The notes under the pieces: generated by a model | The model's input: the letters and a program-made list of their open reading frames with translations, nothing else | The model's database searches: none | What the model was told of the DNA's origin: nothing | Shown: positions 1 to 6,817 of the stretch, piece after piece | Layout of the letters: the number at the start of each line of letters is the position of its first letter | How positions within the stretch are numbered: the first letter of the stretch is position 1 | Position numbers and translations under genes: made by a program | From: Chloroflexota bacterium | Lineage (GTDB): Bacteria; Chloroflexota; Dehalococcoidia; UBA1151; UBA1328 | Direction: 5' to 3' | Assembly: GCA_002687335.1 (NCBI GenBank) | Contig: NYZY01000024.1 | Coordinates: forward strand, 1-6,817 | DNA length: 6,817 nucleotides

Positions 1-490
1 CAGTTTCACCAAATGGGAATCGGTTCCCTTCATGTTCAGGTATGAATACACCTTCGAATTGCCAATCGTTCCAATAGTATTTTAACGAACCTGAGACAGT
101 CCCAACCTTCCGTTCCGCTCCGGGAAGGAACATATAATAATAATCGTATGGATTCAAATTATCCGTTGGATTGTTCCCATCCACCGCGCCCCAAGCATGA
201 ATTTGTTTCCCTACTTTCACTTCTCCCCAACTTGGATACCACATGAGGTAAGCTTCACGAAGTTGGAATTCGTTTTCATTGTTGGACCAACGATATTCTA
301 ATGCAGAGTTTGTTTTAATTTCAAAATCACCGAGTGAATACCCTACCTCCTGTTCTCCTAATCTGAAAGGAAGTGAAATTTCTGATTGATCCGATAAACG
401 ATACATATTTCCTGGTTTAATTGAACCAGTGTAATTGATCTGCCCCAACAATGTCGTGATTGGAAAAACAAAACAAATCAGTTTTTTCAT
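1..490 (-). CDS. DUF1302-like outer-membrane beta-barrel protein (partial, N-terminal 163 residues)
   Basis: An ATG at 490 opens a frame that stays open to the left edge, so the C-terminal part lies outside the window. The first 17 residues (MKKLICFVFPITTLLGQ) look like a Sec signal peptide. The mature part shows alternating polar/aromatic strands typical of a porin-like barrel. Residues 76-116 hold the most telling stretch: LREAYLMWYP, then VGKQIHAWGAVDG, then NPYDY. It resembles the 'REAYl..y.G...lrvGrQ...WG.aDG....D.inP.Dl' pattern of DUF1302-type outer-membrane proteins. A second familiar element is an Ile-Pro near residue 150 after a charged/aromatic strand pair. The gene follows the LolA-like gene after only 4 bp, so it is probably cotranscribed with it. 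DUF1302-type genes are commonly found beside LolA-like and MMPL/RND genes, which supports the call. An unrelated barrel family is possible because the barrel's C-terminal half is not visible. Confidence 0.72.
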   Translation of the reverse strand, partial: MKKLICFVFPITTLLGQINYTGSIKPGNMYRLSDQSEISLPFRLGEQEVGYSLGDFEIKTNSALEYRWSNNENEFQLREAYLMWYPSWGEVKVGKQIHAWGAVDGNNPTDNLNPYDYYYMFLPGAERKVGTVSGSLKYYWNDWQFEGVFIPEHEGNRFPFGET

Positions 491-494
491 TTAG

Positions 495-1244
495 TTAATC
501 TCTTGGAAGGCGCTTAAGATTTTTTTCTTGAAATAAATTTTTATCAATGCCTGAATCAACCTGCACATCCGAAAACGTAACCTCTGTAGAATGTGTTTTC
601 TGAACATCCTTCACAAAAACCCTTTTAATGACGTGATAGTCCTTCAGAATCTGAAAAGTGAATTCTTTAACTTTTTTCAAGCGTCCGCGCTTATCGTAAG
701 ATTCCTCCTTTACACCCACAAGCGATGATTTTTCAATCCATGACACATGTTTTGAATAAGATGAATTTGCTTCCTTTCCAGGAGTGATCTCCAATACATA
801 GCAATCTTTACCTTCCACGACTTCATCATCCAATCGATTGTAGTCGTTCTCATCCAAATTTCGACTGGATAAATCTTCATAGCTCAGATCAGATCCCATA
901 AAAGCATCCCCTTTTTTCTTGGAAGATATTCGTCTTACTTTTTTAAAAGCGGGGAGCCACATACGCATTTCATCATCTTTATCATCGTGTTCAATTTTCA
1001 AAAATGCCACTCCTTTATCATCTTTCGGTTCTAAAAACCAAATTAATTGTTTTTTATTTCCATCTATAGATTTGGATATCATAGCGTTGGACCGGGATTT
1101 TCCCTTGGAATTGGTCAATATCATTTTTGTTTTGTTCGACATGTCCATCGGAGTTGGTTTCTCGTCTACCATTGTGGCTATTTCAAATCCTGTTTGTGAA
1201 AAAACAGAACTCATGAAAGTGAGTATGATTAGGATTTTATTCAT
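495..1244 (-). CDS. LolA-like outer membrane lipoprotein-sorting protein
   Basis: A 249-residue exported protein, probably periplasmic. MNKILIILTFMSSVFSQ (1-17) is a signal peptide without a lipobox. The core matches the family annotated as outer membrane lipoprotein-sorting protein (LolA/LolB-like fold, PF17131 type): residues 93-125 contain MRMWLPAFKKVRRIS, then AFMGSDLSYEDL, the family's 'lPa.krvRRis...d.FmGtDfsYeDl' signature. Members have an open beta-barrel with a hydrophobic groove and usually sit beside MMPL/RND transporters, where they are thought to shuttle a lipid-like substrate. The frame is open upstream to 1349, inside the FabH gene, but the signal peptide and a GGG-containing ribosome site fix the start at 1244. 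It lies 37 bp after the FabH-like gene and 4 bp before the DUF1302-like gene. It is not the housekeeping LolA, given its family signature and neighbours. The substrate is unknown. Confidence 0.85.
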   Translation of the reverse strand: MNKILIILTFMSSVFSQTGFEIATMVDEKPTPMDMSNKTKMILTNSKGKSRSNAMISKSIDGNKKQLIWFLEPKDDKGVAFLKIEHDDKDDEMRMWLPAFKKVRRISSKKKGDAFMGSDLSYEDLSSRNLDENDYNRLDDEVVEGKDCYVLEITPGKEANSSYSKHVSWIEKSSLVGVKEESYDKRGRLKKVKEFTFQILKDYHVIKRVFVKDVQKTHSTEVTFSDVQVDSGIDKNLFQEKNLKRLPRD

Positions 1245-1252
1245 AATATTTT

Positions 1253-1258
1253 CCCTTT
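1253..1258 (-). promoter_or_regulatory. Ribosome binding site deciding the LolA-like start
   Basis: Read on the minus strand this is AAAGGG, eight bases before the ATG at 1244. It is the clearest Shine-Dalgarno-like sequence in the operon. It supports the internal start with the signal peptide over the longer frame beginning at 1349, whose extra 35 residues overlap the end of the FabH-like gene and do not look like an export signal. Confidence 0.55.
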
Positions 1259-1281
1259 GAAAATTGCTATTGATTGGATTC

Positions 1282-2292
1282 TTACCACCGAATGGCTGCA
1301 GATGCCCACGTATACCCAGCGCCGAAGGCGGCCAAAATAATAGTGTCACCTTCTTTTACTTTCTCTTCTTCCACCGCTTCACATAGAGCTATGGGAATAG
1401 ACGCTGCCGTTGTATTGCCATATCTTTGGATATTAGCATAAAATTTATCCTGTTCAACGCCCATTCGTTTAGCCACGGATTGAATAATTCGCAAATTTGC
1501 CTGATGAGGAATAATTAATGAAATATCATCGATAGACAGATTGTTTTTTTCCAACGCTTCATGAATAACTTCTGGAAATCGAACCACTGCATTTTTAAAT
1601 ACTTCTCTCCCATTCATATAGGGTTCAAATCTTTTTGCTTGTTCAATCGTCATTTTATTTATCTGATTATCGCCAGATGAACCCGGGCCCTCCATCCATA
1701 GATTTTTTAAATCTTTACCTTGGCAATGTAAATGCGTGGATAGAATTCCACTTTCATCATCACTCACTTGGAGCACAGCCGCACCGGCACCATCCCCAAA
1801 TAAAACAGCTATATCTCTCCCCTCTGTGGATTTATTGATGAATTTCGTTTGTGCTTCAGCACCCACAACGAGAGCAGTCGTATATTGACCGGTTCGGATA
1901 AATTGATCCGCTATCGACAGGCTATACACGAATGCTGAACAGGCAGCTTTAATATCAAATGCGGCAATGTTTCTTAAACCTAATTCAGCTTGAAGTTGTG
2001 CACTTACACCGGGGAAAAAATAATCTCCGGAAATGGTCCCTACTACGACCACATCGATATCTTCTGGATTGACACCGGCCATTTCCATGGCTTTAATGGA
2101 TGCAGGAATAGCTAAATCAGATGCGGCTTCATCACCTTGAACCCATCTTCTTTGCTCGATTCCGGATCGGGTTCTGATCCATTCGTCTGAAGTATCCATT
2201 ATCGAAGTCAAATCCTGATTGGTCACGAGCTGCTCCGGGACATGAAATCCTATTCCGGTAATTTTGCTTTTTTTCAACTTATTTATACCCAT
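1282..2292 (-). CDS. fabH: Beta-ketoacyl-ACP synthase III (FabH-like, KAS III)
   Basis: A full-length 336-residue thiolase-fold enzyme. KAS III condenses an acyl-CoA starter with malonyl-ACP to give a beta-ketoacyl-ACP, priming type II fatty acid or related acyl-chain synthesis in the cytoplasm. The complete Cys-His-Asn triad is visible: Cys118 in DIKAACSAFVY, His263 in IIPHQAN, Asn293 in YGNTTAAS. Other hallmarks are TSDEWIRTRSGI near residue 34, the GDGAGAAVL loop (166-174), and a C-terminus FGAGYTWASAAIRW close to the family's usual ending. The length is slightly above E. coli FabH (about 317), from a short N-terminal extension and a longer middle loop (about 186-230) of the kind often seen in FCB-group homologues. 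Its start overlaps the transporter's 3' end by 14 bp with no clear Shine-Dalgarno, implying translational coupling. No acpP, fabD, fabG or fabF lies beside it. It may be a dedicated or accessory KAS III rather than the housekeeping one; the gene symbol is by family only. Confidence 0.9.
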   Translation of the reverse strand: MGINKLKKSKITGIGFHVPEQLVTNQDLTSIMDTSDEWIRTRSGIEQRRWVQGDEAASDLAIPASIKAMEMAGVNPEDIDVVVVGTISGDYFFPGVSAQLQAELGLRNIAAFDIKAACSAFVYSLSIADQFIRTGQYTTALVVGAEAQTKFINKSTEGRDIAVLFGDGAGAAVLQVSDDESGILSTHLHCQGKDLKNLWMEGPGSSGDNQINKMTIEQAKRFEPYMNGREVFKNAVVRFPEVIHEALEKNNLSIDDISLIIPHQANLRIIQSVAKRMGVEQDKFYANIQRYGNTTAASIPIALCEAVEEEKVKEGDTIILAAFGAGYTWASAAIRW

Positions 2293-4585
2293 CTATTAAG
2301 CGTTTTTTCAGCAATTCCGTCAGTGCAGATAAAATTGTTAGTGTGCCCAGCGAAGTAGAAACCATGGCAAATACCATTAATCCGCCAATATATTGGATAG
2401 GGAGAAATACAGAAAACATTAAAGCGCCAAAGCCCATATTTGAGCAAGCATCCAAAATAATGGGATATCCAACATCATCGATCACTTCACGACTTAGCTG
2501 ATCGGGATTCACTTTCCGGGACAACCGGCGAAATTGGGAAATGTAGTGAATGGCAAAATCAACACCTACACCAATGATAATAGACGATAAAATCGCCGTA
2601 ATATGATTGAGCGTTACACCAAAGTGGCCCATCAATCCAAAGTTTAGTATCACAGCAGACGTTAGTGGGATCACAGCCAAGGTTCCCCATAATATGCGCT
2701 TAAAAAATATTGAAGCGATTAATCCGATCACTATTAATGAAAAAGTGATACTGAATGCTGATGACCGAATGATCATGATTACCATGTCGCGGATAACAAT
2801 AATCATCCCCGTCACAGATACACTTATGTCCGAGGTTAAACTTTCATCAATATATGCATTGGTTTTATTTGCAAAATGGAATATTTCATCCGTACTCATT
2901 ATTTTGGCAAGTACCGTCATCAATCCGCTTTCATAATCCATATCATCAACAACAGACGAATAATCATTTGAAAACCCTCTAATCAAGTTTTTTATCTTTG
3001 ATGCTGAATCCGGAATTGTGTAATGGGTCAGTTCGTCGTCCATAAACGTTCGGTGCATTTGTTTCACCACATCGGCAAATGAATAACTTAAGGAAACTTT
3101 ATCTTCTTTTTCCAAGAAGGCTTGAAGCGAACTCACGTCATTGAGTACATGTGGGTCCCGCATGTCACCATCTATTCGAACTCTTAAATCTAAAGTACCT
3201 GTCATCTCTTGGTCCATGAAATCCATGCTGTCTCGAATTTCTGACCCCGGTTTAAAAAAGTTTGCAAAATTCACATCAATAGAAATTTTATGAAATCCAA
3301 ACAACCCGAAAACCACTAAAATGATACCCGCTGAAAAAACGTATTTTGGATGAGTCAATACGACTTTTCCCAAACGATCGATCGTTTTTTCGAATAGGCT
3401 CATTTCTTTGATTGCTTTTGATTCCAAGTTCCATTTTTTAATAGAAATAACGGCAGGAAGAAGAACCGAACTTAGAAACCAGGCCCAAATGATACCTGCA
3501 GAAACGGTAACACCATACCCAATCATCGGTTCCAGTGGAGAGGAAATCATTGTCAAAAAAGCAGCCACGGTCGTTATACTTGTCAAGAATATTGGTACTA
3601 GCAAAGAATCCATGGTTGTTGCCAACGCTTGTGGGACATCACCTTTCAACCGCATCTCCTTGAAAAATTTTGCCATCACATGTACACCGTCAGAATTGGC
3701 TATGGTTAATAGAATAATGGGCATGGACGTATTCATCATAGTAAACAAAAATCGATCCGATCCCGTTAATTTGTATACCCATCCCATAAACCCCATCATA
3801 GAAACCAAGGATAATCCAATCACCATCATGACCATCAATACGCCAGGGATGCTTCTCAAATTCAATAAGAGAATAATCACCATAATAAAAATGCCCATCT
3901 TCATCAAGGACTGAACGTCGTTCCGGATCAGTTCAGGAACCGTACCCGTGATGTAGGCAGATCCGCCATAATGGATTTCGTAATTCGTCAGAATTGGATC
4001 AGTAATTTCTACAAGTTTATTCCGAAATTGATCCAATCCAATGTCATCATATGGCTGTACCATTAAAATAAGATAGTCCTCCTTTTGACTGATGAAACGT
4101 TTCTTTACATTCGGATATTTATTGAGATAATCTCGAATGCCGGCTATTTCAATTTCACCCAAATCACGATCGGATTGCAAATCCTGAATGAGCAAATCGC
4201 CTTCATCATTGTCCATTCGAGTCGCAGTCGCGATGCTGGTCACTTCCTCCACCTCCGGCAAGTCTTCCAATTCCATGGCCACATCCCAGAGCACTCGTAA
4301 GGCATCCGGATGATAAATGGAATGACCCTTTTCGCCGAATGCCACAAAAATAACTTCCGTACTGCCGAATTCGTCCTGGAGAGAATCCCATGCCTTCCGT
4401 GACTCCAGATTTTGGGGTAACATTTTCATCATATCATCATCTATTACCAAAAATTTTAATCCGGAAGCCATCACTATCGTTGCAAGCAACGACACCACAA
4501 CGGATCGAACCGGATGATTTATGCTTTGATAAATAAACCATCGCCGTATAGGATGATCCGAATAATTTTTAATCTTATCGTTCAT
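2279..4585 (-). CDS. RND superfamily transporter, MMPL/HAE3 type
   Basis: A 768-residue inner-membrane protein with classic RND topology. TM1 is at about 28-46, followed by a periplasmic domain of roughly 180 residues (47-226). TM2-TM7 span 227-432, a second periplasmic domain spans 433-603, and TM8-TM12 span 604-753. The repeat symmetry (1+5, 1+5) fits hydrophobe/amphiphile efflux-3 or MMPL proteins such as HpnN rather than the roughly 1,000-residue AcrB type. Probable proton-relay residues sit in TM4 (ANSDGVHVMAKF, Asp299/His302) and TM10 (GVGVDFAIHYISQFRR, Asp676/His680). These proteins generally move lipids or other hydrophobic molecules out of the inner membrane using the proton gradient. 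I chose the ATG at 4585. An in-frame TTG at 4597 would add four residues and has an AGGA about ten bases upstream. Either start overlaps the end of the TetR gene (11 or 23 bp), and the 3' end overlaps the FabH-like gene by 14 bp. The substrate is inferred to be lipid-like from its neighbours. Confidence 0.9.
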   Translation of the reverse strand: MNDKIKNYSDHPIRRWFIYQSINHPVRSVVVSLLATIVMASGLKFLVIDDDMMKMLPQNLESRKAWDSLQDEFGSTEVIFVAFGEKGHSIYHPDALRVLWDVAMELEDLPEVEEVTSIATATRMDNDEGDLLIQDLQSDRDLGEIEIAGIRDYLNKYPNVKKRFISQKEDYLILMVQPYDDIGLDQFRNKLVEITDPILTNYEIHYGGSAYITGTVPELIRNDVQSLMKMGIFIMVIILLLNLRSIPGVLMVMMVIGLSLVSMMGFMGWVYKLTGSDRFLFTMMNTSMPIILLTIANSDGVHVMAKFFKEMRLKGDVPQALATTMDSLLVPIFLTSITTVAAFLTMISSPLEPMIGYGVTVSAGIIWAWFLSSVLLPAVISIKKWNLESKAIKEMSLFEKTIDRLGKVVLTHPKYVFSAGIILVVFGLFGFHKISIDVNFANFFKPGSEIRDSMDFMDQEMTGTLDLRVRIDGDMRDPHVLNDVSSLQAFLEKEDKVSLSYSFADVVKQMHRTFMDDELTHYTIPDSASKIKNLIRGFSNDYSSVVDDMDYESGLMTVLAKIMSTDEIFHFANKTNAYIDESLTSDISVSVTGMIIVIRDMVIMIIRSSAFSITFSLIVIGLIASIFFKRILWGTLAVIPLTSAVILNFGLMGHFGVTLNHITAILSSIIIGVGVDFAIHYISQFRRLSRKVNPDQLSREVIDDVGYPIILDACSNMGFGALMFSVFLPIQYIGGLMVFAMVSTSLGTLTILSALTELLKKRLIDGYK

Positions 4586-5183
4586 AGTATTTTTCAATTG
4601 CCTTCATTCCTTTTTTGGTGAAAATGCCTCTTGCCACAATATCCACAAACCCTTGAATTGTATTTTTAACGGATAAATCGTATTTGATGAAAAACTCAGG
4701 CTGAAACGTGGTATTGACGATATTGATGTAAATAATGACCGTCATTTTCACGTCTATCTCATTCCGAACCAATCCTTCTTCCTGTCCCTTTATAAGAATG
4801 TCATAAAATTTGTCCACTCTACTTAGACGAAACTGCTCGATCTCACGCCAAATCATCGGATATTGTGATTTTAGTTCCACCAACCGGTGAACTGACGTCT
4901 TTCCCATAATTTTTGAAATTTTTTCCATGATTTTGATGAATTGAACGGCAGGATTTGGTTCATTCGCCATAACGGATTCGAAAATGGATTCAACGCGATT
5001 CATGGCAAATTTCAAAATGGCATGAATCAAATTATCTTTTGTAGGAAAAAACTTATAGATCGTTTTTTTACTCATGGCTAAGCGTTGAGATAAAGCTTCG
5101 ACCGTAAAGGATCGGACGCCTGAATCGATAACGGATTCAAAACCTTCAGACAATATTTGATCTTTCGGCGAAATATGTGACAT
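4575..5183 (-). CDS. TetR/AcrR-family transcriptional regulator
   Basis: A 202-residue cytoplasmic repressor-type protein. The N-terminal three-helix DNA-binding domain spans about residues 7-53, with a helix-turn-helix of family type: FTVEALSQRLAMSKKTIYKF, then FPTKDNLI. The rest is an all-helical ligand-binding and dimerisation domain without a recognisable signature, so the inducer cannot be read from the sequence. The ATG at 5183 is supported because it leaves the usual short N-terminal arm before helix 1. No Shine-Dalgarno is visible. It is the first gene of the five-gene unit, overlaps the transporter start, and is preceded by a strong inverted repeat 6 bp upstream of its start codon. 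The natural reading is autoregulation together with the transporter, KAS III, LolA-like and DUF1302-like genes. Related TetR proteins in such places often sense fatty acyl or other hydrophobic compounds, but that is inference here. Confidence 0.88.
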   Translation of the reverse strand: MSHISPKDQILSEGFESVIDSGVRSFTVEALSQRLAMSKKTIYKFFPTKDNLIHAILKFAMNRVESIFESVMANEPNPAVQFIKIMEKISKIMGKTSVHRLVELKSQYPMIWREIEQFRLSRVDKFYDILIKGQEEGLVRNEIDVKMTVIIYINIVNTTFQPEFFIKYDLSVKNTIQGFVDIVARGIFTKKGMKAIEKYYER

Positions 5184-5189
5184 AAATAA

Positions 5190-5219
5190 TGGAAACGATT
5201 ATCGTATATATCGTTTCCA
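5190..5219. promoter_or_regulatory. Probable TetR operator: perfect 10+10 bp inverted repeat
   Basis: TGGAAACGAT (5190-5199) and ATCGTTTCCA (5210-5219) are exact inverted copies separated by 10 bp. A smaller nested palindrome, ACGAT-t-ATCGT, lies at 5195-5205. The whole element spans 30 bp and ends 6 bp before the regulator's ATG, a typical size and place for a TetR-family operator. With no T-run after it and a long AT-rich spacer, it does not look like a terminator. Binding here would block transcription of the whole five-gene unit. The cognate protein is inferred from position only. Confidence 0.72.
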
Positions 5220-5227
5220 AAGTTAAA
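5198..5227 (-). promoter_or_regulatory. Possible promoter of the TetR-transporter operon
   Basis: On the minus strand TTTAAC (5222-5227) and GATAAT (5198-5203) are 18 bp apart. The -10 is a 5/6 match to TATAAT; the -35 is poor (3/6). The -10 lies inside the inverted repeat, which would explain repression by occlusion, and would give a leader of only about eight bases. An alternative in the same 93 bp intergenic stretch is TATTTTTG just upstream, which fits the Bacteroidota -7 pattern TAnnTTTG but lacks an obvious partner. The location is likely; the exact hexamers are not certain. Confidence 0.3.
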
Positions 5228-5276
5228 AATATTTCAAAAATAGGACAAGTTTAAAGACGTTTATTTTTTAGATTAT

Positions 5277-6728
5277 TTAATTGGTTAAAATGAACTGAAC
5301 CAGAAAAATGACGTCGCTGATATTGACGTTTCCATCATTATTAAAGTCTGCTGGTGGTGTTGGTTCGTATCCGTAATTCATAGTCATGTCAACAAGATAG
5401 TTTATGTCCAACACATCAATAACACCATCAAAATTAATGTCACCGATGGTATATTCTGGAAATCCTCCACCGAGATAATCCATAGGATACTTTTGTGCTC
5501 GGGCGATAAAAGTTTGGCCACCGCCATAATCATGACTCCAAACCACTTGATGATCATTGGTCACTTCAAACATAATGGCATCATCACAATCCGTTATGAA
5601 CGTATTGCCATTCGGTAAACGAAAAGCGCCACCCTGCATTTGGGTGTGAAAATTACCGGTATGCATCCAAACGGGAACATTTGGGCCAAAGGGTTGATTA
5701 GGTTCCAAATTGTATGTTCCATCCGTATTCACGGGCGTTTCAATTTCAAATACGGCAGATGAATTATTCGCATAATCATTATTGTATAATATCAAATTTC
5801 CTCCTCCAGGATATCCGTCAGAAATCCAGTTTACGCCATGTTGATGGTTTAACGTTTGATCTGAACCGGTTCCCCTGTCATAAACCTGGGGGTTTCCCCA
5901 GCGATAAAGGAAATCACCGCCCATGCCGGAATTGCCACCAGAGTGAGTTGATGCTTCCTCCGACGTGGTGCTGTGATCAATTATATAGATTTCACTATGA
6001 TGCCTCGAAGAAACCACAATCTGGTTTAATTCCGCATTGTATGCAATAGCATTAAAATGCTTCCAATCGCCATTTGGGCCACCAGGACCTTGATTACTGC
6101 CTGCATTTCCAAAATTCACATCTTGCAGTTCTGGATGCTCTGAGACGACACCATAGTTTTCAGCGCTTGAATCAGCGTCTTGAATAAGATGATCCCATAA
6201 GTGCCATTCCCAAACAATATTTACATCGTTAATACCAACTGGTTCGAGCTCGAACACAGCTTCCGACCACATTACATTCAAGGAATTATTTATTTGCTGA
6301 CGCCCTGCTGCATAAGCTTCTTCTGCAGTTTTCAATTCCCATGCGATCATCAATACGTTACCATTCGGAAGCGGTTCAATATCATGATGATGCTGATAGG
6401 TTTCATTTGCGATTTCATAGGACCAGAGCAAATCGCCTTCCCAATTGTATTTCGAAACACCACCACCTACACCACCAGCCGTCATGGTCGGATTCTGAAC
6501 TCGATAAGGATAATACAAAATGCTGTCCGACATTAAATAAGCCATACTTGCCGCACCACGTGGATGGGACCAGGAATGAAGCACATTCATATCATTATCG
6601 GTTAAATATGTAAAGAAATCCCCGCCACCACCACCGCCTTGGGTTGGAGAAAAAAGCGTCATCCCATTAAAAACCTGACCAATTAGGATTCCACTGTATA
6701 AAACTAAAAAAAGAAAATATTTTATCAT
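5277..6728 (-). CDS. Secreted arylsulfotransferase-like protein with C-terminal dockerin-type repeats
   Basis: A 483-residue exported protein. MIKYFLFLVLYSGILIGQ (1-18) is a signal peptide. Residues about 20-415 look like an arylsulfotransferase-family beta-propeller, with recurring blade ends such as DIEPLPNGNVLMIAWE, GNLILYNNDY and LPNGNTFITD. Family enzymes move sulfate between phenolic compounds without PAPS, through a sulfated histidine. Candidate active-site residues are His113-115, His224 and Asn226 (WKHFNAIAY), Arg242 (SSRHHSEIY) and His295/His297 (NHQHGVN). The 18-residue His224-Arg242 spacing fits my memory of the characterised uropathogenic E. coli enzyme (His356/Arg374). The C-terminus (430-483) holds two EF-hand-like dockerin repeats, DINFDGVIDVLD and DFNNDGNVNISD, with Ca2+ ligands at positions 1, 3, 5, 9 and 12. 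Odd points: a Gly6 run at 31-36 and a single cysteine (381), so no disulfide within the chain. It appears monocistronic, 93 bp before the TetR gene. The fold call is good; activity and natural substrate are unknown. Confidence 0.75.
   Translation of the reverse strand: MIKYFLFLVLYSGILIGQVFNGMTLFSPTQGGGGGGDFFTYLTDNDMNVLHSWSHPRGAASMAYLMSDSILYYPYRVQNPTMTAGGVGGGVSKYNWEGDLLWSYEIANETYQHHHDIEPLPNGNVLMIAWELKTAEEAYAAGRQQINNSLNVMWSEAVFELEPVGINDVNIVWEWHLWDHLIQDADSSAENYGVVSEHPELQDVNFGNAGSNQGPGGPNGDWKHFNAIAYNAELNQIVVSSRHHSEIYIIDHSTTSEEASTHSGGNSGMGGDFLYRWGNPQVYDRGTGSDQTLNHQHGVNWISDGYPGGGNLILYNNDYANNSSAVFEIETPVNTDGTYNLEPNQPFGPNVPVWMHTGNFHTQMQGGAFRLPNGNTFITDCDDAIMFEVTNDHQVVWSHDYGGGQTFIARAQKYPMDYLGGGFPEYTIGDINFDGVIDVLDINYLVDMTMNYGYEPTPPADFNNDGNVNISDVIFLVQFILTN
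5308..5441 (-). other. Paired dockerin-type calcium-binding repeats (within the arylsulfotransferase-like gene)
   Basis: This encodes residues 430-473 of the protein. Repeat 1 has Asp430, Asn432, Asp434, Asp438 and Asp441; repeat 2 has Asp461, Asn463, Asp465, Asn469 and Asp472. Each is followed by the hydrophobic helix start typical of dockerin type I modules (NYLVDM and IFLVQFIL). The linker between the loops holds a proline-rich stretch (EPTPPA). Known dockerins bind cohesins, but many non-cellulosomal bacteria end secreted proteins with such pairs, where the role is unclear. Confidence 0.8.
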
Positions 6729-6736
6729 GGGTTTAG

Positions 6737-6764
6737 ATTATAAACTTAATTATATAACGGGCAA
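6737..6764 (-). promoter_or_regulatory. Candidate promoter of the arylsulfotransferase-like gene
   Basis: On the minus strand TTGCCC (6759-6764) and a perfect TATAAT (6737-6742) are 16 bp apart. Transcription from here would begin within a base or two of the ATG at 6728, giving a nearly leaderless message, and no Shine-Dalgarno is seen. A second TATAAT lies at 6749-6754 with GTGATA (6772-6777) 17 bp further up; it would leave a leader of about 15 bases. The region is AT-rich, so one of the two could be chance. Confidence 0.45.
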
Positions 6765-6790
6765 ATTAATCTATCACTTAAATATTTTTA

Positions 6791-6803
6791 GTTCATTATG
6801 AAC
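6791..6803. promoter_or_regulatory. 13 bp palindrome upstream of the arylsulfotransferase-like gene
   Basis: GTTCATTATGAAC is a perfect palindrome with 6 bp arms around one central base. It lies 62 bp before the start codon at 6728, just upstream of the promoter candidates, where an activator or repressor site could be. It is short and AT-rich, has no T-run that would make it a convincing terminator, and differs from the inverted repeat before the TetR gene. Chance is a real alternative. Confidence 0.3.
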
Positions 6804-6817
6804 AAAATTAGTAAGGA

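Follow-up and report, generated by a model that had tools for sequence, protein, structure and literature searches.

The closest characterised relative of the locus described here is AmeABCD of Castellaniella defragrans, which is reported as an efflux system and which, in the accessible part of its description, combines the same component types: an HAE3-type RND protein, a periplasmic member of the LolA superfamily (DUF1329) and, in the outer membrane, a DUF1302 protein (PMC6394551). HpnN, the hopanoid transporter, is likewise an HAE3-group RND protein, and is described in the same text as acting without periplasmic or outer-membrane partners (PMC6394551). In Pseudomonas putida, growth on Tween 20 requires the DUF1302 and DUF1329 proteins PP_0765 and PP_0766, whose function correlates with PP_2018/PP_2019; this set, needed for growth on a fatty ester, resembles our locus in its DUF1302, DUF1329 and efflux transporter components, but its gene numbers place it at two separate loci, and KAS III goes unmentioned in the portion of the report available (PMC10866462). 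The sterol transport system BstABC also joins an RND protein to two lipid binders, one periplasmic and one associated with the outer membrane, but it lies beside sterol biosynthesis genes, and the accessible text names no LolA or DUF1302 protein (PMC10942540). For the enzyme in our locus, the nearest parallels are RsFabW and PA3286, each a second KAS III accompanying the FabH or FabY that starts fatty-acid synthesis and, in the sections at hand, a precedent for a KAS III that uses acyl-CoA (PMC4549310). Among the literature matches listed, as judged from titles and abstract openings and with subscription papers mostly outside their scope, there was no description of a locus of this kind.

Layout of the locus and its predicted operator

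The window, by which we mean the whole 6,817-nucleotide stretch analysed, comes from a contig of Marinimicrobia type and carries five genes, all encoded by the minus strand and arranged as an earlier note on this DNA described. A TetR-family regulator (4575..5183, PF00440), the predicted regulator of its own operon, is followed by an inner-membrane RND transporter of the MMPL/HAE3 type (2279..4585, PF03176 in two stretches), whose start we place at the ATG at 4585, where the list of open reading frames has a TTG at 4597 instead. Next come a KAS III (FabH-like) paralogue that we call KAS3a (1282..2292, PF08545/PF08541, TIGR00747), a LolA-like periplasmic carrier of the LolA3/DUF1329 type (495..1244, PF17131 at 186.5 bits) and the N-terminal part of a DUF1302-like outer-membrane barrel (2..490, PF06980), a gene cut by the left window edge. 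KAS3a may start at the ATG at 2292 or at a TTG at 2277, just past the RND stop. The spacing claimed earlier, overlaps or gaps of at most 37 bp, agrees with these coordinates: TetR and RND overlap by 11 bp, RND and KAS III overlap by 14 bp or, with the TTG start, are separated by 1 bp, and the KAS III/LolA and LolA/DUF1302 gaps are 37 and 4 bp. The 12 transmembrane segments assigned earlier to the RND protein fit a protein of this family, although a crude hydropathy scan alone gives 14 partly overlapping segments. The minus strand also carries, upstream of the operon, a gene for an ASST-like protein (5277..6728, PF05935/PF14269) with a weak Dockerin match (20.3 bits, below the cut-off); of the 65 loci for which 2.6 kb or more of upstream sequence is available, 20 have such a gene within 1 kb upstream of the RND gene and on its strand.

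Immediately before the TetR gene, at 5190..5219, is a palindrome absent from the earlier note, TGGAAACGAT-n10-ATCGTTTCCA, whose 10-bp arms are 100% complementary. Its consensus across loci is GGAAACG-N14-CGTTTCC (the 7+7 form), with the 6+6 core GAAACG-N14-CGTTTC. Where 700 bp or more of upstream sequence is available (75 loci, the window included), the TetR gene lies immediately upstream of RND in 39; 38 of these 39 carry the core at the TetR start (again counting the window) and 35 the 7+7 form. Elsewhere in the TetR-bearing loci the core occurs 0 times in 608,706 bases, and no palindrome was found before RND in the 36 loci that lack TetR (0/36). Searched in 24 chosen genomes, the exact 7+7 site occurs in 18, once per genome, and a reversed control gave 0. 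This pattern of conservation leads us to predict that the palindrome is a TetR operator standing before the regulator's own gene. A wider TetR regulon was considered and rejected: allowing one mismatch added a single site in each of G007, G009, G010, G012 and G016, compared with 3 in the reversed control.

A conserved transport unit and a probably relocated KAS III

Comparison across loci indicates that the conserved unit is RND/LolA-like, often with TetR and the DUF1302-like gene, and that the KAS III is outside it. Where 900 bp or more of sequence follows RND (68 loci), a LolA-like gene lies within 6 kb downstream in 67, the window included, which is above chance, and it is the next sought gene after RND in 57, against 7 (window included) for KAS III. 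The RND–LolA gap has other occupants as well: a GH114-dockerin gene in L046 and what looks like another in L045, an ABC transporter in L042 (with L054, unscanned, similar in appearance), a second RND in L010, and short ORFs in L021 and L037.

The top NCBIfam match of the RND protein is TIGR00921 (HAE3) at 190.6 bits, below the cut-off of 351.9; against the HpnN model TIGR03480 it scores 86.8 bits, short of the 751.85 cut-off, and its sequence matches to solved relatives, MmpL5 and Dispatched, are weak. The LolA-like protein scores 44.5 bits against PF07044 (DUF1329; cut-off 23.1), and its AlphaFold model (pLDDT 86.8) has as its best PDB match Porphyromonas gingivalis LolA3 (9tp6, E 6.2e-24), followed by 3bk5 and the DUF1329 protein 4z48. 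Its fold is nearest to that of LolA3, with a TM to query of 0.81 against about 0.4 for classical LolA, and its identity to LolA3 is 34%. LolA3 itself, in the accessible part of that report, binds LolB weakly, so that "lipoprotein sorting" is not to be taken literally as a name (PMC13103446). The DUF1302-like fragment scores marginally above the PF06980 cut-off (23.6 versus 23.2 bits); a full-length relative in L001 gives a barrel model (pLDDT 78.3), for which a fold search returned general porin-like matches and AlgE, nothing more specific. Since no equivalent of AmeC (COG4447) was found among the six window proteins (Pfam, E up to 0.01), we class the unit as Ame-like in its working and not as a member of the Ame group. 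By what is available of the AmeABCD description, the window also differs in its shorter LolA-like protein (249 versus 451 aa), in its TetR with a predicted operator, and in the KAS III present in one clade.

KAS3a belongs to the FabH family by score (TIGR00747, 374.8 bits against a cut-off of 292.1) and has the catalytic triad C118, H263 and N293. The full triad is present in 38 of 38 copies at the recJ site described below and in 7 of 8 in-operon copies; in the eighth, from L099, a run of N accounts for the missing Cys. The copy in L002 likewise looks split owing to a run of N in its assembly and not to a frameshift. Estimates of dN/dS in two pairs (0.068 and 0.047, with dS over 1 in the second) point to strong purifying selection on KAS3a after its move, and we reject the idea of a decaying gene on the basis of these low values. 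Nor is this the sole fabH, a case the earlier note had named as damaging to its own proposal: a separate housekeeping FabH sits in plsX-fabH-fabD-fabG(-fabF) operons, and in the loci read it is a paralogue 37–45% identical to KAS3a that takes the plsX-fabD-fabG position, leaving KAS3a as an extra FabH paralogue.

That proposal also depended on the KAS III staying with the transporter in relatives, and here its other adverse case is what we find. KAS3a was detected in 46 of 62 searched genomes and is away from the transporter in 39 of the 46: 38 copies lie in or beside a block of recJ, an acyl-CoA dehydrogenase (ACAD) gene and 7TMR-HD (29 with both recJ and ACAD in their 1.5-kb flanks, 9 with part only), one lies elsewhere, and 7, to which the window adds a further case, lie between RND and LolA. 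These in-operon copies (the 7 and the window) form one clade inside the recJ-site copies (SH-aLRT 98), and in 7 of 7 operon genomes, the window's own not among them, no KAS3a was found at the old block. Taken together, the tree topologies and the lack of KAS3a at the old block argue for one move into the operon.

In four genomes (G021, G028, G031 and G044) the ACAD gene and RND–LolA are present and KAS3a was not found. In the ACAD+7TMR-HD tree they nest among the operon genomes in a joint clade (100/100), so that 7 of the 11 clade members compared still have KAS3a in the operon. An exclusive clade of the 7 operon genomes in that tree is disfavoured (AU p 0.03), and we propose on this account that the nested subclade apparently lost KAS3a later while keeping RND–LolA; because most of the genomes are MAGs by their record titles, however, such absences may be gaps. 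The RND tree splits the 8 in-operon loci, with L004, L007 and L008 joining operons that have no KAS III, and strict congruence of RND and KAS III histories is rejected (AU p 0.005); the 81-row RND tree gives 2 changes. The split would reflect either exchange of the RND gene or more than one insertion, and the enzyme's own tree favours one.

Lipid-related neighbours and a second KAS III

In part of the phylum the unit adjoins a convergent downstream operon of FadB-like, thiolase, acyl-CoA dehydrogenase and TetR genes. At least two of the three beta-oxidation enzymes are found in 13 of the 46 loci with 9.9 kb of sequence, a count that includes L013, the source of the queries; all 3 assessable in-operon loci are among these 13, and 29 of the 46 have no FadB/A/E match downstream. 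Also in part of the phylum, the unit adjoins operons of sulfotransferase, START-type, DUF1302-like and KAS III genes. The KAS III here, KAS3c, is a second, distant enzyme, 27% identical to KAS3a; from a reading of 15 of the 21 low-identity KAS III matches, in 12 of the 13 loci read its neighbour is a DUF1302-like gene, with the sulfotransferase and START-type genes also present. One could imagine, in part of Marinimicrobia, a compound locus serving a sulfated envelope lipid that is primed by a KAS III. Beside the beta-oxidation operon it would hold two sets of RND and LolA genes, two DUF1302-like barrels, a sulfotransferase, a START-type lipid binder and KAS3c as its dedicated KAS III. In the window's clade KAS3a would later have joined it under the TetR operator, as the second recruitment of a KAS III to the same transport theme; we regard this whole picture as speculative and quite improbable.

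A probable late-arriving enzyme in a transport operon

We think it reasonably probable that the window encodes a TetR-regulated, Ame-like RND/LolA3-type/DUF1302-like operon moving a hydrophobic, probably acyl-type, molecule, and that the KAS III is a later arrival. The RND protein, LolA3-type carrier and DUF1302-like barrel would shuttle the cargo between inner and outer membrane, independently of KAS3a, and TetR would bind the palindrome. KAS3a would have left an ancestral place between recJ and the ACAD gene and, in the forebear of a single clade, entered the operon between RND and lolA, thereby coming under the predicted operator, in a history of one move and then one loss. By analogy with RsFabW and PA3286, as far as the available text describes them, the enzyme may use acyl-CoA, condensing it with malonyl-ACP; acyl-CoA from lipid breakdown could in this way be returned to fatty-acid synthesis when the regulator senses lipid load.

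The earlier note had read the five genes as a dedicated pathway in which the KAS III primes a lipid that the RND, LolA-like and DUF1302 proteins then take to the outer membrane. The tight gene coupling and single predicted operator speak for such a pathway, as do the purifying selection on KAS3a and the DUF1302-like neighbour of KAS3c, but LolA, not KAS III, is the usual next gene after RND, the nested subclade retains RND–LolA where KAS3a was not found, and the enzyme's customary neighbours are recJ and ACAD. In other words, the envelope unit with its own regulator and lipid flavour survives from that reading, upheld by the conserved predicted operator and the adjoining beta-oxidation and sulfotransferase/START-type operons, and the part that gave the KAS III to the unit as maker of the cargo does not, given 39 of 46 copies away, a probable single move and a subclade in which the enzyme was not found and seems to have been lost. 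With the KAS III outside the conserved unit, the idea that the locus makes what it exports is weakened, and we now consider it improbable. Still, one clade did put a KAS III under the transporter's predicted operator.

Whether this placement means anything at all can be doubted, since varied other genes occupy the same gap, and a chance landing without functional meaning is possible, if doubtful: 7 of 11 clade members retain KAS3a in the operon under purifying selection, and some of the phylum has a second KAS III in that wider neighbourhood. Somewhat less likely again is that the unit takes up fatty acids or other hydrophobes from outside the cell to feed beta-oxidation, with the KAS III diverting acyl-CoAs into new fatty acids, a reading that overlaps with ours and differs by committing to uptake. 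The adjoining FadB/A/E/TetR operon and the requirement for PP_0765/PP_0766 on Tween 20, taken from the accessible part of that report (PMC10866462), agree with it; the absence of a fad match beside 29 of 46 operons and the description of AmeABCD, in the text available, as efflux (PMC6394551) do not.

The preferred reading, with the transport unit ancestral to the enzyme's arrival, corrects an inference that the operon structure makes tempting: here the biosynthetic enzyme in a transport operon looks like a dispensable late arrival. The states before the move, after it and after apparent loss provide a natural experiment on what the transporter gains from an embedded KAS III. For a phylum of marine bacteria that is almost uncultured, the analysis also yields a sharp predicted TetR operator, together with a wider lipid-related locus that raises the question of its cargo in marine bacterial envelopes.

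A conserved RND and LolA-like transport unit

The five-gene order described in the earlier note, TetR, RND transporter, KAS III, LolA-like protein and DUF1302-like protein, is borne out on the minus strand of the window, no overlap or gap between neighbours exceeding 37 bp. The genomic context of these genes was read from the genomes of relatives; all organisms named among the 120 RND and 120 KAS III matches listed are Marinimicrobia / Neomarinimicrobiota / Fidelibacterota. Searching a 17-row RND alignment against one genome per GTDB species gave 95 confirmed places, from which 80 loci were kept (81 with the window; L011 and L080 share one genome). In the 68 loci that extend downstream of RND by 900 bp or more, the first of six sought genes to follow was LolA-like in 57, KAS III in 7 (window counted), ASST-like in 2 and a second RND in 1, with no sought gene in 1; a LolA-like gene lay within 6 kb in 67 of the 68, at a distance of 120 bp or less in 53 of them. 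A DUF1302-like gene followed within 6 kb in 38 of the 53 loci spanning 5 kb, and TetR stood directly upstream of RND in 39 of 75. Because of these neighbour counts, we regard the RND / LolA-like pair as the constant part; TetR and DUF1302 are common, not universal. The sequences show a conserved lipid-type transport unit.

Structure prediction for the LolA-like protein works well (pLDDT 86.8), and its best matches are P. gingivalis LolA3 (9tp6), 3bk5 and the DUF1329 protein 4z48, with far poorer alignment to classical LolA structures. LolA3 binds LolB only weakly and seemingly has a separate function (PMC13103446), which cautions against assigning the carrier to lipoprotein sorting. The DUF1302 relative in L001 is predicted to form a barrel; its structural matches are general ones to porins and AlgE-like proteins. 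The closest characterised cassette in the literature drawn on is the Ame system, described as efflux (PMC6394551), whereas P. putida DUF1302/DUF1329 proteins are reported to be required for growth on Tween 20 (PMC10866462). These two precedents may point in opposite directions, and export is therefore not claimed for the unit.

The RND-LolA gap also houses other genes in L045, L046, L042, L054 and L010 (GH114-dockerin, ABC transporter, second RND). In L123 (2193-5652) and L033 (11848-15307), a TonB-receptor-plug protein followed by a gene without a Pfam family lies between the LolA-like and DUF1302-like genes; the plug scored in L123, and the L033 protein is similar by appearance. A Marinimicrobia-type RND that falls near L024 in the tree comes from L026, whose contig bears the name Euryarchaeota archaeon UBA605; this is likely a binning error.

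Probable late capture of the KAS III gene

Counterparts of the window's KAS III (KAS3a, 44-97% identity) were found in 46 of 62 genomes searched and not found in 16. The expectation that the enzyme stays with the transporter did not hold: KAS3a lies in the RND operon in only 7 of the 46 (the operon being divided between two contigs in G001 and G012), elsewhere in one (G030), and in 38 at all or part of a recJ / KAS3a / acyl-CoA dehydrogenase (ACAD) / 7TMR-HD / ybeY / mazG block, with recJ and ACAD both within 1.5 kb in 29 of these 38. Housekeeping FabH, 37-45% identical to the window's KAS III in the loci read, sits in separate plsX-fabH-fabD-fabG operons, with fabF where these were read far enough. 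In a quick KAS III tree (90 rows, comprising 89 of 90 loci and the window), the eight in-operon rows group as a single clade (SH-aLRT 98) nested among the recJ-site rows, of which one, L181, is placed away from the KAS3a group. The old block has no KAS3a in all seven in-operon genomes, recJ too being missing there in G003, and whole-genome searches found one KAS3a in each. The sequences show the capture of an accessory FabH in one clade, and these placements suggest that KAS III is a late arrival in the operon.

KAS3a was not found in G021, G028, G031 and G044, although the block's ACAD is kept; in L216, recJ and ACAD directly adjoin. In an ACAD and 7TMR-HD tree of 22 selected rows (7 in-operon, 4 without KAS3a, 11 recJ-site), these four and the seven in-operon genomes form one clade (100/100) with the four nested inside, and their loci L022, L031, L034 and L048 retain RND followed by LolA. 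The simplest history would be one move of KAS3a into the operon, then loss in the nested subclade. Among the 16 genomes lacking a KAS3a match, 13 were searched for ACAD: it was found in the same four, as a contig-end piece in G024, and no close counterpart in 8; most are MAGs, and their absences carry little weight. In conflict with this history, RND proteins from L004, L007 and L008 cluster with those of operons lacking KAS III (two changes in the 81-row RND tree), and a single RND clade of all eight in-operon loci is rejected (AU p 0.005). It is possible that the RND gene was exchanged beside a retained KAS III; a second insertion at the same spot is also conceivable. The proposal that KAS III makes or primes the cargo is disfavoured, though conceivable for the one clade having the enzyme.

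Neighbouring gene sets

Upstream of the unit, and divergent from ASST-TetR-RND, lies a sulfotransferase / START-type / DUF1302-like / KAS3c operon (L205:6314-10583 and kin L201-L213), KAS3c being a second KAS III 27% identical to KAS3a. At least three of its four genes occur in 17 of 50 loci spanning 9 kb (query source L008 counted), with KAS3c in 11 of these 17 and in 2 of 3 in-operon loci. One member, L202, gave a START score (31.1 bits, cut-off 22), whereas L205 gave none; the second DUF1302-like protein has no Pfam match and is named only by similarity to the window's protein. Fifteen low-identity KAS III loci were read, and 13 of them belong to the KAS3c type, all with the full triad, 12 adjoining a DUF1302-like gene and 7 having a second RND-LolA set nearby. 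The other two (L214:4346-12689, L215:8268-16663) hold a different cluster whose KAS III-like protein lacks the triad His and Asn. Domains scanned in L215 were weak MarR-like, FabG-like, KAS III-like, sodium/solute symporter, AMP-binding ligase, a very weak alginate-export-like match and alpha/beta hydrolase.

Downstream, convergent with the transporter operon, part of the phylum carries a beta-oxidation operon of FadB-like, thiolase, long acyl-CoA dehydrogenase and TetR genes (L013:13106-21563, L138, L140). Two or all three of the enzymes occur in 13 of 46 loci spanning 9.9 kb (query source L013 counted), FadB alone in 4 and none of them in 29; the operon is present in all three judgeable in-operon loci (L002, L003, L008) and in G012.

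A predicted operator and a constrained enzyme

A palindrome with perfect 10-bp arms (5190-5219) immediately precedes TetR in the window. Of 39 TetR loci, 38 have its core, GAAACG-N14-CGTTTC, around the start of the TetR gene (exception L053), and 35 have the fuller GGAAACG-N14-CGTTTCC; the 608,706 bases of these loci contain no further copy of the core, and none stands before RND in the 36 loci without TetR. Across 24 selected genomes, most with TetR, 18 have a single exact site each and 6 have none, a reversed-motif control giving 0; with one mismatch allowed, a site occurs in 15 of 17 genomes, five with one extra, against 3 for the reversed control. The site lies at the start of TetR, followed by RND, in 20 of 21 site loci examined; the remaining one, L241, has RND, with TetR unlabelled by gene picking. 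This pattern predicts a dedicated local autoregulator.

The Cys-His-Asn triad is present in 38 of 38 recJ-site rows and 7 of 8 in-operon rows, L099 lacking Cys owing to a run of N. KAS III dN/dS is 0.068 between the window and L001 and 0.047 between L004 and L008 (dS 1.1), no higher than for RND and LolA; the gene is under constraint. In L002 (12330-13644), KAS III has the appearance of two ORFs owing to a stretch of N in the assembled sequence. Accessory KAS III enzymes that take beta-oxidation acyl-CoAs are known (PMC4549310). We infer that the captured KAS III, controlled by the switch of the transport operon, connects the handling of acyl-CoA with fatty-acid synthesis.
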